DNA from: an uncultured Spirochaetales bacterium
GTDB lineage: Bacteria > UBP6 > UBA1177
Direction: 5' to 3'
Length of the DNA: 64,000 nucleotides
Assembly (NCBI GenBank): GCA_902774115.1
Contig: CACYHH010000006.1
Span: forward strand, 124,001 to 188,000
Position numbers and translations under genes: made by a program. Below the pieces are notes generated by a model. It was not told where the DNA came from. It was given only the letters and a program-made list of their open reading frames with translations, and did not search any database. Positions 1-64,000 of the stretch are shown here, in pieces; positions within the stretch are counted from its first letter, which is position 1; every line of letters starts with the position of its first letter.

Positions 1-238
1 TGTTGTTCGTTCCAGTTCCGGCAACAAGGTCGAGAGGACCGCTGTTCTCTTTGGCAAAGCGGAAAAGCTCCTCTTTTTCTGCGTGATTCAAAGTTGCTCC
101 TTCTCCGGTAGTTCCTGCAACTACAACGCCGGTCACCTTAGCTTTGATCTGCTCTTCAAGCAGTTTTCCGAATGCATCGAAATCAATTTTTCCCGAATTT
201 TTAAACGGGGTGACAATAGCCGTGTAAACGCCTTTCAT
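1..238 (-). CDS. dapA: 4-hydroxy-tetrahydrodipicolinate synthase, N-terminal part (cut by window edge)
   Basis: The reverse strand encodes about 79 residues beginning MKGVYTAIVTPF, then VVAGTTGEGATLNHAEK, the N-terminal signature of dihydrodipicolinate synthase. This enzyme condenses pyruvate with aspartate semialdehyde in the cytosol as the first committed step of lysine and diaminopimelate synthesis. The TTGE segment belongs to the carboxylate-binding part of the active site. The start ATG lies at 236-238, one base beyond the stop codon of rel, so it is the third gene of a gmk-rel-dapA operon and is probably translationally coupled. The rest of the gene lies outside the window. Confidence 0.93.
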   Translation of the reverse strand, partial: MKGVYTAIVTPFKNSGKIDFDAFGKLLEEQIKAKVTGVVVAGTTGEGATLNHAEKEELFRFAKENSGPLDLVAGTGTNN

Positions 239-239
239 T

Positions 240-2558
240 TTAACCTCTGTAATTAATGTTATTGATCTTAAAATCTATGATAACTTCCTTGTCTTTAAGA
301 GATTCTTTAAGATTTTCAACACTTTGTATGTTCGAACCCTGAACCGTAACGTAAACTTTGCCGGTGTATTCGTCGGCGTCGTCAGCATTCAGGTGAATGC
401 TCGAAATATCGAAATTTTTGTCATGAAGCTCTTTTGCAAGTTCAAGCAGTGCTCCTTTTCTGTTCTGAAGGCTGATAATGAACGAAATTTCGTAGCGCGG
501 ATACTCGAACCAGTATACGTTTTCTTTCAGATGTTCTGCATCGATTCTTGCGAGTTTCGGACATTTATGCTTGTGGATGATGTAGCCTTCGTCGGATGAA
601 ACTACTGCCGCAACAATGTCGCCTTCAGCCGGCTGGCAGCAGCGTGCTATTTTGTAGTCGCTTATCATGCCGATATCTTTGATGAAAATCGGAGAGAGAT
701 CTTCGGTTCTTTCATCCTGCAGCACGAAAAGAGGCGCGACCCTGCGCGGAAAGGCGTTAATGAGCCTTGAAATTTCGTCAGGTGAGAAAAACGCCTCGAT
801 AACCGACTCAAGTTTAAGTTCGCCCGAAGCCGTTTTGATAAAAAACGCGCTCAAAGTGTTCTGTTTCGGCAGAGAATATTTTTTTGCGAAGTTGATGAAA
901 GTGCGCTGTTTTTCGAGGGTATCGAAGAATTCCCCTCTTTCCTGCGACACGAAAAGCGGTTTTAAAATATCGCGTCCTTTGTTTTCCAGAATTTTGTCCT
1001 GCTGCTTCTGCAGATAGCGCTTGATAAACTGTTTTGCCCGCTGGGTTTTGACGAAATCGAGCCAGTCTTCACGAGGATTCTGGTTTTCTGCGGTCTCGAT
1101 TCTGACTTCGTCTTTGCTCTGCAGAACCTGGCTTATCGTCGCCCGTTTGCCGTTTACCGTTCCGCCGATACATTTTTCGCCGAGATCGCTGTGGATAGCG
1201 TAGGCAAAATCGAGCAGTGTCGCCCCTTCGGGAAGCGAGATCTCCTCGCCTGTTGGAGTGAAAACGATCATTTTGTCGAGCGGGAGCAGCGTTTCGATAT
1301 CGCTTACGAAAGTTTCAGGTTTTGAAGACGAATCTATAAGCTCGCTGAAAATCGTTTTGAGCCACTCTGCAAGAGTGTCTTTGTAGGCCGGATCGTCTTT
1401 GGTTTTCCACTTTGAAAGCTGTCCTTCCTGCGCGACACGTTCCATCTTATCGGTGCAGATCTGGAATTCCACAAAGTATTCTTTGTACCTTATCAGCGTG
1501 TGGAGTGACTGATAGCCGTTGACTTTCGGAGTTGCGATATAGTCCTTGAGATAACGCTGGACAAGCGAGAATCCCGGAAAAAGGTGAAGCATTCCAAGCA
1601 CCGTGTAGCAGTCGAAAACATCGTCGGTTTTGAGGACGATCCTGACAGAAAGGATATTTTTGAGGTCGCCTACTTCGAGATTTTTCTTCAGCGTTTTTGT
1701 GTATATGTAGTAGTACGACTTCGTTTTGCAGTAAACTCTTGCAATTTTTTTCGCCATATTCGGAGCAAGTGAAGCGAAGATGTTCTTCGTTTTTTCATCG
1801 AGAGAGGCGGTCAACGCTGCAAGATTGGGATAAGTCGTGTTTACGCTTCGGTCGATTTCCGCCCATTCTTCGGGAAATCCGAAGTAGAACGCAAGAGCTT
1901 CAAGAGCCTCTTTCAACCAGTAGATGCCGAGCCTGTGAGCCAGCGGGACGTAAAGATTGAGAGTCTCCATCGCAATCCGTTTCTGCTTTTCGGGCACCAT
2001 CGCGTCAAGCGTCATCATGTTGTGCAGACGGTCGAAGAGTTTGATGATAATTATACGCGAATCGTTCTGCGCGAAAGTTAGAAGTTTTTTTATCGCTGTC
2101 GCCTGTTTTTCTTCGCGCGAAAGTTTGCGGCATATCTCTTCGTTTTCGATTTTTTCCCTGATTTCGGTGAGTTTTGTGACACCGTCAACGAGGTTTGCGA
2201 CATTTTTCCCGAAAGCGTCTTCGATCTCTTCAACGGTCATGCTCGTATCTTCGACAGTATCGTGCAGAAGTCCTGCAATGACGCAGTCGTCGTCCATTCC
2301 GCTCGTGGCGAGAAGGTATGCGACAGTGTACGGGTGAAAAATGTAAGGTTCCCCGCTTTTTCTAACGATCCCGCTGTGTGCTGCCGAAGCCATGGCAATT
2401 GCCTGCTGAATCCGGCTGGTGATTGCAAAAAGTTCGTCGGGATCCTTGATTCCGGAGTGCTTTTCAACTTCGCGGATTATCGAATCGGGTCTGACAACTT
2501 TCGGAATGTTGATGTAAAGTTCGCTTTTTAAAATGGAGAGAAGTTTCTTTTTGTCCAT
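240..2558 (-). CDS. rel: bifunctional (p)ppGpp synthetase/hydrolase, Rel/SpoT family
   Basis: A 772-residue long RelA/SpoT homologue with the full domain set. The N-terminal HD hydrolase domain has HDTVED near residues 99-104. The synthetase domain (about 280-390) contains NGYQSLH near 347-353 and the VEFQI strand. A TGS domain spans about 430-492, followed by helical and Cys-containing regions and a C-terminal ACT domain from about 695. The intact HD motif argues for a bifunctional Rel that both makes and degrades the stringent alarmone. In the synthetase tail the usual AAHW reads LSKW, a minor divergence. It starts one base after gmk with GGAG overlapping the gmk stop, so a nucleotide kinase of GTP metabolism and the alarmone enzyme are coupled. 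Confidence 0.95.
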   Translation of the reverse strand: MDKKKLLSILKSELYINIPKVVRPDSIIREVEKHSGIKDPDELFAITSRIQQAIAMASAAHSGIVRKSGEPYIFHPYTVAYLLATSGMDDDCVIAGLLHDTVEDTSMTVEEIEDAFGKNVANLVDGVTKLTEIREKIENEEICRKLSREEKQATAIKKLLTFAQNDSRIIIIKLFDRLHNMMTLDAMVPEKQKRIAMETLNLYVPLAHRLGIYWLKEALEALAFYFGFPEEWAEIDRSVNTTYPNLAALTASLDEKTKNIFASLAPNMAKKIARVYCKTKSYYYIYTKTLKKNLEVGDLKNILSVRIVLKTDDVFDCYTVLGMLHLFPGFSLVQRYLKDYIATPKVNGYQSLHTLIRYKEYFVEFQICTDKMERVAQEGQLSKWKTKDDPAYKDTLAEWLKTIFSELIDSSSKPETFVSDIETLLPLDKMIVFTPTGEEISLPEGATLLDFAYAIHSDLGEKCIGGTVNGKRATISQVLQSKDEVRIETAENQNPREDWLDFVKTQRAKQFIKRYLQKQQDKILENKGRDILKPLFVSQERGEFFDTLEKQRTFINFAKKYSLPKQNTLSAFFIKTASGELKLESVIEAFFSPDEISRLINAFPRRVAPLFVLQDERTEDLSPIFIKDIGMISDYKIARCCQPAEGDIVAAVVSSDEGYIIHKHKCPKLARIDAEHLKENVYWFEYPRYEISFIISLQNRKGALLELAKELHDKNFDISSIHLNADDADEYTGKVYVTVQGSNIQSVENLKESLKDKEVIIDFKINNINYRG

Positions 2559-2559
2559 T

Positions 2560-3210
2560 TTACTCCGTAAGTTTTTTTATTGTCTCCATATTGTGGAATA
2601 TCGAAGAGTCTGTATATGCCGAAATTATGGCGGAAAGTTGGGCTGCAGCGACTTTCAGATCATTGTTTACCACCACAAAATCAAAGTGCGGATAGTGCAG
2701 AATCTCGTTTTTCGCATTGTGAAGCCTCGTTTTTATAACTTCGGGATTGTCTGTCGCCCTCAGACGAAGCCTCGATTCGAGTTCTTCCATCGAAGGCGGC
2801 AGCACGAGAATGAGAACCGCCTCTTCCGGAAAGGCTTTCTTGATGTTTATCGCTCCCTGATAGTCTATGTCGCAGATAATGTCTTTGCCTGAATCGAGCT
2901 GTTTCTTCAGAAAATCGAGCGGTGTTCCGTAGAAGTTTCCGTGGACTTCGGCCCATTCGGCAAAAAGACCGGCTTCCCTCTTTGCAAAAAACTCGTCAGT
3001 GGAGAGAAAAAAGTAATCGACACCATTGACTTCTTTTCCGCGTGGTGCCCTTGTCGTGCATGAAACAGATTCGGCAAGAAGCGGAAAACGCTCGCGCAGA
3101 AGTCCGACCAAAGTGGTCTTTCCGGCACCGGACGGAGCCGAAATAACGAAAATTGTACCGTGATTGATATGTTTTGAGTCGTTCAAGGCAAACTCCGATT
3201 CATTTTTCAT
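2560..3210 (-). CDS. gmk: guanylate kinase
   Basis: A 216-residue protein with the P-loop APSGAGKT at residues 25-32, followed by SCTTRAPR and the GMP-binding segment ending VHGNFYGTP, all typical of guanylate kinase. It phosphorylates GMP to GDP with ATP in the cytosol. The length is normal apart from about 17 extra N-terminal residues; the ribosome binding site before this start is weak, but no better internal start precedes the first beta strand. It is the first gene of the gmk-rel-dapA operon, which joins guanine nucleotide supply to ppGpp metabolism. Confidence 0.95.
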   Translation of the reverse strand: MKNESEFALNDSKHINHGTIFVISAPSGAGKTTLVGLLRERFPLLAESVSCTTRAPRGKEVNGVDYFFLSTDEFFAKREAGLFAEWAEVHGNFYGTPLDFLKKQLDSGKDIICDIDYQGAINIKKAFPEEAVLILVLPPSMEELESRLRLRATDNPEVIKTRLHNAKNEILHYPHFDFVVVNNDLKVAAAQLSAIISAYTDSSIFHNMETIKKLTE

Positions 3211-3284
3211 AAAACCGCACCATTATATAAATTTTTTATTTAATTTAAAGAAATGTCAGTGAAAATCTGAGGAAAATATTTGTT

Positions 3285-3533
3285 CTATTTCGATTTTTTT
3301 GCGTAAATAAGATCTACCGCATCACCGATAGTTTTGATATTGTCCATATCCTTGTCGTCCATCTTTATTTCAAAGACATTTTCAAGTTCCATGGCAAAAT
3401 CGGTAATATCGATAGAATCGGCGTTAAGATCCTCCTGAAAATAAGAAGTTTCCTTTATATCGATATTTTTCTTCGGAACCAGTTTTACTTTCGCCAGTTT
3501 TATAACTTGTTCCAAAATTTCATTTCTGTCCAT
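3285..3533 (-). CDS. acpP: acyl carrier protein
   Basis: An 82-residue acidic helical protein with NADSIDITDF, the phosphopantetheine attachment motif, where Ser40 would carry the prosthetic group. ACP shuttles acyl chains in fatty acid or related synthesis. The ATG at 3531-3533 is chosen over an in-frame TTG four codons upstream because GGAGGA (complement of 3538-3543) sits just before it; the TTG overlaps that ribosome binding site. The motif reads ADSI rather than the commoner GADSLD, so a specialised ACP for another pathway is possible. No fatty acid synthesis genes are adjacent. Confidence 0.9.
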   Translation of the reverse strand: MDRNEILEQVIKLAKVKLVPKKNIDIKETSYFQEDLNADSIDITDFAMELENVFEIKMDDKDMDNIKTIGDAVDLIYAKKSK

Positions 3534-3603
3534 TTTATCCTCCAAGTTTCATAATACCCAAAAACGGCGTGCCTTTTTAACCGTTACGCAAAAATTGTCA
3601 AAC

Positions 3604-4824
3604 TTATTTGTTTTCCATGCTCATAACCGTTGTTATTCCGTAATGGTCGGAAACGGAATAGCTCGTTTTTGTCTGATTTTCTTTGTTGAAATCGGTGAAT
3701 TCGTTCAGGAAAATCCTTTCCGATGAAAATTCGTAACCTTTTTTCTCCAAAAAGAAGATATGGTCGGGAACGGATTCCTGCATTTCATTTGGAACAAAAG
3801 GATTGTCGGGGCATACCGTACAGTCGAGTTCTTCTTTCGGTTCGACATCGAAATAGGGGTCATACCAGCCGTTTTCTTCAAGAAGAGCGACCGGAGCCGG
3901 GTTGTTTTCGCGAATATTCCCGGCAGCCAGATTTCCGTTGAAATCACCTAAAATTACGCGCTGGACGACATCGTCGCTAACCGGAACCGCAAGAATCTGT
4001 TCGATTTGTGTCAACTGTTCGTCTTCCCAGCTTTCGCCGAAGCCGTCGTATTCAGCATCGCTCAATGGCGAAAGAGCTGTGCAGACAATTTGTATTTTGC
4101 CGATCCCGTCTTTTTCGACGTTTGCTGCAACCGCGGTTCTCATTCTGCCGAAAGATCTTAATTTTATCGGAGTTTTATTCGACATCGGAAGTTTTGACGC
4201 AAGAAGGACTCCGCTGTTTCCCGAAAATTCGTATTCCAGTTTTTTTGCCGGAATTCTTGTATCCTGCATGCATGTTGCGAGGATTTCCTGATAATTTCCG
4301 TTCGCAATGGCTTCAACTCCGTTTCCCAACATACAGTTCCGGCACTCTCCTGAAAGTTCAAGAAACGACTGCCAGCAGTTCTGCACGATGCAGGCCGCGT
4401 CGTAATCGGAGCAGTTTGTCATAACACATGAAATTATAGGTGCAACATCTTCCATGGTGCATGATGCCGGTATTGTCTGAGCCGCAGTGTATTCAAGATC
4501 TTCGTCTTCGTTGCTTGTCTTTGCATAAAGCGCGTAATCGTAACCGTAATCGTTTTTCAGCATTTTACGGACTTCATCCAGGACATTATTGCCGTAAAGA
4601 TCCTGAATGCACAGAATTTCGCTCGAATTTTCAGCAAAAACAGCTCTCATTTTCTTGAATCTTTTGCTTTTAAATGCAAGATCGTCGGTCATTTTAGCGT
4701 TGAAAGTCGTAAGCGAGAGCATTCTGTCACTGGTCTCGAAACCTTCGATGTTGTTGCTGCACGAAACCAGTGCAAATGCGGTGAACAGCGCCGCAAATAT
4801 GTAGATTTTAAGACTTTTTTTCAT
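3604..4824 (-). CDS. endonuclease/exonuclease/phosphatase-family lipoprotein
   Basis: A 406-residue protein with a lipoprotein signal (lipobox LVSC, Cys22) and a downstream EEP-like fold: an LTTFNAK strand, VILGDFNGN and a terminal SVSDHYG. These match the metal-dependent phosphoesterase superfamily that includes DNase I and sphingomyelinases. The position of the usual metal-binding QE reads IQDL, so Asp replaces Glu. A Cys-rich insertion (SCTMEDVAPIISC, then CRNCMLGN) of about 60 residues interrupts the domain and may be disulfide bonded. The start at 4822-4824 is preceded by GAGGTG; an upstream TTG is less likely. It lies 14 bases after the pilus ATPase gene and is probably cotranscribed. 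The substrate is unknown. Confidence 0.75.
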   Translation of the reverse strand: MKKSLKIYIFAALFTAFALVSCSNNIEGFETSDRMLSLTTFNAKMTDDLAFKSKRFKKMRAVFAENSSEILCIQDLYGNNVLDEVRKMLKNDYGYDYALYAKTSNEDEDLEYTAAQTIPASCTMEDVAPIISCVMTNCSDYDAACIVQNCWQSFLELSGECRNCMLGNGVEAIANGNYQEILATCMQDTRIPAKKLEYEFSGNSGVLLASKLPMSNKTPIKLRSFGRMRTAVAANVEKDGIGKIQIVCTALSPLSDAEYDGFGESWEDEQLTQIEQILAVPVSDDVVQRVILGDFNGNLAAGNIRENNPAPVALLEENGWYDPYFDVEPKEELDCTVCPDNPFVPNEMQESVPDHIFFLEKKGYEFSSERIFLNEFTDFNKENQTKTSYSVSDHYGITTVMSMENK

Positions 4825-4838
4825 TTTCACCTCGTTTA

Positions 4839-6581
4839 TCAATCATAGTAAAGCGCTTTTACGATTTCGCTGAAAGTGGTAACGCCGTCGGCAAGTTTGC
4901 GGATTGCCGCCTCTTTCAAAGTCATCATTCCGTCCATAACTGCATTGTTTCTGAGTTCTTCGGTAGTTGCGCCTGATGAAATCAGAGAACGCATTTTTGC
5001 CGTTACCGGCATATATTCAACTATCGCAGTTCTTCCTTTGTATCCCGTGAAGCGGCATTTTACACATCCTTCCGAATCCCTGATTTTGTAGGTGTGTTCG
5101 AGCGGAAGATGGAGCGTTATTTTTTCTTCCTCGGTCATTTCGCGGGTAAAAGCACAGTGCGGGCAGACTCTTCTGACAAGTCTCTGGGCGACGACGGCGT
5201 TGAGAACGCTTGCGATAAGGAAAGGTTCGACTCCGAGATCTCCAAGTCTTTCAACTGCGGTCGCTGTATCGTTCGTGTGGAGAGTCGAAAGCACAAGGTG
5301 CCCGGTAAGCGCGGCCTGAACGGCGTTTGCGGCAGTCTCTTTGTCTCGGATTTCGCCTATCATAACGATGTCGGGGTCCTGCCTTAAAATGTGGCGCAGC
5401 GCGCTTGAAAAAGTGATTCCCGCTTTGACGTTTACACCCATCTGGTTGATTTCGTTGATCACGATTTCAATCGGGTCTTCAACGGAAATAATGTTTATTT
5501 CGGGAGAAGCCATAGTTTTCAAAGTGGAATAGAGCGTGGTCGATTTTCCGCTTCCTGTAGGACCGGTGACGAGCACCATTCCGTAGGATTTTTTCATTGC
5601 CTCTTCGAAAGACTTCTTCTGTTCGTCTGTAAAACCTATATTGCTGATATCTTTGATAAAATTGCCTGATTCCAAAATTCTGAGAACCATTTTTTCGCCG
5701 CTTACAACCGGAATAGTACTTGCACGGAGCTCGACTGTCTGCCCCGTTTCGGTGAGGACTTTGATTCTGCCGTCCTGCGGTCTTCTTTTTTCGGCAATAT
5801 CCATCTTTGCAAGCATTTTGAGACGGCTGATGAAGGGAAGGTGTGCCTCGGACGGAAATGAATAAATCGTGTGGAGAACGCCGTCAAGCCTGAAGCGTAT
5901 CAGAGTTTCCGCCGGTTTCGGCTCGATGTGGATGTCGCTTGCCTCCTGCTCGATTGCATATTTCAGCATATAGTCGACAGCATTGATTATATGCTTGTCG
6001 TCCATATTTTTAGCCTGACCGAGGCCGGTGAGGTTTTCCAGATTGTTGTAGTTTTCCTTAGCGTTGTCTTCGGCGGCCGCTTTTATCGACTTTTTGAAAC
6101 CGAAAAGATCATCGATGGTTTTTTCGATTTCCCTTGCCGAAGCGACGACAGGGATTATTTCGCAGGAGCAGCTTGTCGAAAGCTGGTCGATGAGATCCAT
6201 TCTGAAAGGGTCTGCCATCGCGACGACAAGAGCGTCACCCTCTTTGTAAAGCGGAATGAGCCTGTTTAGTTTGCCGTATTTTGCGCTTATCAGCTTGACC
6301 ACAAGCTGCGAATCGATTTTCAGCGGGTCGATAACCATGTATTCGCAGCCGCTGCGCGCCGCAATCAGCTTTAAAAGCTGCTCTTCTTCGCACTTGATCT
6401 TTTCACCTTCGCACGCAAAAGCGACAAGCTCCGTAACGAAAGGTTCCCTGCGGAAGTTGTTCTGAAACATCGATTCATAGTAGTCTCGCCTTGAAAGAAT
6501 CAGCTCCTTCTGGCTTTTATTTATTACCGAATATTCTTCAAGCATATCGAGAAGAATCGAAGGGGTAAGCTCTATTTTCAT
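4839..6581 (-). CDS. pilB: type IV pilus/type II secretion assembly ATPase, GspE/PilB family
   Basis: A 580-residue AAA motor. An N-terminal MshEN/GspE-N-like region covers about the first 160 residues. The core carries Walker A GPTGSGKS at 340-347, the Asp box DPDIVMIGEIRD, the His box and a zinc-binding tetracysteine pair (CPHC and CVKC) near the C terminus, which marks the GspE/PilB extension ATPases. It would power pilin polymerisation at the inner membrane. Two type IVa pilins lie at 51-52 kb of this window, favouring PilB over GspE, but no other assembly genes adjoin it to decide. The start has GGAGA six bases upstream. Confidence 0.88.
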   Translation of the reverse strand: MKIELTPSILLDMLEEYSVINKSQKELILSRRDYYESMFQNNFRREPFVTELVAFACEGEKIKCEEEQLLKLIAARSGCEYMVIDPLKIDSQLVVKLISAKYGKLNRLIPLYKEGDALVVAMADPFRMDLIDQLSTSCSCEIIPVVASAREIEKTIDDLFGFKKSIKAAAEDNAKENYNNLENLTGLGQAKNMDDKHIINAVDYMLKYAIEQEASDIHIEPKPAETLIRFRLDGVLHTIYSFPSEAHLPFISRLKMLAKMDIAEKRRPQDGRIKVLTETGQTVELRASTIPVVSGEKMVLRILESGNFIKDISNIGFTDEQKKSFEEAMKKSYGMVLVTGPTGSGKSTTLYSTLKTMASPEINIISVEDPIEIVINEINQMGVNVKAGITFSSALRHILRQDPDIVMIGEIRDKETAANAVQAALTGHLVLSTLHTNDTATAVERLGDLGVEPFLIASVLNAVVAQRLVRRVCPHCAFTREMTEEEKITLHLPLEHTYKIRDSEGCVKCRFTGYKGRTAIVEYMPVTAKMRSLISSGATTEELRNNAVMDGMMTLKEAAIRKLADGVTTFSEIVKALYYD

Positions 6582-6659
6582 CTGCTCTCCTTTTCAAAAA
6601 ACGGAGATTTTTACCACAATACAAAAAAACATCAATAAAATTACTGATTAGGGAAAAAT

Positions 6660-7661
6660 TTAAAAGTGTTTTTTGAAATCTGCAAGTTTTCGGACAAATT
6701 CGTCAACGCTTTTGCAGATATCTTCAGGGTGTGCATACAGCGGAATATCGCCGACCGGAAACGAGAGAATTCGGCATTTTTTCTGAAATTCCCAAAAGAC
6801 GACAGGCATACTTTCATTTCGGGAGGTTATACACAAAACGTCAATGAAATCAGTATAATATGATAATTCTTCAAGAGTTGCGGCTCCGTTCCATTTTATG
6901 ATTCCTTTTTTTGTTGCGCTTTCTGCTTCCATGTTCATGCTTCCTTCACCGAATGCAAGAAAAGTGACATCTTTTCTTTTTTCCAGAACTTTTTCTGCGA
7001 TTTCAAGATAAAAATCGAAACCTTTGACCTTTTCGAGCCTTCCGACAAAGGCTATATTCAGATCTTTTTCGTTTATTTCAAGCGGTTTCACGGGTTTTTC
7101 CGGTTGCGGAAGAGATGAATAAGTCGGCAGAATTTCGATATTCAGGTCTTGGATTTTATTTGTGACAATTTCGGCAAGTCTGTTACTGTTGGAATAGATT
7201 TTTTTAGCATTTTTCAACGTCACAGGCAGAATAAAAGGGAAGTTTATGAATTTATTTACATCGGTTCCAAGAAGCCAGACATCGTATTTTATGCCGCAGA
7301 GTTTTTTTAAAAAATATGCCGAAAATCCTGCGGGAACAGCCCAGCATGCGAAAATTTTCTCGAAATCGTACTCTTTCAGCAGTTTTTTCGTGCTTGAAAT
7401 AAAACCTGACAGTAATTTCAGCGTAACAAACAAAGTTGACGGCTGGTAAACTCTTCTTCCTGCCAGATAGTCGTGATTCCATTCGAAATAGTGAACAAAA
7501 GCACCGTCGATATTTGTATCAAAACCTTTGCCGCGAAAAGGGGCGATAACATGAAATTCGGTTTCCGGATGCGATTTCACATAATCGAGAATAAATCTTC
7601 CGCGGAAATCATGTTCGTTTTGAGGAAAAGAGTGGGCGAGAATGAGAATTTTGTTTTTCAT
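6660..7661 (-). CDS. GT-B glycosyltransferase, group 1 (GT4-like)
   Basis: A 333-residue protein whose C-terminal half has FVGRLEKVKGFD, the nucleotide-sugar domain entry motif of group 1 glycosyltransferases, and FGEGSM. The N-terminal half (LILAHSFPQNEHDFRG) is a typical Rossmann acceptor domain. It would transfer a sugar from a nucleotide donor in the cytosol, probably to a lipid-linked glycan. Its start overlaps the stop of the preceding GT2 gene by four bases (ATGA), so the two form a small translationally coupled unit apart from the main glycan cluster. Donor and acceptor cannot be read from sequence. Confidence 0.82.
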   Translation of the reverse strand: MKNKILILAHSFPQNEHDFRGRFILDYVKSHPETEFHVIAPFRGKGFDTNIDGAFVHYFEWNHDYLAGRRVYQPSTLFVTLKLLSGFISSTKKLLKEYDFEKIFACWAVPAGFSAYFLKKLCGIKYDVWLLGTDVNKFINFPFILPVTLKNAKKIYSNSNRLAEIVTNKIQDLNIEILPTYSSLPQPEKPVKPLEINEKDLNIAFVGRLEKVKGFDFYLEIAEKVLEKRKDVTFLAFGEGSMNMEAESATKKGIIKWNGAATLEELSYYTDFIDVLCITSRNESMPVVFWEFQKKCRILSFPVGDIPLYAHPEDICKSVDEFVRKLADFKKHF

Positions 7662-8488
7662 AAATGCCCCGCTCTTTTGAAAAGAGCCCTGCTCAGATGC
7701 CTGAACGCAAGAATTAGTCCTCCCTGCTTGGTCAGCCAGCAGAACTTTGAGAAAACATAGCGGATTTTATAAAATTTTCTCGCGAAAAAGCTGAATTTGG
7801 AAAAGCCGTATTTTTCATCCAGAATCTTCTGTTCGTCTACGGCCCGTTTATCAATCCTCTCACGTTTTGTTTTCTGGTTTTCGTGTCTTCTGAAGCCGCC
7901 GAAAAAAAAGTCGGTTTTTATAAAAATATCACGTCCTTGGTTAAATATCAGGCTGAAAAGAAAGTCGCTGTCCATAAGCTGGTGAAGGTTTTCGTCGAAT
8001 GCTCCGAATTTTTCAAAAACTTCTCTTTTCCAGAACATTGACTGAAGATTCGAGTCAAACCCTTCATAAGAAAAATGGGGAACTCTCGGTTTCGGCGCGG
8101 AATAAGTTTTGTCGATCACGTTGTCGTTCTCGTCTATTTCATACCAGTTGCCGTAGACAATTTTTTTGTCCGGAAATTTTTCAAAAACTTCCTGAACTTT
8201 TTTGAACGCGCCGGGCATATAGACATCGTCGCTGTTCTGCCAGCCGAAAACGTCACCCGTCGCATGAGCGAAACCTTTGTTCAGCGCGTGGCTCTGTCCG
8301 CGGTCACGCTCGGAAACCCAGTAGGTGATCTTGTCCTCGTATTTTTTGATGATTTCGACTGAATTGTCGGTCGAACCGCCGTCAATAACGATGATTTCGG
8401 TGTCAACGCCCTGATTTATGACCGAAAGAAGTGTCCGTTCCAGAAATTCAGCCTGATTGTAACTCGGGATAACTATTGAAAATTTCAT
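7658..8488 (-). CDS. family 2 glycosyltransferase
   Basis: A 276-residue GT-A enzyme. It opens with MKFSIVIPSYNQAEFLERTL, followed by IIVIDGGSTDNSVEII and a QNSDD segment that fits the metal/donor DXD region. GT2 enzymes transfer a sugar from a nucleotide donor with inversion. The ATG at 8486-8488 has AAGGAG seven bases upstream and lines up with GT2 N termini; longer in-frame readings extend into an upstream inverted repeat and lack support. It is coupled by ATGA overlap to the GT-B gene downstream. Sugar specificity is unknown. Confidence 0.85.
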   Translation of the reverse strand: MKFSIVIPSYNQAEFLERTLLSVINQGVDTEIIVIDGGSTDNSVEIIKKYEDKITYWVSERDRGQSHALNKGFAHATGDVFGWQNSDDVYMPGAFKKVQEVFEKFPDKKIVYGNWYEIDENDNVIDKTYSAPKPRVPHFSYEGFDSNLQSMFWKREVFEKFGAFDENLHQLMDSDFLFSLIFNQGRDIFIKTDFFFGGFRRHENQKTKRERIDKRAVDEQKILDEKYGFSKFSFFARKFYKIRYVFSKFCWLTKQGGLILAFRHLSRALFKRAGHL

Positions 8489-8695
8489 AAAATCTCCTTT
8501 TTTTACCGCTTTTGTCGTTAATAACGATCCGCGCCGTCGGAATATCGAAATAACGATATTACGGAATACCGACAAAAATCTGCGGCGCGTTAATCATATT
8601 CAAAATTCCAAAAAAAACGAAAGGAAAATTAAATTCTTGCAAAAAAAAGCGGGTTATGATACAAAAACAAGCTCTTTGGCTGAGGGGTTCAGTGT
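8489..8695. promoter_or_regulatory. divergent intergenic region with imperfect inverted repeats
   Basis: This spacer separates a minus-strand glycosyltransferase from the plus-strand SCP2/FrzS-like operon. It contains CGTTAATAACG at 8516-8526 and nested arms GCGCC/GGCGC (8531-8535, 8584-8588), GTCGG/CCGAC (8536-8540, 8569-8573) and AATATCG/CGATATT (8541-8547, 8554-8560). The arms have unequal bulges, so this could be an operator or merely a weak hairpin. A TATGAT -10-like hexamer occurs near 8656 without a convincing -35. Confidence 0.35.
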
Positions 8696-9148
8696 ATGAT
8701 TTCTGTAGAAGAAGCAGTCAGAAAGAACGACGCGGCAATGAATATCTTAAATTCTCTTTCAAAAGGAGCATCGTTCGAAGTCTCGATAGAATGCGGTGAA
8801 AAGGTAATTGTTTCACGTGAAAAGTGCGGGGTTTTGTTCCGCGAAGCCGGCAGTGAAAAACCAGATTTTGTCATTTCCATGCCGGAAGAAGTTTTCGAGA
8901 AGTTGTTTTCAGGATACACTTCAGCCTTAACGGTTCAGGATTTCCTTGCTTTTGCGGCAAAACTGCTTACTGGCGAAAAGGAAAAAGTGGGTTTGGTCAT
9001 TTACGCCAATTTTTTGAAGCTCACTCTTCACGGTTATCTTAAAATCCTTCCTCTTGGCGGAACAACTTTTTTGAAAATTTTGAAAGATAACGGTGTCGGT
9101 TCGATTTTTGCGATAGAAAAAAAACTTGCAGCTTTTAGAAACAAATAA
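8696..9148 (+). CDS. SCP2-like (sterol carrier fold) small protein
   Basis: A 150-residue cytosolic protein without signal or membrane segments. The order of elements, with a strand-rich N-terminal half, then PDFVISMPEEVFEKLFSG and a later helix with the HGYLKILPLG stretch, resembles SCP2 sterol-transfer domains, which bind lipids in a hydrophobic tunnel. The match is by pattern only and the ligand is unknown. It is the first gene of a two-gene unit with the FrzS-like coiled-coil protein, 14 bases apart, so a link to that protein or to lipid handling is possible. GAGGGG lies upstream of the ATG. Confidence 0.5.
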   Translation: MISVEEAVRKNDAAMNILNSLSKGASFEVSIECGEKVIVSREKCGVLFREAGSEKPDFVISMPEEVFEKLFSGYTSALTVQDFLAFAAKLLTGEKEKVGLVIYANFLKLTLHGYLKILPLGGTTFLKILKDNGVGSIFAIEKKLAAFRNK

Positions 9149-9162
9149 TCAGGGGATTTATC

Positions 9163-10971
9163 ATGGACAAAAGCCTTCTTATTTACGAATCCGATTCAGC
9201 AAATGCCGGAAATCTTTCGGCTCTTTTTGAACAATTCGGTTTTTCCGTTTTTGTTGCGGATTCCGAAGAAAAAGTTCAGGAAATTCTCGACAAAACAAAA
9301 ATCAACGCATTTATAGTCCGTGCGGAAAACACGGGGCTGACAGGTTTTATGCTCTGCAAAAAAATCAGGGCGCTTAGTCTTTATGCGTCGAGACCGATAC
9401 TGCTTGTTTCGAGTGACGCTGACGAGGCGACTTTCGAAAGACACAGAGAGTTCGACTATCATGCCGACTATTACCTCAAAATTCCGACCGACGACGAGAC
9501 GATCCTTGCTTCGATGAATGCGATCTATCCCTTCCTTGACGCTTTGGCAGCTGAAGAAAACGCGGCAGAGCTTGCTGATCTTAAGGGAAAACTCGCAGAA
9601 GATGCCGAAAAACTCGATTTGATGAACAAACAGGTTTCGGAGAGTGAAGAAAAAATCAGAATCCAGTCTGAAAAAATCGCCGAACTTGAGAAGAATCTGT
9701 CGGAAGCATCAAAAATAGAGGAGGAAACGGGAGAGCTTAAGGATGCTATCGTGCAGAAAGGACTCCGCATCAAAAGTCTTGAAGAAAAAATAGCGGAACT
9801 TGAAGAAAAAATCGTTGCGGCAGCAAACACTGCAAAAGAGCGTGACGAAATCAAAAAGCAGCTTGATGCCGTTTCTGCCGATAAAGAAAAAATCGCTGCC
9901 GAACTGAAGAAAGTTGAAGAAGAAAAGGCAGGAATTACTTCAAAACTTGAAGAAGCTGAAAAGAAAAACGCTACTCTTGAAAATTCGGTCAAAGAGCTTG
10001 AAGCAACACTCAAAAATTCGTTCACTCAGAAAGATATCGATGATCTTAAGAAGAAACTCAACGAGGTCAAAGATCAGAACGATGTTCTTTCGGTTTACAA
10101 CAAAGAGATGAAAGAAAGAGTTAAAAAAGCTGAAAACGATACGAAAGAAGCTTCGGCCGAAAAAGATAAGATCTCTAAATCATTTGAAGAATTTAAGAAA
10201 TCAACGGCTGCAGAAAAAGAAAAGCTGCTTGAATCACACAAGAAGGAAACTGAAGAATTGAAGAAGGCGCTCGATGCTGAAACCGCCAGAGTAAAAAAGA
10301 ATGATTCCGAAATAGCTGATCTCAAAAAAGCGGTCAATGCTGCGGCGGAGGAAAAGAAAAATCTTGAAACTTCTCTGAAAAAATCGGCTGACGAAACGGC
10401 TGAAAAGGCAAAAATCATTGAAGAAAAAGAGGCTGCTTTCAAAAAATCGTCGGAAGAATCTGCCGAACTTATCAAAAAATCGGAAGCTGAAGCGGCAGAA
10501 TTGAAGGAAACGATCTCGAATCTTACGATAATAGCTGATGAGTTTGAAAAAACGCGCGAGGACAAGGAAGAACTTGAAAAAGCGTTCCTGATTCAGAAGA
10601 ACGAAATCGAAGAACTCAAAGAGGCTGTTGCAAGGGCGGCTGAAATCACCGACCAGAATGACGAACTCGTCAAAGAAAACGAGTCTTTGAAAAGCAAAAA
10701 TGCCGAAAAGCTCGACAGGATCAAGGATCTCAATGCTCAGATCGACAAACTGATGGAGACGAAAGAGGCTCTTGAAACGGCTCTCACCGAAATAGAAACT
10801 CTCAAAAAGAGTGCTGAAGAAGCTGCCGGAAAAATCGAGGCTGCAGAAAAAGAAAAATCAGAACTTTCCTCAAAAATCGCAGAGCTTGAAACCGAGATCA
10901 ACAAAATGAAGAAAGAAGCCGAAAAATTCAACGCTCTCAAAGAGCAGCTCAAGCACCTTGCAGGCGACTAA
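9163..10971 (+). CDS. FrzS/AglZ-like protein: degenerate receiver domain plus long coiled coil
   Basis: A 602-residue protein. Residues 1-125 form a response-regulator receiver fold (LLIYESDSANAGNLSALFEQ, then ILLVSSDADE and YYLKIP). The acidic pair near 9-11 and the switch-region Lys are kept, but residues 51-55 read IVRAE where the phosphorylated Asp belongs, so it is a pseudo-receiver. From about 130 to the end it is a continuous heptad-rich coiled coil dominated by Glu, Lys and Ala. This architecture is that of Myxococcus FrzS and AglZ, which localise to cell poles and direct type IV pilus or gliding motility. The same role here is inference; a pilus ATPase and pilins do occur in this window. 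Confidence 0.68.
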   Translation: MDKSLLIYESDSANAGNLSALFEQFGFSVFVADSEEKVQEILDKTKINAFIVRAENTGLTGFMLCKKIRALSLYASRPILLVSSDADEATFERHREFDYHADYYLKIPTDDETILASMNAIYPFLDALAAEENAAELADLKGKLAEDAEKLDLMNKQVSESEEKIRIQSEKIAELEKNLSEASKIEEETGELKDAIVQKGLRIKSLEEKIAELEEKIVAAANTAKERDEIKKQLDAVSADKEKIAAELKKVEEEKAGITSKLEEAEKKNATLENSVKELEATLKNSFTQKDIDDLKKKLNEVKDQNDVLSVYNKEMKERVKKAENDTKEASAEKDKISKSFEEFKKSTAAEKEKLLESHKKETEELKKALDAETARVKKNDSEIADLKKAVNAAAEEKKNLETSLKKSADETAEKAKIIEEKEAAFKKSSEESAELIKKSEAEAAELKETISNLTIIADEFEKTREDKEELEKAFLIQKNEIEELKEAVARAAEITDQNDELVKENESLKSKNAEKLDRIKDLNAQIDKLMETKEALETALTEIETLKKSAEEAAGKIEAAEKEKSELSSKIAELETEINKMKKEAEKFNALKEQLKHLAGD

Positions 10972-10995
10972 GAATCGCAATAATACCGAAAATTC

Positions 10996-11022
10996 TTGAC
11001 TATAACACATTTTGAGTATAAT
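10996..11022 (+). promoter_or_regulatory. sigma-70 type promoter of tRNA-Leu
   Basis: TTGACT at 10996-11001 and a perfect TATAAT at 11017-11022 are separated by 15 bases, a little short, and lie 16 bases before the tRNA. The good -10 and GC-rich start region fit a stable-RNA promoter. Confidence 0.7.
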
Positions 11023-11037
11023 TACCGCGCTTTTCGT

Positions 11038-11124
11038 GCCGGGATGGTGGAATTGGCAGACACGCTAGATTCAGGTTCTAGTGGGGGCAACTCCGTGCAG
11101 GTTCAAGTCCTGTTCTCGGCACCA
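11038..11124 (+). tRNA. tRNA-Leu (anticodon CAG)
   Basis: The 87 bases fold as a class II tRNA: acceptor GCCGGGA pairs with TCTCGGC, the anticodon stem CTAGA/TCTAG encloses loop TTCAGGT with anticodon CAG, there is a long variable arm, and the T arm GCAGG-TTCAAGT-CCTGT is regular. The 3' CCA (11122-11124) is encoded. It reads CUG leucine codons. It stands alone between the FrzS-like gene and the stomatin operon. Confidence 0.96.
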
Positions 11125-11197
11125 CTTCTTAAATAAAATTCCGGTAGTTTTTGTTGAAAAATTGATTTTACAGCTTGATTTCTTGAGTTTTTTGCCG

Positions 11198-12178
11198 CTA
11201 TTTCGGCAGATTTTTGAACATTTCCTGGATCGAGCCTACTGAACCGAGTATTCCGCTTGCTTCGTAAGGCATATAGACGACTTTGTTGTCCTTACCGGAT
11301 GTGATTGAAGCCAGAGTTTCAATGTATTTGAGTGCGATGAGGTACTGTGCCGGATCCATTTTAGTGTCTTTGATCGCGTCTGCGATAAGACGGATCGACT
11401 CTGCTTCGGCCGTTGCAACTTTGATTTTGGCCTGAGCCTGACCTTCTGCTTCAAGGATGTTCGATTCCTTCATGCCGGCAGCGTAGTTGATGTTTTTCTG
11501 TTTTTCACCTTCAGATTCAAGGATTTTCGACTGTTTGTCAGCTTCAGCCGTAAGGATGGCAGCACGTTTGTCGCGCTCTGCACGCATCTGTTTTTCCATA
11601 GCGTTCTTGATGTCCTGCGGCGGGTTGATGTCCTGAATTTCGACGCGGTTGACTTTTACGCCCCATTTGTCGGTCGCTTCGTCAAGAATCTCGGTCATTT
11701 TCGAGTTTATATCGTCCCTGCTTGAGAGAGTGTGGTCAAGATCCATGTTTCCGATGATGTTTCTGAGCGTCGTTTTCGCGAGTTTTTCGATCGCGTCGGG
11801 AAGGTTCGAAATCTCGTACATCGCCTTGAACGGATCGGTGATCTGGTAGTAAAGAATGGCATCGATTTCGATTACGACGTTATCTTTCGTAATAACGTTC
11901 TGCTTCGGGAAGTCATGGACGGTTTCACGCAGATCGATGAAGGTCTGCTCAGTTGTTACCATGATTTTTCTGCCGTCGTAGAGCTGTTTCATGACTCTTG
12001 TTTCCATTTTGCGCGGCTTGTCGATGATGGGAACGATGATGTTAAAGCCGCTCTGAAGCGTGCAGTGATACTTTCCGAGTCTTTCAACGATGATGACTTT
12101 TGCCTGCGGAACGATTTTTGCCCCTTTTGCAATGATGATTACCGCAAATACGCAGATTACAGCGATTACCCAAACCAT
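11198..12178 (-). CDS. SPFH/band 7 (stomatin-like) membrane protein
   Basis: A 326-residue protein with one N-terminal membrane segment (VWVIAVICVFAVIIIAKG), then the band 7 core beginning VPQAKVIIVERLGKYH with DQ/TEQTFIDLRE-type strands, and a long Ala/Glu-rich helix (about 180-270) that oligomerises. It belongs to the QmcA/YbbK-like group of bacterial stomatins, which form membrane rings and are found beside NfeD proteins. That partner is directly upstream here, ten bases away, in an rnj-nfeD-stomatin operon. Likely role is organisation or quality control of inner membrane proteins; the exact client is unknown. Confidence 0.9.
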   Translation of the reverse strand: MVWVIAVICVFAVIIIAKGAKIVPQAKVIIVERLGKYHCTLQSGFNIIVPIIDKPRKMETRVMKQLYDGRKIMVTTEQTFIDLRETVHDFPKQNVITKDNVVIEIDAILYYQITDPFKAMYEISNLPDAIEKLAKTTLRNIIGNMDLDHTLSSRDDINSKMTEILDEATDKWGVKVNRVEIQDINPPQDIKNAMEKQMRAERDKRAAILTAEADKQSKILESEGEKQKNINYAAGMKESNILEAEGQAQAKIKVATAEAESIRLIADAIKDTKMDPAQYLIALKYIETLASITSGKDNKVVYMPYEASGILGSVGSIQEMFKNLPK

Positions 12179-12187
12179 GTTTTCCTC

Positions 12188-12640
12188 CTAATTGTGAGAT
12201 TTTACTATAACTTTTGCGCCGTCAACGGCGGTGATTTCAACTGTTTCGCTTTCTTCGAAACTTGCCTCCTCGTTTTCGGGAAGGGCTGTCCAGACTTCGC
12301 TTCCGATTTTGACTTTTCCGGGAGTGTCAGCGGTTATTTTTACTGTGACTTTAGCCTTTTTCCCGATCATCGCGTTGGTGTTGGCCTCACGTTTTTCGGA
12401 CGATTTGAAGAAGTATTTGAGGGCGAGAGGTCTGAAAAATATGCCTGCGATGACTGAAACGACTGCAAAAACGAGAATCTGCCATGTTGTTCCGGCTCCG
12501 AGAGCTGCAAGCGGAACTGCGGCAAGGGCGCCTATACCGAGAATTGCCACCCAGAAACCGGGAATAAAAATTTCAAGAATAAAAGCCGCGACTGCGACGA
12601 TCACCCAGATCAGCCACGGTGTAAGAAGCAATTGTTCCAT
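12188..12640 (-). CDS. NfeD-family membrane protein
   Basis: A 150-residue short NfeD: hydrophobic helices in the first 75 residues (TPWLIWVIVAVAAFILEIFI, then GIGALAAVPLAALG) followed by a soluble C-terminal OB-fold (IGKKAKVTVKI to KVIVKSHN). Short NfeD proteins partner stomatins at the membrane and lack the protease domain of long NfeD. Its gene lies between rnj and the stomatin gene with spacings near ten bases, so the pair is very likely coexpressed. Confidence 0.88.
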   Translation of the reverse strand: MEQLLLTPWLIWVIVAVAAFILEIFIPGFWVAILGIGALAAVPLAALGAGTTWQILVFAVVSVIAGIFFRPLALKYFFKSSEKREANTNAMIGKKAKVTVKITADTPGKVKIGSEVWTALPENEEASFEESETVEITAVDGAKVIVKSHN

Positions 12641-12649
12641 TTTATCCTC

Positions 12650-14287
12650 CTAATCCAGATTTACGATGATCGCATGAACTACCGGTTTTTTGTCGGTAAG
12701 TTCCGTCAGATAGTGGCGCACCATGATGCGTATATCCTCTTCGACGTCCTTCCAGATCGGTTCGTCAGCGAGTTCGTCGTGAAAGTAGTCTTCGATCATA
12801 TCTTTTATTTCGCGCTCTATCTGCTTCATTTTTGCTGCATTCGCGATGCCTGCGGAAATTATTCTCGGAGCCGCCAGAAGCTCGTTAGAGAAGAAGTCGA
12901 CAGTCATCATAACTGTCATGAAACCCGCTTTGGCAATACGTTTGCGCTCTTTTATGTTCTCGAAATCGATAAGATCCGATTCACCGTTAGAAACGACTTT
13001 TGTCGAAAGTTCAAATGTGTGCGAAATGAAAGGGCGGCGTCCTTTTTTGAAGCAGAGCATGTCGCCGTCGCTGATGACCACCGAGCTGAAACCGTTCTTT
13101 TCGGCAAGTCTCGCGCTGAGATCCAGAAACCTTCTGTGACCGTGTACAGGCACGACGTAACGCGGATGAACGTCTTTAAAAGCCTGAACGATGTCGTCCT
13201 GGAAAGCGTGTCCCGAAACATGGATCTTGTCTGTGTTCTCGTAGTAGACATCGGCTCCTTTTTCAATGAGTTTATCGATCATTCTGCCGATCGAAAGCTC
13301 GTTTCCGGGAATGTTTTTAGAGCTGAAGAAAATCGTATCACCGTAACGGATAGAAACCGATTTCATCATATCAAGACTCATTCTCTTCATAACGCTGCGC
13401 GGTTCAGCCTGTGAGCCTGTGACGATGAGGGTTATCTTGTTTTCGGGAACGCGGTTTATCTTCGTCTGGTCGGTGAGAACCGATGCCGGCAGCTTGATGT
13501 GACCGAGCTCCGAAGCAATCTGCATATAAGTGTTCACGCTGCGCCCAAGAAGACCGACTGTTCTCCCTTTGAGAAGCGAAATGTTGATGATGTTGCCGAT
13601 TCGCGTCGTATTTGACGAAAATCCTGTCGCGATTACGCGTCCCGTGGCGTTTTCAATGATGTCGGCAATGTTTCCGAGGATCGATTCCTCGCTTTCGGAG
13701 TGCCCCTGACGCTCGATATTCGTGCTGTCTGAAAGGAGAATATCGATATTTTCAGGGATTTTGCCGGTAAAAGGAGAGCCTTTGCCCGGTTCGTACTTGA
13801 AATCGCCGGTATGAAGAATCGTGTAGTCGCCGATTTTTATGACAAGTGCCTTTGCCTCCGGAATAGAGTGGGGAACATCGATCATATCGATCGTGAAGTC
13901 ACCGAGTTTTATAGTTTCCGGATGCTTGTAGTTCAAAGTTCTGATATTCTTTTTGTAAACAGCAAAACGGTCGATTCTTTCGGCCAGAACAAGCGCCGGA
14001 AAGTTCGTCATATAGACCGGAACATCAAATTCCTGCAGGAGATACGGCACGCCGCCGATATGGTCTTCGTGGCCGTGGGTTATAACGCAGCCGAGAAGAT
14101 TTATCCCCAGTTCCTCGATGATGTCGAAATCGGGAATGAAAAAATCATCCTCCATAAAGTCGTCGTTTCCCGGAAAACCCATGCCGCAGTCGATCATTAT
14201 TGCATCGTTTCCGGCTTTGATAAGCATACAGTTTTTTCCGATTTCCTTCAGTCCGCCGAGCGGCAGAATCTCGATTTGATCAAACAT
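12650..14287 (-). CDS. rnj: ribonuclease J
   Basis: A 545-residue metallo-beta-lactamase/beta-CASP nuclease. HGHEDHIGG at 71-79 binds the two zinc ions; HVSGHA and the PVHGHRR segment are further beta-CASP motifs, and a C-terminal domain completes the RNase J layout. RNase J is a 5'-3' exonuclease and endonuclease of mRNA decay and rRNA maturation in the cytosol. It opens with MFDQIEILPLGG, typical of the family. It heads the rnj-nfeD-stomatin operon. The closest alternative, a different beta-CASP enzyme, is unlikely given length and start. Confidence 0.93.
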   Translation of the reverse strand: MFDQIEILPLGGLKEIGKNCMLIKAGNDAIMIDCGMGFPGNDDFMEDDFFIPDFDIIEELGINLLGCVITHGHEDHIGGVPYLLQEFDVPVYMTNFPALVLAERIDRFAVYKKNIRTLNYKHPETIKLGDFTIDMIDVPHSIPEAKALVIKIGDYTILHTGDFKYEPGKGSPFTGKIPENIDILLSDSTNIERQGHSESEESILGNIADIIENATGRVIATGFSSNTTRIGNIINISLLKGRTVGLLGRSVNTYMQIASELGHIKLPASVLTDQTKINRVPENKITLIVTGSQAEPRSVMKRMSLDMMKSVSIRYGDTIFFSSKNIPGNELSIGRMIDKLIEKGADVYYENTDKIHVSGHAFQDDIVQAFKDVHPRYVVPVHGHRRFLDLSARLAEKNGFSSVVISDGDMLCFKKGRRPFISHTFELSTKVVSNGESDLIDFENIKERKRIAKAGFMTVMMTVDFFSNELLAAPRIISAGIANAAKMKQIEREIKDMIEDYFHDELADEPIWKDVEEDIRIMVRHYLTELTDKKPVVHAIIVNLD

Positions 14288-14371
14288 TTCTTTCTCCGAA
14301 TAAAAAAAACTGCCCGTTTATAGCATAAAAAGCGGATAAACAGAATATTTTCTTTAAATTTTTATGAGAAG

Positions 14372-14581
14372 TTATCCGACCGATATTACCTTGTATCCGT
14401 TGTCTTCGATCGTTTTGCGGACTGTTGTTTCATCCATTTCGCCTGAAAGCGTAAGAACAGCTTCGCCTGTTTTGTGGCTGACATCGGCTGATTCGACGAA
14501 AGGCATTTCTTCAAGCAGTTTTTTGACTCTCGCTTCGCAGTGCGGGCACATCATTCCTTCGATTTTTACTGTTTTTTTCAT
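14372..14581 (-). other. putative internal in-frame start: CopZ-like copper chaperone from the end of copA
   Basis: An ATG at 14579-14581 lies in the copA frame. Upstream of it, the complement of 14588-14593 reads AGGAGT with six-base spacing, as good as any start in this window. Translation from it gives a 69-residue HMA domain with MxCxxC (residues 11-15), the normal size and motif of free CopZ/Atx1 chaperones. Whether both products are made is inference. Confidence 0.55.
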
Positions 14582-16879
14582 TTTTTCACTCCTTTTTTTA
14601 CCAAAGTTTTCCGATGTTTCCTTTTTAAGCTCATTAGCGTCAAACCCCTTTCGGATAAGGGTTTTATCGTGTTCTGAGTCATGGATTTTAAATAGATTTA
14701 TTCTCAAAGCGTTCATGCAGACGGTGAAACTTGAAAGGCTCATCGCCGCAGCGCCTATCATGGGGTTCATTTTCCAGGCGGAAAGTCCTGCTGCAAGCGG
14801 GATACAGACAATGTTGTAGAAAAACGCCCAGAAAAGGTTTTCGTGGATGTTTTTCAAAGTTTTGCGGCTGAGTCTTACCACGGCAGCAGCATCAAGAAGC
14901 GAGCTGTTCATGAGGACGATTTCAGCGCTGTCTATCGCGATATCGGTTCCTGCGCCTATTGCAATGCCCGTATCAGCCTTTGCCAGTGCGGGTGCATCGT
15001 TGATCCCGTCGCCCACGAAAGCTGTTTTTCCGTATTTTTGCAGCATAACGACTGCTTTTGCCTTTTCTTCGGGCAGGATTCCGGCAATAACCTCGTCAAC
15101 TCCAGCTTCAGCGCCTATTGCTTTCGCCGTTTTTGCGTTGTCTCCCGTCAGCATTATCACGGAAAGCCCCATTTTGTGCATTTCTTCTATCGCTTTCGCC
15201 GAATCCGGCTTGATTGCATCTGCGACAGCGATTATTCCGAGAACGGTTTCATTTTCACAGAAATAAAGCGGGGTTTTGCCTGCTTCGGCAAGTGTTGATG
15301 CGGCTTTTGTGAGGTCTTCGGGAAGAATTGCGAACTCTGAAATATATTTTTCATTTCCGCCGCGAAGGATCTTCTCTCCGATTTTTGCTTCGACTCCGTT
15401 TCCGGGCAGAATGCGGAAATTGGCTGTTTCAAGCGCCTTCAAACCGAGAGTTTCAGCCTTCTTGACGACAGCTTTTGAGAGAGGATGTTCGCTTTTTATT
15501 TCAAGCGAGAACGCTTTTTCAAGAAGTTCGTTTTCGGTGACTTCAGAAGCGGGCAGAATGTCGGTAACTTCAGGCTTTCCCGAGGTTATGGTTCCAGTTT
15601 TGTCGAGCGCTATGATCTCGGTTTTTCCTGCCGATTCAAGTGCTGCGCCGCTTTTAAAAAGTATGCCGTTTTTTGCTCCCACTCCGCTTCCCACCATTAT
15701 CGCAACAGGTGTTGCCAGGCCTAAAGCGCACGGGCACGAAATCACAAGAACCGATATTGCCCTAGCCAGAGCGAATGCCAAGGTTTCTCCTGCAACAATC
15801 CAGCCGAAGCAGACGATAAGAGCGATAAAAATTACTGCCGGAACGAAGTATGCAGAAACTTTGTCTGCGATCCTTGCAATCGGCGCTTTTGTCGCCGCAG
15901 CCTCGGAAACAAGCTTGATTATCTGCGCCAGAGCGGTGTCGGAACCAACTTTTGATGCTTTGCAGGTGAGATGTCCTGTCTGGTTTATAGTCGCCGCGCT
16001 CACGTTTGAGCCCTCGTTTTTGTCAACCGGAACCGATTCGCCTGTCAGAGCCGATTCGTCGACTGCGCTTGTTCCCGAAATGACGATTCCGTCAACCGGA
16101 ATCTTTTCTCCGGGCCGCACGATAAAAATGTCTCCGACCTTGACTTCTTCAGCTTTTACCTCGGTCTCGACGCCGTTTTTGAGCAGATTCGCCTTTGCCG
16201 GAGCAAGTTCGATGAGCCCTTTGAGAGCGTTTGTGGTTTTTCCTTTTGAGATCGCTTCAAGCATCTTTCCGACCGTTATCAATGCCGGGATCATAGCGGC
16301 CGATTCAAAGTAAAGACTATTGCGGTAAAGTTCCGCACATTCCGGATGGTCTGCAAAAATCAGGCAGAGCACATAAAAACTCCAGCCGAAAGAGACGCCT
16401 GATCCGAGCGCAACTAACGTATCCATATTCGGCGCGCCGTGGAAAACCGAGCGGAAACCGCTTGTGAAAAATTTGTGGTTTATAACCATAACGATTGCCG
16501 CAAGGATCATCTGGATCAAGGCAAGGTGTTTGTGCGAAAGCTCCTCGGGAAGCGGCAGACCCAGCATGTGGTGCCCCATCGTGATGTACATTAAAACAAC
16601 GAGAAAAATCACGGATGAGAGCAGCCTTTTTTTGAGTTTCGGAGTTTCTGTATCGCTCAGAACATTGTCGTTTGAATCATTTTCTTTCGGTTTCGCGCCG
16701 TAACCCGCCTCTTGAACTGCTTTGATGACCGCTTCGTCAGAAGCCGAGCCTTCGACTCCCATCGAATTTGTGAGGAGGCTCACGCTTACCGATTCAACTC
16801 CTGCGACTTTCGCCACAGCCTTTTCGACACGCGCCTGACACGCCGCGCAGCTCATTCCGGTAACATTGTATTGTTTCAT
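14372..16879 (-). CDS. copA: copper-exporting P1B-type ATPase with N- and C-terminal HMA domains
   Basis: An 835-residue Cu+ ATPase. It has an N-terminal HMA domain (CAAC at 11-14), membrane helices, the actuator TGES at 279-282, the transport motif CPC at 382-384, phosphorylation motif DKTGT at 426-430, [12 protein letters not shown], and YN plus MSLSS in the last helices, which identify Cu+ specificity. Unusually a second HMA domain (GMMCPHC at 775-781) follows the last membrane helix. An in-frame ATG at codon 767 has AGGAGT six bases upstream and may start a separate chaperone. The gene overlaps nudC by four bases, placing copper export downstream of a hipBA module. Confidence 0.93.
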
Positions 16880-17724
16880 TTCAACTCTCTAAAAAATTTC
16901 GCAGTCAATTTCCCTTCTTTAAACATCTTCATCATTTCGTTGGTTAAGCTGATACTGTCCGGCTGCAGCTTGATCTCGTTGCGTTTGAGCCACTGCGCGA
17001 ACTTCAGTTCGTTTTCGTCAAGGCGGATCTCGTCATCGCCGTCGGCTTCGCAGAAAAAACCGACTAAAATATCCTGTGCGATCCCCCACGGCTGTGATTT
17101 GTAGTAGCGGATATTTTTCACTTTTATGCCGGTCTCTTCCATCACTTCGCGTGCAACTGTCTGCTCCAGAGTTTCTCCGATCTCTGTAAAACCCGCAACA
17201 AGGGCGTTGTGGTTATAGCCGTTGCGATACCTTGTGACCAGAAGAGAGTCGCCTTTCGTGACAGCCACGATGACTGCCGGATTTATGCGCGGATATATCG
17301 TGTTTCCGCATTTTTTGCAGACTAAAGCGCGTTCGGTTTCGGAAAAGGAAAGTTCTGCCGCGCACCTTCCGCAAAAGCGGTTGTCCGTGTACCAGCGCCA
17401 CAAGTGATATGCCGTGAATGCGACAAGAAGATCGGCATTTAGGCAGTTTCCGCGCAGCTCACGCAAGCCCTGATAGCTAAAGCCTGCGAGCAAAATTTCA
17501 TCCTGGGTGACGGCAAGAAAATAGCGTTTTTCATCCACGGAAAAGAGATAAATTATTTTTTCTGTTGCCGGCGGATTTTTTGCAGACGGAAAAAAAAGAT
17601 GTCCGCAATCCGCTTTGATGAGGATTTCGCCGTTTTTGTTGAAATACAGAATAAAATCAGTCTCTTGAGGCTTTAGATTTTTAAAAGCGATATCGAATTT
17701 ACTTGGATCTATGTCCTGGATCAT
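16876..17724 (-). CDS. nudC: NUDIX NAD(H)/NAD-capped RNA pyrophosphatase
   Basis: A 282-residue NudC homologue. A four-Cys zinc ribbon (RFCGRC then CKKCGN) precedes the Nudix box, which begins GFTEIGE and includes REVMEETGI, and is followed by SQPW, the family hallmark that selects NAD(H). NudC hydrolyses NADH and removes NAD caps from RNA in the cytosol. The gene overlaps both neighbours by four bases (hipA upstream, copA downstream), so it is translationally coupled within a hipB-hipA-nudC-copA operon. The motif continues GIAQD rather than PFPxS, a mild divergence. Confidence 0.92.
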
Positions 17725-18848
17725 ATTGACTCCATAATTTTCCCAAGCCGTTTGTTTACAGTTTCTTGAATCTTTTCAGCTGTTTGTTTCGCAATAGATT
17801 CTTTAATGCCGGCTTTTTTTGCGACAGAAAGAATGTCATTCATTGTCGGATTTTTTCCTTCTCCGGCGACTGTGGTTGCGTGTTCTCCGCCGACAGAGTT
17901 CGAATAAGTCAGATCGTAAGCCGGAGATAAGCGCCAGCTGCCCTCATAAACAAAAGAAAAATTGTTGGAATGGTCGTCTCTGTTGTGTGCAAAAACATTG
18001 AAACACATTAGAGTGAACATTTTTTCCACTTCTTCCGCCTGTTTTGTAAGCTGCCAAGTCAAGGCAAGCAGCGAGCAGTAATCAAGTGCCGGGATTCTGT
18101 GGGATGTTTCCAGCAGAGCCGAAACGGAAGCGGTATGGATTTTTTTCTCTCCAAGCGGGGTTTTCACTCTGTCGAAGCGTTTGCAGCCGAAATATCCCGG
18201 GCATAAATCAGAGGGAAACAGTCTGACTTCAGGAATTTCTATGCCGCAGGCTTTCGCGCAGAGATTGTATTCGTATTCCATAAAACCGATATCTGCCGGA
18301 TCACCCGATGACGGAAATTTCACGATCCAATCTTCTCCACCCAGCCTGATCGTTACTTTCGGCCGCGCTCCGCCGGAAGAGCCGCCCATGGCAAAGAGCG
18401 TATCTAAATCACCTGAATCTTCTGTTTGAAGGATTTTCCGGCATTCTTCGGCAAGGTGGTCAAGGTCGTCGGTTTGTTTCGCGGTTTGCAGGTTGTAAAC
18501 CGGTTTGAATTCCAAAGCTCCTTTTCCCGAGGCTCCGACAATGGAGAGACGAGAAAAGGGATCAATTTCTTCCGGACGTTCTCCCGCTTTTCTGAGCATC
18601 CGGTCGACCAGAAGTCTGCCCCAGCCGTCGGGAAGCGAATCGGCAAATATCCCGAAGATTCCGTCGAAAGGATCTGCTTTTGCGATTTTCACTCCGGCTT
18701 GCAGAGGCAGCGAAAAGGGACTGATTGAAAATCCGTTTCTAAGCCATTCATCGGAATATTCAAAAGCGGTCAGCCGTTTCTGGTAGGGAACCATTGTGCC
18801 GACTTTTGTCCCGTCCAAAAAAACTTCGATCCTATCTGCGGTTTTCAC
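17721..18848 (-). CDS. hipA: HipA-like serine/threonine kinase toxin
   Basis: A 375-residue HipA. The N-terminal HipA_N subdomain (about 1-115) includes LPDGWGRLL; the Gly-rich loop GGSSGGARPK lies at 155-164, the catalytic loop NRDDHSNN at 289-296 and the metal motif AYDLTYS at 310-316. HipA kinases phosphorylate targets such as glutamyl-tRNA synthetase and induce growth arrest when freed from HipB. All key residues appear intact. It overlaps hipB by 17 bases, as in classical hipBA modules, and nudC by four bases. It is shorter than the 440-residue E. coli HipA but within the family range. Confidence 0.92.
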   Translation of the reverse strand: MKTADRIEVFLDGTKVGTMVPYQKRLTAFEYSDEWLRNGFSISPFSLPLQAGVKIAKADPFDGIFGIFADSLPDGWGRLLVDRMLRKAGERPEEIDPFSRLSIVGASGKGALEFKPVYNLQTAKQTDDLDHLAEECRKILQTEDSGDLDTLFAMGGSSGGARPKVTIRLGGEDWIVKFPSSGDPADIGFMEYEYNLCAKACGIEIPEVRLFPSDLCPGYFGCKRFDRVKTPLGEKKIHTASVSALLETSHRIPALDYCSLLALTWQLTKQAEEVEKMFTLMCFNVFAHNRDDHSNNFSFVYEGSWRLSPAYDLTYSNSVGGEHATTVAGEGKNPTMNDILSVAKKAGIKESIAKQTAEKIQETVNKRLGKIMESI

Positions 18849-19107
18849 GGATAATCTCCTCTATTGATGCGGGTATGCGTTTGGTAAACATGTTCGTGAT
18901 CTCTTCGTCTTCGCCGATAGTGGAAACGATTTTAACGAGCGAAAGAAAAGATATTTCTCCGCTGCTTTCAAACCGTCTGATCGTGGAATAGGGAACGCCG
19001 CTATTCTTGCTCAAATCTTTTATTGTGATTTTTTTTGCCTTTCTCATGTCTTTAAAGCGCGTCGCGGCATCGACTGCCATTTCCTGCGGAGTTTTAAGCA
19101 CTATCAT
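18832..19107 (-). CDS. hipB: HipB-like HTH antitoxin
   Basis: A 91-residue XRE-family helix-turn-helix protein: MRKAKKITIKDLSKNSGVPYSTIRRFE is the HTH region, followed by a helical tail. It would neutralise HipA and repress its own promoter. A TTAGC-N8-GCTAA operator sits 27 bases upstream of its start, overlapping a good promoter. GAGGTG precedes the ATG. It is the first gene of a four-gene operon, so its repression would also control nudC and copA. Confidence 0.9.
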   Translation of the reverse strand: MIVLKTPQEMAVDAATRFKDMRKAKKITIKDLSKNSGVPYSTIRRFESSGEISFLSLVKIVSTIGEDEEITNMFTKRIPASIEEIIRENRR

Positions 19108-19130
19108 TCTTACACCTCAAAATCGCCAAC

Positions 19131-19159
19131 ATATTAGCGTTTATCGGCTAAAAAGTCAA
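19131..19159 (-). promoter_or_regulatory. hipBA promoter with embedded HipB-type operator
   Basis: On the minus strand TTGACT (complement of 19154-19159) and TATAAT-like TAATAT (complement of 19131-19136) are 17 bases apart. The palindrome TTAGC-N8-GCTAA (19134-19151) fills the spacer and overlaps the -10. The 5-8-5 geometry is that of E. coli HipB operators (TATCC-N8-GGATA) with a different sequence. HipB binding here would block RNA polymerase. Confidence 0.75.
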
Positions 19160-19174
19160 TTTTTTGATAAAATA

Positions 19175-19564
19175 TTAGCGCTTTGGAATCCGCAGACCTT
19201 CTATCTCTTTCTGCAGCCGCTCGAGAAATCTCGCCGCGTCTCCGCCGTCCATCTGGACATGGTGAAACTGAAAAGAGACCGGCAGCGTGGTTTTGAAGAA
19301 GCCTTTGCGGTATTTTCCCCACATCACCATCGGATTGCTGAATTTATCGGTGTACTGATTTATGATGTAGTCGAGTTCCGTCTGTATCATCGCCGATGTT
19401 CCGATGATCATACACCCATCAAGATAACTGCTTCTGCCACTCACTTTGAGCAGGCGGCTCACATTCATCGTTTTTACCAAAGTCACCATCGGCACAGGTG
19501 CCGTCATCCAGAGCCTGAAGGCTTCGGAACGGCTGCATTCTTTGGGATCTATTTCTGTTTTCAT
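19175..19564 (-). CDS. shortened chloramphenicol acetyltransferase-like protein
   Basis: A 129-residue protein with two ends of a CAT fold. The N-terminal part (SEAFRLWMTAPVPMVTLVKT, NVSRLL) and the C-terminal catalytic segment PVSFQFHHVQMDGGDAARF (HHVQMDG at 101-107) are recognisable, but CAT is usually about 210-220 residues and the middle is missing in frame. CAT acetylates chloramphenicol with acetyl-CoA as a trimer. The reading frame is intact, so this is either a compact variant or a decayed gene. The ATG at 19562-19564 follows AGAGG. Its stop lies near the hipBA promoter. Confidence 0.6.
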   Translation of the reverse strand: MKTEIDPKECSRSEAFRLWMTAPVPMVTLVKTMNVSRLLKVSGRSSYLDGCMIIGTSAMIQTELDYIINQYTDKFSNPMVMWGKYRKGFFKTTLPVSFQFHHVQMDGGDAARFLERLQKEIEGLRIPKR

Positions 19565-19763
19565 TTGAACCTCTGAATAAAACATCCGAAAAACGACCGA
19601 TATTTGAACGATTTTTCAGCTGATTGGAATGTTTCCCTGCGACTTGTATAATAAATGTAAAAATACTTGAGTTATAGTTTTGATATGAGAAAAATGTTTG
19701 TCGCTAAACAACAGCATCTTTTCTGTAATTTTATTTTAATTTCAAAAATTTTTATTATTATAT

Positions 19764-19795
19764 TTGACGTTTCTTTTGTTGATTGCAAATAGAAT
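19764..19795 (+). promoter_or_regulatory. possible promoter of the HEPN leader RNA
   Basis: TTGACG at 19764-19769 and TAGAAT at 19790-19795 flank a 20-base spacer, longer than ideal. If used, transcription would begin near the first hairpin at 19801. The remaining spacer from 19565 to 19763 is AT-rich and shows nothing else I can name. Confidence 0.35.
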
Positions 19796-19800
19796 GAAAA

Positions 19801-19929
19801 CCAATGTTTTTGTGACAAGTAAAAACTGTTGGGGATAAAAAAGCGACTGCCACGGTCCCTAGCACTGCCGAAGCAGGAGAAGGGATACCGTGGCTTACAA
19901 GGAGAATGCTATAAGAATTTTTTTGTAAG
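19801..19929 (+). ncRNA. three-hairpin structured RNA leader of the Abi/HEPN gene
   Basis: Three consecutive hairpins are visible. Hairpin 1 (19801-19832) pairs CCAA/TTGG and GTTTTT/AAAAAC. Hairpin 2 (19849-19894) is strong: GCCACGGT (19849-19856) pairs with ACCGTGGC (19887-19894), CCCT with AGGG, and CTGC-CGAA-GCAG forms the tip, with an AGCA/GAGA internal loop. Hairpin 3 pairs CTTACAA (19894-19900) with TTGTAAG (19923-19929). It lies 13 bases before an intact HEPN gene. Abi_2/AbiF-type HEPN proteins are known to have upstream ncRNA partners, so an antitoxin or guide-like RNA is proposed; a cis-regulatory leader is the alternative. Confidence 0.6.
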
Positions 19930-19942
19930 TCAAGGATAAATT

Positions 19943-20614
19943 ATGGATAAATCAACATTTGCAAACATAGAAAAATCAATTTCACCGGAACGTCTCGCTA
20001 TCTACAAAACGGACGGTGCAAGTAACGAGGTGGCGCTTTCGAGGTATATTTACAACATAGAATTGTGTAAGAACCTTTATCCGCTCATAAATATTTTTGA
20101 AGTGACATTGCGAAATTCAATAGACAGTGCTCTCACAGAATTTTTCGATGTGCCGGATTGGAACGATGTAATCCCGCTCATGCAGACAGAACAGATAATG
20201 GTCAACGAAGTAAAAAACAAAATTAAAAAGAAAGGCAAAGAATACTCTCACCCTCGTCTTGTCTCTGAACTTACACTTGGATTCTGGGTCGCTCTCATGG
20301 GGAAAAAATACAACTCTCAGAAATTCAGATCTTTCATGATAAAAAATATGTTTTATGATTGCCCTTCAGAACAGAAAAGTTCCGCTGTATTACAGAAAAA
20401 TCTTGCTGAAATACGGTTTCTGCGAAACAGGATTGCTCACCATGAGCGCATATCGCACTGGAAGGATTTGAATCAAAAACATGATTTGATTCTGGATTTT
20501 ATCCGTTGGATGTCGCAGGATATGCACAAAATAGCGGTAAACAATGACACATTCGAAGCAGTTTACAAAAACGGGATCGCTCCCTTTGAACGATTTGTGA
20601 AGGAAAAACTGTAA
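19943..20614 (+). CDS. Abi-like (AbiD/F, Abi_2-type) HEPN protein
   Basis: A 223-residue soluble protein. The N-terminal helix NIELCKNLYPLINIFEVTLRN matches Abi_2 family proteins, and RNRIAH at 161-166 is the R-x4-H motif of HEPN ribonucleases, followed by another His. HEPN Abi proteins cleave RNA during abortive infection or as toxins. At 223 residues it is shorter than the roughly 300-residue AbiD/F proteins. It stands alone, with no protein antitoxin; instead a three-hairpin RNA precedes it. AAGGA lies seven bases before the ATG. Biochemical activity is inferred from the motif. Confidence 0.8.
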   Translation: MDKSTFANIEKSISPERLAIYKTDGASNEVALSRYIYNIELCKNLYPLINIFEVTLRNSIDSALTEFFDVPDWNDVIPLMQTEQIMVNEVKNKIKKKGKEYSHPRLVSELTLGFWVALMGKKYNSQKFRSFMIKNMFYDCPSEQKSSAVLQKNLAEIRFLRNRIAHHERISHWKDLNQKHDLILDFIRWMSQDMHKIAVNNDTFEAVYKNGIAPFERFVKEKL

Positions 20615-20655
20615 AAACTTTATGCCAATAAAACCGACTTGGGTTGAAAGATTTC

Positions 20656-21486
20656 TTAAAACCCCACTGTGAAACTTAATCCGTTTCCCGTCACGGCTAC
20701 GCTCATGTCGTTTTTGGTCTTTAATGTGTGGAGGAAAGGTACCATGACTCCGACGACGGTTCCGATTGCAGCGCCTGCAAGAACGTCGCTCAAAAAGTGC
20801 TTTCCGCTTGAAACACGCAGAGCCGCTACTCCGGTTGCAATGGCGTAACTGCCTATGGAAACGGGAATCCGCCAAGGGGAATCAGGGAAATATCTGCAGA
20901 AAGTGTAGGTCAGAAAGGCTGCGCTTGCAAAGGCAAAAGTCGTGTGACCCGAAGGCATTGATTTCGCCCAGTCGCCGTTATCGATCTCGTCCTGCGGTAA
21001 ATCGCGGTCGGAATACATGTAGGGGCGTTTGCGGTTTACGGCGAGTTTTGCCAGTTCTTTCAAACCGTTTGCGATCAAAAGAGTCTCGATGTACATCACG
21101 CCGTTCGTAAACCATTCCTCTTTGTCGGAGGAAAGCAGTATGACCGGAGTCGTCAGCGACGCGATAAGGAGAAAATCGGCAGCTCCGTCGTGGATTTCCG
21201 AATAAGGTCGGATAAGTTCGCGGTCGAAAGCGTTCACATCGCTTTTGGAATATACTGTTCCGTCGTATTTTCTGCGGTTGAGTTCCAGCATATCGTCAAG
21301 AAGCAGTTCGCCTCCTGTGAGAAGAAGCCCTGTTCCGAGCAGGATCCCGTCAGTCAGCGGGTCAAGTGCGAAAAATTTTCCGCTTCCCCGGATATTGAAA
21401 TTTTCATTAGTTTCAGCTTTGTTTTCATCTGCAAAAATCGGCAGCATCGCCAGAATCAGAAAAAATATGCAGACAATTTTTTTCAT
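20656..21486 (-). CDS. PAP2-family lipid phosphatase
   Basis: A 276-residue protein with a signal-like N terminus (KKIVCIFFLILAMLPIFA) and the three PAP2 motifs in order: KLAVNRKRP, SMPSGHT and RVSSGKHFLSD. Together these form the catalytic His/Asp site of phosphatidic acid phosphatases and undecaprenyl pyrophosphatases. It would act on lipid phosphates at the periplasmic face. Several hydrophobic segments follow the second motif. It is transcribed away from polA across a 215-base spacer containing a long palindrome. GGAG precedes the start. Substrate is not predictable. Confidence 0.85.
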   Translation of the reverse strand: MKKIVCIFFLILAMLPIFADENKAETNENFNIRGSGKFFALDPLTDGILLGTGLLLTGGELLLDDMLELNRRKYDGTVYSKSDVNAFDRELIRPYSEIHDGAADFLLIASLTTPVILLSSDKEEWFTNGVMYIETLLIANGLKELAKLAVNRKRPYMYSDRDLPQDEIDNGDWAKSMPSGHTTFAFASAAFLTYTFCRYFPDSPWRIPVSIGSYAIATGVAALRVSSGKHFLSDVLAGAAIGTVVGVMVPFLHTLKTKNDMSVAVTGNGLSFTVGF

Positions 21487-21587
21487 TTCTCCACCAATCC
21501 GTGAAAAACAAAAACGCCGGAATTATAGCGGAAATCTCTCTGATTGGAAGATATATCTGCGGAAAACATTTTTTGAAAAGCACAAGA

Positions 21588-21629
21588 ACTTCGACCAAAA
21601 TGACATCGCGATGTTGATTTGGTCGAGGT
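21588..21629. repeat. 42-base near-perfect palindrome upstream of polA
   Basis: AACTTCGACCAAA (21588-21600) pairs with TTTGGTCGAGGTT (21617-21629), and the centre ACATCGCGATGT (21603-21614) is itself palindromic. There are only a few mismatches and one G-T pair. No T-run follows, so it is not a simple terminator for either neighbour. It lies about 70 bases before the polA start, between divergent genes, and could be an operator or a stable RNA hairpin. Confidence 0.6.
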
Positions 21630-21701
21630 TTATTCAGAAGCAAGTAATTTGAGAAAAATCTCTCTTTAAATAAAATTGCCTGTTTTTTTGAGGAGGTTCA
21701 A

Positions 21702-24197
21702 ATGCAAAACGAGGGAAAAATCGCGATTCTTGATGTGAGTTCTTATATTTTCAGGGCTTTTCATGCTCTGCCGCCGATGACATCGCCTGACGGAAGGCCG
21801 GTGAACGCTATTTACGGCTTTATCAATATGTTTCTCAGGACGATTTCGAAGTTCGAAGGTTTTGCCGCAGTCGCCGCGCTCGACAGCAAAACTGAGACTT
21901 TCAGGAAAAAGGCCTATCCTGAATACAAGGCGAACAGAAAGGAGGTCGATCCTGACCTGAAATCACAGTTTGAGCTGATCGAACCGATGCTTCACGCGCT
22001 CAATATTCCTGTTTTCGCTTACGATGGCTTCGAAGCTGACGACGTTATCGCTTCAATAGTCGCGAACAATCCTGAAAAAGAGATCGTCATCGTCTCTTCC
22101 GACAAGGATCTGATGCAGCTTGTGGGCGGAAACGTCAGAATGTACGACAGCATGAAGGATAAGGTCATCGACCCTGACGGCGTTAAGGAAAAATACGGCG
22201 TTCTGCCTGGTCAGATGCTCGATTTTCTCGCACTTTTGGGCGACAGTTCAGACAACGTTCCGGGAATGCCGAAAGTCGGTCTTAAAACTGCGGCGGAACT
22301 TCTCAACAAATACGGCTCTGCTGACAACATTTATCAGCATTTAGGTGAGCTGAAACCCGCATTGCAGAAGGGTTTTGCGGAAAATAAGGAGCAGTTTGAA
22401 TTCTCGAAATTTCTTATAAAACTCGATTCTTCGGTAAAACTGGACGGCTGCAAGAAATGTTTCGATCCCTGGGAAAAACCGGATATTGAAAAACTCGCGA
22501 AACTATGCTCGGAACTTGGTTTCAGGTCGATTATGAAAAAAATCGAAAGCGATTTTTCTGCTGAACCGAAAGCGGTTCCCGAACCGAAAAAAGTTTTCGA
22601 ACTTCACGAAAAATGGGAGACAGGAGATTTTGAGCTGAAAAGCGCTGCAACCCTTTACGGATGCACCTTTTACGGCAGTTTTTATGCCGCGAAAGAGGGC
22701 AAATTTATGCAGTGCGAGATAAAAGATCTGCCTGAAGGCTCGACAGTTTATTCTTTTGATGTGAAAGAATTTTTGGACGCGCCGTTTCCAGCCGGAATCA
22801 AATTCATCGATCTGCAGATCTACTACTTCTGCCACGACAGCGGCCGTCACGGATATACGCCGGAAGAAATTGCCGAAGCGCTTGGTTTTGAGCAGGTAAA
22901 CAGAGAGTCTCCCGAATCATTTTTCGCGTTTCTGGAAAAACTCCGCGCCGAAATCGAGCAGAAAGAAGCCGATAAATCTTTTCTGATAAACGGAATCGAA
23001 ATGCCGCACCTTGAAGTTGTCAGGGCGATGGAGCAAAGCGGAATAAAAGTCGATCTGCAGAAAACCGCCGCTTTGAAAGCCGAATTCGTAAGCAAAATAA
23101 ATGAGCTTACCAGGCAGATCTACGAGGCTGCAGGAACAGTTTTCAACCCCAATTCGCCGAAGCAGCTTGCCGAAATCCTGTTCGACAAACTTCAGCTCAA
23201 AGGGGGCAAAAAGACGAAAACAGGCTACAGCACAGGGCACGATATTCTTGAAAAAGTTGCCGAGGAAAACGACCATCCGCTCCCGAAACTGATTATCGAA
23301 AACAGAAAATACTCCAAACTCGTATCTACTTACCTCGAGCCTATCGCCGCGAAAACTGCATCGGACGGAAGGCTCCACACTTCTTACATTGTTACTTTCG
23401 CTGCAACAGGAAGACTTGCGAGTAGGGAACCGAACCTGCAGAATATCCCGACGCGTACTGAAGACGGGCAGAAGATCCGAGGACTTTTCGTCGCTGAAAA
23501 AGGATTTAAACTTTTATCTTTGGATTACAGCCAGATCGAACTCAGAATTCTTGCCGCACTCAGCCAGGAGCCTGAATTTATCGAAGCTTTCAAGCACGGC
23601 GAGGACATTCACACCCGCACTGCAGCCGCTATTTTCGGCACGATGCCCGAATTTGTGGACAAAGAGATGCGCCGCAACGCAAAGGCTGTAAACTTCGGAA
23701 TAATCTACGGAATGCAGGCATACAAACTTTCGGTCGATACCGGCGTGGATATCGCTTTTGCGAAAAAATACATCGACAACTACTTCGCATGCTATCCGAA
23801 GATCAAGCAGTTTATCGACGGCACGATACGTGAGGCGAGAGAAAACGGATATGTCGAAACTTACTTCGGACGCAGGCGCTACATCCCGGAACTTGCCGAA
23901 AGCAATAAAAATATCGCGAAATCGGGCGAAAGAATGGCTGTCAATACCGTGATCCAGGGGACTGCTGCCGACATCATCAAGCAGGGAACAGTTCTGGTTT
24001 ACAAAATGCTGCAGCAGGAATGCCCCGAAGCAAGGATTTTACTACAGATCCACGACGAACTCATCATCGAAATACCCGAAAACAGGCTCGGTATCGCAGA
24101 AAAATGCGCCGAAAAAATGCGCGAAGCGGGCAAAGTTTTCGATGTTCCGCTCGATGTCAACTACGAAACCGGCGAAAGCTGGGCTGAACTCAAGTAA
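21702..24197 (+). CDS. polA: DNA polymerase I
   Basis: An 831-residue family A polymerase. The N-terminal 5' nuclease (AILDVSSYIFRAFHALPP, GFEADDVIAS, LLGDSSDNVPGMPKVGLKTA) is intact. The middle 3'-5' exonuclease region is short and lacks recognisable acidic motifs, so proofreading is probably absent, as in several bacterial Pol I enzymes. The polymerase has motif A DYSQIELR, motif B RRNAKAVNFGIIYG and motif C IHDELIIE. It removes RNA primers and fills gaps during replication and repair. GGAGG lies eight bases before the ATG. The following gene is an independent ATPase with its own repeats. Confidence 0.96.
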   Translation: MQNEGKIAILDVSSYIFRAFHALPPMTSPDGRPVNAIYGFINMFLRTISKFEGFAAVAALDSKTETFRKKAYPEYKANRKEVDPDLKSQFELIEPMLHALNIPVFAYDGFEADDVIASIVANNPEKEIVIVSSDKDLMQLVGGNVRMYDSMKDKVIDPDGVKEKYGVLPGQMLDFLALLGDSSDNVPGMPKVGLKTAAELLNKYGSADNIYQHLGELKPALQKGFAENKEQFEFSKFLIKLDSSVKLDGCKKCFDPWEKPDIEKLAKLCSELGFRSIMKKIESDFSAEPKAVPEPKKVFELHEKWETGDFELKSAATLYGCTFYGSFYAAKEGKFMQCEIKDLPEGSTVYSFDVKEFLDAPFPAGIKFIDLQIYYFCHDSGRHGYTPEEIAEALGFEQVNRESPESFFAFLEKLRAEIEQKEADKSFLINGIEMPHLEVVRAMEQSGIKVDLQKTAALKAEFVSKINELTRQIYEAAGTVFNPNSPKQLAEILFDKLQLKGGKKTKTGYSTGHDILEKVAEENDHPLPKLIIENRKYSKLVSTYLEPIAAKTASDGRLHTSYIVTFAATGRLASREPNLQNIPTRTEDGQKIRGLFVAEKGFKLLSLDYSQIELRILAALSQEPEFIEAFKHGEDIHTRTAAAIFGTMPEFVDKEMRRNAKAVNFGIIYGMQAYKLSVDTGVDIAFAKKYIDNYFACYPKIKQFIDGTIREARENGYVETYFGRRRYIPELAESNKNIAKSGERMAVNTVIQGTAADIIKQGTVLVYKMLQQECPEARILLQIHDELIIEIPENRLGIAEKCAEKMREAGKVFDVPLDVNYETGESWAELK

Positions 24198-24202
24198 ATG
24201 AC

Positions 24203-24286
24203 AAAAATCTTGATTTGGTGTGAAAAACGCTTTTGAAAAATCTTGATTTGGTGCGAAATTGATGCTATAAAAATCTTGATTTGGTG
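24203..24286 (+). repeat. three 18-bp direct repeats at exact 33-bp period, over the promoter of DUF4143 gene 1
   Basis: AAAAATCTTGATTTGGTG occurs identically at 24203-24220, 24236-24253 and 24269-24286. The 15-base spacers are unrelated. The second copy contains a -35-like TTGATT (24243-24248); a -10-like TATAAA (24266-24271) follows after 17 bases and runs into the third copy. Three exact helical-phase copies suggest cooperative protein binding that would control the next gene. Confidence 0.85.
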
Positions 24287-24310
24287 CAATTTCGCTCTTT
24301 AAGGAGAAAA

Positions 24311-25663
24311 ATGAAGAGAAAAATTACTGAAAAAATGCTCGAATGGAAGCAGACAAGCTGCGGCAGGACAGCGCTTTTGATTGACGGCGCAAGGCGTGTC
24401 GGCAAAAGCTACGCTGTGAAAGAATTTGCCAAAAGCCAGTACAAATCTCATATTCTGATCGATTTCAACGAAGCCGAGCCTGAAATCCGGGACTTGTTTA
24501 GCAGCGGTCTTAGAGATCTCGATTCCTTTTTCTCGTTTTTATCCGCGGCTTACAATGTTAAGCTTTACGAGCGCAAGTCTTTGATAATATTAGATGAAGT
24601 CCAGCTCTGTCCTAGAGCGCGCGCAGCTATAAAATTTTTGGTTGCAGACGGACGATATGACTATATTGAAACCGGCTCGCTCGTCTCTATCAAAAAAAAT
24701 GTAAAAGACATCGTGATTCCTTCAGAAGAACGCCATTTGAGGATGTATCCGATGGATTTCGAGGAATTTTTGTGGGCGGCGCAGGAAGAAAACCTTCTTG
24801 AAGTTATAAAAACCTGTTTTGAGAGAAAAACACCCATGGGACTGCTTCTGCACCGGAAAGCGATGACTCTTTTCCGCGAATATCTGATAATAGGAGGGAT
24901 GCCGCAGGCGGTCTTCGAATATTTCAAACACAAGGATTTTCATGCTGTTGATGCAGTAAAAAGGGACATTCTTTCTCTTTACCGGGCTGATATATTGAAA
25001 CATGCAAAAGGTTACGAGCATAAAGTTACGGCTGTTTTTGATGAAATTCCTTCCCAGCTTTCGAAACATGAAAAGAAATTTTCTCTTGCCGCATTGGAAA
25101 AAGGTGCTAAGTCGAGAGATTACGAAAATGCGTTTTTCTGGCTGGAAGATTCAATGATTGTCAATATTTGCTACAATTCGACAGAACCGAATATCGGACT
25201 AAAACTAAACCGGGACAATTCTTCCTTGAAAATGTATATGGCCGATACCGGACTTCTGATCAGCCACGCTTTTGACGAAAACGGACTTGTTTCGGAAGAA
25301 ATCTACAAAAAACTGCTTTTGGGCAATCTTGAGGTCAACGAAGGGATGATTTTTGAGAATATTGTCGCACAGATGCTGACTGCGGCCGGGCACAAACTCT
25401 ATTTTTATTCAAATTCGTCGAGGACTGACAGAAATTCGAGAATGGAGATCGATTTTCTTATCGCGAAATCGAAGGTGACAAACCGACACAACATTTCTCC
25501 GATCGAAGTCAAGTCGGGAAAAAACTACACTCTTTCTTCAATCAACAAGTTTCTCGGCAAGTATGCGGAACAGCTGAATAGCGCTTTTGTGCTTCATACA
25601 AAAGACCTTCAGGAAAAAAATGGGATCCTTTATCTGCCGCTTTACATGACACCGCTTTTGTAG
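24311..25663 (+). CDS. AAA_14/DUF4143 ATPase 1
   Basis: A 450-residue protein. The N-terminal AAA_14 ATPase has P-loop GARRVGKS at 26-33 and Walker B LIILDEVQ; a helical, possibly winged-helix middle is followed by the DUF4143 domain with a PD-(D/E)XK-like pair, MEIDFLI and IEVKSGK. Family members are numerous in anaerobes and their function is unsettled. The ATG at 24311 follows AAGGAG; an upstream in-frame GTG lies inside the repeat region. Three identical 18-bp repeats cover its promoter. The FAD oxidoreductase starts 15 bases after its stop and is probably cotranscribed. Confidence 0.8.
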   Translation: MKRKITEKMLEWKQTSCGRTALLIDGARRVGKSYAVKEFAKSQYKSHILIDFNEAEPEIRDLFSSGLRDLDSFFSFLSAAYNVKLYERKSLIILDEVQLCPRARAAIKFLVADGRYDYIETGSLVSIKKNVKDIVIPSEERHLRMYPMDFEEFLWAAQEENLLEVIKTCFERKTPMGLLLHRKAMTLFREYLIIGGMPQAVFEYFKHKDFHAVDAVKRDILSLYRADILKHAKGYEHKVTAVFDEIPSQLSKHEKKFSLAALEKGAKSRDYENAFFWLEDSMIVNICYNSTEPNIGLKLNRDNSSLKMYMADTGLLISHAFDENGLVSEEIYKKLLLGNLEVNEGMIFENIVAQMLTAAGHKLYFYSNSSRTDRNSRMEIDFLIAKSKVTNRHNISPIEVKSGKNYTLSSINKFLGKYAEQLNSAFVLHTKDLQEKNGILYLPLYMTPLL

Positions 25664-25678
25664 TTGAGGAGGGAAAGC

Positions 25679-26977
25679 ATGAAAACAAAAACACTTATTT
25701 TAGGTGCCGGACTCACCGGTTTGTCGGCTGCGTATCACGCGAAAGGAACTGATTTTATCGTTGTCGAGAAGAGTGATCATGTCGGCGGGATCTGCACGAG
25801 CGAGCATAAAAACGGCTTTATTTTTGACCGTACTGGGCATTGGTTTCACGTGAAAACATCCGAGGTTCGTTCACTGATGACGCGGCTTTTCGGGCAAAAT
25901 ACAGTTGAAATTGAGCGCAAAACTTTTGTCTTTTCGCACAATGTTTTTACGCAGTATCCTTTTCAGTCAAATACTTTCGGCTTGCCGCCGCAGGTGATAA
26001 AAGAGTGCGTTTTGGGCTTTGTCAAAGCATACTACGAAAACGACAAGTCGAAGGCGAAGGAAAATTTCTACGAATGGTGCATGGCCTATCTCGGAGAGGG
26101 GATTTCCAAGCATTTCATGATCCCCTACAACACGAAAATCTACACTGTCCATCCGAAAGATTACGCGAGCCACTGGTGCGACTATTATGTGCCGAAACCC
26201 ACGCTGGAGCAGGTGATCGAAGGTGCAGTGACCGCGCCTGAGCAGAAAAATATCGGATACAACGCAAAATTTTTCTATCCCAAAGAAAACGGTATCGGCG
26301 AGCTTCCGGAACGCCTTTTCGATTTGTGTGAAAAAGAGAAATTCATTTTCAACGCAGAGCCTGTTTCGATCGATACTTCAAAGAAAGTTGCAAAACTCTC
26401 TAATGGTACTGAAATTGAGTACGAAATGCTCGTGAGCACGATCCCGCTCAACAAATTTCTGAAACTTCTTACCAATTTGGCAGGGCTTCCTGCACGTGAA
26501 ATTGCAGACAGAATGAAAATCGCGCACGTGAGCTACTTCAATGCCGCTTTCAAAAAGCCGTGCGGACATCCTGGGCACTGGTTTTACATCCCGGAAGAAA
26601 AATTCATGCCTTACAGAGTCGGCTCTTTCTCCAATATTTACAGCAATCTGGCACCTCTTGGCAAAGGAAGCGCATATATCGAATTTACTCATCAGGAAGA
26701 AAATATCGATACTGAACTTTTCTATAAAAAAAGCGTCGAACTTCTTCTTGCAATGGGCTTAATCAGTTCAGAAAACGACATCGAATTCATGGATTACCGC
26801 AAAATTGACGCCGGATATGTCATCTACCACAAAGAATATTTCGACGACATGGCACTCATCGAAAAGTGGTGTGCCGAACACTCCGTCAGACTCGCCGGAA
26901 GATACGGAAAATGGACATATTCCGCGATGGAAGACGCCATTCTGGACGGAATGAAAGCGGTGAAAGGGGAAGGTTAG
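25679..26977 (+). CDS. FAD-dependent oxidoreductase, protoporphyrinogen oxidase/UDP-galactopyranose mutase-like
   Basis: A 432-residue flavoprotein. The N-terminal dinucleotide fold LILGAGLTGLSAAYHAKG is followed by VVEKSDHVGGICTSE and FDRTGHWFH. Such proteins occur in polysaccharide clusters and resemble amine oxidases and UDP-galactopyranose mutases. It may modify a nucleotide sugar or lipid-linked sugar in the cytosol. The ATG at 25679 has GGAGGG seven bases upstream. It follows DUF4143 ATPase 1 closely and converges with the glycosyltransferase cluster, overlapping the stop of the next gene by four bases. The exact reaction is unknown. Confidence 0.72.
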   Translation: MKTKTLILGAGLTGLSAAYHAKGTDFIVVEKSDHVGGICTSEHKNGFIFDRTGHWFHVKTSEVRSLMTRLFGQNTVEIERKTFVFSHNVFTQYPFQSNTFGLPPQVIKECVLGFVKAYYENDKSKAKENFYEWCMAYLGEGISKHFMIPYNTKIYTVHPKDYASHWCDYYVPKPTLEQVIEGAVTAPEQKNIGYNAKFFYPKENGIGELPERLFDLCEKEKFIFNAEPVSIDTSKKVAKLSNGTEIEYEMLVSTIPLNKFLKLLTNLAGLPAREIADRMKIAHVSYFNAAFKKPCGHPGHWFYIPEEKFMPYRVGSFSNIYSNLAPLGKGSAYIEFTHQEENIDTELFYKKSVELLLAMGLISSENDIEFMDYRKIDAGYVIYHKEYFDDMALIEKWCAEHSVRLAGRYGKWTYSAMEDAILDGMKAVKGEG

Positions 26978-27894
26978 TTATTGATTTTGTAGTGAAGAAG
27001 CTCTTTCAGGAATCTTCTGAGCTTATCCTTGAAAGTGTATCTGTATCTCGAAACAAAAAGTTTGTTCATTTCTTCATCAAATTCCAAAGCATCAGGCAGA
27101 ACGATTTTTTCACCGTTTTGGGCGATCACAGGCTTGTTCGGGGCTTTTCCGGCTTTTCCGCAGTGGATGCCGCTTCCGTCAAAACCGATATTTTCAACAA
27201 GAGAATATGTCGGGAAAACGGTAAAACGGTTTTGGGCATAATTGCTATAATACCATCTTATATCCCAAGCATCTATTGTTCCGTTCATTTGTGCTCTCAG
27301 AATATAGGGAAGGTCGTCTCCGCCTCTTCTGAAAAGCTTGTTTTTGGTTTTATCGGTGAATATTTCCTGCCAGCCCAAAACATCCCAATCGGCTTCACTC
27401 CAGCGGTCAATCCATGTCGCCCAGCCCCAGCTTGAATAGCGGTAAGTCAGAAAAACAGGAGTTTCCCAATTTCCAGGAATCTGCATCGGCACGTTGTATC
27501 CCGAAATCGAAAAAATTCTTTTGTCATTTTCGTATTTTTCCAGAGCTTCATTCATGAATTCGAGAAAATTGGGGGCGGTAAGGATGTCGTCTTCAATAAT
27601 TATCGCTTTTCCGTGTTCGTTTATGACCTTGGTGATGCCTGAAATTATGGAATCGGCGCACCCGATGTTGGTTTTTGCTTCAGTAACGAAAACTTCTTTA
27701 AAGCCATCGATTTTATTTATGATTTCTCGCACTTTATTCACATTTTCAAAGTCTTTTTCCTTCTTCGCCGCATCTGAAAAAACATAAAGGAGAGAATCTT
27801 TTGCAAGAGTGTTTTTTTTCAGTGCGTTAAGTACCGTTTCCGTGTGTTTCGGGCGGTTATAGACGAAAAAAACTATCGGCGCGATGTCAGTCAT
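26974..27894 (-). CDS. GT-A sugar transferase (GNT-I-like), paralogue A
   Basis: A 306-residue enzyme opening APIVFFVYNRPKHTETVLNA, with the acidic IIIEDDI that fits a metal/donor motif and the SSWGWATW segment seen in bacterial sugar transferases related to the eukaryotic GNT-I fold. It would add a sugar to the growing glycan. It has a clear paralogue at 34166-35089 sharing the start, EDD and SSWGW segments. It is the last gene of the minus-strand cluster; its start overlaps the stop of the upstream GT2 gene by eight bases. Confidence 0.75.
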   Translation of the reverse strand: MTDIAPIVFFVYNRPKHTETVLNALKKNTLAKDSLLYVFSDAAKKEKDFENVNKVREIINKIDGFKEVFVTEAKTNIGCADSIISGITKVINEHGKAIIIEDDILTAPNFLEFMNEALEKYENDKRIFSISGYNVPMQIPGNWETPVFLTYRYSSWGWATWIDRWSEADWDVLGWQEIFTDKTKNKLFRRGGDDLPYILRAQMNGTIDAWDIRWYYSNYAQNRFTVFPTYSLVENIGFDGSGIHCGKAGKAPNKPVIAQNGEKIVLPDALEFDEEMNKLFVSRYRYTFKDKLRRFLKELLHYKINN

Positions 27895-28813
27895 TTATAG
27901 GCTCCTTTGAACAAATTTCAGTAATATATCCGGCAAAGTATCCGAATTTTTTTAGTTTTTTGTAGAGCAGTGCTTTCGAAAAAAATCCTGGGATAGTGAA
28001 GATAGTCAATTCAAAGAACGAAAAAGAAAACATTGATAATTTCTTAATAAAATCAATGCTTAAAAGTTTTGAGCCTCTGATCTGTGCTATGGCTTTGCCG
28101 TTTTGTATGGATCTTTTAAAAGCTTCTTTTAGAGAGTAACTTTTATCCGACACCAAATGGTAGACAAAAATCTCAGGAAAATACTGAATATTTTCTTTAT
28201 TCTTCAGCATTTTATTAAAAAGCAGTGATTCTTCACCGAAAGCGATTTTGTTCCCTGTCATTCCGTATTCCGCGGAAAATCCGTTATATTTTTCCAGAAT
28301 ATCTTTTTTAAAAATCATGTTGGAACCGCTAAGTCCGAACGGGTAGTTTTGCAAACTCAACTGCAAATGTTTATCTCCCCATGAGTGAAGTCCGAACTCG
28401 TCTTTGAACCATTTCGGTTTTTCAGTGTTGTACCAAGGAAGGATTTTTCCTCCGAAAGCCGCGATATCTTTATTGTTTTGAATCACAGAAGAGATTTTTT
28501 CAACCCACTCTTTGTCAGCGATAGCATCATCGTCAATATAGGCAATATAAATTCCTTTTGCCTCATTTATCGCTCTGTTTCTGGCATGGCTAAGCCCTTG
28601 TTTTTCTTCAAAAATATATCGGAAATTATTGTGTTTTTCGCAGAAATCCAGAGCGATCTTTTTTGTGTCATCTGTCGAATTGTTGTCAATTATCAGAACT
28701 TCAAAAAGTTCGCTGTCAGCAGTTTGATCAGCCAAAGATTCCAAACATTTCGGCAAAATGTCCGCTCGGTTGTAGGTGCATACTGCGACTGATATTTCAG
28801 GATTTTTGCTCAT
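27887..28813 (-). CDS. family 2 glycosyltransferase
   Basis: A 308-residue GT2 enzyme. SVAVCTYNRADILPKCLESL, VLIIDNNSTDDT and YIAYIDDDAIADKEW give the GT-A fold and the DDD metal site. The C-terminal part has a hydrophobic patch near FSFSFFELTIFTIPGFF that may touch the membrane. It is embedded in a run of overlapping glycosyltransferase genes, so it likely adds one residue of a surface glycan. Confidence 0.86.
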   Translation of the reverse strand: MSKNPEISVAVCTYNRADILPKCLESLADQTADSELFEVLIIDNNSTDDTKKIALDFCEKHNNFRYIFEEKQGLSHARNRAINEAKGIYIAYIDDDAIADKEWVEKISSVIQNNKDIAAFGGKILPWYNTEKPKWFKDEFGLHSWGDKHLQLSLQNYPFGLSGSNMIFKKDILEKYNGFSAEYGMTGNKIAFGEESLLFNKMLKNKENIQYFPEIFVYHLVSDKSYSLKEAFKRSIQNGKAIAQIRGSKLLSIDFIKKLSMFSFSFFELTIFTIPGFFSKALLYKKLKKFGYFAGYITEICSKEPIND

Positions 28814-28819
28814 TTTTCC

Positions 28820-29833
28820 TCAAAATTTGATCAAAGCACGAACAAACAGCCTGCAATTATCCCGCAAAGAAAGTTTTTTGCAAAAAAGCGGCGATTTAGA
28901 GAAAATACTTAATATTTTCAGTCCATTATGCGTTGACTTGCGGCATGTTTCGAACCAGTATTTTTGGATGACTTCATTAACTGCCGTTTTTTCAAAGCGG
29001 TCATTTTTTAATAACAGATCTTTCAATAAAATCAGCGACTTTTCAATCTCTGCAATTTCCTCAAAAGCGATTCTTGATACACTTTTTGATTTTCTGAGGT
29101 TTTTTATCGTGCTTTCTTCGAGTTTTATTCCGAGTCTTTCAGCATGTTCTTTGATGACCTGAACGGAAAGCTGTTCCATTTTTTCGGTGTTGCTTTTTGA
29201 AAGTCCCTTTGAATTTATTCGGTATTTTACCAAAAATTCCGGGATATTAGCCGTTTCATAATGTTCCGAAATTTTGGAATAGAGATTAAAATCTTCTGAC
29301 ACGGAAAATCTGGGATCATAGAAATTCTGCGATAGACAGTTTTTTCTTATCATGACTGAAGAACTCAAAAACGGAGAGTGAAAAAACAGCTCGATCTTCA
29401 GTTTCTGCAGGTCGGTTTCAAAGAGCCATTTTCCTGTTTCGTTGCCGTTTTCATCAATGATTATCGGATATGCTCCGACCATTCCGATTTCCGGATGCTC
29501 TTCCAAGAATTTTATTTCTTTTTCAAATCTGTTTTCAAGTGCGATGTCGTCGCTGTCGATCCATGCGATATATCTGCCTTTTGAAAGGTTGATGAGTTTG
29601 TTACGAGACTCCACAACGCCGAGATTTTTTTCATTCTGAAATACTTTTATGCGAGAGTCTTTTTTTCCAAAATCATTGATAATTTCAAGGCTTTTGTCTG
29701 TTGAATGATCATTAAGAATCAAAAACTCGAAATCTTTAAAAGTCTGGTTCAGAATGCTTTCTATTGCTTCGGTAACGAATCGTTCCGAGTTAAAGACAGG
29801 CATTAAAACTGAGAGGATAGGAGTGTCAGCCAT
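28820..29833 (-). CDS. family 2 glycosyltransferase
   Basis: A 337-residue GT2 enzyme with LSVLMPVFNSERFVTEAIES, FLILNDHSTDKS and RYIAWIDSDDIALENRF, the DSDD motif binding the metal and UDP-sugar. It begins eight bases inside the upstream GT2 gene, indicating coupled translation. The C-terminal helical region has no identifiable second domain. Its role is a sugar transfer step in the cluster; donor and linkage cannot be deduced. Confidence 0.86.
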   Translation of the reverse strand: MADTPILSVLMPVFNSERFVTEAIESILNQTFKDFEFLILNDHSTDKSLEIINDFGKKDSRIKVFQNEKNLGVVESRNKLINLSKGRYIAWIDSDDIALENRFEKEIKFLEEHPEIGMVGAYPIIIDENGNETGKWLFETDLQKLKIELFFHSPFLSSSVMIRKNCLSQNFYDPRFSVSEDFNLYSKISEHYETANIPEFLVKYRINSKGLSKSNTEKMEQLSVQVIKEHAERLGIKLEESTIKNLRKSKSVSRIAFEEIAEIEKSLILLKDLLLKNDRFEKTAVNEVIQKYWFETCRKSTHNGLKILSIFSKSPLFCKKLSLRDNCRLFVRALIKF

Positions 29834-30590
29834 AGATTTTAAACCCCATTTTTCTAAGTCTTCGTCTTACAAACTGATAAAGCCATGAACTATATGCAAA
29901 TGCTTCAAAGGAAGAATAAAAATGTTTTTGGATCACTGCTCTTTCTTTTTTCACGATATCTTCCGAAGTCGAACTGATCCCTGTAACATCATAATATGCC
30001 GCAGTGATAGGCAAGTATGCCTTTTTCAGATTTTTATCGGCCATGATCTTCAGCAGCATTTCATAATCGGCAGCCAGTTTGAATCCTTCATTGAATCCGC
30101 CGAATTTTTCAATTACATTTTTTTTGAAAAAAGAAGCCTGGTGGCAGATGCAGTCTCTGAAAAGAAAATATTTGTCGGCATGGTTGAACTTTTTTATTTT
30201 TGCTTCAGGTAAGCTATTGATATTACAAGTTAAAATATCAGTATATAAAAAATCGGGATCATTTTTTTCAAATTCATTTAGAACTAGCTCAATCGTTTTT
30301 TCATCAAAAAGTCTGTCTCCGGCATTGAGAAAATAAATTATTTCTCCGCTTGCCATCTTTAAGGCTTTGTTCATCGCATTGTAAATTCCGGAATCAGGCT
30401 CGCTTATCCATTTTATCGGATATTTATCGGCATATTGCTTAATGATTTCGGTAGTTTTGTCTGTGGAAGCTCCGTCAATGATCAGGTATTCAACATTTTC
30501 TGCAAAACAGCTTTGTGTAATGACGCTCAAAATCGTTTTTTCGATTGCGTTCTCAGCGTTTTTGCACACTGTAATTATTGAAACTTTCAC
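29826..30590 (-). CDS. family 2 glycosyltransferase, WcaA-like, paralogue A
   Basis: A 254-residue GT2 enzyme: MKVSIITVCKNAENAIEKT, YLIIDGASTDKTTEII, and IIYFLNAGDRLFDE in the metal-binding position (NAGD). The first hundred or so residues are nearly identical to those of the gene at 35111-35920, while the C-terminal halves differ, which suggests duplication followed by divergence of the acceptor domain. It follows a GT4 gene after a 105-base spacer that shows no clear features. Confidence 0.86.
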   Translation of the reverse strand: MKVSIITVCKNAENAIEKTILSVITQSCFAENVEYLIIDGASTDKTTEIIKQYADKYPIKWISEPDSGIYNAMNKALKMASGEIIYFLNAGDRLFDEKTIELVLNEFEKNDPDFLYTDILTCNINSLPEAKIKKFNHADKYFLFRDCICHQASFFKKNVIEKFGGFNEGFKLAADYEMLLKIMADKNLKKAYLPITAAYYDVTGISSTSEDIVKKERAVIQKHFYSSFEAFAYSSWLYQFVRRRLRKMGFKIYG

Positions 30591-30695
30591 CAGTGTTTTC
30601 TCATCGTTAAAGATTTATAAACATGCACTGTTTTGTCTGTTGTCCAAAATGTGTCGAGATTTGCTTAAAATCAAGTTGCATAAGCTACACACACC

Positions 30696-31841
30696 TTACT
30701 CAAAACTTTTTATAATATCAATAAATGCATTTCCAAAATTTCTAACATTTGTTTTGTAATTTTGCTTCGACGATGTTGGCTTTACATTTAATAATTTATC
30801 AACTAAATCATCTTCATTCCTGGGATCAAAATATGACACATTTTTGGGATTCTGTTCCAAATGGACATTTAAATTCGACAAAAAAATAAACTTGTTAAGA
30901 CATTTCGCATCCTCAACAACGGTACTCCAGCCCTCAAAGAGAGATGGTTGTACAACAGCATACGAATTCTTCATTAAACACAATTGTTCCGTTCTATCAA
31001 TAAATCCTAACAACAATATATCTTTCTCCAAATGCTCTTCTTTAATAAATGACAGCAAGGTCTGTCCATACTCATTATTACGGTAATCACTTAATTTACC
31101 AGAACAAACCAATTGCAAATCCAATCCTTTTCCTATAGCAGTTTTGAATGCTTTGAACAAAAAAAGGTGATTCTTATGCATCCAAAATTGATTGGCGCAA
31201 AATAAATATTGTTTGTTTATCCCATATTTGGTCTTAATTTTATCTATATTTTTCCCAGAAATATCAGGATGAGTAACAGCAAAAGGCAAAACAAAGGTTT
31301 TCAGATCTTTACCTTCAGGGTAGAATTTATAAAAATCATTCCTGCTATCTTCGCTACTAAACACTATTGGCACATTATTCATTATAAAATCCTGCTGCCG
31401 TTTATTCCTTGAAATCAATTCTTTTTCACTAAAGAAATTTTTAAGATATTTCTCTTGAAAATCTGGAATCCAACCTAAGGCCTTTCGTCTATCAATAATT
31501 TCAGACAAGGAATAAATCGGGTAAACAAATTTGTCTTTTCCTCTTTTCCACCCCAAAATATTAATGTGTTGAAATATTATTCCAAAAATTCTCTCCAAAC
31601 AATACTCAAATCTATAGAACCAAATATTACGTATGATTCGCTTTTTTAAGTATGGGTATTTAGTTGCCGTTTGTAAATCAATAAAATCTGATTCTTTATC
31701 ACAATATACATTTATGATAGGCAATACATTATCGTCACATAATGTCAGGGCTGATATGATATTCTGTACGTAATATGCTCCGGCCATCCATGTATCAATT
31801 GGACGATACACTAATCCTATTGTTGTTCTCTTTCTATCCAT
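30696..31841 (-). CDS. GT4-like glycosyltransferase
   Basis: A 381-residue GT-B protein. YLFCANQFWMHKNHLFLFKA, LVCSGKLSDYR and QPSLFEGWSTVVEDAK (with the E-x7-E-type acidic pair) define the donor domain. The N-terminal half starts TTIGLVYRPIDTWMAGAYY. Base composition is markedly AT-rich compared with genes at both ends of the window, marking the start of a probable transferred segment. The gene overlaps the upstream epimerase by 25 bases. Confidence 0.82.
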   Translation of the reverse strand: MDRKRTTIGLVYRPIDTWMAGAYYVQNIISALTLCDDNVLPIINVYCDKESDFIDLQTATKYPYLKKRIIRNIWFYRFEYCLERIFGIIFQHINILGWKRGKDKFVYPIYSLSEIIDRRKALGWIPDFQEKYLKNFFSEKELISRNKRQQDFIMNNVPIVFSSEDSRNDFYKFYPEGKDLKTFVLPFAVTHPDISGKNIDKIKTKYGINKQYLFCANQFWMHKNHLFLFKAFKTAIGKGLDLQLVCSGKLSDYRNNEYGQTLLSFIKEEHLEKDILLLGFIDRTEQLCLMKNSYAVVQPSLFEGWSTVVEDAKCLNKFIFLSNLNVHLEQNPKNVSYFDPRNEDDLVDKLLNVKPTSSKQNYKTNVRNFGNAFIDIIKSFE

Positions 31842-32713
31842 TTTATATAATTTTTCATCCCTTCCTCGAGAGTTACAACGGGTTTATATCCCCATTTTTT
31901 CAAATCTGTTATATCAGCCTGCCAATAAATGGGGTCACCTTTCCTCTCTTCATTGTTGAAGCGAACAATCTTATCCGATGCCATTATGTTAACAAAGGTT
32001 TCTGCTATGGTTCTCACTGATGTTTGAATACCATTAGCCACATTTACTTTTGAGACTTTAAAGTCAGCTTTTTCAACAGCATACTCAATGGCTCTAACCA
32101 AATCTGATATATAAATGAAATCTCTTGTCTCATTGCCGGTCCCCCACAACTCAATTACATCATTGTTTCTAAATTTATTGTACATATCCCAAAACAGCTG
32201 TTTTCTCAATCCTGGACCATAAGCAGAAAAAATACGCAGGCAACAAGTTTTAATACCCCAGAACCTGTAATATTCTTCGCAAATATGTTCTGCCATAACC
32301 TTATGGTAGCCATAGGGAGATACAGGAGCCGACACAGAATCCTTTCCTATTGGTAGTGCATTGGGATTACCGTATACTGCAGCACTTGACATTGTCACAA
32401 ATCTACAATCCGGGTTATGCAATCTAATTGCATCTAAGATTCTGGCAGTATTCAGGACATTCAAACCGAAATCATGCAAAGGTTTATCCAATGACAGTGG
32501 AACACTGGCAGCACCGGAACAATTTATGCACAAGTCAAATTTATTCGTGCTGAATACTGAAGCAAAATCTGCATCAATGGAATTAATTACAATATATCGT
32601 TTATCATTATAGTCAGACACAATGTCGCATCCCCAAACTTCATGCTTTCTTTGGAAATAATCTTTACAATGACTTCCGATAAAACCTTTTGACCCGATTA
32701 TGAGTATTTTCAT
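31817..32713 (-). CDS. NAD-dependent sugar epimerase/dehydratase
   Basis: A 298-residue extended short-chain dehydrogenase. The NAD-binding GSKGFIGSH replaces the usual GxxGxxG, MSSAAVYG provides the active Ser region, and SPYGYHKVMAEH carries the YxxxK catalytic pair. LRIFSAYGPG and TRDFIYISDLV are typical of UDP-sugar 4-epimerases and dTDP-sugar dehydratases. It would make a nucleotide sugar for the cluster. AT-rich like its neighbours. The exact substrate is not predictable. Confidence 0.85.
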   Translation of the reverse strand: MKILIIGSKGFIGSHCKDYFQRKHEVWGCDIVSDYNDKRYIVINSIDADFASVFSTNKFDLCINCSGAASVPLSLDKPLHDFGLNVLNTARILDAIRLHNPDCRFVTMSSAAVYGNPNALPIGKDSVSAPVSPYGYHKVMAEHICEEYYRFWGIKTCCLRIFSAYGPGLRKQLFWDMYNKFRNNDVIELWGTGNETRDFIYISDLVRAIEYAVEKADFKVSKVNVANGIQTSVRTIAETFVNIMASDKIVRFNNEERKGDPIYWQADITDLKKWGYKPVVTLEEGMKNYIKWIEREQQ

Positions 32714-32715
32714 GC

Positions 32716-33489
32716 TTATATTGTTTTCCCTGTTATTTCATAATAATCTTGATTTAAAAGTGATGGTCTGTCTTTTAAGTTAAATATTTTTTTGGCAAGC
32801 CAGTAATGATCTGAGGCAAATTTTATTTTATTGACAGGAATGTTTGTTGATGTGAGAATGTGTATTCCATTGATAAAATAATGTTTCTTGTTGAAAAGTT
32901 GAGCGATCACTTCTATACTTTTTTTTGAATATAACGATATGTGCTGTCCGTGATCTGTGCAATAATACCACCAATCATTTATTTTGGGAACGGGATCAGA
33001 AACTAACTCCGTGGTAAACAAAAGAGTGTCAGTTAAACGAAATATTTCCGACAAAGTCGATATAGGATCAATAAGGTGTTCCAATACTTCATATGAAGAA
33101 ACAACATCATAATGATCTCTGCTCTTTTCATGATTTTGTGCGAATAGATTCATACAATTTTCATCGTACCACTCAAAATTCCAACCATGATCCCGCATCA
33201 TCCGCACAAAAACTCCGTATCCGCCTCCATAATCAAGAGCATTCTGCACATTTCCTAAAAACTTTAATAGTAAATTTGTCTTATTCACCAATATAGTGTT
33301 TCTATAAATTAACCCTATATCACTATTAGCAATAGCGGAAGAATATGACTCGTTTAACCAGTAAGGTTCTTCTGTCTGTACAAAGCCACAATGACTGCAA
33401 ACGTAATACTTTATTTCGTACTTTCCAAGTATTGTTGCTTTGTCAAATAATTCTGTATTGTGACCGCATATTTTACATTTCATATTCAT
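32716..33489 (-). CDS. zinc-ribbon SAM-dependent methyltransferase
   Basis: A 257-residue protein. A four-Cys zinc ribbon (CKIC then CSHC) in the first 35 residues precedes a class I methyltransferase with [12 protein letters not shown] as the SAM loop and [13 protein letters not shown]. This architecture is frequent in polysaccharide clusters among sugar C- or O-methyltransferases. The ATG at 33487-33489 overlaps the TGA of the upstream acetyltransferase (ATGA), which decides the start over longer readings. It would methylate a sugar nucleotide or the glycan. Confidence 0.82.
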
Positions 33490-34097
33490 ATTTTCTTTAC
33501 CACAGCGGCTGGATTTCCGGCCACAACAGTCCATGCCGGAACATCTTTAGTAACAACGCTACCTGCTGCCACAACGGCTCCTTCGCCTATTGTTACTCCT
33601 TTTAAAATTAATACATTCATTCCAATCCAGGCATCGTCACAAATTTTTATTGGCTTGGAATTAACATTGGACCAATCTTTATTTAGAATAAAGTTTTTGC
33701 CGTTGCGAATATCGTTCAATACATTATCGATATCCTTTCGTCTGTCCATATAGTTCAAAGAATGAGAATCATGGTCATATATAGTACACCCCCAGGCAAT
33801 GACAACATTGTTCCCTATTTCTATGAGTGAACGACTAATATACGTCCCGCTGCCAATGTAGCAATGTTCTCCTATTGTAATTAGTCCTTCCTGTGACTCA
33901 AATATAAACGAGCCGGATACGATGCAATCTTTACCTATTGTCAAATAAATCTTGTTGTCAACAGGGTTGTCAAATCTGGTAGAAAACGAGTTTAGTATAC
34001 ATGAAGGATGAATCTGACACCTTTTTATATGTTCTTTTTGCGATTTTTTGCTGCACCATATTTTTACATGCTCTTTTATTTTTCTTATCAAGTTCAT
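33486..34097 (-). CDS. hexapeptide-repeat acyltransferase
   Basis: A 203-residue left-handed beta-helix protein. Isoleucine-rich hexapeptide turns run through [26 protein letters not shown] and [20 protein letters not shown], and HDSHS has the His used by xenobiotic/maltose acetyltransferase relatives. It would O-acetylate a sugar of the glycan from acetyl-CoA. AAAGGTG lies before the ATG. It is coupled to the methyltransferase downstream by ATGA overlap. Confidence 0.88.
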
Positions 34098-34165
34098 AAC
34101 ACACCTTTAATGTTGTTTATAGCATTTATTTACCACTATAATATCTTGAAGTAACGAGAGCATCT

Positions 34166-35089
34166 TCAACAAAACAAGCTCTTCCAAATTTTTCTTATGA
34201 ATCTTTTAAGAGAATACCTTGGCGGTGGATCGGAAACACGTTTAAAATTGTCTAATATTCTCTTGTTTGGTTCAATATTTTCAATTTTCGGTATCCAACT
34301 GTCATCCAAAATTGTGATTAATTTTTCATCTACCCCGGTATGAGTGCCGCTGCTATCAAGACCGATATTTGTTACGAGTGATTTTATTGGGTAGATGTTG
34401 AATTTGTTTTGTTTGAAGAGAGAATAATCAAAACGAATATCCCATGCATCGATTCGTCCTTCCATTTGTGCATTTAGCATTCCGCTCATGTCTGAGCCGC
34501 CTCGGTTGAACGCTTTTTGAAGTTCTATATTTTCAGAAAATTCTTTAAAATCACGAATTTCCCAATCAACGCTGTTCCAGCGGTCTTTCCAAGTTCCCCA
34601 TCCCCAAGAACTGTGACGATATGAAAGGTAAATGTCTTTTTTGTAATTCGCAGGAATCTTCATTGTTTTGTTGGGAAAAGTGTATCCGCTGACAGAAAAA
34701 ACCCGCTCGTCATTTTCAAAAAAATCCAATGCTTCATTCATAAAGCGAAGGAAAAATTTTGAAGTGACAATATCATCTTCCACCACAATCACTTTGTTAT
34801 ATCGTTCAAAAACCGATGATATGCCTTGAATTATTGAATCGGCACAACCGATATTTTGTTTCGCTTCATAGATTGTTATCGATTTAAATCCATCAATTTT
34901 GCTAATATATTCACTGACTTGCCTGATTTTTTCTTTCTGCTCTTCAGTTGCATTTGCTTTAGGTCCATCGGCAAAAATGAAGAGTTCACTCTCCGTTGCC
35001 AACTCATTTTTTTGCAATGCTTCAACTGTCTGTTGAGTGTGCCATGGCCGGTTATAAACAAAAAGTATGATGGGTGCGAAATCTTTCAT
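34166..35089 (-). CDS. GT-A sugar transferase (GNT-I-like), paralogue B
   Basis: A 307-residue paralogue of the 26974-27894 gene: FAPIILFVYNRPWHTQQTVE, KVIVVEDDIV and SSWGWGTWKDRWNSVDW are shared. It is expected to transfer a sugar to the same or a related glycan. It follows a WcaA-like GT2 gene (35111), just as paralogue A follows GT2 genes, so a GT2/GNT-I-like set has been duplicated within the cluster. The ribosome binding site is weak. Confidence 0.74.
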   Translation of the reverse strand: MKDFAPIILFVYNRPWHTQQTVEALQKNELATESELFIFADGPKANATEEQKEKIRQVSEYISKIDGFKSITIYEAKQNIGCADSIIQGISSVFERYNKVIVVEDDIVTSKFFLRFMNEALDFFENDERVFSVSGYTFPNKTMKIPANYKKDIYLSYRHSSWGWGTWKDRWNSVDWEIRDFKEFSENIELQKAFNRGGSDMSGMLNAQMEGRIDAWDIRFDYSLFKQNKFNIYPIKSLVTNIGLDSSGTHTGVDEKLITILDDSWIPKIENIEPNKRILDNFKRVSDPPPRYSLKRFIRKIWKSLFC

Positions 35090-35110
35090 TTTTTATTTTT
35101 CAACAATCAA

Positions 35111-35920
35111 TTATCTGTTTACCCAAGAATTATGAATTTTCATCAATATCTTTGCCAAAAATCGGAGAATAGATTTTTTATTTTGTTTTGATTTTACTGT
35201 TTCTAATTTTTGAACTTGTTTTTTTATTTCTCGGAGTTCATCTTCTGTAAAGCATTGTTCTTGGAAGATTTTTGTTTCTTTCCGGCTTAAGCTATCGTTT
35301 TTAGAACTGATTCCGTCATAAAAAAACACTGATATTATTTGATTGATATGCTTTATAGAGACATGCTCATTGCAAATGATTTTTTTGTTGAAAACATTGT
35401 CTGCATTGATGGTGTATGTTTCATCATACAACCCAAATTTATCAAACAGCGATTTTTTATAAAAAACAGCTTGATGAGGCAGCGCATCCTGATAGAAAAA
35501 AAATGCACCGCTAATCTGTTTTGAATTTATATGATAATGTTCTGTAAAAGGATTTATATAAAAAGCATCCCCGTAAATCACATCAAATTCTCCGGCTTCG
35601 AACAAATTCATCAATGATTTTATAACATTGTAATGAATAAGATAATCTCCGGCATTTAAAAACAGCAGGTATTCTCCGCTTGCCATTTTTATCCCTTTAT
35701 TCATTGCATTGTAGATCCCGGAATCTGGTTCGCTGATCCATTTTATGGGATATTTGTTGCTATATTGCTTAATGATTTCGACTGTTTTGTCGGTTGAAGC
35801 TCCATCAACAACAAGATATTCAATGCTTTCGTTGAAACAACTTTGCGAAACAACGCTAAGCATTGTGCGTTCTATTGCGTTTTCAGCGTTTTTGCAGACT
35901 GTGATGATTGAGATTTTCAT
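35111..35920 (-). CDS. family 2 glycosyltransferase, WcaA-like, paralogue B
   Basis: A 269-residue GT2 enzyme whose N-terminal part (MKISIITVCKNAENAIERT, YLVVDGASTDKT, FLNAGDYLIHYN) closely matches the 29826-30590 protein. The remainder is different. The start at 35918-35920 aligns with the paralogue and has GAGAG eight bases upstream; an ATG five codons earlier overlaps the upstream stop and is also possible. It likely uses the same donor as its paralogue but another acceptor. Confidence 0.84.
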   Translation of the reverse strand: MKISIITVCKNAENAIERTMLSVVSQSCFNESIEYLVVDGASTDKTVEIIKQYSNKYPIKWISEPDSGIYNAMNKGIKMASGEYLLFLNAGDYLIHYNVIKSLMNLFEAGEFDVIYGDAFYINPFTEHYHINSKQISGAFFFYQDALPHQAVFYKKSLFDKFGLYDETYTINADNVFNKKIICNEHVSIKHINQIISVFFYDGISSKNDSLSRKETKIFQEQCFTEDELREIKKQVQKLETVKSKQNKKSILRFLAKILMKIHNSWVNR

Positions 35921-35931
35921 TTCCAGATCTC

Positions 35932-37182
35932 TCATAAAGATGTATAATGGCTAATAATATCGTTATACATATCAATATGCTGATTAGCAATTTTATTGGG
36001 AGAAAACAAATCCTTTACCTTATTCCTGATAAGTTCACGATTATATGATTTGTCTTTAACATATTTTATTGCGGCAGCAATTTTTTGTGGTTCTGTATTT
36101 TCAATCAGGTAACCGCATTCGTCATCAATAACTTCTGGAGCAATTCCTTCTGATGTGGATATCACGGGAACTCCGCTCATTAACGCTTCAATATTGGTTT
36201 TGCCAAATGATTCCTTAAGTGTGGGATTTACAAAGACATCCGAGGCAGAATATATTAAAGATAACAACCTTGAATTTTCGATACTTCCATAACAAAAAAC
36301 ATCACCTTGCTCATCTTTAAAGAAATCATTTTTTCCCACACATAATATTCTAACAGGGAATTCGACTAGTTCTACAGCTTTCATCAAATTGTCCAATCCT
36401 TTCCGGTGATCACTTAAAAATACCGATACGAACGAAATTGTAAAAACATTATCATCGAATCCAAGAACTTGTCTCGCAGTACGTTTTTCTGTCGGGAAAT
36501 AAGAATTGCTGTCAATAGAATTGTATATCTTGTAAATCCTTTTGTTGCTTAAATGACTTACATTCTTGCAAAAATCAATCATAATGTCGGAAAGTGCAAC
36601 TAAAGACAATTTATCGTTGTCCATTATTGCATTTGCCTTTATTCTAAAAAAAGTATCTTCCAGTTCTTCATAGTATTTTCCATAATTGTTTTTGTCTGTA
36701 CGATAATGGAATCCTCCTAAACCGGGATTTTCATCGCGCAATGTCCATGCTACGGGCTTGTCAATTTTAGAAAAAAAACTTTTGTAATCCAAAAAATCAC
36801 CGACCCAATGCAAATGAATTATATCTGCTTCCTTAACTAACGGATGGTCTACCATGTCGTATGTACTAACAGGAGATGTAAAACAAACAGGGACATCACA
36901 GAGTTTTGATGACATATTTATTTTATCATGTATTTGCTCAACTGGTGTTTTTAAATATCCGCGATTTCTTGCAAATCTTTGGATTTTACGCAAAAATCTA
37001 TTACTCGACCAGTGAAACATTCGGGAATTAGGTTCCATCTGAAAGATAGTATCACTTGAAGTAGTTTTTCTCGCTAATAAAATCTTGCTGTCAATTCCAT
37101 GCGACAACAATGCTTTATGAATATTTAACATTCCAATTCCGGCTCCACCAGAATCTGTTGTCGCAACATGTAATATTTTCAT
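35932..37182 (-). CDS. GT4 family glycosyltransferase
   Basis: A 416-residue GT-B protein. MKILHVATTDSGGAGIGMLN is the usual Gly-rich acceptor loop; TISFVSVFLSDHRKGLDNLM, ILCVGKND and PTLKESFGKTNIEALMSGVP (E-x7-E) form the donor domain. It is a retaining sugar transferase of the glycan cluster. AGGGAAC precedes the ATG. AT-rich composition matches the presumed imported segment. Confidence 0.88.
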   Translation of the reverse strand: MKILHVATTDSGGAGIGMLNIHKALLSHGIDSKILLARKTTSSDTIFQMEPNSRMFHWSSNRFLRKIQRFARNRGYLKTPVEQIHDKINMSSKLCDVPVCFTSPVSTYDMVDHPLVKEADIIHLHWVGDFLDYKSFFSKIDKPVAWTLRDENPGLGGFHYRTDKNNYGKYYEELEDTFFRIKANAIMDNDKLSLVALSDIMIDFCKNVSHLSNKRIYKIYNSIDSNSYFPTEKRTARQVLGFDDNVFTISFVSVFLSDHRKGLDNLMKAVELVEFPVRILCVGKNDFFKDEQGDVFCYGSIENSRLLSLIYSASDVFVNPTLKESFGKTNIEALMSGVPVISTSEGIAPEVIDDECGYLIENTEPQKIAAAIKYVKDKSYNRELIRNKVKDLFSPNKIANQHIDMYNDIISHYTSL

Positions 37183-37187
37183 GTTCC

Positions 37188-37946
37188 CTAATTTTTATAA
37201 CACACAAATAAATTCTCGTTGCAATTCAATCCGTATTTGGCAGGATAATCTTTGGACATTTCGTTTATCTTTACCCTAAATCCAGCCGACTCCAATCGAT
37301 CTTTATAATCCATACCATAAAGTCTGACGTGATCGTTCTGTCCGTATGCTTCAAAACGGGCTTCAGGAGTTAGTATTGTTTTATCCTCAAAAGTTTTTTC
37401 CAAATTTTGTGCATACGGAACCTGCAAAATAGCAATGCCGTCTGGTTTTATTACTCGTCGCAATTCTTTCATTGCAACAATGTCATCCGGCACATGTTCC
37501 AACACATGATTGCAGACAAGAACATCGTAAGTATTGTCAGCAATATCGTGCAAATCCATAATATCAACATCTTGAACATAATCCGGATATGCATATCCTT
37601 CACATCTTTTATCTCCGGCAGTGTATTCTACATTCGTATGTGCCATTAGATATTTTGACAAATTAGATTCCGGAGCAATATGTAATAATTTGATTTGCTT
37701 ATCTTTGTTTTCTGAGAAATAATAATCTCTAAAAAACAAATATAGCAAACGTTCTCTGTCAGTACTGTGACACACTGGACAAACAGCATTGCGAACACCG
37801 GCTCCTACACCGTCATATTGTTTCCAAATATTGGCATTGGTACCAGTCTGTAGATATTTATCTATTGGAGTATTGCAAATAGGACATTTATTCTTGTAAA
37901 AAAAACTTTCATATAAGTATTTAATTTTACGTAATATATGAATCAT
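37188..37946 (-). CDS. SAM-dependent methyltransferase with N-terminal zinc-binding Cys
   Basis: A 252-residue protein. CPICNTPI and CPVCHSTDRERL form a Cys-rich N-terminal module, then LLHIAPESNLSKYL, YDVLVCNHVLEHVPDD and VIKPDGIAILQVPY define a class I methyltransferase. Such proteins occur in LPS and capsule clusters, where they may methylate sugars or terminate chains. The start has little ribosome binding site support. The substrate is unknown. Confidence 0.78.
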   Translation of the reverse strand: MIHILRKIKYLYESFFYKNKCPICNTPIDKYLQTGTNANIWKQYDGVGAGVRNAVCPVCHSTDRERLLYLFFRDYYFSENKDKQIKLLHIAPESNLSKYLMAHTNVEYTAGDKRCEGYAYPDYVQDVDIMDLHDIADNTYDVLVCNHVLEHVPDDIVAMKELRRVIKPDGIAILQVPYAQNLEKTFEDKTILTPEARFEAYGQNDHVRLYGMDYKDRLESAGFRVKINEMSKDYPAKYGLNCNENLFVCYKN

Positions 37947-37954
37947 ATAATTTT

Positions 37955-38893
37955 CTACTGTAATAACTTTCTATAACATTTACGAAAAAAATTATATATA
38001 ATGGAGCACTTGTGTCTCATTGTTTTTTTTGCAGTAGACTCGTTAATACAACACTCTATCATTTCATTTGTTTGCACACAGTATACTTGTTTTTTCGAAA
38101 TCTCTGCAATTTTCTTTGCTTGAGCTAATGAACTTTCAATGAATATGCTGCAATCTTGCTTTTGCCTATAATATTCTCCTTTATATTCTCCGTGTTTATT
38201 CCATAACAATCTAGAAGTTTTATCTGGCAAATTCAACATTACTAAATTATCATACAAAACACCGTTTGCCTTTAGCCATTTCTCTGTATCGTATCTATAC
38301 TTCTCAAGTCTGCATGATATAATTGTATTTATCTTATATGTTGGTATAAACAAAGGAGAGGCGCTTCCCAGAAATTCTTTATATATCGCGCCATCATCAT
38401 CTACTATAGGATCTGCACATAATACACCATCAATATCAACACATGCATGAGATAACATTGGATGATGATAAATATTCCACTCAAAAATTCTTTCTTCGTC
38501 AATTATGGTAAAGAAAAAATCTACCATTTTAGAGCCATGACTTGTTGCAATGGGGGTACAATAGTAGTATTTACATAATTTTTCATTGCTGTTTTCGATT
38601 TTCTTTTTTGCATTTAATATGGCCTTGCCACTATGTATACTATCATCTACTATCAAAACCTTTCTTACGGCACAAGGGCTAACACTTTCTCCCCTTGACA
38701 AACCAACCGAATAAATACGACCTTCAATAAATGAATCAATATCTGATAACTGTTTATTCAGATACAAGGCAATCATACTTGCTGGCAACATTCCGCTGCG
38801 AGGAACTCCCACAACCAAATCAATATCGTGCGGAATTTTCCACAAATTACGGCGTATAATGTTACTCAATTCTGAAATGGTTACATATCTCAT
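37955..38893 (-). CDS. phosphoribosyltransferase-HAD fusion protein
   Basis: A 312-residue fusion. Residues 1-140 are a type I phosphoribosyltransferase with VVGVPRSG at 27-34 and the PRPP loop VLIVDDSIHSGKA at 79-91. Residues 150-300 begin with VDIDGVLCADP, a HAD-type phosphatase motif I. The protein therefore pairs PRPP chemistry with a phosphohydrolase. The ATG at 38891-38893 overlaps the upstream methyltransferase stop (ATGA), which fixes the start. Inside a glycan cluster it could attach or process a phosphoribosyl or ribose unit; this is inference. The composition is strongly AT-rich. Confidence 0.7.
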   Translation of the reverse strand: MRYVTISELSNIIRRNLWKIPHDIDLVVGVPRSGMLPASMIALYLNKQLSDIDSFIEGRIYSVGLSRGESVSPCAVRKVLIVDDSIHSGKAILNAKKKIENSNEKLCKYYYCTPIATSHGSKMVDFFFTIIDEERIFEWNIYHHPMLSHACVDIDGVLCADPIVDDDGAIYKEFLGSASPLFIPTYKINTIISCRLEKYRYDTEKWLKANGVLYDNLVMLNLPDKTSRLLWNKHGEYKGEYYRQKQDCSIFIESSLAQAKKIAEISKKQVYCVQTNEMIECCINESTAKKTMRHKCSIIYNFFRKCYRKLLQ

Positions 38894-39582
38894 TTCTTTT
38901 GCGCTTTTACCCCTAAGTTTATCCAACCATGATCGACTCCGCGAACTTCACTGTTATCCATTGTCTTGATATTGACAAATCCTGCCTGATTAAACAGTTT
39001 TGTCAAAGAATCAAGAGTATAGACGCATCGATGCCAATTAAAACTCATTGGGTTTTCCGTACCATCTCCGTATGTAAATATTCTACCGTTTACCCACGTA
39101 ATAACATCCTTTTCTTCATTAAATCTATACCAGCCATCCTTATCCGTTTGGTTTTGACCTGTCTTTATATAATTATTTGCCACATCTAATATTTTTCCGA
39201 AATCAGGAACCCATATTTCTAACGTACCTTCAGGCTTAATTATCCTGTATAATTCCGAAAACAATTTTTTTTGTAAAAACCATGGCACATGCTCAATTAC
39301 ATGGCTTGCATATATCAAATCGAAAGAATTGTCGTCGAAAGGTAATTTTTTTGAAATATTTACTATATAATCAACAGCGTCACCGTCTATAATGTTTAGA
39401 GTCTCAAAACCTTCTAGGCGAGAAAGGCCAGGACCGATTTCCAACAATCGAACTTTTTTGGAAATATTCTTTCGAATGTTTCTTTGGGTTTTGTATTTAT
39501 CTTTAAAATTTACAATAAATCCCAAATTTAACTTATGCAAAATTCTATCCAATTTTCTATGTTCATTAAAAGAATAATTCAT
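38890..39582 (-). CDS. SAM-dependent methyltransferase
   Basis: A 230-residue class I methyltransferase: KVRLLEIGPGLSRLEGF is the SAM-binding loop, FDLIYASHVIEHVPWF the post-II region and LYRIIKPEGTLEIWVPDFGK a later strand. Glycan clusters often carry such enzymes for sugar methylation or chain-end capping. The gene overlaps wzt by four bases upstream and the PRTase-HAD gene by four bases downstream, so all three are coupled. In ABC-type O-antigen systems a chain-terminating methyltransferase is often next to wzt, which fits. Confidence 0.82.
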   Translation of the reverse strand: MNYSFNEHRKLDRILHKLNLGFIVNFKDKYKTQRNIRKNISKKVRLLEIGPGLSRLEGFETLNIIDGDAVDYIVNISKKLPFDDNSFDLIYASHVIEHVPWFLQKKLFSELYRIIKPEGTLEIWVPDFGKILDVANNYIKTGQNQTDKDGWYRFNEEKDVITWVNGRIFTYGDGTENPMSFNWHRCVYTLDSLTKLFNQAGFVNIKTMDNSEVRGVDHGWINLGVKAQKK

Positions 39583-40865
39583 TTTTCAAATATCTTTGTT
39601 TCAAAAAATGTGTTGCCCCAATTTCTGTCCCATTTTGCATAATACAAATCCGATCCAGCCTTAATTTTATCAATTTCAAACCCAATAATTTTATCAACTA
39701 CGTCATAGTTTGTTTCTCCAGACGAAGCATCTCCACATCCAATAGAAAAAGAAATAGTATAATAACCTTTTACCAAACGAGGATTGCATATCACATATCT
39801 CAATAATTTTTTATTTCCTGCTTCAATCATAAATGTGTCCATAGAAGTATTACTGCCAACGGGAGTTTCCTCTACATTGAATATCGTGCAATTAATCCTA
39901 CATTCTTTTGACTTGTTTGCTTCAATTAGTATTTCTAATTCAATATCTTCATCGGTGGCGTATACAGGATTTTTTTTGGTGTAGGAAAAAGACAAAAATT
40001 TAACATGCAAACTTCTATTAGTGTCATGTTGTGCATCGGTTACAATCACTGTGTTTTCAGATTTTTGAATACTGTTTTTTTCTAAATAAAAATTAATAGT
40101 TGAATTAATGTCTCCATTAAAAGCAATAGAGCCATTTTGTAATAAAATTCCCCTGCTACAAAGCTGCCTTACAGCCGCCATGTTGTGGCTAACGAAAAGG
40201 ATAGTTCTTCCTTCTTTTTTGCTGACATCCCCCATTTTTCCGAGGCATTTTTTCTGGAATTCAGCATCTCCGACCGCTAAAACTTCGTCAACAACGAGGA
40301 TCTCAGGGTCGAGGTGTGCCGCGACTGCGAAAGCTAAGCGGACATACATTCCGCTGGAATATCGTTTTACAGGTGTGTCAATAAATTTTTCGACACCGGA
40401 AAAATCGATGATCTCATCCAGTTTTTTATCGATCTCCCATTTCCGCATACCGAGGATGGCGCCGTTGAGATAGATGTTTTCTCTGCCTGTGAGTTCAGGG
40501 TGGAAGCCGGTTCCGACTTCAAGGAGAGAGCCGATGCGCCCTTTGATTTTTATGCAGCCGCTCGTTGGGGAGGTGACGCGGCTTAAAATTTTGAGAAGGG
40601 TAGATTTGCCGGCGCCGTTGGCGCCGATTATGCCGAGGACTTCGCCTTGCTGGACATCGAAGGAAACGTCTTTCAGAGCATAGATGAAATCGGTGTTTTG
40701 AGCGTTGTTTTGAGAATTGAGCAAAGAAACTTGTGAATTCGGGTCGTCTTTTCCTCGGATCTTCGCCCACCAGCCCTGCAGATCCTTGGCGAGAGTGCCG
40801 TGGTTGATGAGGCCTAACTGATAAAATTTTGAGATATTTTCGACCTTGATGACGGTTTCGGTCAC
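39579..40865 (-). CDS. wzt: polysaccharide ABC exporter ATPase (Wzt-like) with C-terminal cargo-binding domain
   Basis: A 428-residue ATPase. Walker A GANGAGKS at 81-88, signature YSSGMYVRLAFA and Walker B ILVVDEVLAVGD define the nucleotide-binding domain (to about residue 240). The C-terminal 180 residues form the beta-rich domain that in Wzt recognises the finished polysaccharide. The start is GTG (40863-40865) after AAGGTG. The base composition changes abruptly near 40.14 kb: the ATPase part resembles the host background, the cargo domain is AT-rich like the downstream cluster. The matching permease is at 54729-55580, not adjacent. Confidence 0.9.
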   Translation of the reverse strand: MTETVIKVENISKFYQLGLINHGTLAKDLQGWWAKIRGKDDPNSQVSLLNSQNNAQNTDFIYALKDVSFDVQQGEVLGIIGANGAGKSTLLKILSRVTSPTSGCIKIKGRIGSLLEVGTGFHPELTGRENIYLNGAILGMRKWEIDKKLDEIIDFSGVEKFIDTPVKRYSSGMYVRLAFAVAAHLDPEILVVDEVLAVGDAEFQKKCLGKMGDVSKKEGRTILFVSHNMAAVRQLCSRGILLQNGSIAFNGDINSTINFYLEKNSIQKSENTVIVTDAQHDTNRSLHVKFLSFSYTKKNPVYATDEDIELEILIEANKSKECRINCTIFNVEETPVGSNTSMDTFMIEAGNKKLLRYVICNPRLVKGYYTISFSIGCGDASSGETNYDVVDKIIGFEIDKIKAGSDLYYAKWDRNWGNTFFETKIFEK

Positions 40866-40874
40866 GACATCACC

Positions 40875-41318
40875 TTAAATTTCTTCTTCGTAGCGCATCT
40901 GTTTTATCACAGCCAGTGGTTTACCGGATTTTTTATCTTTTCCGCAATCTTGTTTCCACTTTATTGTTTTCATATTGTCAACAGAGTGAGAATAGCTTTT
41001 ATATATGATCCTAAAAAAAGGTGTGTAGTCCGCTAAATCTGATGCAAGAAGTTTTTTTGAGTTTTCAAGCTGTCTTATAGCTTTTTCTATATGCGAACCT
41101 TTTAATTCTATATAATAAGCATCTTTTTTATCGTCGTTCAGAACAAGCCAGTCACACCTTTCTTCCTGGCCTGTAATAACTTTGCCGTCTATTTGATATT
41201 GTCTGACATCACAAGAATCTGGATTGACACCACGATGTTCACATTTCGTGATATCTCTTGAAACTATGATTTTTGCTTTCGGTTCGCATTCGCTAAGAAA
41301 ACAAGATAATTTAACCAT
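40875..41318 (-). CDS. PD-(D/E)XK nuclease-like small protein
   Basis: A 147-residue protein without a known name. RCDWLVLNDD and AYYIELKGSH place Asp56 and the E-L-K of 71-73 as in the PD-(D/E)XK nuclease fold, with a following helix carrying Gln83 (IRQLENSKK). It overlaps the upstream AAA ATPase gene by eight bases, so the two are coupled. Paired ATPase/nuclease genes of this type resemble antiphage systems such as Septu or PARIS, although neither has this exact second subunit as far as I recall. Nuclease activity is inferred. Confidence 0.6.
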   Translation of the reverse strand: MVKLSCFLSECEPKAKIIVSRDITKCEHRGVNPDSCDVRQYQIDGKVITGQEERCDWLVLNDDKKDAYYIELKGSHIEKAIRQLENSKKLLASDLADYTPFFRIIYKSYSHSVDNMKTIKWKQDCGKDKKSGKPLAVIKQMRYEEEI

Positions 41319-42618
41319 TCCGTTTTTCCTCGTTTTCCCAAATAAGTTCCATTAAATTATCATGTTCTTCATTTATAGCTGTTGATGCTCCGTCAATAAG
41401 CTCGGAAAGAATCAATCCGTATTCAGAATCCATGGCCTGTTCGCATCTGCCTTCGTCAAGATAGAAAGCCGATGAAGTTTTTGGATCAAGAATACAGTTG
41501 CTTTTTATTATTTTTTCCCTGCGCTTGTCTTCAGCAGGAATTTTCGAGGCATACAGCAAATTGTTGAACTCTCCGAGAATATAGGGACTATGGGTCGTAA
41601 TCAGAGCTTTGTTGCCTGAATTTACAAATAAACCCAAAGCTTTGGCTGTCGTCTGCTGAGCATCAGGATAAAGATGAGCTTCCAGTTCTTCCAGAATAAA
41701 CAAAATTTTTCGTCTGTTTAACAGATAATAGAACATCAGGTTGAATATCCATACAGTTTCCTGTTGTCCTGAGGAAGCGTAGTTGATTTTGACATATTTA
41801 TCGTCTGCTATCTGCAATCTTTCTTCGCCCGATATATAGTGGTAATGTCCTTTCAAAACATTTTTGCAAAACTCCAGCATTTGCTTTGTTGCCACTCGGT
41901 CAATTTTATCCTGAGAATAATGGAGTTTGTCGTTAAGCAAGCCTTCAAGTCCGTTATTCAGGACTGGTCTGATTTTGAGAATACGTTCTACATAGGAGCG
42001 TGTGCAGTAGTCGACAGCGACATTGGCGATTTCATCAACACCGGTAAAAATATAGTTGAGCTGATCTGTGAGCAAAGTGATCATTCCTCTGCCCGCCGGA
42101 ACATATACGCATTCGTAAGGAGAACCGAATAAAGCATCAAGTTCTGCTTTAAATTCAGCCACATTTAAATCCTGCCAATTTTCTGATGAGTTTGACCTGA
42201 TATATCCCAAGATTTCCGGGCAAAACTCTATATTGACAAAATTTTTTGACGAGTCGGAGTCATCTTTTTTCAGAGATATACGAACATAAATATTTTCTTT
42301 GTAATCATAAACTATTGACATGTCTGACGGCATTGCCCAGGTTGAGCCGAAAACTTTTAAAAATTTGCTGCGAAGCCGTTTCGCTATCCCAGTCATAGGC
42401 GGAATTGAATGAGAATCCTCGTTTTTCGGCATCATAAACTGGGAAAGAATATCGTTTTTTATCGTTTCGCAAAAATATACTGCTTTGGCAATAGTGCTTT
42501 TTCCGCTTGCCTGTCTGCCGGTAAGCACGGTAAAATCTTTTATATTCAGCTCACAATCGGCAATAGGTCCCAAATTATGAATCGTAATTCTTGGGAAAAG
42601 TGTTTTATCACAACTCAT
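41311..42618 (-). CDS. AAA_15/OLD-like ABC-fold ATPase
   Basis: A 435-residue SMC/RecF-type ATPase. Walker A GRQASGKST lies at 34-42, ASSGQQETVW resembles the ABC signature, Walker B is ILFILEELEAHLYP and the H-loop region is LITTHSPYIL. No TOPRIM domain is evident, so it is not a full OLD nuclease; the small nuclease-like gene downstream may supply catalysis. It sits between a GT11-like gene and wzt in a glycan operon, an odd place for such a pair. A shared 29-nt promoter element lies 70 bases upstream. Confidence 0.78.
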   Translation of the reverse strand: MSCDKTLFPRITIHNLGPIADCELNIKDFTVLTGRQASGKSTIAKAVYFCETIKNDILSQFMMPKNEDSHSIPPMTGIAKRLRSKFLKVFGSTWAMPSDMSIVYDYKENIYVRISLKKDDSDSSKNFVNIEFCPEILGYIRSNSSENWQDLNVAEFKAELDALFGSPYECVYVPAGRGMITLLTDQLNYIFTGVDEIANVAVDYCTRSYVERILKIRPVLNNGLEGLLNDKLHYSQDKIDRVATKQMLEFCKNVLKGHYHYISGEERLQIADDKYVKINYASSGQQETVWIFNLMFYYLLNRRKILFILEELEAHLYPDAQQTTAKALGLFVNSGNKALITTHSPYILGEFNNLLYASKIPAEDKRREKIIKSNCILDPKTSSAFYLDEGRCEQAMDSEYGLILSELIDGASTAINEEHDNLMELIWENEEKRNG

Positions 42619-42687
42619 TTCTGCTCCCTAATATTATTTGATGACAGTTTCGCTCATGAGTCCCAATACACAAAACCAAAACGCTAT

Positions 42688-42716
42688 AAAATCCCACAAG
42701 TTGCCTCGGATGTCAA
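42688..42716 (-). promoter_or_regulatory. 29-nt promoter-like element, copy 1 (before the AAA ATPase gene)
   Basis: On the minus strand it begins with a perfect -35, TTGACA, and ends GCAACTTGTGGGATTTT. The same element recurs at 43649-43677 and 55609-55637, differing only at a few positions. A weak -10 (GATTTT) stands 17 bases from TTGACA. Confidence 0.6.
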
Positions 42717-42745
42717 CACATTGTTTCTGCAAAATTGTTTCAAGT

Positions 42746-43621
42746 TCAAATCTCCGTCGTTTCAAACGATTCAACTGTTGGATTTTGTTTGACATTTTTT
42801 ATCTGCCACAATGGTTTTTGCCCGTAAAACGAAGCCCACATCGAAAAGGTGCTCGGCGGTCCTGCAATATAATCGCATAAAGAAAGTGCATGTAAATCAG
42901 CTACGAAATGTCCCGGACCTTTAAAAACATTCAATCCGTTAAAATCACTCAGATCAATTTCTTCATTTGAGCAGATAACAAAAGCGGTCTTTTCTTTCCC
43001 GAAAATATCTGCGATTCTGTTCATTACAGATTTGTAGGCTTCAAGCTCATAAAAATACTTGCCGCCAAGAAAATTTTTGTAATCTCCTCGTCTTATGTGT
43101 ATTCCGACAACGGTTTTAAAATCATTTTTCAGTGGTAGCACTGTATTTTCTGCGCTATCCCGAAAAGTCTTCAATGGTTTAAAATAAGAAGTTATAAAAT
43201 CGAGGTGTTTTTCTACCAGCCCTTGTGTTCTGAAAAGCCACCCGGAAAGAAAAAAGAGTTTTTTTGATGTAAGTTCCGGCAGATTTGTTTCATCGTTCAT
43301 AAGAAAGAGTTCTTCGTCATTTTTAAGATGAAGATTTTTAATTAAAACGAGGTCGTTTATGTTGGATTTCCTCATGATTTTTGCCGAAATCCTGAAAAAT
43401 TCAAAAAGCTGGTGACGTGCAAAATCCGACTTGTCGAAAAAATGATAGACAGATTTTTCTTTAATTTTCATACCTTTAAGCGGACCTTCAAAAAAATCGG
43501 CGTATTCATCAAAAGCGTGGCATAAAACGGGAACATCGTATTCAAGAGAAAAAGCTATAAAATGTGATAAGATTGAGAGCCTGTTTGCAAGCTGTCCTGG
43601 TTTTGCAGCAAGAATAAGCAT
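42746..43621 (-). CDS. GT11-like (alpha-1,2-fucosyltransferase family) glycosyltransferase
   Basis: A 291-residue enzyme with GIHIRRGDY, the donor-binding motif of GT11 alpha-1,2-fucosyltransferases, plus FVICSNEEID and the C-terminal GPPSTFSMWASFYG, also typical. It would add fucose or a related sugar to the glycan. The ATG at 43619-43621 has GAGGA before it; longer readings run into the promoter element. One of the three 29-nt promoter elements lies 28 bases upstream. Confidence 0.78.
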   Translation of the reverse strand: MLILAAKPGQLANRLSILSHFIAFSLEYDVPVLCHAFDEYADFFEGPLKGMKIKEKSVYHFFDKSDFARHQLFEFFRISAKIMRKSNINDLVLIKNLHLKNDEELFLMNDETNLPELTSKKLFFLSGWLFRTQGLVEKHLDFITSYFKPLKTFRDSAENTVLPLKNDFKTVVGIHIRRGDYKNFLGGKYFYELEAYKSVMNRIADIFGKEKTAFVICSNEEIDLSDFNGLNVFKGPGHFVADLHALSLCDYIAGPPSTFSMWASFYGQKPLWQIKNVKQNPTVESFETTEI

Positions 43622-43648
43622 AATATTCCTCAAACTCAAAAACGGCTC

Positions 43649-43677
43649 AAAATCCCACAAGTTGCGGCAGATGTCAA
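43649..43677 (-). promoter_or_regulatory. 29-nt promoter-like element, copy 2 (before the GT11-like gene)
   Basis: TTGACATCTG then GCAACTTGTGGGATTTT on the minus strand, matching copies at 42688-42716 and 55609-55637. It ends 27 bases before the ATG, a position consistent with a promoter. Confidence 0.62.
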
Positions 43678-43715
43678 TAGGGAAAACGGGTTCGGGGGTG
43701 TTTTTTTTAGGGGGA

Positions 43716-43960
43716 CCCTTCCGCCTGCTTAGCAGGCACCTCCCCTACTTCAGGGGAGCCTCAACTTCGTTTCGACACTAAAATCGAGCCGATAGGCGAG
43801 GTGCCTGACCCTTCCGTCACTGCGTGACACCTCCCCTGCCTCAGGGGAGGCTCAACTTCGTTTCGACATGAGAATCGAGCCGATAGGCGAGGCGTCCCTA
43901 AATTAGGGAAGCTGGCTCTCGAAGAGAGGCTGAAGGGTTGGGGAACTGCCGTAAGGCTAA
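43716..43960. repeat. dispersed repeat element with internal 93-bp tandem duplication
   Basis: Two tandem units begin CCCTTCCG at 43716 and 43809. Each contains a CCCCT...AGGGG inverted repeat, TCAACTTCGTTTCGACA and ATCGAGCCGATAGGCGAGG. Related pieces occur at 46824-46920, 52371-52585 and 53700-53832. No coding potential is evident; it looks like a MITE- or REP-like element. It fills most of the gap between the glycan cluster and DUF4143 gene 2. Confidence 0.6.
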
Positions 43961-43986
43961 GGGGTCGTGGCAGATTTCCACAAACT

Positions 43987-44062
43987 GAAAACTTTCACCA
44001 AAACCCGAAAAAGTTTTCAGTGGCAGTGAAAACTTTTCTTGAAATGTGAAAAAGTTTTCAGT
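43987..44062. repeat. four phased GAAAA-N-TTTTC elements in alternating orientation over the promoter of DUF4143 gene 2
   Basis: Elements start at 43987, 44007, 44028 and 44048, spaced 20, 21 and 20 bases. The second and fourth read GAAAAAGTTTTCAGT exactly; the first and third are inverted, imperfect copies (ACTGAAAACTTT-like). A promoter TTGAAA (44039-44044) and TATGAT (44062-44067) with 17-base spacing contains the last copy in its spacer. Confidence 0.8.
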
Positions 44063-44084
44063 ATGATCGTTTCGGAGGTGGGTC

Positions 44085-45266
44085 ATGATAATACGCGAAC
44101 ATTACATAAATCAGGTTCGTCCGTTTTACGAATCTGATCTTGTCAAAATCATTACAGGGATCAGGCGTTGCGGAAAATCGGTGATACTTTCGCAGATCAT
44201 GGATGAGATCAGAGACAAACACGAAAATGTTATATTTTTGAATTTCGAGGACAAGCTGACAACTTCAACTATCCGGAATTCCATGGATCTGATCAATTAT
44301 GTCAAAGAAAACAGAAAACCGGAAAAACTTTATCTGTTTTTGGACGAGGTTCAGGAGCTTGACGGTTGGCAGGATGCCTGTAAAACGCTTCGTCTTTACG
44401 ACACATCGGTGTTTATAACCGGCTCAAACTCGAAACTTCTTTCAGGCGAATTTACCAAGGAACTCAGCGGCCGTTTCGTCTCTTTCAGGGTCCGCCCTTT
44501 TGTTTATCGGGAACTTGTTGAATATGCCTCCCAACTTGGGAAAGAGGTCTCGATCAGCGACTACATCATTTGGGGCGGCTTTCCCGGACGGCTTGAAATG
44601 CCCGATGAAACTGCTCTCCGCAGATATCTTACCGATCTTGACAACACCATTGTCATAAACGATCTGATCCGCCGCTATCGGATCAAAAAAACATCGCTTT
44701 TCGTTGCTCTCGTAAATTATGTCCTGCGCTCGAATTCGAGGATATTCTCGGTAAAATCTATCCACGACTACATAAGACAAGAACACGATTCATGCTCTGT
44801 CAACACTGTAATGAAATATCTGAGTTACCTTGAAGAAGCCTATATCATTGAAAGCATCCGGCAGTATTCTGCCAAAACGAAACGCGAACTTTCTTTTTAT
44901 ATGAAGATTTATGATGAAGATGTTGCCTTTAATTCGATAAGATGTGATCGCAACCGCTATGATCTGACACACAATTTTGAAAATATCGTCTTCAACGAGC
45001 TGCTTTACCGCGACTGCAAACTGCAGGTCTTCAACAAAAACGGCAGGGAAATAGATTTTTTGTGCGAAAAAGCAGGAAAAAAATATTACATTCAAGTTGC
45101 ATACAGCGTGGCGGACGACAAAGCTTACGAAAGAGAATTCAGCGCATTCAACCAATTGGATCAGATCGACAGAAAGATCATCATTACAAACGATGATGTC
45201 GACTATTCGACAAGCAATGTCCAGCACATAAAAATGAGGGATTTCCTTCTTTCGGAAGATCTGTGA
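44085..45266 (+). CDS. AAA_14/DUF4143 ATPase 2
   Basis: A 393-residue protein. P-loop GIRRCGKS at 25-32, Walker B LYLFLDEVQ, then a winged-helix-like region (about 205-262, including CSVNTVMKYLSYLEEAYII) and a DUF4143 domain. REIDFLC is present but the expected E-x-K strand reads YYIQVAYS, so the nuclease-like site of this copy is degenerate. GGAGG lies six bases before the ATG. Four phased operator-like elements overlap its promoter. It lies between a dispersed repeat and a second DUF4143 gene. Confidence 0.82.
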   Translation: MIIREHYINQVRPFYESDLVKIITGIRRCGKSVILSQIMDEIRDKHENVIFLNFEDKLTTSTIRNSMDLINYVKENRKPEKLYLFLDEVQELDGWQDACKTLRLYDTSVFITGSNSKLLSGEFTKELSGRFVSFRVRPFVYRELVEYASQLGKEVSISDYIIWGGFPGRLEMPDETALRRYLTDLDNTIVINDLIRRYRIKKTSLFVALVNYVLRSNSRIFSVKSIHDYIRQEHDSCSVNTVMKYLSYLEEAYIIESIRQYSAKTKRELSFYMKIYDEDVAFNSIRCDRNRYDLTHNFENIVFNELLYRDCKLQVFNKNGREIDFLCEKAGKKYYIQVAYSVADDKAYEREFSAFNQLDQIDRKIIITNDDVDYSTSNVQHIKMRDFLLSEDL

Positions 45267-45267
45267 C

Positions 45268-45346
45268 CCGGAAAAAGTGGCAAAAATTATCCGAAAATAC
45301 CAGGAAAAAGTGGCATTTTTCTTGAAAATACCTGGAAAAAGTGGCA
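45268..45346 (+). repeat. three GGAAAAAGTGGCA direct repeats over the promoter of DUF4143 gene 3
   Basis: Copies of CCNGGAAAAAGTGGCA have their GG at 45270, 45303 and 45334, spacing 33 and 31 bases. A promoter candidate TTGAAA (45322-45327) with CAGAAT (45345-45350), 17 bases apart, has the third copy in its spacer. Two further copies follow the gene at 46769-46816. Confidence 0.8.
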
Positions 45347-45395
45347 GAATGTGTCGGCTTAGTCGGTAAGACTGTATTTTTACAGGAGATTTTAT

Positions 45396-46688
45396 ATGAG
45401 AAGAAATGTTGTTGATGATTTGGTAAAATGGAAAAACAGCAAAAGCAGAAAACCGCTAGTCCTTAAAGGTGTGCGACAAGTCGGCAAAACATGGCTGATG
45501 AAACATTTCGGGAAAGAGTTCTATCAAAATTATGTTTATTTCAATTTTGACGAAGATGTTGAGATCAGATCGATTTTTGAGACGAGCAAAGATCCTCAGA
45601 GGATAATCCAAAGGCTTTCGATGATTTCCGGTCAGGCGATAGATCCTGGAAAAACTTTGATCATTTTTGACGAGATACAGGAATCTTCAGCCGCTCTCAA
45701 TTCGCTGAAATATTTTAATGAAAAGGCTAACGAATACCATGTCATTGCGGCAGGAAGCCTGCTTGGAACACTGCTTGCAGCACCGCAATCCTATCCTGTC
45801 GGACAGGTGAATTTTCTTGAGATCCAACCGATGAAATTTGATGAGTTTTTGTCTGCAACAGATGAAAATCTCTACAATTTCTATTGTTCCGTTCAAAAAG
45901 GCGATGCTGTTGAAAATATTTTTCATTCCCGCTTGAGCGAAGCTTACAATATTTATCTGATTGTCGGAGGAATGCCTGAATGTGTCGCTTCATGGGCGGA
46001 AGAAAATGATCCACAGGCACTCGAGCGAATTCAAAAAGAATTGCTAACGCTTTACGAAAACGACTTCGCAAAACATAACAGCAAAATAAACAGCGGAAGA
46101 ATATTGATGGTTTTTCGCAGTCTGGTCTCGCAGCTCGCGAAACAGAACGAAAAATTCATCTACGGCGCGGTTAAGGAAAGCGGCAGAGCCCGCGATTTTG
46201 AAGCAGCTATCGAATGGCTTGTTTCTGCCGGGATCGTCAACAGAGTTTTTAATGTTTCGAAGGCGGAACATCCTCTTCCGGCATTTGACGAACTCAACTG
46301 CTTCAAACTTTTTATGTTTGACACGGGACTTCTTAAAAATATGGCGGGAATAGACAACCTTTCCCTTGTGACAAAATCAGATTTTCAATTCAAAGGAGCT
46401 CTTGCGGAAAATTATGTCCTGCAGCAGCTGCGCGGCGTTTTTGATATAGAACCGCGTTATTTCGCAACAAAAAGCGGAGAGATCGACTTTATCGTGCAGT
46501 CGGGAAGCGAAATCATCCCGATCGAAGTCAAGGCTGGCGAAGACAGAAATTCTGTGTCATTCAAAAATTATGTGAAAAAATATTCTCCGCTCCATGCGGT
46601 CCGTTTTTCCAGGATGGGCTATCTCCAAAACGGCGGCATAACCAACATCCCGCTTTATTTCGCGGGAAAGATCAGAGAATTGATGTGA
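45396..46688 (+). CDS. AAA_14/DUF4143 ATPase 3
   Basis: A 430-residue protein. P-loop GVRQVGKT at 25-32, Walker B TLIIFDEIQ, middle helical region and a C-terminal DUF4143 domain with GEIDFIV and PIEVKAGE, an intact PD-(D/E)XK-like pair. It is more like gene 1 than gene 2. AGGAG precedes the ATG. Three repeats cover its promoter and two more of the same kind lie just after it. Cellular function is unknown for the family. Confidence 0.82.
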   Translation: MRRNVVDDLVKWKNSKSRKPLVLKGVRQVGKTWLMKHFGKEFYQNYVYFNFDEDVEIRSIFETSKDPQRIIQRLSMISGQAIDPGKTLIIFDEIQESSAALNSLKYFNEKANEYHVIAAGSLLGTLLAAPQSYPVGQVNFLEIQPMKFDEFLSATDENLYNFYCSVQKGDAVENIFHSRLSEAYNIYLIVGGMPECVASWAEENDPQALERIQKELLTLYENDFAKHNSKINSGRILMVFRSLVSQLAKQNEKFIYGAVKESGRARDFEAAIEWLVSAGIVNRVFNVSKAEHPLPAFDELNCFKLFMFDTGLLKNMAGIDNLSLVTKSDFQFKGALAENYVLQQLRGVFDIEPRYFATKSGEIDFIVQSGSEIIPIEVKAGEDRNSVSFKNYVKKYSPLHAVRFSRMGYLQNGGITNIPLYFAGKIRELM

Positions 46689-46768
46689 AAATCACACTTT
46701 TTTTGCAAATTATGTGATTCTGATCACGCTTTTTGCAGGAATTTTGTGCAAAAATCACCTAAAAATAC

Positions 46769-46816
46769 CTGGAAAAAGTGGCAAAAATTGTCTGAAAATA
46801 CCCGGAAAAAGTGGTA
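46769..46816 (+). repeat. two more GGAAAAAGTGG(C/T)A repeats, downstream of DUF4143 gene 3
   Basis: GG positions are 46771 and 46804, again 33 bases apart, and the spacer (AAAATTGTCTGAAAATACC) matches the upstream spacer except at two positions. No gene of this family follows, so it may be the leftover promoter region of a lost copy. Confidence 0.78.
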
Positions 46817-46823
46817 GATTTTT

Positions 46824-46920
46824 CCCTCGCCATACCGTAGAGACGTGCCGTGGTGCGTCTCCCGAGCTGGCGCGAAGCGACTGAAGGGTCTAGGGGAGGT
46901 GTCACAGTGACGGAGAGGTC
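46824..46920. repeat. dispersed repeat element, inverted relative to the 43.7 kb copy
   Basis: CTGAAGGGTCTAGGGGAGGT then GTCACAGTGACGG is the reverse-orientation relative of the CCGTCACTGCGTGACACCTCCCCT part at 43.8 kb. A GAGACG/CGTCTC hairpin (about 46840-46861) is included. With the 46769 repeats it occupies the gap before the GT-C gene; nothing coding is seen. Confidence 0.5.
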
Positions 46921-46922
46921 TA

Positions 46923-46960
46923 TATTTTATTGCAAATATCTGCGGTTAGGGTAATAGATT
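46923..46960 (+). promoter_or_regulatory. 38-nt promoter leader, copy 1
   Basis: TTGCAA (46930-46935), 16-base spacer and TAATAG (46952-46957) lie in a 38-base segment that is nearly identical to 55651-55688. It precedes a GT-C-like gene here and an SGNH hydrolase gene there. Confidence 0.6.
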
Positions 46961-46988
46961 CGTGGAGATGTTTGTTGGAGAAATAAAT

Positions 46989-48623
46989 ATGGATTTGCTC
47001 AACAAAATCATTAACTTTCTAAATAATAAAAAAATAGAGTGGCTTTTGTTTTATTCAGCTATTTTTTTGCTTGCGATACTTATCGGACTTAAGTTTTATT
47101 CAGTTTTAATCATCAATATTCCTCATGAATTTCGGGAAGTGAATTTAGTCGCTTTTGCGAAGTCTTTTGCTGACGGAAAAAACCTTTATAGTTTTTCCGC
47201 ATTAAAAGACGAAATTCCTCCGGCAACAAGCCAATATGGTTTACTTGTTCCTTTATTGTTGGCTCCTTTTGTAAAAATTGGAGAAATATTCGGTGTTGAA
47301 GCATTGCGAATTGCTCAACTGGCGACGATTTTCGTTGAAATCGCAGGTCTTTTGCTGGTCTATTTGATTATAATGAAGAATTGCGGCAGCAGGCTGTTTG
47401 CAATTTTCGGTGCGATAGTTTCATATTCCTGTTTTTGGAGATATGCGGCTTTTGGCGGAGCTTTTCCTGATCAATGGGGGCTAACGTTTGCTCTGCTGAT
47501 GACATATTGCGTAATCAGGTTTGAGCAACAAAAACGGCACAAAGTTATTATTTATGCCCTGATATGCATAATATTGTTTTATGTAAAGCAGTATTTTGTG
47601 TTTAATGTCATTGGGCTTAGTCTCTATTTGTTTTTTTATTTCAAAAAAGATTTTCTCAAATTTATTTTTTGTACTGCACTTTTCGGAGCAATATCAGCGC
47701 TTTTGGTAATAAAAATATTTCCGCTTTATTTCCCCGAAGCTATTGCTCTGACTTCAGTGGCTGTGGGCGATGCCGGCTGGAGTTTTTCTTTGTTGCAGAT
47801 AACAAATATGGCTTTTCACTATTATCCTTTGGTTTCTGTTGTCTATATATGTCTTGTGTTTTATCAAGTTGTTAACTTTATTGATGAGAGACGCAAAAAA
47901 ACAGAAGCTGGAACGACAAATAAAGGAAAATATATATTTATGCAATCGATCTGCATGCTGCCGATTGTTGCCGTTTTATCGCGAAACATAGGGACTTACT
48001 ATACATATTACTTGCAACTATGGTGGATCTATGTAATTTTATATGCTTTTATAAATCTGTCCGATGCGGTGTCTTTTGTTGCGGATAAAATGTCAAACAG
48101 GATCAAATACTCGAAAGGGTTGACAGAAATTTTGTTGTTGTTGATAACTGTTTTTGCTGTTAGTCACTTTATTTTGGAAAAACCATTAAATTTTTCGCAG
48201 AGAAATGATTGGAACAAAGCTTATGGCATTCTGGATATGTATAGGAATAAGGGTGAAATCCTGCTTTCGCCGCATCTTTCAGCATATTGTATAGAACATA
48301 ATATTCAGACATCGGATTATGGTCAGGCTGAATTTAATTCAACAGGTAACTTGAAACACTTTAAAAATCACTGGCTATATCCTGAAATATTTCCTGAAAC
48401 AGAACGAATTTTACTTAAAAACATTGAATATAACAGGCAAATTAAAGAAAATGTGAGAAATAGAGAATATGTTCTTGTTGCACTTACGGATACGGGAAAC
48501 TATTCTTTGACAGAAGAGGAAATAGAGGTTGCAGGGTATAAAGAAATGGAAGAAATTATTCTTGTTACAGGAACCCAGAAGTGGAAAACAAAATTTTATA
48601 TTGTTAATAACCCTGCTTATTGA
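46989..48623 (+). CDS. polytopic membrane glycosyltransferase, GT39/ArnT-like (GT-C)
   Basis: A 544-residue membrane protein with about ten or more hydrophobic segments. HEFREVNLVAFAKSFADGKN after the first helix resembles the first periplasmic loop of GT-C transferases, and TYYLQLWW near the later helices is also common in them. It would use a lipid-linked sugar at the periplasmic face. The ATG at 46989 has GGAG eight bases upstream; a GTG nine codons earlier is less likely. It has no close paralogue here, unlike the two GT-C proteins at 49.7 and 56.7 kb. Confidence 0.7.
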   Translation: MDLLNKIINFLNNKKIEWLLFYSAIFLLAILIGLKFYSVLIINIPHEFREVNLVAFAKSFADGKNLYSFSALKDEIPPATSQYGLLVPLLLAPFVKIGEIFGVEALRIAQLATIFVEIAGLLLVYLIIMKNCGSRLFAIFGAIVSYSCFWRYAAFGGAFPDQWGLTFALLMTYCVIRFEQQKRHKVIIYALICIILFYVKQYFVFNVIGLSLYLFFYFKKDFLKFIFCTALFGAISALLVIKIFPLYFPEAIALTSVAVGDAGWSFSLLQITNMAFHYYPLVSVVYICLVFYQVVNFIDERRKKTEAGTTNKGKYIFMQSICMLPIVAVLSRNIGTYYTYYLQLWWIYVILYAFINLSDAVSFVADKMSNRIKYSKGLTEILLLLITVFAVSHFILEKPLNFSQRNDWNKAYGILDMYRNKGEILLSPHLSAYCIEHNIQTSDYGQAEFNSTGNLKHFKNHWLYPEIFPETERILLKNIEYNRQIKENVRNREYVLVALTDTGNYSLTEEEIEVAGYKEMEEIILVTGTQKWKTKFYIVNNPAY

Positions 48624-48714
48624 GAATGTTTGTTAAAATTTGTCGGCACTTGCAGAGATTTCTTAAAAAGGTTAAAAATTTTTCGTGAAAATGACAATTT
48701 TGACAAAAAATGAC

Positions 48715-49713
48715 ATGACAAAAATTACATTCTACGGAGCAAGCGTAACACAGCAGAGAAACGGATATGCAGACTGTTTCGCAAAATTATCAAAGGCAAA
48801 GGTGCTGAAGCTTGGTTTCGGCGGGATGCATCTTAATGATGCAGGTATATGTTTGGTTGATAAAGCGGTGCAAACTCGTCCCGATATCTGCTTTATTGAT
48901 TGGTTTTCCACTTATTACATCGGGCAGGATGGCAAATCCGATCTTTATATTGATGCGATTGCGGAAAAACTTTTGAAAATTGGTTGCAGAGTCATTTTTT
49001 TGTTTTGTGCCAGAAATAAGGATTTAAAAATTTCAGACTGGAAAACGTTTTATTCTGAAACTAAAAACTATCTGAAAAGCAAAAAACTTGAATACATTCC
49101 TCTTGACGAGATTTTGTCAGAACATCCTATCGAAGAAATTTTAAGGGATGAAGTTCACACCACGAAAAAAGGCAGTCAGCTTTATGCAGAAGCGATTTAT
49201 CATTATTTGCAGCAATTTGCCGATTCACCTTATGAAAAAGCCGAAATCAAGCCTAATATCTATTCATCGCCCTCCGTTTTGCCGGTAAAACGCAGCTTTG
49301 ACAAAGAACTGGTTTTGGAAGGCAACTGTCGTATTCAAGGTTTTTTCCTGAAAATCGGGCCTTGGAGCGGCATGGTTGACATTTCAACAGCTGTATTCTC
49401 GAATAAAGAAAATACTTGGGACTGGTGGTGCTATTACGGAAGAGATCACTTCAGTTTTAATGTGCCGATAGACGGGAGAGCAACATTTAATATTTCAGAT
49501 GAGCCTTTCGACACATCTAATTGCAGAGACAAATTCGATTTTTCAAAATATAAGAAAAAACTGGTGGTTCATGAAATTTATTATTACGGCGGTTCATTAA
49601 AACTTTGCACAAAAGGGAGCCGTTTTTCCTATCTTTATGCTTTAATGATGTCTAAAGTTTTTGCAGCGAAACACCGCTTTAAGGTGATTTTAAAAACGAT
49701 TTTCCGAGGTTAA
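48715..49713 (+). CDS. SGNH-fold hydrolase/acyltransferase, copy 1
   Basis: A 332-residue protein. KITFYGASVTQQRNGY provides block I with Ser in GAS, LGFGGMHLND is block II and RDEVHTTKKG holds the Asp/His pair, so an SGNH (GDSL-like) esterase or acetyltransferase is expected. A C-terminal beta-rich region ends in SRFSYLY. No signal peptide is seen. The start is chosen by alignment to the 55.7 kb paralogue; its ribosome binding site is poor and nearby GTG/ATG codons upstream are possible. It is coupled to a GT-C gene, one base before its TTG. Confidence 0.72.
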   Translation: MTKITFYGASVTQQRNGYADCFAKLSKAKVLKLGFGGMHLNDAGICLVDKAVQTRPDICFIDWFSTYYIGQDGKSDLYIDAIAEKLLKIGCRVIFLFCARNKDLKISDWKTFYSETKNYLKSKKLEYIPLDEILSEHPIEEILRDEVHTTKKGSQLYAEAIYHYLQQFADSPYEKAEIKPNIYSSPSVLPVKRSFDKELVLEGNCRIQGFFLKIGPWSGMVDISTAVFSNKENTWDWWCYYGRDHFSFNVPIDGRATFNISDEPFDTSNCRDKFDFSKYKKKLVVHEIYYYGGSLKLCTKGSRFSYLYALMMSKVFAAKHRFKVILKTIFRG

Positions 49714-49714
49714 C

Positions 49715-51139
49715 TTGATTAAAACCGCAAAAATCCTTTTAATTTTTGAATTTATCACTTTGATATTGCTGATAATGCTAAGCTTTTTCGCATACCCGCA
49801 GGCAGATGACTTCATTTTTGCGAATTCGCTTCACAAATTCGGATGGTTAGGCTCGCAGATAAACTGGTATAAGACTTGGTTCGGCAGATTTTCTTCGACA
49901 ATGCTGCTCGTTTCTGGAAGTTATATCGATTTTCCGGTTTTAAGTAAGATCTTTCCGATCATCATAATTTTCGGTTATCTTTTTGCGTTTTATATTGCTT
50001 CGAGCAGGTTGTTTTCAGATTCTTCAAAGAAGTTTAAATCAATTTTTGCACTTACGGTATTTCTGCTTTATGTCAGCGGAATGCCTTCTTTGTCGCAGGG
50101 AATATACTGGTTTTGCGGCACGGTTACCTATGCCGTGGCGAATATTGCAATAATAATTTTTCTTTCATATTTTGATTCTATCAAGAGTAATAAAATTTAT
50201 ATATTGCTGATTTTACTGGGTGTTTTTATAATAGGTTCGAATGAAACGGCAATGCTTCTTTTGATGATCTGCGTGGTCGCCGGACTTTTGAAGGATATCA
50301 AAAACAAAAAACTTTGGCTGATGTTTGCTGTTTTTGCATTATTTGCCCTGATAGTTGTTCTGTCTCCCGGCAATGCTGTCCGTTCGGAGCTTTTTGCGGG
50401 GAAAAATCATCGGCTGTTGTTTTCGACAGCAGCATCCTTGGGGTTAATGGGAACTTTGATGGTGACATGGCTTCTTAATCCTTTACTTTGGATCGCAGCC
50501 TTTTTGTTTTGCCATTTCAGACAAAAATTGAATTTCAGAATCATTTTGCCGCAAGAAAAGCCGGTTTTTGTGATACTATTTCTGCTGTTTCTGATGTTTT
50601 GCACTTTTTTTCCGTCATTTTGGGCAACAGCTCTTCCTGCACCTGAAAGAAATATGAATATGGCTCACCTAATACTTGTATTTTTATTTTTCTATTGCTT
50701 GAATTTGGAAAAAGTTCAAAAAAATACAGCTGTTATTCAGAAGAAAAGACAGTTTTGTTTTGCTGTTTTTGTGCTATGGATTGCCGCGGCGGCTTATTTT
50801 TCATCATTGGATATGCCGCAAAAACACGATGCTTCTCATTATCTGAAAAATCCGCTTGATGCTGCGAAGTACACTATGATCACTTACGGACAGAATAACT
50901 TATATCATGTTTATACTGATGTTTTTTCTGGCAGAGTGTTCGATTACAGAAAAACGATGCTGGAAAGAGAAGAAAAGATCAAAAATTATAAGGAAGGTCT
51001 GCTTTGTCTTCCTAAAGTTGAAAGGCTTCCTAAATCCATTGTTTTTAAGGATCTTTTTGATGATCCGGAACAATGGGAAAACAAGAGCTTTGCTGAATAT
51101 TATCATCTCGAGAAAGTCGCAGTCTGTGAAAATCATTGA
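49715..51139 (+). CDS. polytopic GT-C-like membrane protein with TTG start, copy 1
   Basis: A 474-residue protein with about 11 hydrophobic helices. [13 protein letters not shown] after the first helix carries an acidic pair like the catalytic DD/DE of GT-C transferases, and [13 protein letters not shown] follows. It resembles uncharacterised DUF6056-type membrane proteins. It starts at TTG 49715 after GAGGTTAAC, one base past the SGNH stop; the paralogue at 56710 has the same TTG and ribosome binding site, which supports this start. Likely works with the SGNH partner on a surface glycan. Confidence 0.68.
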
Positions 51140-51153
51140 ATTTACAGGTGGGT

Positions 51154-51169
51154 TGGCATAAAATTTGCA
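51154..51169 (+). promoter_or_regulatory. sigma-54 type promoter of pilin 1
   Basis: TGGCAT-N5-TTGCA differs by one base from the -24/-12 consensus TGGCAC-N5-TTGCW, with GG and GC correctly spaced. It lies 41 bases before the pilin ATG. Confidence 0.75.
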
Positions 51170-51210
51170 TAATTTTGCAGATTTTTATGTTTTTTTTAGG
51201 ATGTTGCGCT

Positions 51211-51693
51211 ATGAAATTGAAAGGTTTTACTCTGATAGAACTTATGATCGTTATTGGCATTCTCGGTATTCTTGCAGCTATTGCCGTCCCGATGTACACG
51301 AGTTACACTGCGCGTGCACGAGCTTCGGAAGTTCCTGTAATTCTTAAAGATATCGTTAAGTTCCAGTTTATTCACCGTGAATATCCGGGTAGTCAGGGAA
51401 GGTATGCGACTGGTCTTAAAACGATCGGAGTCAAAACAAGCAAAGGTACATTTGCATCAGATCCGTCAGCTTGTCTGACTTCCACTATTACCGAAAATGA
51501 TAGCACGAATAAATATGCGTGCAGTACTTATTACGGTTTCTCAACGGGTGCTCCGGCATCTATTCAATGTGCGGCAAACGGAATCGGCAATTTCTCATGG
51601 GCAAAGGCTATTTCTGACAAGCAATTGCTTCCGGATGACCTTGCCGGTTGCATGACAGAAGATTTTTCTTACAGTCATGGTCAAGGACTCTAG
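51211..51693 (+). CDS. type IVa pilin-like protein 1
   Basis: A 160-residue prepilin. The short leader MKLKG is followed by [20 protein letters not shown], the class III signal cleaved after Gly5 with Phe methylated and Glu5 of the mature protein kept. The C-terminal part has paired Cys residues that could close the D-region. The ATG at 51211 is preferred because the prepilin leader is then normal; longer readings add an implausible hydrophobic stretch. A sigma-54 type promoter precedes it. It could be a minor or alternative pilin beside the one at 51786. Confidence 0.88.
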
Positions 51694-51696
51694 CTT

Positions 51697-51712
51697 TGGC
51701 ACGCTTTTTGCT
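51697..51712 (+). promoter_or_regulatory. sigma-54 type promoter of pilin 2
   Basis: TGGCAC-N5-TTGCT matches the -24/-12 consensus exactly. It starts four bases after the stop of pilin 1 and lies 74 bases before the pilin 2 ATG. A PilR-like enhancer-binding activator would be required. Confidence 0.9.
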
Positions 51713-51785
51713 TTATGTGGTTTGGAATTTGTTGTTTGATAGTCAGACGACGTTATTTTATTAATTTCATCAAATGGAGAGAAAG

Positions 51786-52313
51786 ATGAAAAAAGGTTTT
51801 ACACTTATCGAGCTCATGATCGTTATCGCGATCATCGGTATTCTTGCAGCAGTTGCTATTCCTATGTACAGCGACTACACCAAAAAATCGAGAACGGCTG
51901 AAGTTCAGTCCAACCTCAACGAGATCGTAAAGATGCAGCTTATCTTCAAAGAAGATCCGAACGGCGGTTCCGTAACCAACATGTATGCTCAAGGTTTCAA
52001 AACACTTGGTTTCTCAACGAACGTAGGTAGATTTATTAATGGTAGTGCTGTATCAACAGGTACAAATGCAACAAATGCATGTAATGCAGCTACCGGAACA
52101 TTGGCTGCTTCAACCACTCCGGCAAACACGGCATGCGGAAAGTTCTTTGCTTATTCTTTGACGACTCCTGGTGCTAGTTTTGCAGAAGGAACTGCAGGTT
52201 GCACTAATCTTAGCGTAGGTTTGGCAATTGCTGGTCCTGTTGATTACACTCAGGTTCCGAGCGATTGGCTGATCAGTTGTATGGATTCCAAAATGGCATT
52301 CGCACACAACTAA
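51786..52313 (+). CDS. pilA: type IVa major pilin-like protein 2
   Basis: A 175-residue prepilin with leader MKKG and [20 protein letters not shown], then [20 protein letters not shown], a classic type IVa pilin helix. A Ser/Thr/Ala-rich middle and Cys pairs complete the globular head. GGAGAG sits five bases before the ATG at 51786, four codons inside a longer reading. Its perfect sigma-54 promoter and a strong terminator make it a monocistronic, highly expressed gene, as expected for the major pilin. PilB at 4.8-6.6 kb could assemble it. Confidence 0.92.
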
Positions 52314-52340
52314 GTTAATCTTGGTTTGATCCGATTTTCA

Positions 52341-52365
52341 AACCCCGCTTCGGCGGGGTTTTTTT
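52341..52365 (+). terminator. rho-independent terminator after pilA
   Basis: AACCCCGC (52341-52348) pairs with GCGGGGTT (52353-52360) around a TTCG tetraloop and is followed by a run of T. Confidence 0.95.
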
Positions 52366-52370
52366 GTATC

Positions 52371-52585
52371 TAACCCCTCAGCCAACCTGTGGTTGACAGC
52401 TCCCCTGCGTCAGGGGAGCCTAACGTGACCTGGCATGTGTCTTGTTTCTGTTTCAGCCGCCGCAGAATTAGGGAGTTTAGGGAATTTAGGGTGTCTAAGG
52501 AATTTAGGGAGCGGCGGAGGAAAATAGGCACTCCGTCAAGGCGCCCCTAAATTAGGGGAGCTGGCTCATAGAGCCTGAGGGGTTA
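52371..52585. repeat. dispersed repeat element overlapping the 3' end of tilS
   Basis: Contains CCCTGCGTCAGGGGAG, short tandem TTTAGGGA units and the segment CGTCAAGGCGCCCCTAAATT to CCTGAGGGGT (52534-52583), which recurs in the same orientation at 53779-53826. The tilS stop codon (52566-52568) lies within it. It also fills the space after the pilA terminator. Confidence 0.65.
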
Positions 52586-53609
52586 TCCAAACGCCTTCCC
52601 TTGTTCTTTCAAACACGAACGGGTTGTAGTTCGCATTTCCCGAATCGGTTTTGATGATGAAATCAACGATATCATGCAGAGTTTTTGTCGAAGGTGAGCG
52701 GTGATCGCCTGATCTGACAAAAATCGTTGACGAAAAAAGATAGGAAAATGCAGTGAGCCAGAAATCGTAACTTTTTGATTTTATTGTATTTCTTGGAATG
52801 AAAATCGTGTTTTCGGCATTTTCTGCCGTGAGATTCCGCCAAAAATCGTCCATGAGTTCGCGCATGATCCCGCTTTCGCGGGCGGCGTTTTCAGCAAGAC
52901 GCGCTATATTTTCTTTGTAGGGAATTTCGGGCAGAAGTGTGTCGAGAGCGGGCAGAATTTTGTGCCGATAGTAGTTCCTGCGGTATTTTTCATAATAATT
53001 TGAAGGGTCTGACAAAAATTGTCGCCCGTTCATGAAGGCTGAAATCTCTTGTTTGGCAATATTCAGCATCGGGCGGATTACAAAAAAATCATTGTTTTGT
53101 TCATTCGATAAAAAATCGCAGCCTGGATTTATTGATTTTATGCCGCTTAAGCCTTTTAAGCCCGTGCCGCGGTCAAAAATGCGCATAAGAACTGTCTCGA
53201 CCTGGTCATCGAGATGGTGTGCTGTTGCCAACATGCTGAATTTATTGGATTTTACCAAATCGAAGAGAAGTTCGTAGCGCTTTAAACGAGCCCGTTCTTC
53301 GATATTTTTTTTGTCAGAAGCCCAGAAATCGGGCTCGAACTCAAGAGAAAAGCAAGTGATTTCAAGCTCTTGACAAATTTTGTCAACAAATTCGGCTTCG
53401 TCATCCGCTTCATTTCTGAGCCTGTGATTGACGTAAGCTGCGGCAAGTGTGAAACCGAAATCCTTTTTTATTTCATGAAGAAGATAGAGAAGGGCGAGAG
53501 AATCCGCACCACCGGAACAGGCGACTAAGATCGAAAAATTTTTTCCTGAAAAACCTGTTTTTTCGATGATTTCTTTAAAATTTGTCCGAAATTTTTCTTT
53601 TAAATCCAT
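52566..53609 (-). CDS. tilS: tRNA(Ile)-lysidine synthetase
   Basis: A 347-residue N-type ATP pyrophosphatase. ILVACSGGADSLALLY contains the PP-loop SGGADS, AAAYVNHRLR and ATAHHLDDQVETVLMR are further TilS signatures. It modifies C34 of tRNA-Ile(CAU) to lysidine so that AUA is read as Ile. The last codons (TPQAL and stop) are contributed by a dispersed repeat, suggesting the natural C terminus has been replaced; the catalytic part is unaffected. Near-identical repeats flank the gene on both sides. Confidence 0.93.
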   Translation of the reverse strand: MDLKEKFRTNFKEIIEKTGFSGKNFSILVACSGGADSLALLYLLHEIKKDFGFTLAAAYVNHRLRNEADDEAEFVDKICQELEITCFSLEFEPDFWASDKKNIEERARLKRYELLFDLVKSNKFSMLATAHHLDDQVETVLMRIFDRGTGLKGLSGIKSINPGCDFLSNEQNNDFFVIRPMLNIAKQEISAFMNGRQFLSDPSNYYEKYRRNYYRHKILPALDTLLPEIPYKENIARLAENAARESGIMRELMDDFWRNLTAENAENTIFIPRNTIKSKSYDFWLTAFSYLFSSTIFVRSGDHRSPSTKTLHDIVDFIIKTDSGNANYNPFVFERTREGVWITPQAL

Positions 53610-53699
53610 TTTTTACTCCCAAAAACCGTGAATTTTTAATATTTGCGGCGAAAAAGGCAATTATTTAGCGGTTTCGGGTTGTTTTTTCTCTTTTGGGAA

Positions 53700-53832
53700 A
53701 TATAAGGAGTTTAGGGAGTCTAGGGAATCTAGGGTGTCTAAGGATTTTAGGGAGCGGCGGAGGAGAATCGGCGCCCCGTCAAGGCGCCCCTAAATTAGGG
53801 GAGCTGGCTCATAGAGCCTGAGGGGTCTGGGA
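53700..53832. repeat. dispersed repeat element upstream of htpX
   Basis: Starts with tandem decamer-like units of TAGGGANTC (53712-53750), then GAGCGGCGGAGGA and the segment shared with 52534-52583. With the other copy it brackets tilS in direct orientation. Confidence 0.65.
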
Positions 53833-53877
53833 GCTTGTCGAAGCAGCGACTGAGTGGTTACTTTTAGGAGGTTTTTC

Positions 53878-54726
53878 ATGCTCAACATTATCAAAAGCGG
53901 ATTTTTGATTGTTCTGATGTCGGTTTTTCTGGTTTTTGTCGGTTATATGACCGGCGGACCTGACGGCGCGTTCATTTTTTTCATAATTTCGCTTGCTTTC
54001 AACTTTTTCAGCTACTTTTTCAGTGACAAGATCGTTCTTGCGGCTTACCACGCACAGCCTGCGGATGCTCAGGAGCACGCATGGCTTTTCGAGGCTCTTA
54101 CCAAATTGGCAACTGCGGCTGAACTTCCTGTAATTCCGAAACTTTACATAATTCCGATTGCGGAACCCAACGCATTTGCAACCGGCAGAAATCCGAAACA
54201 CGCGGTTGTTGCGGTGACTCAGGGACTTTTGAACACTCTGAATCATGATGAAGTTGCGGCTGTAATCGCACACGAACTCGGACACGTCAAACATTACGAC
54301 ATTCTGATACAGACTATCGTTGCGGCGATGGCTTCGGCAATCATGTGGATCGCTTCGATGACCCGCTGGTTCGGTATTTTCGGCGGAGGCGGAAGCGACA
54401 GGCGTGACGGAAACGCAATCGGCTGGATTTTCGTGGCACTTCTTTCTCCGGTTGCCGCGATGCTGATTCAGGCTGCGATAAGCCGTTCACGCGAATATAT
54501 GGCTGATGACTACAGCAGAAAGCTGATGGGAAGCGGTGAATACCTTGTCAACGCTCTTTGCAGAATTTCAGGCGCGGAGGATAGAATCGTCGAAGCGCAG
54601 CATGGAAGCGCAATTTCTGCTTCAACTGCCCACATGTTCATCTATTCACCGAAATCAAATTTTCTTTTTAGAATTTTCTCGACTCATCCGAGCCTTGAAG
54701 AAAGAATAAATAATCTGAGAAAATAG
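53878..54726 (+). CDS. htpX: M48 membrane zinc metalloprotease HtpX
   Basis: A 282-residue protease. Two N-terminal membrane segments (FLIVLMSVFLVFVGYM and AFIFFIISLAFNFF) precede HELGH at 132-136, the zinc-binding catalytic motif, and two further hydrophobic helices follow. SREYMADDYS supplies the third zinc ligand. HtpX degrades misfolded inner membrane proteins. The ATG at 53878 follows GGAGG; a longer in-frame reading starts inside the dispersed repeat. It is transcribed toward the convergent wzm gene, three bases from its stop. Confidence 0.94.
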   Translation: MLNIIKSGFLIVLMSVFLVFVGYMTGGPDGAFIFFIISLAFNFFSYFFSDKIVLAAYHAQPADAQEHAWLFEALTKLATAAELPVIPKLYIIPIAEPNAFATGRNPKHAVVAVTQGLLNTLNHDEVAAVIAHELGHVKHYDILIQTIVAAMASAIMWIASMTRWFGIFGGGGSDRRDGNAIGWIFVALLSPVAAMLIQAAISRSREYMADDYSRKLMGSGEYLVNALCRISGAEDRIVEAQHGSAISASTAHMFIYSPKSNFLFRIFSTHPSLEERINNLRK

Positions 54727-54728
54727 AC

Positions 54729-55580
54729 CTATACCGTATCTACAAAATTTTTCTCGACAAAATTGAAGACAAAAATTCCGGCAAAAAGCAGGAAAATCGT
54801 CGTTCCCACACTTACACCGTATTCGATGACAGAGGGCATGCCAGTTGAGAAAAAGGCGTGTTTGAAACCTTCGAGAATAGGAACGACCGGATTAAGCACG
54901 TAAACGGAACGCCATTTTTCGGGAACCATCGAAAGCGGATAGACTATCGGGGTTGCGTACATCCAAAGCTGAACTGCAAATCCGATGAGATATGTCAGAT
55001 CTCGGTATTTTGTAGTCAAAGAAGTGATTATAAGCCCGATTCCGAGCCCGAGAACTGCCATCTGCAGAACAAAAAGCGGAACAGCAAAAACAGCGAAACT
55101 TAATTTAAAATCTGCGCCGTGAATTTTGTAAGCAATTAGGATTATTATGAAAAGAATAAACTGGATGGCGAACTGAACTAGGGCTGAAATTACATTTGAA
55201 ATCGGCATTGTCAGTCTTGAAAAGTAGACTTTTTTGAAAATTCCGGCGTTGCTGACAAATGTGTTCGATGTCGAAACGAGGCACTTGGAAAAATAGTTCC
55301 AAAGAATTATGCCGTTCATATAGAAAAGAACCTGCGGAACGCCGTCTGTCGGAATTTTCGCAATATTTCCGAAAACAATGAGAAACATGATCGTTGTGAA
55401 AATCGGCTGGATGAAAAACCACAGAGGACCCAAAATCGTTTGTTTGTAAGTCGCGGTAAAATCCCTTTTTACAAAAGAAGTGATCAGATCGCGGTATTGC
55501 CAGAGTTCTTTCAGGTTAAGCCGGAAAAAACTGTTTTTAGGAGTGATTATCGTCGTCCAATTTTCTTTTTCTGTACTCAT
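54729..55580 (-). CDS. wzm: polysaccharide ABC exporter permease (Wzm-like)
   Basis: A 283-residue ABC-2 family permease with six hydrophobic helices. FVKRDFTATYKQTILGPLWF at the N terminus, and RDLTYLIGFAVQLWMYATPI and VPEKW later, match polysaccharide/polyol phosphate exporters. It should pair with Wzt at 39.6 kb to export lipid-linked glycan across the inner membrane. The ATG at 55578-55580 has GAGG seven bases upstream. Separation of permease and ATPase by about 14 kb is unusual. A 29-nt element shared with the glycan operon provides its promoter. Confidence 0.9.
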   Translation of the reverse strand: MSTEKENWTTIITPKNSFFRLNLKELWQYRDLITSFVKRDFTATYKQTILGPLWFFIQPIFTTIMFLIVFGNIAKIPTDGVPQVLFYMNGIILWNYFSKCLVSTSNTFVSNAGIFKKVYFSRLTMPISNVISALVQFAIQFILFIIILIAYKIHGADFKLSFAVFAVPLFVLQMAVLGLGIGLIITSLTTKYRDLTYLIGFAVQLWMYATPIVYPLSMVPEKWRSVYVLNPVVPILEGFKHAFFSTGMPSVIEYGVSVGTTIFLLFAGIFVFNFVEKNFVDTV

Positions 55581-55608
55581 AACTGCCTCAAAGAATCGAA
55601 AACACCGT

Positions 55609-55637
55609 AAAATCCCACAAGTTGCAGCGGATGTCAA
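55609..55637 (-). promoter_or_regulatory. 29-nt promoter-like element, copy 3 (before wzm)
   Basis: TTGACATCCG then GCAACTTGTGGGATTTT on the minus strand, as at 42688 and 43649. It lies 28 bases before the wzm start and is back to back with a plus-strand promoter leader at 55651-55688. Confidence 0.65.
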
Positions 55638-55650
55638 GGTCGAATCAATC

Positions 55651-55688
55651 TATTTTATTGCAAATATTTGCGTTTAGGGTAATAAATC
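55651..55688 (+). promoter_or_regulatory. 38-nt promoter leader, copy 2
   Basis: TTGCAA (55658-55663), 16-base spacer and TAATAA (55680-55685). The surrounding 38 bases match 46923-46960 with only a few changes. It would drive the SGNH/GT-C pair. Confidence 0.62.
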
Positions 55689-55715
55689 TGCAGGAATGTT
55701 GAGCCAGAGGAAGCA

Positions 55716-56708
55716 ATGACAAAAATCGTGTTCTATGGAGCAAGTGTAACTCAGCAGAGAAACGGTTATGTCAATCATTTTGCAAAATTGTCAAAGGCGA
55801 AAGTGCTGAAATTCGGTTTCGGCGGAATGCATTTGAATGATGCTGGGATCTGTTTTATCGATAAAGTGGTGGAATTGAAGCCGGAAATTTGTTTTGTGGA
55901 CTGGTTTTCCACGGCTTATTCCAACCAAGACAGTAATTTGGAGCTTTATATTGATGCTATAGCCGAAAAACTTTTGAAAGTAGACTGCCGTGTAATATTC
56001 CTTTTTTTGCCGAATAAGAGAAATGCAAAGGAATGTGACTGGGAGAATTTATATTCATTTGCGAAAAATTACTTGAAAAAACAAGGGTTAGAATTCATTT
56101 GTATAGATGAAGCCTTGTCAGATTGTACACCTGAAGAAATTTTAAGAGACGAAATTCATTCGACGGAAAAGGGAAGCAGGTTTTATGCGGAAACCATTTA
56201 TGATTATCTGCAAAATCATCCGCAGTTGCCGAAAGCAGAGGTTAAGCCGAATATTTATTCATCAATTTCCGCTTTACCGGTAAAACGTGGCTTTGACAAA
56301 GAACTGATTTTAGAAGGTGAATGCCATATTCAAGGTTTTCATCTGCAAATAGGACCGTGGAGCGGGATTGTGAACATAAAAACAGATGATGGCCGCTTCA
56401 AAGAAAATACCTGGGATTGGTGGTGCTATTACGGAAGAGATCACTTCAGTTTTAATCTGCCGCTGAATGGCAAGGCGTTATTTACAGTTTCCGATGAGAA
56501 ATTTGACACTACGTCCTGCAAAGAGAATGTCGATTTTTCAAAATATAAGAAAAAATTGGTGATTCACGAAATTTATTATTACGGCGGTTCGTTGAAACTA
56601 TGTACGAAAGGGAGCCGTTTTTCATATCTTTATACTCTCTTGATGTCTGAAGTTTTTGCGGTGAAACACCGCTTGAGGGTGATTTTTAAAACGATTTTCC
56701 GAGGTTAA
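55716..56708 (+). CDS. SGNH-fold hydrolase/acyltransferase, copy 2
   Basis: A 330-residue paralogue of the 48715-49713 protein: KIVFYGASVTQQRNGY, FGFGGMHLND and RDEIHSTEKG are conserved, keeping the Ser, Asp and His of the SGNH triad. The middle of the protein is more divergent than the ends. GAGGAAGCA precedes the ATG, a better ribosome binding site than in copy 1. It is followed one base later by a TTG-started GT-C gene. A role in acylating or deacylating a surface sugar is inferred. Confidence 0.74.
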   Translation: MTKIVFYGASVTQQRNGYVNHFAKLSKAKVLKFGFGGMHLNDAGICFIDKVVELKPEICFVDWFSTAYSNQDSNLELYIDAIAEKLLKVDCRVIFLFLPNKRNAKECDWENLYSFAKNYLKKQGLEFICIDEALSDCTPEEILRDEIHSTEKGSRFYAETIYDYLQNHPQLPKAEVKPNIYSSISALPVKRGFDKELILEGECHIQGFHLQIGPWSGIVNIKTDDGRFKENTWDWWCYYGRDHFSFNLPLNGKALFTVSDEKFDTTSCKENVDFSKYKKKLVIHEIYYYGGSLKLCTKGSRFSYLYTLLMSEVFAVKHRLRVIFKTIFRG

Positions 56709-56709
56709 C

Positions 56710-58119
56710 TTGACTAAAACCACAAAAATTCTTTTAACTTTGGAAATTATTACTTTGATATTGTTGGCAGTATTGAGCTTTTTTGCTTATCCTCAGGCCG
56801 ATGATTTTGTTTTTGCCAATTCACTTAATAAATTCGGATGGCTGGGGTCGCAAATAAACTGGTACAAAACTTGGTTTGGCCGGTTTTCTTCGACAATGCT
56901 ATTGATTTCGGGAAGTTATGTGGATTTTTTGATTCCTTATAAAGTTTTTCCGGTTCTGACGATTTTCGGTTATATTTTTGCGTTTTACCTCATTTTAAAG
57001 AAAGTTTGCCCCGATATTTCGAAGAAATTTGGGCTTGTTCTGGCAGTCACAATTTTTATGCTTTATATAAGCGGGATGCCGTCGCTTTCACAGGAATTTT
57101 ATTGGTTTACTGGCTGGGCGACGTACGCTCCTGCCAATATTGCAACAATGATTCTTATTTCTTATTTCGATTCAATAAAGAATAATAAAATCTATATATT
57201 GTTGATTTTATTGGGTGTTTTTGCGATTGGTTCGAACGAAGTCTCAATGCTTATATTGATGATTTTGGTTTTTATTCTTCTTTTAAAGGATTACAAAAAT
57301 AAAAGACTTTGGCTGATGACAGCGGTTTTCGCTTTGTTCTCTTTAGTTGTGGTTTTGGCTCCCGGAAACACTGTGCGGGCCGCCAAAGAACACGATTTTT
57401 TGTTTTCCTTAGCTGCTTCTTCAGGTTTAACGGGAACTTTGATAGGAATTTGGCTTCTTAATCCTCTGCTTTGGATTGCAGCTTTTCTGTTTTGCTTTTT
57501 CAGGCAAAAATTGAATCTCAAAATAGTTTTGCCAAAAGAAAAACCAATGATTGTAATATGTTTTCTATTGTTTTTGATTTTTTGCGCTCCTTTTACTCAT
57601 TTTTTTTCAACGGGGGTACCTGCACCGGGAAGAACTTTAAATATTTCATTTCTTGTTTTCATATTCCTTTTTTTCTACATAGTTTCTCTTGAAAAAGTTC
57701 ATGCTGTAATGGTCAGAATTTTGGATAAAAAAATCCTGCTTCTTCCTGTTTTTGCTCTTTGGCTGATTGGTAATTTTTATATTTCATCACTTGAACCATT
57801 GCCGAAACGGGATTTTTCTTTTTATCGTAAAAATCCCATTGAAGCGGTGAAATGGACAATGACTACTTATGGTCAGAATAATTTATATCATGTTTATGCA
57901 GATCTGTTTTCAGGTAGAGCGAATGATTTCAGAAAAACAATGCTTGATCGGGAAGAAAAAATAAAAAGTTACAAAGGCAGTCTTCAGTGTCTGCCGAAAG
58001 TTGAAAGAATTCCAAGATCCATTTTTTACAAAGATATATCGAAAGATCCGTTAAAAGGAGAAAATGTCGGATTTGCCGAATATTATCGTCTCGAACAGGC
58101 TGCAATTTGCGATGATTGA
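56710..58119 (+). CDS. polytopic GT-C-like membrane protein with TTG start, copy 2
   Basis: A 469-residue paralogue of the 49715-51139 protein with the same YPQADDFVFANSL acidic loop, [13 protein letters not shown] and about 11 hydrophobic helices. The TTG start after GAGGTTAAC is conserved between copies, as is the one-base gap after the SGNH gene. The C-terminal soluble tail (about 100 residues) is also shared. Both copies therefore derive from duplication of a two-gene unit. Substrate unknown. Confidence 0.68.
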   Translation: MTKTTKILLTLEIITLILLAVLSFFAYPQADDFVFANSLNKFGWLGSQINWYKTWFGRFSSTMLLISGSYVDFLIPYKVFPVLTIFGYIFAFYLILKKVCPDISKKFGLVLAVTIFMLYISGMPSLSQEFYWFTGWATYAPANIATMILISYFDSIKNNKIYILLILLGVFAIGSNEVSMLILMILVFILLLKDYKNKRLWLMTAVFALFSLVVVLAPGNTVRAAKEHDFLFSLAASSGLTGTLIGIWLLNPLLWIAAFLFCFFRQKLNLKIVLPKEKPMIVICFLLFLIFCAPFTHFFSTGVPAPGRTLNISFLVFIFLFFYIVSLEKVHAVMVRILDKKILLLPVFALWLIGNFYISSLEPLPKRDFSFYRKNPIEAVKWTMTTYGQNNLYHVYADLFSGRANDFRKTMLDREEKIKSYKGSLQCLPKVERIPRSIFYKDISKDPLKGENVGFAEYYRLEQAAICDD

Positions 58120-58132
58120 TAAAAATAAAAGG

Positions 58133-58160
58133 TTGACTTTGTCCGCGAAGACTTTAAAAT
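58133..58160 (+). promoter_or_regulatory. promoter of the proline-rich small protein
   Basis: TTGACT (58133-58138) and TAAAAT (58155-58160) are separated by 16 bases, 28 bases before the ATG at 58189. Confidence 0.65.
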
Positions 58161-58188
58161 AGTTCTGTTTTGTGTAGTCGGGGTAATA

Positions 58189-58374
58189 ATGAAATTCGTT
58201 CCGATTGTTGTTTCAGCGGCGCTTTTAATGATTTTTTCGGTCAGTGATTTTGAAGGTTTGCGCTCTTCTCAGCAGACTTCGCTCATTGCCGGAGACTACG
58301 ATCCGCCGCCTTCGCCTCCCGGGAATCCCGATCCGCCGCCTCCGCTTCCCCCCGATCCTTTCAAAAAGGCTTAG
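58189..58374 (+). CDS. small secreted proline-rich protein (hypothetical)
   Basis: A 61-residue protein not recognised as any family. A hydrophobic start (MKFVPIVVSAALLMIFSVS) looks like a signal or anchor, and the last 25 residues are built of Pro, Asp and Gly in short units such as DPPPSPPGNPDPPPPLPPDP. It has its own promoter and GGGG before the ATG. It lies between a GT-C gene and the RdgC-like unit. It could be a cell-envelope peptide; the possibility of a spurious frame remains. Confidence 0.5.
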   Translation: MKFVPIVVSAALLMIFSVSDFEGLRSSQQTSLIAGDYDPPPSPPGNPDPPPPLPPDPFKKA

Positions 58375-58410
58375 TTCTTGAAGATTTTATGTTAAATATT
58401 GAGGTTTAAT

Positions 58411-59010
58411 ATGACAAGATTGTTGAAGGGAAATGTTTCTTTCACGGTGTTTATGCCGGAAAAAACGCCCGATAGCATTGAAAAAGCGCGCGAGGCTCTT
58501 GCCGGAAGTGCCTTTCAGAGGCTTGATCCGACCGATCTCAGAGACGAATCTGCAGGCTGGGTCGATGCGGTACTCTGTTTTGACAGCGAGAATTTTTCGT
58601 CACTCCTGCACGACAGTTTTTTTGTTTTTGCACTCCGCGAGGACAAATATTCATTCTCTGCGGCTCAGCTCAGACCTTACATCGAAGAGGCTGAGTTCGT
58701 TTTCAAACGCGAAAACAACCTCGAATACATTGCGGCTCAGCAGAAAAAAGAGATCAAAGAGCAGGTCATCCGGCGCATGAAGACAAATTCATACCCGAAA
58801 ACGACAATCACTGAAGTTGCGTGGGATATGGATTCAAAGCTCATCTATCTTTTTTCCCAGTCGGGTGCGACGATTGCAAAATTCACCGATATTTTTGAGA
58901 AAAGTTTTGAAATTTCGATCAATCAGGTGAACCTTTTCGATTCGGTGAAAGAGCTCGGCGGAGCGGACAAAATGGAACCTGTTTTTACGAAAATCTGGGG
59001 TGAAAAATGA
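58411..59010 (+). CDS. RdgC-like protein, N-terminal half
   Basis: A 199-residue protein. RLLKGNVSFTVFMPEKTPDS, AGWVDAVLCFDSENF and VFALREDKYSFSAAQLRPYI follow the N-terminal part of RdgC, a ring-shaped DNA-binding protein associated with recombination. E. coli RdgC has about 300 residues. The ATG at 58411 has GAGG eight bases upstream. The next gene overlaps by four bases and may carry the remainder of the fold, so the two would act as one complex. Confidence 0.65.
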   Translation: MTRLLKGNVSFTVFMPEKTPDSIEKAREALAGSAFQRLDPTDLRDESAGWVDAVLCFDSENFSSLLHDSFFVFALREDKYSFSAAQLRPYIEEAEFVFKRENNLEYIAAQQKKEIKEQVIRRMKTNSYPKTTITEVAWDMDSKLIYLFSQSGATIAKFTDIFEKSFEISINQVNLFDSVKELGGADKMEPVFTKIWGEK

Positions 59011-59504
59011 CAAAAGAAAGCGGTATAGGATATTTGGGTTCTGAATTTCTGCTCTGGCTTTTCTGGAAGAGCGCGACCGACGAAACAATGTCGCTCAACA
59101 ATTTAGGCCTCGGCGAAATATCTGTTTCTATTGAAGATTCCATAACTTTGGCTTCGGTCACGGGCGACGGTTACTGCGAAACGATAAAATCTCAGGAGAT
59201 TACCTCGCTGCCGTCGGTGCGTGAGTCAATAAAGAAAGGTCGACTTCCGGATGCGGCAAAAATCAAGATCGCTTCCAAAGACCTCGAATGGAGTTTTCAG
59301 GTGAAGGCTCAACCTTTCAAAATCAGTTCGGTCAAACTTCCGATCACTGGCGAAAAGAACGAGGAAGAGATGATTTCGGCGCGTCTGATCTCTATGACGA
59401 AACTCGAACTTATAATGAAAGCTCTTTTCAATACGTTCCTTCTTGAACGTGAAATGCCTGATTTTGTTGATGATATCAAAGATTTTCTGGGGATTTCGGA
59501 TTGA
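59007..59504 (+). CDS. RdgC-associated C-terminal-like subunit (hypothetical)
   Basis: A 165-residue protein starting MTKESGIGYLGSEFLLWLFW. The GxEFLLWLxW segment followed by strand-rich sequence resembles the C-terminal part of longer RdgC-related proteins. It is coupled to the upstream RdgC-like gene by ATGA overlap and to the MBL hydrolase by overlap of TGA with a TTG start. A shared role in DNA maintenance is inferred from these couplings; no catalytic residues are seen. Confidence 0.5.
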   Translation: MTKESGIGYLGSEFLLWLFWKSATDETMSLNNLGLGEISVSIEDSITLASVTGDGYCETIKSQEITSLPSVRESIKKGRLPDAAKIKIASKDLEWSFQVKAQPFKISSVKLPITGEKNEEEMISARLISMTKLELIMKALFNTFLLEREMPDFVDDIKDFLGISD

Positions 59505-60280
59505 GCGCGATACACATCCTCGCCAGCGGTTCCAAAGCAAACGCCTACATAATCGAATACGAAAATTCAATGCTTCTTGTCGATCAGGGCTTAAGTTTCA
59601 GGGAGTTTTCAAGGCGTGCGGACATGCTTGGAATCGACATTTCCCGGATTAAAGGAATTCTGCTGACTCACGAGCACGAAGACCATATCAAAGGGGTCGC
59701 ATACACGGCCTACAAGCTTGATGCACCGGTATTTTCAACGGCAAAAACACTTGAAATCCTTAATGAAAACACAAAACATCCGATACATTGCCGCGCAGTT
59801 GAAAAGGACAGAAAAATCAAGCTCGGAGCTTTTGAATTTACTCCGTTCGAGATCATGCACGACGCAGCCGATCCGGTGGGTTATCTCATTTCGGCTCCGT
59901 GCGGCGAAACGGTCTGTTTTGCGACAGACACAGGCAAAGTAACCAACAGAATGATGAGCTACATAAATCAGGGAACGCGCATAATTTTAGAGGCAAACCA
60001 CGATCCGGCGATGCTTTATCAGAATACGCACTATCCGCCTGTTCTGAAGGAGCGCATCCGCGGTCAGTTCGGTCATCTTTCGAACGATCAGACACTCGAT
60101 GCCCTTGAAAGAATGGGGGAAAACCACCCGAAAACCGTGATTTTCAGCCATCTCAGCGAAGAAAACAACTCTCCGCAGATGCTTAAAAATCTGATAATAA
60201 ATTTCAGACAGGCGCACTGCCTTGATTTCAAGGCGTTTATCGCGAACCAGAATAACCCGCTGACAATCACGCTCCAATGA
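59501..60280 (+). CDS. MBL-fold hydrolase, WalJ/YycJ-like
   Basis: A 259-residue metallo-beta-lactamase fold protein. HILASGSKANAYIIEY and THEHEDHIKG (HEHEDH at 57-62) with DTGKVT and ANHDPAML are characteristic of the WalJ/YycJ group, proposed 5'-3' exonucleases linked to mismatch repair and cell-wall signalling. The start is TTG at 59501, overlapping the upstream stop codon as TTGA. Downstream it overlaps the TatD gene by four bases. The four-gene run joins DNA-related functions. Confidence 0.85.
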   Translation: MSAIHILASGSKANAYIIEYENSMLLVDQGLSFREFSRRADMLGIDISRIKGILLTHEHEDHIKGVAYTAYKLDAPVFSTAKTLEILNENTKHPIHCRAVEKDRKIKLGAFEFTPFEIMHDAADPVGYLISAPCGETVCFATDTGKVTNRMMSYINQGTRIILEANHDPAMLYQNTHYPPVLKERIRGQFGHLSNDQTLDALERMGENHPKTVIFSHLSEENNSPQMLKNLIINFRQAHCLDFKAFIANQNNPLTITLQ

Positions 60281-61005
60281 TTTTCGATGCTCATTTTCAC
60301 TTAAAACAGCTTCTTGAGGTTTTTCCGCAGTCGGCTGAATTTATTAAAGAAAATGATTTTTTAGGAATATGCTCCTGCCGCACTTTGCAGGAAGTTGAAT
60401 TTGTCGGAAACTTTATTGCAAAAAATCCTGAAACTGCTCAAAAATTGAAAATTTCGTTCGGAATCCACCCGCAGGCACCTGTTGAAAAAGAGTTGAAAAC
60501 ACTTGAAAAACTGATCGCTGAAAGCCGTATTTCGGCTGTAGGTGAGATCGGTCTTGACCGCTTCAATGAAGAATTTGCTGCAACAATAGATTTGCAGAAA
60601 AAACTTTTTAGCGCTCAGCTTGAAATGGCTGAAATTGCGGAACTGCCGGTTATTCTTCACATCAGAAAGGCGATTCCTGAAGTTTTTGAACAGATTCAGG
60701 AACTTAGAAAAATAAAAAAAGTGATTTTTCATTCTTTTTCAGGCACTGCGGCAGAGGCGGAAAGCATTCTGAACCATGGTGTGAACGCATTTTTCAGTTT
60801 CGGCAATGCTCTTCTCAACGGGCATAAAAAGGCGATAGAAACAGTAAAAACTCTGCCGGAAGAGCGTATTTTGACCGAAACCGATGCCCCGTATCAGCCG
60901 AAAAAAGGTGAAAGTTTTTCAAAACCGGACGATATTCTGCTGATAGCGGAAAAAATTGCAGAAATACGTTCGAATTTGTCGAAATTCCCGCAAAAGTCGC
61001 TATAA
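60277..61005 (+). CDS. TatD-family metal-dependent DNase
   Basis: A 242-residue TIM-barrel hydrolase: IFDAHFHL supplies the first metal-binding His pair, GEIGLD the Glu, VILHIRKA and IFHSFSGT further His, and LTETDAPYQP the Asp. TatD proteins are 3'-5' exonucleases acting on DNA or D-aminoacyl-tRNA-related substrates. The length is a little short of the usual 260. ATGA overlap couples it to the MBL hydrolase. Confidence 0.88.
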   Translation: MIFDAHFHLKQLLEVFPQSAEFIKENDFLGICSCRTLQEVEFVGNFIAKNPETAQKLKISFGIHPQAPVEKELKTLEKLIAESRISAVGEIGLDRFNEEFAATIDLQKKLFSAQLEMAEIAELPVILHIRKAIPEVFEQIQELRKIKKVIFHSFSGTAAEAESILNHGVNAFFSFGNALLNGHKKAIETVKTLPEERILTETDAPYQPKKGESFSKPDDILLIAEKIAEIRSNLSKFPQKSL

Positions 61006-61052
61006 TTGTTTGTTTTTTTTGAGAATGTTTCACGTGAAAAGTTGAGAAAACG

Positions 61053-62555
61053 ATGAACGAAAATAAAAAATTTTTCAATAATTCAGACTTGTTGCTGTTT
61101 TTAATAATTTTTGCACTTTCGCTTTTTGTCCGCATTTACGCCTCGATGACGAGCATTGCTCAAGTATATCCTGACGAGATTTTCCAGACGCTTGAACCTG
61201 CCCACAAACTTGTTTTCGGGCGCGGAATAACCTACTGGGAATTCAAATTCGGGGCGAGAAGCTGGTTTTTCCCGGGAATTCTGGCCGGTGTCTACAAAAT
61301 TCTCGATTTAATCGGTGTCAGAGATCCTCTTTCGATAAACATTGGCGTGAAGATTTTTCTCAGTATATTCAACAGTCTGGCTGTTTCGGTCGTTTATCTT
61401 CTTTTCAGGCGGCACAGTCTCGGAAAAAAAGAGGCGTTTCTTTTCACCCTGCCGCTTGCCGCGAGCTATCTGGTTTCATATATTTCCGCGCGGACACTGA
61501 CGGAGTCGGCTTCGCTTCCGTTTATGGTTTTTGCCGTATATTTCGCTTCGAACTACATTGAAAACGAGCGCGTCAAAGAGCTTGTTTTCGCCTTTATTGC
61601 TGCCGGAATCGCCTTCATGATCCGTTTTCAGACAGGTGTTTTTGCTTTCGGGCTTGCGGTTGCACTCTTTCTGACTGCCAGAAAGCGTTTCCGGGCGTCA
61701 TTGATCTTCGGTTTCGGATTTTTAGGAATGATGGTTGTCCAGGGTATTCTCGATGTTTTTACCTGGGGAAGTTTTTTCAAGTCGGCTATTACTTATTTTG
61801 ACTACAATGTTCTTCGCGGAGTCGCTAATAAACACGGTGTCTCGCCCTGGTACTATTATCTTGCAGACTGTGTCGGGACTTTTCATCCGGTCACGCTTGC
61901 GGCTGCGGTTCTGACGATGGTTGCAGGGATTGTTAATTTCAGAAAAAACAGGCAGATATTTCTCTTTTTCTTCCCGTTTCTTTTATTTTTTATCGTTCAC
62001 AGCGCGATCGGGCACAAGGAACCCCGCTTTGTTTTTGCGTGCTACTTTGCCGTTCTTGTTCTTTCAGCCGAATTTTTTGCGTTTTTGTGCAGAAAATATG
62101 CAGGGAAGAGAGAAAAAGCGGCACTTTTCCTTTCAATTTTTCTCCTTTTTTCGCTTGACGCCTTCACGCATATAAAATATGCGCCGCTCTGGAACCATTC
62201 AGCGACATCTGTCGATAATTTCTACGGGAATGACAGAGGGGTGAGAAAGATTTTCGGCGGAGTTTTGGAAACCGAAGCGGAACTCGGCAGGATCGATGGT
62301 CTGAAGCGAGCTTATTTATTCGGTATTCCCCAGATCTGGACCGGCGGATACGCTTATTTTCACAAAAACGCCCCGATATTATTTGTATCGAAACCGGAAG
62401 ATGTCAGAAAAATGTTAAAAAAAGCTGTTGATTCAAAACAGTCGGGAACTTACTGCGCTTTCAAAAACGGTATCGAAGTGCCGCAGGAATACTTGGGAAA
62501 TCTTGAAAAAATCAGAGATAACGGCGATTTTACGATCTACAGACTTAAAATTTGA
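61053..62555 (+). CDS. GT22-like mannosyltransferase (PIG-B/ALG9 family, GT-C)
   Basis: A 500-residue membrane protein with about ten helices. The luminal-loop motif YPDEIFQTLEPAHKLVFGRG followed by TYWEFKFGARSWFFPG is the GT22 signature, where the acidic DE is catalytic. Eukaryotic relatives add mannose from dolichyl-phosphate mannose to GPI or N-glycan precursors; bacterial members probably use polyprenyl-linked sugars at the periplasmic face. It converges with the PNPOx lipoprotein gene, overlapping by 11 bases. The acceptor is unknown. Confidence 0.8.
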   Translation: MNENKKFFNNSDLLLFLIIFALSLFVRIYASMTSIAQVYPDEIFQTLEPAHKLVFGRGITYWEFKFGARSWFFPGILAGVYKILDLIGVRDPLSINIGVKIFLSIFNSLAVSVVYLLFRRHSLGKKEAFLFTLPLAASYLVSYISARTLTESASLPFMVFAVYFASNYIENERVKELVFAFIAAGIAFMIRFQTGVFAFGLAVALFLTARKRFRASLIFGFGFLGMMVVQGILDVFTWGSFFKSAITYFDYNVLRGVANKHGVSPWYYYLADCVGTFHPVTLAAAVLTMVAGIVNFRKNRQIFLFFFPFLLFFIVHSAIGHKEPRFVFACYFAVLVLSAEFFAFLCRKYAGKREKAALFLSIFLLFSLDAFTHIKYAPLWNHSATSVDNFYGNDRGVRKIFGGVLETEAELGRIDGLKRAYLFGIPQIWTGGYAYFHKNAPILFVSKPEDVRKMLKKAVDSKQSGTYCAFKNGIEVPQEYLGNLEKIRDNGDFTIYRLKI

Positions 62556-62943
62556 CCGTTTCCGGTTCTCCGCCGCCGAAGCTGGTGAATACCGCAGTCG
62601 CGTTTTTGAAGTATAAAACCTGAGTGTTGTCGTCGTTTTCGTTGTACATTCCGCGAAGATTCGGATAGTTGTCGAGCATGTGCTTTTTCGCTTCGACGCT
62701 GTCGTCGTTTACGAGTTCGCCCGAAAGTCTGAGCCATTTTTTGCCGTCGAAACAGCAGAGTTCAGCTTTGGGGTTGGCTGCGAGCTGCTTTGAGACGTTT
62801 TTCTTTTTGCCGGTCTGGATGTAAAGTTTGCCGTTGAAAATGTCGATCGTTCCGAAAGGACGGACTCTCGGTTGACCGTCTGCTTCAACTGTCGCCAGGT
62901 AATAAGTTTTGCACTCTTTGATAAATTCATAAACTGACTGCAT
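62545..62943 (-). other. putative internal in-frame start: soluble PNPOx-like enzyme
   Basis: The ATG at 62941-62943 is in frame with the lipoprotein gene. AAGGAGGA, the best Shine-Dalgarno in this area, lies eight bases upstream. The product has 132 residues starting MQSVYEFIKECKTYYLATV, the usual length and start of free PNPOx-like proteins. Use of both starts is inference. Confidence 0.55.
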
Positions 62944-63111
62944 TGTTAATTCCTCCTTTTCTTCGGTTTTTGCCGGTTTTGCCGGACTGATAGTTGCCTC
63001 TTCAGCCGGTTTTACGCTGTTTGCTTTCGTATTTTCCTTCCCGTCGCCGTCCTGACACGCAAAAAGAAGAAAAACCGAAATCAGAATTCCTAAAATCGCA
63101 CTTTTTTTCAT
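62545..63111 (-). CDS. lipoprotein with PNPOx-like flavin-binding domain
   Basis: A 188-residue protein. The signal ends in lipobox LFAC (Cys19), followed by a Lys/Pro/Glu-rich linker, and from about residue 57 a complete pyridoxamine-phosphate-oxidase-like domain (YYLATVEADGQPRVRPFG, LYIQTGKKKNVSKQ). Such domains bind FMN or F420 and are normally cytosolic and about 130 residues long. The ATG at 63109-63111 follows GGGGG. A strong internal ribosome binding site (AAGGAGGA) eight bases before Met57 could start a soluble form. Confidence 0.78.
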   Translation of the reverse strand: MKKSAILGILISVFLLFACQDGDGKENTKANSVKPAEEATISPAKPAKTEEKEELTMQSVYEFIKECKTYYLATVEADGQPRVRPFGTIDIFNGKLYIQTGKKKNVSKQLAANPKAELCCFDGKKWLRLSGELVNDDSVEAKKHMLDNYPNLRGMYNENDDNTQVLYFKNATAVFTSFGGGEPETVKF

Positions 63112-63254
63112 AAAACCCCCTTTTTTCAACGAAATCAACGAATAACGCTCTATTTTTCACCGTTGCTGAAAAGTGTAAAGATTTTTTTGCACTTCGATTT
63201 CAATTTCTGAATTTGCGGGTATAATCGCCCGTTTTTGGTTTTTGCAGAGGAAAA

Positions 63255-64000
63255 ATGTACGTTCTCACTTTGGCTTTTTGCGGAAAAAATTATCACGGCT
63301 GGCAGTCGCAGGAAAACGCGGTTACCATCCAGAGAGTTCTGAAAGATGTCGTTTCTGAGATTTTCCGCACCGAAACTCCTTTCCCGTCGGGATGCAGCAG
63401 AACCGATGCCGGTGTCCATGCCCTTGAATTTATCGCAACCGTGCCGGAACTGAGGAATATTCCGCCCGAAAATTTTCAGAAAGGGCTCAACTCGTTTCTG
63501 CCGTCGGATATCCGCGTGACTAAAGTCGAAACAGTCGAAGGAATGCACGACGGGCGCGAATTTGTCGCCGGAAAGCACTACCGCTACATGATCTGCACGA
63601 AACCGGCTGCTTCTCCTTTCGCAGCAGACTGTTCGTGGCACAGCGGGTACGCGCTCGATATCCCGAAAATGAAAGAAGCAATAAAACATTTTGTCGGAAT
63701 CCACGATTTTGCCTCGTTCATGTCGGCCGGAAGCGATGTCAAAACGACTGTCCGAACGATACATCAGGCGAAAATCACCGAATTTGACGGATACTTGGCG
63801 CTCGATTTTTCAGGCGACGGCTTTTTGAAGCACCAGATCCGTATAATGGCGGGAACCTTGGTCGGAGTAGGGCGTGGGAGGATCTCGCCGGACGAAATTC
63901 CGCACCTTATCGAAGCCAAAAACCGCAATCTCGTTCCGCACACACTTCCCGGAAGCGGACTTTTTCTCTATAAACTTTTCAGAACTCCCGAAGAGATGCT
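63255..64000 (+). CDS. truA: tRNA pseudouridine(38-40) synthase TruA (3' end cut by window)
   Basis: About 248 residues are visible, close to full length. MYVLTLAFCGKNYHGWQSQ is the TruA start, CSRTDAGVHAL holds the catalytic Asp, and FLKHQIRIMAGTLVGVGRG is the C-terminal motif. TruA isomerises uridines 38-40 in the tRNA anticodon arm. GAGG lies before the ATG and TATAAT occurs upstream near 63230 without a clear -35. The reading frame is open to the window end. Confidence 0.95.
   Translation, partial: MYVLTLAFCGKNYHGWQSQENAVTIQRVLKDVVSEIFRTETPFPSGCSRTDAGVHALEFIATVPELRNIPPENFQKGLNSFLPSDIRVTKVETVEGMHDGREFVAGKHYRYMICTKPAASPFAADCSWHSGYALDIPKMKEAIKHFVGIHDFASFMSAGSDVKTTVRTIHQAKITEFDGYLALDFSGDGFLKHQIRIMAGTLVGVGRGRISPDEIPHLIEAKNRNLVPHTLPGSGLFLYKLFRTPEEM

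Follow-up and report, generated by a model that had tools for sequence, protein, structure and literature searches.

A probable autoregulatory operator array at the promoter of a PDC-S01 ATPase gene from an uncultured Spirochaetales bacterium

RESULTS

Four alternating half-sites overlap the predicted promoter of an ATPase gene

The window analyzed here is a 64,000-nucleotide stretch of contig CACYHH010000006.1 from an uncultured Spirochaetales bacterium. On its plus strand, positions 44085 to 45266 encode a 393-residue AAA_14-DUF4143 ATPase (Pfam) that PADLOC assigns to the candidate PDC-S01, and the predicted promoter of this open reading frame (ORF) is overlapped by an operator-like array, of which we propose the ATPase to be the binder. 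The array comprises four elements between 43984 and 44062; their orientation alternates and their symmetry axes recur every 20.5 bp, giving a 41-bp direct repeat (78% over 36 nt) plus inverted pairs. Repeat search, a four-site fit, and reading of the sequence define half-site 1 (ACTGAAAACTTT, 43984 to 43995, plus strand), half-site 2 (reverse complement ACTGAAAACTTTT, 44009 to 44021, minus strand), half-site 3 (AGTGAAAACTTTT, 44025 to 44037, plus strand), and half-site 4 (reverse complement ACTGAAAACTTTT, 44050 to 44062, minus strand). When this asymmetric unit is used, the starts lie alternately 26 and 15 bp apart. Half-site 4 occupies the 17-bp spacer between a −35 hexamer, TTGAAA (44039 to 44044, plus strand), and a −10 hexamer, TATGAT (44062 to 44067, plus strand), and shares one base with the latter; most homologues of the GAAA class described below have TTGACA at the place equivalent to the −35 hexamer and TATAAT as the −10 hexamer. 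A Shine-Dalgarno-like GGAGGTG follows at 44074 to 44080 on the same strand.

An earlier note on this DNA had described the elements as GAAAA-N-TTTTC units beginning at 43987, 44007, 44028, and 44048. Their starts, alternating orientation, and 41-bp repeat were verified in the sequence, and the placement of the last one within the spacer of a TTGAAA-N17-TATGAT promoter is borne out by reading 44039 to 44067. The unit itself had to be redefined: the homologues reveal an asymmetric 13- to 14-nt half-site, (T/A)ACTG-core-TTT(T), and because their half-sites are asymmetric, the palindromic look of GAAAA-N-TTTTC is a coincidence of the local word.

The paired motif GAAAACTTT-N8..22-AAAGTTTTC occurs at two places in the 2.5-Mb genome, both inside the array, and the reversed pattern does not occur. 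The lone 12-mer GAAAAAGTTTTC, on the other hand, is found at background frequency (89/76 versus 72/87 for the control). Since the single 12-mer is at chance level and the pair is confined to one locus, the exceptional feature is the array and not the lone element. The four-site fit to the array scores 72 of 78, while the best of 154 mononucleotide shuffles of homologous regions scores 51. Comparison with a phage collection gave no match to the array, and a search of viral contigs gave no relative of the ATPase protein.

Homologous loci keep the geometry and change the core word

The relatives comprise 69 loci from named genome contigs plus others from the genus; because many of these are metagenome bins, the phylum label of an individual contig may be incorrect. 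We compared 77 upstream regions of homologues that are 97 to about 57% identical and come from several phyla. In 49 loci the sites recur at a direct offset of 41 bp and in 28 at 40 bp, placing the axes 20.5 or 20.0 bp apart, whereas mononucleotide shuffles, which preserve base composition only, have no preferred offset. A period of 40 or 41 bp gave the best four-site fit in 72 of the 77 regions, and 57 of them scored above the maximum of the 154 mononucleotide shuffles. The half-site consensus in the homologues is (T)ACTG, a variable core, and then TTT, with cores falling into the classes GAAA, GGAC/AGAC, GAGA, GCGA, GCAA, GCAT, and TTAA.

A promoter is embedded in these arrays as well: a promoter score of at least 10 was reached in 55 of 74 homologous arrays versus 12 of 222 shuffles. 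It takes one of two registers that differ by ∼12 bp. The −10 TATAAT of the GAAA class overlaps site 4, starting at its edge; that of the GGAC class, TAAAAT, is inside site 4, with the −35 TGGACA inside site 3. Sites within a locus are more alike than those of different loci in the GAAA class (0 of 2,000 permutations), and the same permutation comparison found no such homogenization in the GGAC class. That all copies change at constant spacing, in an array that ends in a promoter, fits DNA sites of one binding protein. The operator-like nature, the promoter overlap, and the two-turn phasing proposed in the earlier note are supported; phasing in relatives, whose absence that note had named as a reason to abandon its reading, was examined and is present.

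Paralogues have private arrays of other geometries

The same genome has 13 other AAA_14-DUF4143 genes, most of them with their own upstream repeats (e.g., GGAAAAAGTGGCA, GGAATTTTGTGA, TTGATTTGGTGC, and TGGCGCAANCGTGA), and about a dozen different words occur among the paralogues of this one genome. In an analysis with dinucleotide shuffles and real control genes, a repeat score of at least 6 was found for 28 of 60 family genes versus 1 of 129 other genes of the genome (Fisher, 1e-15); some of the 60 are orthologues from related species, so that not every one counts as independent. Roughly half of the genes of the wider family have no clear array at the score used. The direct spacings fall at 33 bp (38 genes), 32 bp (21 genes), and 23 bp (16 genes); any other spacing is rare or a multiple of these. 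The earlier note had further proposed that elements on one side of the helix would favor cooperative binding of an oligomer such as an AAA ring. Two-turn phasing is kept in most of the 77 homologous loci, as 41 or 40 bp, but the paralogue periods of 32 to 33 or 23 bp mean that an arrangement on a single face of the helix is not a family rule. The array is thus one case of a pattern seen across the family, in which several geometries occur, one of them with two-turn phasing. Upstream of relatives carried by plasmids of Segatella, Acinetobacter, Vibrio, and Parabacteroides, repeats of similar layout are found as well.

One paralogue directly adjoins the gene studied here. Three copies of GGAAAAAGTGGCA, read at 45270, 45303, and 45334 (array, 45270 to 45346, plus strand), start 4 bp after the stop codon of the first cassette, so that two cassettes abut, and precede a second AAA_14-DUF4143 (PDC-S01) gene with an intact E-V-K nuclease motif (45396 to 46688, plus strand; Pfam and PADLOC). 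Downstream of gene 3, at 46695 to 46816, there are two more copies of the gene 3 word without a gene; they lie at 46771 and 46804, 33 bp apart, the second with one change, and are possibly the relic array of a lost cassette. Elsewhere in the window, TTGATTTGGTG occurs at 24210, 24243, and 24276 (33 bp apart; 24210 to 24286) before an AAA_14-DUF4143 ORF that starts at about 24312.

The ATPase combines a predicted winged helix with a nuclease-like C terminus

The ATPase matches Pfam AAA_14 (5.8e-29, 101.1 bits; curated cutoff, 27) and DUF4143 (1.1e-11, 45.2 bits; curated cutoff, 28.1), and the PADLOC model of PDC-S01, PDLC04787, covers it at full length (2.6e-113, residues 1 to 391). Walker A and B residues G25, G30-K31-S32, and D87-E88 are kept in 83 of 83 homologues. 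PDC-S01 (AAA_14-DUF4143, COG1373) is a phage defense candidate from guilt-by-embedding, described as a fusion of an ATPase with a PD-(D/E)XK domain; it was the fourth most common defense (candidate) in the archaeal and bacterial genomes surveyed, and most such PDC candidates were reported to await experimental validation (PMC12988326). In rumen genomes, PDC-S01 is the most frequent individual locus (PMC13356809).

An AlphaFold2 model built with 44 aligned sequences (mean pLDDT, 89.2; pTM, 0.87) has helices at residues 203 to 216, 223 to 231, and 239 to 251 and strands at 255 to 261 and 272 to 277, the wing spanning 255 to 277. The ATPase is thus predicted to contain an internal winged helix (residues 203 to 277; codons at 44691 to 44915, plus strand) with 239 to 251 as its recognition helix, in agreement with the suggestion of the earlier note that the middle region, about residues 205 to 262, looks like such a fold. 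A FUR-family match at residues 208 to 269 was weak and below the cutoff. A PDB sequence search with the ATPase returned nothing significant; by Foldseek, the nearest folds are the Walker-type ATPase 2qen and DNA-bound Orc1/Cdc6.

The restriction-endonuclease-like region (residues 294 to 368; 44964 to 45188, plus strand) retains E299, E322, D324, and Q337, but the catalytic Lys is replaced by Ala339. Among 83 homologues of the inverted-array subfamily, E299, E322, and D324 are invariant and the motif is Q-x-A (Q337 in 83 of 83, A339 in 82 of 83); the paralogous direct-array subfamily keeps E-x-K (E337 and K339 in 69 of 70 each). The inverted-array subfamily thus lacks the catalytic (E/Q)-x-K of an active PD-(D/E)XK nuclease, and with the lysine uniformly lost (82 of 83), its members are by that criterion unlikely to be catalytic nucleases, as judged from their sequences. 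A regulator-like or otherwise noncleaving role, or a different catalytic arrangement, is possible for the Q-x-A subfamily.

A recognition-helix residue varies with the operator core

Among 313 alignment columns, residue 240 ranks first as a predictor of the core word after correction for overall identity. In this protein it is Asn240 (codon at 44802 to 44804, plus strand), the second residue of the recognition helix. The pairings of residue and core base are Asn with A, Thr with C, and His with T, with Pro in the TTAA class. On the tree, residue 240 has changed only four times, as has base 8, which leaves too few pairs for the independent-pairs test, and the distant L248, with base C and Ile240, departs from the Thr/C rule; because of these features, we regard the covariation as no more than suggestive of self-binding. 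When the alignment columns of the divergent direct-repeat subfamily were scanned, no column or region predicted the word. Separately, a distant branch (L257 to L268 and L270) shares the recognition helix (A)PETILNY, and many of its members have the palindrome TATCAGTTATAACTTATA upstream, suggesting another pair of helix and operator.

Array and ORF travel together as a cassette

Compared with a locus from another species of the same genus (L025), the block from 43974 to 45266 (plus strand), which runs from 10 bp before half-site 1 to the stop codon, is 93.9% identical at the nucleotide level over exactly that extent, and no similarity was found in the flanks on either side. Among near-identical pairs in different contexts, 162 similarity blocks are bounded on both sides, typically from ∼100 to 145 bp upstream of the start (the outermost half-site) to 0 to 2 bp past the stop, and pairs up to 99.4% identical show the same bounds. 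No neighboring gene family is present in more than 5 of 64 loci, so there is no conserved linked regulator: neither a partner gene of the toxin-antitoxin type nor a small regulator gene beside the operator was found by this count.

No terminal inverted repeats were seen by eye at the cassette edges, and array words 3′ of the genes, the possible right ends, were absent in 12 of 13 testable loci, gene 3 being the only positive. A joined-flank search for empty sites gave one usable case of six. At this site (L109 [G014:C41] versus L326 to L328), the insert is flanked by a ∼30-bp imperfect duplication, TTTACCCGAA[CG]AAAACTTTGAAAACGTCG, and holds, besides the cassette, 37 extra bp on the left. A published study lists COG1373 with the gut genes that are shared horizontally (PMC10782964). 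Upstream of the cassette in the window, at 43737 to 43892, an intergenic repeat with CCTCCCCT..AGGGGAGG palindromes is present in two copies of 65 nt (91%), and the cassettes in L025 and L097 are flanked by similar sequence.

DISCUSSION

Since the array and gene travel together, and each relative has its own matching version, the array is a probable autoregulatory operator, through which the ATPase quite likely represses its own promoter. In the mechanism that we propose, the protein, a STAND/Orc1-like AAA ATPase whose C terminus resembles restriction endonucleases, would bind the four half-sites via its internal winged helix, either as at least two dimers or as an ATP-dependent oligomer that spans about 80 bp. 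The bound ATPase would occlude the −35/−10 region and hold the gene low. We infer that the ATPase is the binder and that binding represses; the ATP state or an infection signal would then relieve repression. The sites could serve activation instead. The array and ORF would make up a cassette of about 1.3 kb, complete in itself and transferred whole; each copy would thus bring its own switch, and the private words of diverging families would keep the numerous paralogues within a genome insulated from one another.

An unlinked host regulator, Fur-like or of a defense network, might instead bind the array and control the gene, leaving the winged helix with another role. Many host regulators typically use phased inverted arrays, and the winged helix is a model-based prediction, its binding to the array a proposal. 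We nevertheless consider a host regulator unlikely: the array moves with the ORF between unrelated contexts, the word changes between close homologues together with the protein, the paired motif is at a single genome locus, and about a dozen paralogue words in one genome would need as many unlinked regulators.

Alternatively, the array might be mainly a recombination or mobility end, the left terminus of a single-gene mobile element on which the protein acts. The blocks that run from the outermost half-site to just past the stop codon, even in the most similar pairs, the duplication around the L109 insert, and the recurrence of the gene 3 word downstream of gene 3 all agree with such a role. 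However, an array embedded in a promoter, the missing terminal inverted repeats, the scarcity of 3′ arrays, an insert that is the cassette plus 37 bp, and the loss of the nuclease lysine in the subfamily argue against it, and we hold it to be quite improbable. RNA hairpins (an attenuator or antisense) in place of DNA sites would account for inverted repeats whose arms both change between classes, yet they are very improbable: with the predicted −10 beginning where the last element ends, the array lies upstream of the predicted transcript start, and the direct repeats of the paralogues could not fold into hairpins of this kind. Chance in an AT-rich region, which would suit the background frequency of lone 12-mers, is a negligible prospect given the array score (72 versus a shuffle maximum of 51), and the conservation of geometry across tens of loci already refutes it.

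The autoregulatory reading has partial parallels in known systems. RptR represses the promoter of a Type I RM/DarTG2 defense island through a series of promoter repeats (PMC12255303); promoter repeats and, as proposed here, repression through them are shared features, but RptR is encoded by a separate small regulator gene, whereas here no regulator is linked and the ATPase itself carries the predicted winged helix. Orc1/Cdc6 proteins (2qby and 2v1u) likewise have an AAA domain followed by a winged helix, use repeated DNA sites, and resemble the ATPase in fold. They act on origin DNA, while the present sites are in the promoter of the gene that encodes their proposed binder and a C-terminal nuclease-like domain is added; nothing found for the present ATPase points to replication. 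The best fold match is the Pyrococcus abyssi Walker-type ATPase PABY2304 (2qen; E, 1.2e-8; TMq, 0.49; identity, 17%), for which we know of no operator. Autoregulated toxin-antitoxin operons encode their own repressor, which acts on palindromic promoter sites. They resemble the proposed self-encoded repressor, but here there is a single gene with no conserved partner.

Relative to PDC-S01 as described (PMC12988326), the ATPase is the same in its full-length HMM match and in the fusion to a PD-(D/E)XK fold, and it differs in the lysine lost from the inverted-array subfamily. The portions of the open-access literature available to us mention the family in few places and do not describe an operator array, private words, quantized geometry, or cassette boundaries for PDC-S01. 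If an array of its own precedes each PDC-S01 gene, promoters would reveal the DNA specificity of these ATPases by the thousands, with the four-element array as an entry point to a family-wide rule; simple reporter assays could be applied to expression triggers, and nature would supply a large collection of winged-helix/operator pairs for studying switches of DNA specificity. Cassette-like movement would also offer an alternative reason for the position of PDC-S01 inside defense loci. A bolder version, which we think rather unlikely, is that PDC-S01 genes are single-gene mobile cassettes (a private-array promoter plus an ORF) that are moved precisely, that their embedding in defense loci partly reflects mobility, and that the array is where the protein exerts regulation and also its handle for movement. 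Near the cassettes in the window, positions 40875 to 42618 hold an AAA_15/AAA_21 ATPase gene with a 147-residue partner on the minus strand, possibly another defense pair.
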